Shown: positions 1-12,111 of the stretch, piece by piece | Layout: each line of letters starts with the position of its first letter | How positions within the stretch are numbered: the first letter of the stretch is position 1 | Assembly (NCBI GenBank): GCA_025454715.1 | Contig: JALONY010000131.1 | Location: forward strand, 1-12,111 | DNA from: Anaerolineae bacterium | Lineage (GTDB): Bacteria; Chloroflexota; Anaerolineae; Aggregatilineales; Phototrophicaceae | DNA length: 12,111 nt | Direction of reading: 5' to 3' | Position numbers and translations under genes: made by a program | The notes under the pieces: generated by a model | What the model saw: only the letters and a program-made list of their open reading frames with translations | Databases searched by the model: none | Told to the model about the DNA's origin: nothing

Positions 1-1115
1 GAGGGTGGTTTGGGCGTCGGTCGGGCCGAGGTTGACGACCATCAGCGTGACGGCTCCGTCTTCACGTTGGGCGGCGTAGACGGTGACATCGGGCGTGGTG
101 GAGCTGGCGTCGAGTAACTCGGTGCCGAAATGACGGTACATGTAGTAGGTATTGGCGGTCGGGCGGATGCTGTTGGTGCCTAGCAAACCCCAGCCCCGGT
201 TGGGGCCGCCTTGCACGTCCCAATAGGCGACGATTTCGACTTGGTTGCGGATGAGGCGACCGAGCACATCGCCCAGCCAGAGGGCGTTATAGAACGAGTC
301 GAGGGCGGCGGGCGCGCCGACGCTGTTGGCCGAGTTTTGGAGTTGATTTCGGTCACGGCGATGGGGATATCACGCCCCGTGATGTCGCGGATGAGGGCGC
401 GCAGGTTGGGGATGCTGGTGTCCCATTCGTCGTTGATGTCGCGCAGGCTGTCGGTATCGGCGCCGCTGCCCGCCCCAAAGCCCGGGTAGGGGTAGCGGTG
501 GATGGCGACATAGCCCAGCAGGTCACCGTTGGCGCGCAGGAAGTCGATCATCCAGTCGTTGCCTTGGGCGTCGAGGGGGCCGACGAAGATAATTTCGGGA
601 TCGACCTCCAGCATGGCCTCGGCGATGGCGCGCCACTGGGTGTTGAGGTCGGTAGTGGTGTAGGTCTCGACATCCATCAGGGCGACAAACAGGTTGGGCT
701 CGTTGCCGATACTCCAATATTTGATGCCGTAGCCTTTGGTGATGTTGGCATAGCGGACGATTTCGGCGGCTTTTTCGGGGGTGCCGCCCAATAGGCGCAC
801 CGACAAGGCGGGCTCTGCACCGACGGCGCGGGCTTGGAGCACGAACAGGTCGATGATGTTGTTGCGGAGGTCGAGGATGTCGGTATCACCACCGCCGAAG
901 CGCATGTACCGCAGACCGAGGGCTTGGGCTTCTTCCATCAGGGCGGCGGGGATGATGGTATAGAGGTTCATGTTGGAGCCGTAGACGTAGGGGCTGATGG
1001 TGCCGAGGGATTGGCTGGCGTCTACGGTCAGGGTGTTGTCGCTGGGGTCTTGGGCAATGGATGAGGAGAAGGACGCCAGCAGGAGCAGAATGAGGGCTAA
1101 TAATCTACGGGTCAT
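1..1115 (-). CDS. Secreted clan GH-A glycoside hydrolase, frameshifted, 3' end outside window
   Basis: This is the fourth gene of the sugar operon and the likely extracellular depolymerase that feeds the importer. I chose the ATG at 1115 because AGGAA lies about 8 bases upstream; the ATG at 1133 has no ribosome site. Residues 1-22 form a signal peptide (MTRR, a Leu/Ile-rich core, SSIAQ). The body shows the retaining TIM-barrel pattern of clan GH-A: a NEP motif (N138, E139, P140) for the acid/base and VTEIN (E256) for the nucleophile, 117 residues apart, with HRYPY between them. After about S259 the reading frame is lost at an A-run (TTTT at 335-338 on the plus strand). One extra A there restores SKNSANSVGAPAALDSF, and the frame then stays open to base 1 through DVQGGPN and a beta-rich C-terminal part ending in VVNLGPTDAQTTL. 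Read uncorrected, it stops at 180. The family (GH39, GH44 or GH51-like) is not resolved. Cellulase or glucanase activity is inferred from the CebR/CelR-type operator only. Confidence 0.8.
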
Positions 1116-1142
1116 GCGTGAAATTCCTGTCATTGTTTTTGG

Positions 1143-1194
1143 CGATGCTGACGCACGGGGAGGGCAAAAGCCGCTCGACCATGCGTCAGCATCG
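1143..1194 (-). repeat. Perfect 13-bp inverted repeat (intercistronic hairpin) between MalG-type permease and hydrolase
   Basis: CGATGCTGACGCA (1143-1155) and its exact complement TGCGTCAGCATCG (1182-1194) flank a 26-base loop that itself contains GGC-AAAA-GCC. It fills most of the 106-base gap in the operon. In the direction of transcription there is no T-run after the stem, so it is not a classic intrinsic terminator. An mRNA-processing or 3'-end-protecting hairpin that sets hydrolase level apart from transporter level is more likely. Confidence 0.75.
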
Positions 1195-1221
1195 GTTTTG
1201 AAGAAGGGCAGGGGGTGGTGC

Positions 1222-2256
1222 TTATTTGTCTACGCCGGTGACGACCACGCCGCGCATGAAGATTTTCTGGGCGAGCACGAAAATCAGCAAGGGGAGCACC
1301 ATGGCCATGATGGACGTGGCTTGGGGCACGAGGTCGGGCTTGCCCAGCAGGTAAATCAGGGGGCCGAAGTAGTCGTTCCACGCAAAGATGAAGTGGAACA
1401 GCCCGACCGAGATGATGGCTGGCCACGATTGCGGGATGATGATGGCCATCAAGACACGGAAGGGGCCTGCGCCGTCAATCATGGCGGCCTCGTCCAGCTC
1501 ACGCGGCAGGGTCATGAAGAACTGGCGGAGCAAGAAGACGTTGTAGGCATTGGCGAAGAAGTGCGGGACGATGAGCGGTAGCCACGTGCCCGTCCAGCCG
1601 ATGCTGGCGAAAAAGGCGTACGTCGGGATGAGCGTGACTTGGCTGGGCAGGATGATGGTGCCAATCAAGATCAGGAACATCACGTTTTTGCCCGGGATGG
1701 GGAAGCGGGCAAAGGCGTAGGCCACGCAGATGCTCGACAACAGCGTGCCAATCATGCCGACCACGGCGATGAACAGCGTGTTGAAGAACAGGCGGGGGAA
1801 GTTGATTAAATCCCACGCTTCGGCGAAATTCTCGGGGTGGGGGTCATAGACATAGACCGACTCGAGGGTGCGCCAGCTGCCTTGCCACTCGATCAGGCCA
1901 GCCTCGGGGTTGGCGGGGTCGATGAAGCCGCTGCTTTGGCGACCTTTATCGACCAGCGCCCATTGGGCGACGGTGCCATCGGCTTGGGGGATGTTGTAGA
2001 CCTCGTAGGATTCGCCCTCGTATTCGTAGAGCTGGGGCGAGAGGGGGAGGATGTTGTTATCGGTGCTGCCCGAGATTTGGTCGGCGCTTTTGATGGAGAT
2101 GAGCGCCATGTTGCCGAACGGCAGCAGGTAGGCGATGGCGACGAGCAAGGCCAGCATCGTGACCATCGCCTTGACGGCGAACTTGCGGAGCTGGGCGCTG
2201 TAGAACGGCGAGGTGTTGACCGCCGGTGAGATTCTGGGCTGGGTAATGGAGGCCAT
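1222..2256 (-). CDS. Carbohydrate ABC transporter permease, MalG type
   Basis: This is an inner-membrane subunit of a CUT1-family sugar importer that pairs with the MalF-type protein encoded just upstream. The start at 2256 (MASITQP) has GGAG about 9 bases upstream, inside the last codons of the preceding gene, with only 5 bases between the two genes, so they are translationally linked. The protein has 344 residues; family members are usually near 280. TM1 spans about 31-55 and is followed by a long external loop (about 57-150) rich in Tyr, Gly and acidic residues. The usual membrane core then starts near 155 (FFNTLFIAVVGMIG). The cytoplasmic EAA loop that docks the ATPase is clear: ELDEAAMIDGAGPFRVLMAI at 253-272. 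The C-terminus MRGVVVTGVDK is typical. The segment between TM5 and TM6 (about 304-316) looks shorter than I expect. Substrate is not readable from the permease. Confidence 0.93.
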   Translation of the reverse strand: MASITQPRISPAVNTSPFYSAQLRKFAVKAMVTMLALLVAIAYLLPFGNMALISIKSADQISGSTDNNILPLSPQLYEYEGESYEVYNIPQADGTVAQWALVDKGRQSSGFIDPANPEAGLIEWQGSWRTLESVYVYDPHPENFAEAWDLINFPRLFFNTLFIAVVGMIGTLLSSICVAYAFARFPIPGKNVMFLILIGTIILPSQVTLIPTYAFFASIGWTGTWLPLIVPHFFANAYNVFLLRQFFMTLPRELDEAAMIDGAGPFRVLMAIIIPQSWPAIISVGLFHFIFAWNDYFGPLIYLLGKPDLVPQATSIMAMVLPLLIFVLAQKIFMRGVVVTGVDK

Positions 2257-2261
2257 GGGGT

Positions 2262-3230
2262 TTATTCTCCGCTTGCGTAATAGACCCACCGGCGCGAGGT
2301 GCCGAACAGGACGACGGTCAGCACGAGCGCGATGATGAAGATGAACCATGCTTGGGTAGAGCCATAGCCCATGTCGAAGAACGTAAAAGAGGTTTTGTAG
2401 AGGTGCATGTTGAAGAAGTAGGCCGAGTTGTTGGGGTTGCCGGTGCCGCGGGTAATGACGTAGGGCACGACGAAATATTGCATGATGCCGATGACCGACA
2501 GCACGAGGTTGTAGAAAATCACCGGTGAAATCATCGGGAGGGTGATGCTGCGGAACTTGGTAAACGCGCCTGCGCCATCGACCTCGGCAGCCTCATATAG
2601 CTCGGTGGGGACGCCTTGCATGGTGGCCAGCATGGTGAGCATGGAATTGCCGATGCCCCATACGCCCATGAGCAGGAAGGCGAACAAAATGGTGCTCTCG
2701 TTCTGGAACCAGTTGGGGGGCTCTTGGATGCCGATGCCGCGCAGGACGCGGTTGAGCCAGCCGGTTTGGCCGTTGAGGAAGGCTTGCCAGATGAAGATGG
2801 ACGAGATGGCGGGCACCATATAGGGCAGGTAGTAGAGCGGACGCCACAAGATTTTGCCGACGAGGTGCTTGGAATTGAGCAGGGCGGCCATGGCCAGCGG
2901 CAAGATGATGCCGACGGGGACGGCAATCAGGGCGAAGCGGAAGGTGACGCCGAGGGCATTGATGGCGACGGGGTCATTGAAGAGCTTAATCCAGTTGTCG
3001 AGGCCGATGAAGCGGGGGGCGGCGTCGCTGGAAAGCGAGAACTCCATGAAGGTAAAAATCAGGGAGACGAAAATGGGGACGGCTGTAAAAATGGTGAAGC
3101 CGATGAGCCACGGCGACAAGAATATCCAGCCCCAGATGCGCTGCTGGCGCGCCAAATCACTGCGGCGGCGTTCGGTGATTTGCGCCTTCGACGAGGCTGG
3201 TGCGGCGCGGGACTGGTCGGCTGCGGACAT
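2262..3230 (-). CDS. Carbohydrate ABC transporter permease, MalF type
   Basis: This is the second membrane subunit of the importer, 322 residues, a normal length for the family. The start at 3230 (MSAADQ) is preferred over the in-frame ATG at 3257 because AGGAG sits 8 bases upstream of it. A charged cytoplasmic N-terminus with ERRRSDLARQQR (20-31) precedes TM1 (about 33-60). The remaining core has the expected segments, including RPLYYLPYMVPAISSIFIWQ (130-149). The EAA loop ELYEAAEVDGAGAFTKFRSI lies at 210-229. The end, TSRRWVYYASGE, is characteristic of this permease family. It lies between the binding-protein gene (about 100-base gap with a hairpin) and the MalG-type gene (5-base gap). It should form a heterodimer with the MalG-type subunit and use an ATPase encoded elsewhere. 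Confidence 0.95.
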   Translation of the reverse strand: MSAADQSRAAPASSKAQITERRRSDLARQQRIWGWIFLSPWLIGFTIFTAVPIFVSLIFTFMEFSLSSDAAPRFIGLDNWIKLFNDPVAINALGVTFRFALIAVPVGIILPLAMAALLNSKHLVGKILWRPLYYLPYMVPAISSIFIWQAFLNGQTGWLNRVLRGIGIQEPPNWFQNESTILFAFLLMGVWGIGNSMLTMLATMQGVPTELYEAAEVDGAGAFTKFRSITLPMISPVIFYNLVLSVIGIMQYFVVPYVITRGTGNPNNSAYFFNMHLYKTSFTFFDMGYGSTQAWFIFIIALVLTVVLFGTSRRWVYYASGE

Positions 3231-3279
3231 GACATAAGCTCCTGACAAAACAAACAATGGGGGTGGTGGTGCGGGGTGT

Positions 3280-3309
3280 GAAGGGAACCGCGCTGAGGCG
3301 GTTCCCTTC
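3280..3309 (-). repeat. Perfect 12-bp intercistronic hairpin after the binding-protein gene
   Basis: GAAGGGAACCGC (3280-3291) and GCGGTTCCCTTC (3298-3309) are exact complements around a 6-base loop. It begins 22 bases past the binding-protein stop codon in the direction of transcription and is not followed by a T-run. Hairpins at this place in sugar ABC operons commonly let the binding protein be made in excess of the permeases by stabilising the upstream mRNA or giving partial termination. That role is inferred here. Confidence 0.8.
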
Positions 3310-3331
3310 GGGTGGTGCGGGTGGTCGGTGG

Positions 3332-4723
3332 TTACTCGGTCGGGGCGCCGACGATGGCTTGCACGTCAGCCTCGAACAGGTCGATTTCGGCGTTGAGGTC
3401 GATGGTCGCGCCGCTGTCGCTCTCGATCAGGGAGAGCAGCGAGAACTCGCGGTCATAGGCCTGCGTGTAGTTGGGGACGTTGGTCTCGTGGTGCAGGGGG
3501 CCCGGGTTGGCGTAGGCCAAGCTGGCACCGGCGACCGACCAGTTGATGTCGAGCGGGTAGCGGGTGCTGATCGACTCGACCCAAGCGTCTTGCGCGGCGG
3601 GCAGCGCGGGGAAGGCGCCGTAGGCGGTGGCGAGGGTCGGGGCGGCGTCGTTCACCAGATATTGCAAGACGACGAAGGCGGCGTCCTTGTTGGGCGAGGC
3701 ATCGACGATACGGAAGGTGTCGGCGTCCATGGCGACGTTTTGCTCACCGTCGAACGAGGCCGGAACCGGCGCGATGTTCCAGTTGAAGTTGCCGACGCTG
3801 CTATCGAGGCAGCAGGTGTACCACAGCGGGACGATCGAGATGCCGAGGTTGCCGGAGGCAAAGGCGCTGGGTTGCAGGACTTCGCTGGCGGCGTAGGTGG
3901 CGTTGGGGGCGGTGTTATCGACCCAAATGCGATCCCAGTACCATTGGCTGGCGGCGCGCCACTCGTCGGGGACGTTGATGGTGTTGGTGGCGGCGTCGTA
4001 GTAGCTCGACGGTTGCAGGTTCGTCCAGATCAGGCGGATACGCGCCCATTGGAAGTTGACGCCGAATTGCTCGATGGCGGCGGGGTCGAAGTCGGGGCTG
4101 GTGGCGTCGTTGCCGTTGGCATCGACGGTCAGGATCTTGGCGATTTCGGCCACGGTGTCATAGTTCCACGGCACTTCCTCACCATCGAGGACGTAGGGCG
4201 CGCCGAACTCGGCGGGCGGGTACTCGAGGCCGGCCTCGTCGAACAGGTCGGTGTTGTAGTAGGTGACCGCCGGGTAGACGGCGAAGGGCAGGCCGCCCAG
4301 CGTGCCGTCGGCGTTGCGGTACAGCTCGACCAGCGCGGGGTCGAAGACGCTGAGGTCGAAGCCCGCGGCGTCAACCAAGGGCTGCACGTCGGCCCATTGA
4401 TCGGCGAACGAGTTCGAGCCCGCCACGCCGACCGGCCCGACGATGTCGGGCGGGGTGCCCGCGGCCAACAGGGTGCTGAGGGTGTCACGCGAGGTTTCGT
4501 TGCTGGCGGCGATGTTCAAGACCAGCTCGATTTCGCTCTGGCTGGCGTTGAAGTCGGCCACGACTTGCTCTTGGATGGCGATTTGTTCGGAGTTGGTGCC
4601 GGTGCCGAGACCGACGAACCACGTGATGGTGACCTTCTCTTGGGCGGCGGTGGGCAGAACGGCACCAACCACCAAGGCGAGGACGAGAACCATCATGACG
4701 CTGAAAAGGGGCTTTCTTGACAT
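3332..4723 (-). CDS. Sugar ABC transporter solute-binding protein (CUT1, family 1)
   Basis: This is the extracytoplasmic receptor that captures the sugar and delivers it to the two permeases. The start at 4723 (MSRKPLF) has AAGGA about 8-12 bases upstream; an in-frame ATG at 4828 would lie inside the leader. The protein has 463 residues. Residues 1-27 form a signal peptide ending in LPTAAQ, without a lipobox cysteine. The mature part begins with KVTITWFVGLGTG and has the usual family features: LAAGTPPDIVG, a YYNTDLFDEAGLEYPP segment at the first hinge, and FASGNLGISIVPLWYTCCLD, with adjacent cysteines, in the second lobe. It is the first gene of the operon behind a strong promoter with an internal operator, which fits the high level needed for a binding protein. 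Cello-oligosaccharide is suggested only by the operator type, not by recognised ligand residues. Confidence 0.95.
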   Translation of the reverse strand: MSRKPLFSVMMVLVLALVVGAVLPTAAQEKVTITWFVGLGTGTNSEQIAIQEQVVADFNASQSEIELVLNIAASNETSRDTLSTLLAAGTPPDIVGPVGVAGSNSFADQWADVQPLVDAAGFDLSVFDPALVELYRNADGTLGGLPFAVYPAVTYYNTDLFDEAGLEYPPAEFGAPYVLDGEEVPWNYDTVAEIAKILTVDANGNDATSPDFDPAAIEQFGVNFQWARIRLIWTNLQPSSYYDAATNTINVPDEWRAASQWYWDRIWVDNTAPNATYAASEVLQPSAFASGNLGISIVPLWYTCCLDSSVGNFNWNIAPVPASFDGEQNVAMDADTFRIVDASPNKDAAFVVLQYLVNDAAPTLATAYGAFPALPAAQDAWVESISTRYPLDINWSVAGASLAYANPGPLHHETNVPNYTQAYDREFSLLSLIESDSGATIDLNAEIDLFEADVQAIVGAPTE

Positions 4724-4756
4724 TATCTTGTTCCTTACTACTAAGGCCAATCGTGC

Positions 4757-4830
4757 GGTTGAAGGGGTGCTGTGACGTGACGCCGGACGTGCATTTTTTA
4801 GGGGGCGTCGCCGCGTGTGGCGTTTCAACC
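4757..4830 (-). repeat. Inverted repeats in the leader of the transporter mRNA
   Basis: GGTTGAA (4757-4763) and TTCAACC (4824-4830) are complementary and enclose a second pair, GACGCC (4779-4784) and GGCGTC (4804-4809). The outer repeat begins at the predicted transcript 5' end (about 4831), so the leader could fold into a 5'-terminal stem with an inner hairpin. No known riboswitch class is recognised. The arms are short and could be chance in GC-rich DNA. Confidence 0.35.
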
Positions 4831-4837
4831 TTGTTCA

Positions 4838-4866
4838 ACTATACTGGGAGCGCTCCCATAAGTCAA
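4838..4866 (-). promoter_or_regulatory. Sigma-70 promoter of the sugar-transport operon
   Basis: Read on the minus strand, a -35 TTGACT (4866-4861) and a -10 TATAGT (4843-4838) are separated by exactly 17 bases. The predicted start of transcription is near 4831, giving a leader of about 108 bases before the binding-protein ATG. The spacer is almost entirely occupied by the TGGGAGCGCTCCCA palindrome, so a bound repressor would exclude RNA polymerase. Confidence 0.85.
4845..4858. promoter_or_regulatory. LacI-family operator TGGGAGCGCTCCCA (CebR/CelR-type box)
   Basis: This is a perfect 14-bp palindrome with the central CG typical of LacI-family operators. The same 14 bases are the established binding site of CebR in Streptomyces and CelR in Thermobifida fusca, which repress cello-oligosaccharide uptake and cellulase genes and are released by cellobiose or similar sugars. 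Here it sits between the -35 and -10 of the transporter promoter. The cognate regulator could be the adjacent LacI-family protein or one encoded elsewhere. Confidence 0.88.
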
Positions 4867-4938
4867 TAGTTAAACAACAAACCGTTAAAACTCACACATT
4901 TCACACTTTCATCGCTCAGATGATAGGATAGCGCATTA

Positions 4939-4953
4939 TTGTTCAGTGTACAA
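4939..4953. promoter_or_regulatory. Imperfect palindrome TTGTTCA-G-TGTACAA, putative operator
   Basis: This has the same half-site as the palindrome at 4969-4987, with one mismatch between its arms. The two centres (4946 and 4978) are 32 bp apart, about three helical turns, so they face the same side of the DNA and could bind two dimers cooperatively. It lies upstream of the regulator gene's promoter. The binding protein is unknown. Confidence 0.5.
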
Positions 4954-4968
4954 ATGAGAAAAAACGAG

Positions 4969-4987
4969 TTTTGTTCATTGAACAAAA
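4969..4987. promoter_or_regulatory. Perfect 19-bp palindrome TTTTGTTCATTGAACAAAA, putative operator
   Basis: Nine-base arms surround a single central T. It directly abuts the TATGAT -10 of the regulator gene and covers the spacer region, a position suited to autorepression. Its sequence class differs from the CG-centred TGGGAGCGCTCCCA box in the same intergenic region, so two regulators or two binding modes may act here. Confidence 0.6.
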
Positions 4988-4993
4988 TATGAT
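4988..4993 (+). promoter_or_regulatory. Probable -10 box of the LacI-family regulator gene
   Basis: TATGAT matches the -10 consensus at five of six positions and would start transcription near 5000, about 46 bases before the ATG. No good -35 lies 17 bases upstream (CGAGTT), so the promoter may be weak or assisted. An alternative is TTGTTC (4971-4976), a 16-base spacer and TACACT (4993-4998). Confidence 0.45.
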
Positions 4994-5045
4994 ACACTTA
5001 TCGACACACAAACGGATGACTGTCGTTATCTTGGAGGTAATACGC

Positions 5046-6080
5046 ATGATGAATGAGCGTGCAACGTTGCGGGATGTGGCGCGTAAAGCGGGGGTGTCGC
5101 TTGGAACCGCATCCAATGTGTTGAACAACCGTGTGAACGTTTCAGAGGATGCGAGGGCGCGGGTGCTGCAAGCGGCGGCGATGCTGGGCTATCAGCATCA
5201 GGCGCGTTCATCGGTGCGCCCCGAGTCGGGGTTGGCGGTGGTGGGGGCGGTGGGCAAGATTGAACACGGCGAGACGATGACGGCCAACCCGTTTTACTCG
5301 CATGTGTTGGCGGGGATAGAGCGCGAGAGCCAGCAACTGGGCTTGAGCTTGATGATGGCGAACATGGCGGTGGACGCGCTGAACAAGCCGGTGGCGATGC
5401 CGCCGATGTTGCTGGACAAGCAGGTGGACGGGGTGTTGGTGATGGGGACGTTCTTGCGCGACACCATCAAGCACATCCGCAAGCGGGTAGACAAGCCGGT
5501 GGTGCTGATTGATGCCTATGCGCCCGGGATGCCGTTCGACAGCGTGCTGACGGACAACATCAACGGGGCGTACTCGGCGGTCGATTATCTGGTGAAGCAG
5601 GGGCACCGGCATATTGCGCTGGTCGGGAGCATGGTGGACGGGTATCCGAGCATTCGCGAGCGGCGTAAGGGGTATTTGCGCGCCCTGAAAAACCATCGGA
5701 TTGGGGATGTGTATATCGAGGACGGGTTGTTGACGCGAGACGTGGGCTATCACTCGACGATTGCACTGTTGCGGCGGTCGCCGCAAATCACGGCGATTTT
5801 TGCGTGTAACGACGAGGTAGCGTTGGGGGTGTTGCAGGCGGCGCGGGATGTGGGGCGGGATGTGCCACGGGATGTGTCGGTGATTGGGTTCGACGACATC
5901 GACATCGCCCAAAAGCTGACGCCGCAATTGACGACGATGCGGGTGGATAAGGTGTTGTTGGGGCGGTTGGCGGTGCGTTTGCTGCGTGACCGGTATGAGA
6001 TGCCCGAAATGCCTGCGCTGACGATGTTGGTGAGCGCGACGTTGATGGTTCGGGATACGGTGGGGGTGGCGCGCCCGTAA
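5046..6080 (+). CDS. LacI/GalR-family transcriptional regulator
   Basis: This is a DNA-binding sugar sensor of 344 residues, a normal length for the family. The start at 5046 is set by GGAGG 8 bases upstream; the longer frame from 4971 would run through the palindrome and the -10. The N-terminal helix-turn-helix is TLRDVARKAGVSLGTASNVLNN (residues 7-28; recognition helix around L19-V25), followed by the hinge-helix region near LGYQHQARSSVR. The rest is a periplasmic-binding-protein-like core with landmarks DKQVDGVLVMG, GHRHIALVGSM, AIFACNDEVALGVLQAA and DVSVIGFDDIDIAQKLTPQLTTMRVD. It is divergent from the transporter operon and so probably its repressor, relieved by an imported sugar. One reservation: the recognition helix reads LGTASN, whereas proteins known to bind the CebR/CelR box usually have a TVSR core. 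It may therefore instead recognise the TTGTTCA palindromes upstream of its own gene. Confidence 0.95.
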   Translation: MMNERATLRDVARKAGVSLGTASNVLNNRVNVSEDARARVLQAAAMLGYQHQARSSVRPESGLAVVGAVGKIEHGETMTANPFYSHVLAGIERESQQLGLSLMMANMAVDALNKPVAMPPMLLDKQVDGVLVMGTFLRDTIKHIRKRVDKPVVLIDAYAPGMPFDSVLTDNINGAYSAVDYLVKQGHRHIALVGSMVDGYPSIRERRKGYLRALKNHRIGDVYIEDGLLTRDVGYHSTIALLRRSPQITAIFACNDEVALGVLQAARDVGRDVPRDVSVIGFDDIDIAQKLTPQLTTMRVDKVLLGRLAVRLLRDRYEMPEMPALTMLVSATLMVRDTVGVARP

Positions 6081-6142
6081 CGTTGGCGGGGGGTGGCGCG
6101 TCTGAGGAGAAACGAGGCAGTAACGAGCGACGGAAAGGTCTG

Positions 6143-6977
6143 ATGATGGATTTGCACGGGATACACCACGTCACGGCGGTGACGCGCAACGCGAAGCGCA
6201 ACCTCCAGTTTTACACCACGGTTTTGGGGCTTCGGCTGGTCAAGAAAACGGTCAACCAAGACGACGTGACGGCCTATCACTTGTTTTACGCCGACAAGCT
6301 GGGGACGCCCGGGACGGACATGACGTTCTTCGATTGGCCGCAGACGCCGCCGGACGTGCGCGGGACGGACAGCATCGTCAACACGTTGTTTCGCGTGAGC
6401 GGGCGGGCTGCGTTGGACTATTGGGCGGGGCGGCTGGAATCGCATGGGGTCACGCATCAGGGAATCGAGAGCTTTGATGGGCGGTTGCGCTTGCGGTTTT
6501 ATGACCCTGAGGGGCAACGCTTGACCTTGGTCGATGACGGCGGCGCGCCGTTCGAGGGTGAGGTATGGGATGGTGCGGGCGTGCCGGTAGCCCGACCAGA
6601 CCATCGCGATTTATGAGATGGACGGGGGCGGTGCGGGCAAGGAATTGCACGTGTACGAGCAACCCAAACTCGGGCGGGCGCGCTTGGGGCACGGTGGGGT
6701 GCATCATGTGGCGTTTCGGTTGCGTGATGAGCAGGAACAAGCCTATTGGCTGGATCGGTTGAGCGGGTTTGGGGTGCCGAACTCGGGTGAGGTTGACCGG
6801 TTTTACTTCAAGTCGTTGTATTTTCGCATTTCGGGCGGCATTTTGTTCGAGCTGGCGACCGACGGCCCCGGGTTCCATGCCGATGAGCCGCTGGAGTCTC
6901 TGGGCGAGCGGCTGGCGTTGCCGCCGTTCCTCGAGCCGCGCCGTGCGCAAATCGAGGCGGGGTTGAAGCCGCTGTAA
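6143..6977 (+). pseudogene. VOC-family ring-cleaving dioxygenase (MhqO-like), broken by an internal deletion
   Basis: The two halves of one glyoxalase-fold protein lie in different frames. The N-terminal half starts at 6143 (or 6146; AAAGG lies 5-8 bases upstream) with MDLHGIHHVTAVTRN and runs through GQRLTLVDDGGAP to GVPVA, then goes out of frame and stops at 6616. The C-terminal half resumes in another frame near 6591 (PDQTIAIYEMDGGG) and runs through GGVHHVAFRL, FYFKSLYFRISGGILFELATDGPGF to a stop at 6977. Conserved His of the HHV motifs and the Glu of LFELATD, the usual metal ligands in this family, are present. The halves sum to about 275 residues against a usual 310-320. The stretch that normally follows VPVA (YQI-type, opening the third beta-alpha-beta module) is missing. 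This is therefore an out-of-frame deletion of roughly 35-45 codons, not a simple frameshift. It follows the regulator gene by 62 bases with no terminator. An assembly error cannot be excluded. Confidence 0.75.
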
Positions 6978-7013
6978 GCCCCTATAAGCGAGCGGATTGG
7001 CCTGCGATTGTGC

Positions 7014-7042
7014 TTGCCGTGAACGATGCTGCGGGCTATGCT
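7014..7042 (+). promoter_or_regulatory. Sigma-70 promoter of the PNPOx-like gene
   Basis: TTGCCG (7014-7019), a 17-base spacer and TATGCT (7037-7042) place the transcript start near 7049, some 27 bases before the ATG at 7076. It lies in the 98-base gap after the broken dioxygenase and gives the flavoprotein gene its own transcript. Confidence 0.6.
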
Positions 7043-7075
7043 GACATCACCGTATAAACCCGTGGGAGGGGAGCG

Positions 7076-7633
7076 ATGGCCAAGTATTACGACGACATCA
7101 CCGAGGAATTGCAGGCGTTCATCGCGCATCAGCAGATGTTTTTCGTGGCGAGCGCGCCGCTGAGCGCTGAGGGGCACGTCAACCTATCGCCCAAGGGGTT
7201 GGATTCGTTTCGGGTGTTGTCGCCCAAGCGGGTGGCGTATCTGGATTTGACCGGTAGCGGCAACGAGACCTCGGCGCACTTGCACGAGAATGGGCGCATC
7301 ACGTTCATGTTTTGTGCGTTCGACGGCGCGCCGAAGATTTTGCGGTTGTTCGGGACGGGGCGGGTGGTGTTGCCGGACTCGGCGGAATGGCCGGAGCTGG
7401 TGCGGCATTTCACGGTTCACAGCGGGGTGCGGCAAATCATCGTGGCCGACATCGCGACGGTGCAGACCGCGTGTGGGTATGCGGTGCCGTTGTATGGGTA
7501 TGAGGGGCAACGCGACACGCTGACGCGGTATTGGGACGTGAAGGGGGAAGACGGCCTCGAGGCGTACCAGCGCGAGAAAAACACGCGCAGCATCGACGGG
7601 TTGCCGACGCCGCTGGGCTTGGCCTGCGAGTAG
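7076..7633 (+). CDS. Pyridoxamine 5'-phosphate oxidase family (FMN-binding split-barrel) protein
   Basis: This is a small cytoplasmic flavoprotein of 185 residues that appears complete. The start at 7076 has GGGAGGGG 5 bases upstream. The conserved pattern of this subfamily is easy to see: MFFVASAPLSAEGHVNLSPKG near residues 21-41, YLDLTGSGNETSAHLHENGR in the barrel where FMN usually binds, ITFMFCAFDGAPKILRLFGTGRVV, and the end KNTRSIDGLPTPLGL. Members of this group are broadly conserved, but their substrate is generally not established; they are not the vitamin B6 enzyme PdxH itself. It has its own promoter and terminator and shows no functional tie to the sugar operon or the downstream defence unit. 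Confidence 0.92.
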   Translation: MAKYYDDITEELQAFIAHQQMFFVASAPLSAEGHVNLSPKGLDSFRVLSPKRVAYLDLTGSGNETSAHLHENGRITFMFCAFDGAPKILRLFGTGRVVLPDSAEWPELVRHFTVHSGVRQIIVADIATVQTACGYAVPLYGYEGQRDTLTRYWDVKGEDGLEAYQREKNTRSIDGLPTPLGLACE

Positions 7634-7646
7634 GGCGGTTGAGACG

Positions 7647-7687
7647 AAACCCCCGCTATCCGAGAAGGGTGGCGGGGGTTTTTGTTT
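7647..7687 (+). terminator. Rho-independent terminator after the PNPOx-like gene
   Basis: AAACCCCCGC (7647-7656) pairs with GCGGGGGTTT (7672-7681), and the inner ATCC/GGGT can extend the stem. The stem is followed by a T-rich tail (TTTTTGTTT). It starts 14 bases past the stop codon and isolates the downstream nuclease-helicase operon from upstream transcription. Confidence 0.9.
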
Positions 7688-7726
7688 GGGTGGGGAAGAG
7701 AATATCCATGATGAAATTGACTTTTG

Positions 7727-7748
7727 AATCCCCACAAACATGGGGATT
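7727..7748. repeat. Perfect 8-bp inverted repeat at the -35 region of the nuclease-helicase operon
   Basis: AATCCCCA (7727-7734) and TGGGGATT (7741-7748) surround a 6-base centre, 5 bases before the extended -10. It may be an operator that blocks the -35 region. Alternatively, because TTGTTT follows it, it may be a second weak terminator for the upstream gene. The sequence alone does not decide. Confidence 0.6.
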
Positions 7749-7753
7749 TTGTT

Positions 7754-7762
7754 TGCTATACT
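7754..7762 (+). promoter_or_regulatory. Extended -10 promoter (TGCTATACT) of the nuclease-helicase operon
   Basis: TATACT (7757-7762) is preceded by TG plus one base, the extended -10 form that can work without a good -35. The -35 position is occupied by CA-rich sequence inside or next to the inverted repeat. The predicted transcript starts near 7769, giving a leader of about 34 bases. Confidence 0.55.
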
Positions 7763-7764
7763 GA

Positions 7765-7790
7765 GTTTATCCTGTCTCTATCGGATAAAC
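7765..7790 (+). repeat. Perfect 8-bp inverted repeat in the leader, abutting the ribosome site
   Basis: GTTTATCC (7765-7772) and GGATAAAC (7783-7790) surround a 10-base centre. The second arm ends directly before the ribosome-binding site GAGGTGG (7791-7797) of the nuclease gene. It covers the predicted transcription start and could act as a DNA operator or, if transcribed in full, as an RNA hairpin affecting initiation. Confidence 0.55.
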
Positions 7791-7802
7791 GAGGTGGTTA
7801 TA

Positions 7803-8897
7803 ATGCAAGAACAGGAAAAAATTAAGGGAATTTTGACATTGTTTGCGGTTGGGCTGATGCAGCAATTTGCGGCCATCTACCGAGAGCAACCATCTGCCGT
7901 CACATATTTGAACCCAACGTTGCGCACAGGGTGGGAGAAGCTCAGCTTCGTGTGCCATAGCCAAGGCGTGGTTCCACCCTTGACGCTTGCGAGCTTGGTG
8001 GCGTGGTTGCACCAGCCGTTGGCCGAGTGGGGGGTTGGTGTGCCTGATGAATGGGCGGATAAAAGGCTCCTCGTAGACGCTGTAACGACCGAATTTTGTG
8101 AAGAACTCGGCGCGAGTCTGTCAGAGGTAGGGGATTTGCGGCTTGAAATGCAGGATGCGGTGTTTCGCGAGCTGCACGAGGTCTGCCGTGGTCTCGGTGA
8201 TGCCGACCTGTATAGCGCGATGCGTGAATTTTTGATTTCGCATCCCATTTTGGATGATGTGGTGGCTGATATTCAGCTCAATCGTCTCTGGCCACCCGTG
8301 ATACGTCACCTGCTACGCCGTTGTTTCGAGCCGATACCTGTGGCGTGTATCAGAAGGCATCACGGGCGAGATTGGGTTGCTGTTTGCCCTCATTGTGGCT
8401 GGACGTTGGCTTGGGTGGGGGATACCCCGTTTTGTCATCGGGGTGGGGTGTGTAAAGCGGTGTGTGGCGAGGGGTTTGAGGGATTGGTATGGCGCGAGTA
8501 TGACCCCGCACTGTCCCGCACGACCGAGGGCATTCAGCGGTATGTCGTTGCGCCAGAGGTGACTCTGCTCAGCCTACGTGATGAACTGGTAAAAACCCAC
8601 GGGGTGCGTTGTGAGCTGTTCCCCAGCTTCGACGCCTACGATATGCGTATCGTGTTGCCTAGTGGCAAAAAGTGGGCCGTGGACATGAAAGACCACAACG
8701 ATTCGGCGCGCTTAGGCCGCACCATGAAACCCTTTTTGACCGTGCCTGCGTGGGATAAAGCCTTCGTGGTCTTTCCGCAGCACCGCAAAGACGGCGACTA
8801 TCTCAATCGTTTCAAGAACCACTGGAAACGTGCCAAAAACGAAGATGTGCGTTTTGCTCAGGAGCTGTTGCGCGATGTGCGTAAGGTGGTGGGCTGA
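7803..8897 (+). CDS. pPIWI-RE-module restriction-endonuclease-like protein (zinc ribbon + PD-(D/E)xK)
   Basis: This is the predicted nuclease of the pPIWI-RE three-gene conflict module, 364 residues. The start at 7803 has GAGGTGG 5 bases upstream. The N-terminal helical part (1-190) contains family-like motifs: LTLASLVAWLHQPLAEW, TTEFCEEL and REFLISHPIL. A zinc ribbon follows, with C195, C198, C211 and C217 (CPHC then FC-x5-C). The nuclease core is C-terminal: GVRCELFPSFDAYDMRIVLP with D280, then KKWAVDMKDHND with D294-x-K296, the D...DxK metal-binding pattern. It ends with PAWDKAFVVFPQHRKDGDYLNRFKNHW, which I recognise from 'REase associating with pPIWI RE' proteins. The stop overlaps the helicase start by one base (TGATG), implying coupled translation. 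Catalytic activity is predicted only; the family match is from memory of its conserved motifs. Confidence 0.88.
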   Translation: MQEQEKIKGILTLFAVGLMQQFAAIYREQPSAVTYLNPTLRTGWEKLSFVCHSQGVVPPLTLASLVAWLHQPLAEWGVGVPDEWADKRLLVDAVTTEFCEELGASLSEVGDLRLEMQDAVFRELHEVCRGLGDADLYSAMREFLISHPILDDVVADIQLNRLWPPVIRHLLRRCFEPIPVACIRRHHGRDWVAVCPHCGWTLAWVGDTPFCHRGGVCKAVCGEGFEGLVWREYDPALSRTTEGIQRYVVAPEVTLLSLRDELVKTHGVRCELFPSFDAYDMRIVLPSGKKWAVDMKDHNDSARLGRTMKPFLTVPAWDKAFVVFPQHRKDGDYLNRFKNHWKRAKNEDVRFAQELLRDVRKVVG

Positions 8898-11800
8898 TGG
8901 TTGACGTGTGGGCAGAGCTGATACGGCTGACCAAGGCACAGGGTGGTGCGCCAACCGATTGGGTTCAAGCCGACTACGCCAAACTGTTCGAGTTTGAGGC
9001 TGTCTTGTACCTCGCGGAACGCTTGATTGAGTCGCCCGCACAACGCCCGGTCGAAGATTGTTGGACGTTGGTTTCGGGTTACTGCATTGCGGGTTTGAAC
9101 GACTCGGCTGAAGCGCGCCGGATGTGTTTGTCATTGCGTCGTCGCTTGCGGCATTTGGACAGCCATGCGGCATGGAAAACATGTTGTACGTGGTACCGCC
9201 AGCTCCCTGATAGCCTGCGCCTATACGACGTGACTTTGCAGGGCGACATGGGGTGGATGTCGGCAATTAAACCCTATTTCCCTGATTTTCATGCGCGTAA
9301 AGCGGCGTATCAAGCGCTTTGTCAAGCATTTTATGACCCCGATGACAAGCCTGCTTTACCGTGGGCATCGGCTGGGACGTATCAGTTTAAGATACGGCGA
9401 AGCCATGGAGAGGTCTTAGAGGCTGTGACGCTGACGCCTGCGCTGGCCAATCATGCGGTGAAACAGACCGCCAAACGCGCCTTGCCGACACGCACCGAAC
9501 GGGTGCCCATAACGGTTACGTTGGCAGATCTCTTGCGAACGGCTGAGGGGCTAGACCAGCGCGAGGCTGAGTTGGGTTTGACATCGCGGCGGTGGGCGGA
9601 GCGCATCAAGAATTTGGAGCTGTCTGGCGCGCATCCTGAGGCCGGCTATCACCTGACGGATGTGTTGACTCTGGACGGCTTGTTCCATCTGGTCGGGATG
9701 TTGGGCGCGGGCAAGTCGTCGTTGATTTGGGTGCTAACGGTGCATTTGGCACAACATGGGCATCACGTCTCTGTGGTGATGACGACGGTTGTCGAAACAT
9801 TGCGCTTTGCACAGTGGTTGCGCCAAATGGGGGTACGAGCCGCTCCGGTCTTGGGGCGCAAGCGCGCCGACCACGCTCGCAAGTATGGTATGGCCGAGTC
9901 CGAGGCGTTGTCTGAGGAGCGCTTATTCGTCCCGAGAACCGTTCACCCGCCCGCCGTCGATTGGTTGGTTGCGCCTTGTGCGCTGAGCGGTGCGTTGCAT
10001 GACCCCATCCCGCCCGGTGAAGAACCGTGCGATTCGCTCAAACAAATCGTCGATGGGGAAGAAAAGACCTTTCGTTGTCCGCTCAAACCCATCTGCCCGG
10101 TGCACCGCGCTGCTCGTGAGGCTGTGGATGCACAGGTGTGGGTGGTGAACCCCCAAAGCTTGCTTTATTCTGCTGCGCCCGATGGGGTGGGTGGGTCGGC
10201 GACCCGCTTATTGGAGGCGGTCTACCGCCTGAGCGATGTGGTGATTGTCGATGAGGCCGACAGTGTTCAAGTGCGTTGGGACACCACTTTTTCGCCATCC
10301 GATCCGATGGTGGGCAGTGACAATGCCTTTCTCGATTGGTTGCGTGAGCGGCTGACTCTGCACAGCAGGGGACGTAAGCGTTCGCGGGCAGGAGAAGCGA
10401 CGTTTAACCGGCTGACAAACCTCGAAGACCAGACCAATATCCTCGCGAACCATGCCTACCGCTTGCTCCAGAAACACAAAGGGGTGAAATCTTGGGTCGC
10501 TGGGCGTCAGCACACGCCATCGAGCTTGAGTTATCGGCTGGCAGAATGGCTGGTGAAGGCCTTTGTTGAGACGCGGGACAAAGTCTCTCAGAAGCGGCAC
10601 ACCGATGCCCTCAAGACCGAAATTCAACGGCTGATGGAAGACGACAAACGTCATTCTGACCATCCCTTGGCAGGATGGGTCAGCCGCTTGCTGGCGAACC
10701 CATCTGGTGATAGGGGGCTGACGAGAGAACTTCGTCAGTGGCTGATGACCCGTTTTAACCTGCGCGCAAACCATACGATGCTTGGGAAAGCGGCGCATCG
10801 TTTGGACATGGTATTGACGTTGGCGGCGTTAATCCGTCGATTTAACCGCATCACCAGTCATGAAGCATGGATCGAGCAAGAATTGGGCAGGTTCGATGGG
10901 GGTGATTTTTTGCCCAGCGAGACGGTGCGCGCCCTGATGCCGACCCCACCCTTGGATAATCCGTTGGGGTTGCGCTTGATCGTGCAGGGTACTACCGATG
11001 GTGGTGCGTTTTATCTGAGCCAAAGCCGAGGGATTGGGCGTTGGCTCTTGGTCAACCTTTCACGTTTGTATGAGGATCAATATGGCTGGGTGGGGCCGCA
11101 CGTTTTGCTGACCTCTGCGACCAGTTGGCTCCCGGGCTCGACACAGTTCAACCTGAAGCGCCCACCCGATGCCATCCTACGGCCAGCAAGGCCAGCTATG
11201 CCCGACATCACCCTCACCTATCACCCTGTCATGCACCGAGATAAGGCGATACGCATCTCTGGCGGGGGGAGTGAGGGGCAAAAATACAACAATTTGCGCG
11301 CAATGGTCAAAGGGCTGGCCGAAAGCGCGCCCGGGGTACATTCGCTCATCGAGCAAGAGCTGAACCATTGGGTCACACGTGACCCGAAAGCGCCGCGCCG
11401 CGTGTTGCTGGTGGTCAATAGTTATGACCAGAGTAGGGTGGTGTTGGAGACCATGGAGGCAATTCCTGCCTTTAAGGGGCGGGTACTCCGGCTGGTGGCC
11501 GATGACGAGACCATCACCGACGACGCCCCGTATCTGCATACCCGCAAGGTTGAATCGTTACTTGAGTATAACGCTGAGGTCTTAATTGCCCCGCTGATGG
11601 CCATTCAGCGCGGCTTCAACATCCTCGATGAGCATCACGGGGCGTTGTTGGGGTCTGTGTTTTTCCTCGTTCGTCCTTACCCGCCTCCCGATGACCTCAG
11701 CCAGCATGTGCTGGCGGTCAATGATTGGCTGATGCAGAGGCTCGAGCCCGATGGGCGTACCCTGCACAAAGCCCAAACCCTCGGCACGCTCCGCCATGTC

Positions 11801-12111
11801 CGGCAATCTGCCATGGGGATGTGGCGAAAACGCCTGCAAGCGCGCACGTTCAACGGGATGGACGACGATATTTATGCGGCATTTCTGCGTGACCATTTCG
11901 TGCCGATTTGGCAGACGATCGGGCGCTTAATCCGGGGTGGCAAGGACGCCAGAGCCTTTTTCGTCGATGGTGCCTTTGCGCCCAGCGATGGCGTGCGACA
12001 TCTCTTGCGCGACTGGCACAGGATGTTGAAGGAGCTTGATTCCGATACCGATTTGACCGTAACCGCGTTGACGGCTGCGCTGTATGCCGACGCTATCGAA
12101 GCCTTTGACCG
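8897..12111 (+). CDS. pPIWI-RE-module DinG/XPD-like helicase, 3' end outside window
   Basis: This is a large SF2 helicase, the second gene of the module. The frame is open from 8897 to the window edge (1071 full codons); I translated it throughout from 9041 and found no stop. The ATG overlaps the nuclease stop (TGATG), with AAGGTGG upstream. Residues 1-260 match the module-specific N-terminal domain (YRQLPDSLRLYDVTL, then TLADLLRTAEGLDQREAELGL). Motifs follow in order: Walker A GMLGAGKSS (267-275, K273); four cysteines C361, C378, C394 and C400 placed as in the XPD/DinG iron-sulfur domain; DEAD box D452-D455; TSAT with S740-T742; VVNSYDQSR (motif IV-like); IAPLMAIQRGFNI with R905 (motif V); and GRLIRGGKDARAFFVDGAFAP near 1009 (motif VI region). 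The C-terminus is cut by the window, but little is probably missing. It may unwind DNA or R-loops for the nuclease and a PIWI-RE partner; that role is inferred. Confidence 0.88.
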   Translation, partial: MVDVWAELIRLTKAQGGAPTDWVQADYAKLFEFEAVLYLAERLIESPAQRPVEDCWTLVSGYCIAGLNDSAEARRMCLSLRRRLRHLDSHAAWKTCCTWYRQLPDSLRLYDVTLQGDMGWMSAIKPYFPDFHARKAAYQALCQAFYDPDDKPALPWASAGTYQFKIRRSHGEVLEAVTLTPALANHAVKQTAKRALPTRTERVPITVTLADLLRTAEGLDQREAELGLTSRRWAERIKNLELSGAHPEAGYHLTDVLTLDGLFHLVGMLGAGKSSLIWVLTVHLAQHGHHVSVVMTTVVETLRFAQWLRQMGVRAAPVLGRKRADHARKYGMAESEALSEERLFVPRTVHPPAVDWLVAPCALSGALHDPIPPGEEPCDSLKQIVDGEEKTFRCPLKPICPVHRAAREAVDAQVWVVNPQSLLYSAAPDGVGGSATRLLEAVYRLSDVVIVDEADSVQVRWDTTFSPSDPMVGSDNAFLDWLRERLTLHSRGRKRSRAGEATFNRLTNLEDQTNILANHAYRLLQKHKGVKSWVAGRQHTPSSLSYRLAEWLVKAFVETRDKVSQKRHTDALKTEIQRLMEDDKRHSDHPLAGWVSRLLANPSGDRGLTRELRQWLMTRFNLRANHTMLGKAAHRLDMVLTLAALIRRFNRITSHEAWIEQELGRFDGGDFLPSETVRALMPTPPLDNPLGLRLIVQGTTDGGAFYLSQSRGIGRWLLVNLSRLYEDQYGWVGPHVLLTSATSWLPGSTQFNLKRPPDAILRPARPAMPDITLTYHPVMHRDKAIRISGGGSEGQKYNNLRAMVKGLAESAPGVHSLIEQELNHWVTRDPKAPRRVLLVVNSYDQSRVVLETMEAIPAFKGRVLRLVADDETITDDAPYLHTRKVESLLEYNAEVLIAPLMAIQRGFNILDEHHGALLGSVFFLVRPYPPPDDLSQHVLAVNDWLMQRLEPDGRTLHKAQTLGTLRHVRQSAMGMWRKRLQARTFNGMDDDIYAAFLRDHFVPIWQTIGRLIRGGKDARAFFVDGAFAPSDGVRHLLRDWHRMLKELDSDTDLTVTALTAALYADAIEAFD

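Follow-up and report, generated by a model that had tools for sequence, protein, structure and literature searches.

Two overlapping genes at a contig end very probably form the 5' part of a pPIWI-RE island in a Chloroflexota-type genome

Two genes at the 3' end of a contig from a Chloroflexota-type genome almost certainly correspond to the first two genes, i.e., the 5' part, of a three-gene pPIWI-RE island. This assignment draws on sequence-based evidence: gene order, a one-base overlap, domain content, conserved catalytic, zinc and cysteine residues, and the PIWI-RE gene that adjoins the equivalent pair in relatives. The locus represents a known family of three-gene systems, of which it is a divergent and truncated member. 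The window (the whole stretch of DNA that was analysed) is an entire contig of 12,111 bases that ends inside the helicase gene, and its source genome comprises 2.67 Mb in 444 contigs and is 71.35% complete. An earlier note on this DNA had recognized a pPIWI-RE nuclease-helicase pair from the letters alone, and we find both genes where it placed them: ORF1 at 7803-8897 and ORF2 from 8897 to the contig end. In the accessible text of Burroughs, Iyer and Aravind (2013, PMC3702460), pPIWI-RE islands follow a strict order of REase, DinG and pPIWI-RE genes, with a Y, zinc-ribbon and REase protein encoded first and a Z and DinG protein second, in overlapping genes on the same strand. The locus has this arrangement as far as it can be followed. 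It differs from the published islands in that the third gene, which encodes X, MID and PIWI-RE domains, is not seen, because the contig stops at position 12111.

The first gene (7803..8897, + strand) encodes a 364-amino-acid protein in which a Y domain, a zinc ribbon and a PD-(D/E)xK nuclease fold can be distinguished. Its ATG at 7803 matches the start of a 364-amino-acid database copy (P0028), and a second in-frame ATG occurs at 7740. Pfam models for pPIWI_RE_Y (PF18156, E-value 4.7e-14; 7923..8252, residues 62-171 numbered from 7740) and pPIWI_RE_REase (PF18154, 1e-23; 8568..8891, residues 277-384 numbered from 7740) both match above their curated cut-offs, and the PADLOC model PprRE matches at 3e-28. 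Four cysteines of the zinc ribbon (C195, C198, C211 and C217, numbered from 7803; 8385..8453) are invariant in all 14 aligned sequences. The putative nuclease active site (8556..8690) consists of E252, D280 and D294-x-K296 in the same numbering. Among the 14 sequences E252, D280 and K296 are invariant and D294 is conserved in at least 90%. In the predicted structure (pLDDT 90.3) the glutamate sits on a helix and the D-x-K at a strand, so that alignment and model both suggest the catalytic roles given to these residues. Foldseek returned no match to this protein at E <= 0.001, and comparison of its profile with sequences of solved structures yielded only an RNA polymerase subunit, at E 0.052.

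The second gene begins at the ATG at 8897, whose A doubles as the final base of the ORF1 TGA. This TGATG arrangement is the one-base overlap that the earlier note had described, and it places the two genes on one strand with the REase gene first. The gene extends for 1071 codons (8897..12109, + strand) before it is cut by the contig end. A relative, P0001, has 1080 amino acids and is 98% identical across the whole length, and therefore about nine codons and the stop are absent from ORF2. The Z domain (PF18155, pPIWI_RE_Z; 8975..9472, residues 27-192) matches above the curated Pfam cut-off at 1.1e-18. It is followed by a DinG-type SF2 helicase, which PADLOC assigns to PprDinG at 1.8e-144, far ahead of typeIV_DinG at 9.1e-5. 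The best fold matches are DinG, CasDinG and XPD, and a profile of the helicase found no sequence of a solved structure at E 0.01.

Several conserved features are evident in an alignment of 23 sequences of this helicase. G267, G272, K273 and S274 are invariant in all 23, within a region (G267-S274; 9695..9718) that we take to be the Walker A motif. Also invariant in every sequence are C361, C378, C394 and C400 (9977..10096), which constitute a probable Fe-S region, and the DEAD box of motif II (residues 452-455; 10250..10261). A QxxGRxxR element (11912..11935), in which Q1006, G1009, R1010 and R1013 are each conserved in at least 90% of the sequences, is presumably a counterpart of motif VI. 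In the predicted structure, helices spanning residues 478-663 are inserted between the two helicase halves. The protein thus combines the Z domain, DinG-type helicase, cysteine-rich region and helical insertion expected of the second gene of a pPIWI-RE island.

The profile searches that the earlier note had proposed support its identification, in that the Y, REase and Z models are the best matches and no unrelated family in Pfam, PADLOC or NCBIfam matches above its cut-off. NCBIfam has no model above cut-off for either gene; the YoaA repair helicase model (NF053712), considered for ORF2, scores 12.1 bits against a cut-off of 680. Among 5.8 billion proteins we detected 27 homologues of the helicase and 16 of the REase protein (the window's own protein counted), and therefore the observation is not due to chance.

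The 5' side of the pair is closed, as the earlier note had also proposed, by a terminator-like hairpin and T-run on the + strand (7645..7690) that follows a gene for a PNPOx-fold protein (PF01243, 3.5e-11). The hairpin has a folding energy of -30.3 kcal/mol (z -6.4), which none of 200 shuffled sequences equalled. A second hairpin with a T-rich stretch, at 7722-7756 on the same strand, precedes the REase ATG by about 50 bases. Its folding energy is -12.4 kcal/mol (z -2.7), matched by 6 of 200 shuffled sequences, and it may act as another terminator or as an attenuator. No Rfam family reaches its gathering score in the window, and no sigma-70 promoter-like site was found in 6900-9100.

Further upstream, names were given to the glycoside-hydrolase, ABC transporter and glyoxalase genes by inspection of their translations and not by family search. 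On the minus strand, the window opens at the left with a glycoside-hydrolase-like fragment, followed by an operon for a sugar ABC transporter. These are followed on the plus strand by a LacI-type regulator, a glyoxalase-like gene, the PNPOx gene and then ORF1 and ORF2. The glyoxalase-like gene is split between two frames (6083-6616 and 6618-6977, + strand), which reflects either an assembly indel or decay. At the left end of the contig, the glycoside-hydrolase-like gene also occupies two frames (1-267 and 180-1133, - strand). Matches to the PNPOx protein are present in 39 of 98 genomes of the family, including the source genome and both other genomes of its genus. Seven PNPOx neighbourhoods (L184-L189 and L195) of 3.7 to 19.9 kb were read, and in none of them does PNPOx adjoin any of the other nine proteins of the window; the insertion point of the island thus cannot be defined. 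One of these neighbourhoods (L184) carries weaker homologues of the LacI regulator and a permease about 6-10 kb from PNPOx.

The island has a patchy distribution, occurring in 9 of the 98 family genomes, the source genome among them, and in neither of the two other genomes of the same genus. In a protein collection, the window helicase groups with nine proteins (P0001-P0009) in a clade of its own with tree support 1.0, and it shares 38-98% identity with these proteins and about 25-37% with the helicases of the other genomes detected. A scan of genome contigs with the window helicase alone detected no relative, and a scan with an alignment (A1) detected 214. The best 80 of these were retained; their best segments are 25-32% identical, and the window's clade is not represented among them. 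A query with P0006 against the order (154 genomes) and the order of genome G653 (20 genomes) listed matches of at most 39% identity, the window itself (42%) aside, and the longest matches listed, of about 1000 residues, are 30-32% identical. Relatives of the helicase occur on plasmids, and a search of plasmids at the DNA level returned none. Neither 50,697 phage records nor viral contigs yielded a relative of the helicase.

Comparison of relatives establishes what follows the helicase gene in such islands, and there the expectation of the earlier note, a PIWI-RE gene next on the same strand, is borne out. We profiled 102 loci: 18, plus 79 of the best 80 of 214 relatives (L066 duplicated the record of L033 and was left out), plus five more. 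The HMMs used derive from A1, from a second alignment (A2) and from 14 PIWI proteins encoded at PF13032-positive loci. The 102 loci were selected for similarity in the helicase or the Z domain and do not represent independent samples. REase, helicase and PIWI-RE genes lie in this order on one strand in 95 of the 102, and in 94 of these 95 the PIWI-RE ORF begins at most 150 bases after the helicase; overlaps are overstated because ORFs were extended to the first possible start. The locus with the long gap, L041 (G664:C8:92000-111900), is an island from the same class with several stops across the helicase and PIWI-RE genes, and is apparently a decaying copy. PIWI-RE is present in 99 of the 102 loci, and the other three (L042, L043 and L087), in which no other gene of the island is missing, are cut by contig ends, either inside the helicase or 63 bases past it. 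Every locus that is readable more than 63 bases past the helicase (99/99) therefore contains PIWI-RE. In another locus (L040), the contig begins inside the helicase. X, MID and PIWI domains were found by Pfam in all three of the PIWI proteins tested. Three actinobacterial islands (L115:8808-9926, L117:8734-9921 and L127:7780-9984) encode a Y domain above cut-off upstream of helicase and PIWI-RE genes, with no REase match above the Pfam cut-off (L117 has a weak one, 1.2e-4), and are possible nuclease-lost variants.

In the source genome, the third gene was most likely lost to assembly. PF13032, PF18157 and PF13111 match nothing on the 444 contigs of this 71%-complete genome, which might suggest that it retains a nuclease-helicase pair as a PIWI-less remnant. 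Because these families also gave nothing in 14 control genomes, the negative result was calibrated on 18 relatives, with PF13032 only; that search was positive in 18 of the 19 genomes tested, the source genome being the sole exception. We consider a remnant highly improbable, given that the genome is incomplete, the contig stops inside the helicase, both ORFs are uninterrupted, and PIWI-RE is a constant feature of the 99 readable loci. Moreover, in two other genomes (G108 and G132) the helicase contig likewise stops inside the helicase, and PIWI-RE is found on another contig. For the window's own clade (P0001-P0009) no locus is readable beyond the helicase, and none of 77 PIWI matches (only candidates sharing most words were scored) could be tied to these proteins.

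As to function, there is perhaps an even chance that the three proteins carry out guided destruction of invading, actively transcribed DNA. On plasmid or phage DNA, the PIWI-RE protein, missing here, would bind either a short guide or a hybrid of RNA and DNA. It would recruit the Z-DinG helicase, which would unwind the target and translocate along it, and the Y, zinc-ribbon and REase protein would cut the exposed DNA. This logic would resemble that of DdmDE, which, according to the available text of PMC12904381 and structure titles, combines a guided Argonaute-like sensor with helicase and nuclease activities; here the three functions would reside on separate polypeptides. Certain observations argue against guided destruction, namely that PIWI-RE is seen neither in the source genome nor, among the candidates scored, on contigs of its clade, and that phage records and viral contigs lack helicase relatives. 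A narrow reading of the 2013 proposal (as given in the accessible part of PMC3702460) dispenses with the guide: PIWI-RE would sense R-loops of invading transcription, DinG would resolve them and the REase would cut. RNA-DNA hybrids are acted on by DinG-family helicases, hybrid recognition was proposed in that paper, and the helicase fold here is closest to DinG, CasDinG and XPD. However, the one characterized PIWI-RE protein cuts with added guides, and no feature of the window separates guided from hybrid-only action; guide-free restriction appears possible rather than probable. It seems unlikely that the proteins form a replication or repair module that handles RNA-DNA hybrids or stalled forks of the host chromosome, as the patchy presence of the island is unlike that of housekeeping genes and helicase relatives reside on plasmids. 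Nevertheless, the part of PMC10991935 available to us reports that P. stutzeri lacking PIWI-RE survives ciprofloxacin about 15-fold less well and forms filaments, and its authors cite a role of DinG in replication and repair. This phenotype is not one of defence and also counts against guided destruction.

The resemblance to DdmDE has limits. In the text seen of PMC12904381, DdmD fuses helicase and nuclease and is partnered with DdmE, whereas here these functions lie in separate ORFs, and the helicase matches the PprDinG profile; a DdmD-type fusion is thus not what the window encodes. The helicase also differs from that of DdmDE in being DinG/XPD-like with a four-cysteine region. Type IV-A CRISPR CasDinG, as described in the portion of PMC10450177 available, has a vestigial Fe-S domain, unlike the four invariant cysteines found here. 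The nuclease protein has a weak fold match to DdmD at about residues 920-1189, with a Z-score within 1 of those of other nucleases (Cdn1, 7.9), an rmsd above 5, and Upx as the best row. One conjecture, which we regard as doubtful, makes pPIWI-RE islands a counterpart of DdmDE with split genes. The Y, zinc-ribbon and REase protein and the C-terminal part of DdmD would then have a common origin that extends past the nuclease core, and target DNA would be passed by PIWI-RE to the DinG motor and the nuclease, thereby eliminating plasmids.

Within the Argonaute-like proteins of prokaryotes, pPIWI-RE is a named branch, and interest in the locus lies in the unsolved function of this family. The literature searched yielded one paper that uses the name pPIWI-RE and one experimental study centred on a PIWI-RE protein. 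Because the locus is truncated, it leaves the role of the family untestable by itself. It does add a divergent pPIWI-RE lineage, and the comparison of relatives yields a firm synteny count. The weak match between the REase protein and DdmD leads to a concrete hypothesis, guided plasmid destruction, for an intact island. A split-gene relationship to DdmDE, if true, would join two Argonaute-linked families of plasmid defence.
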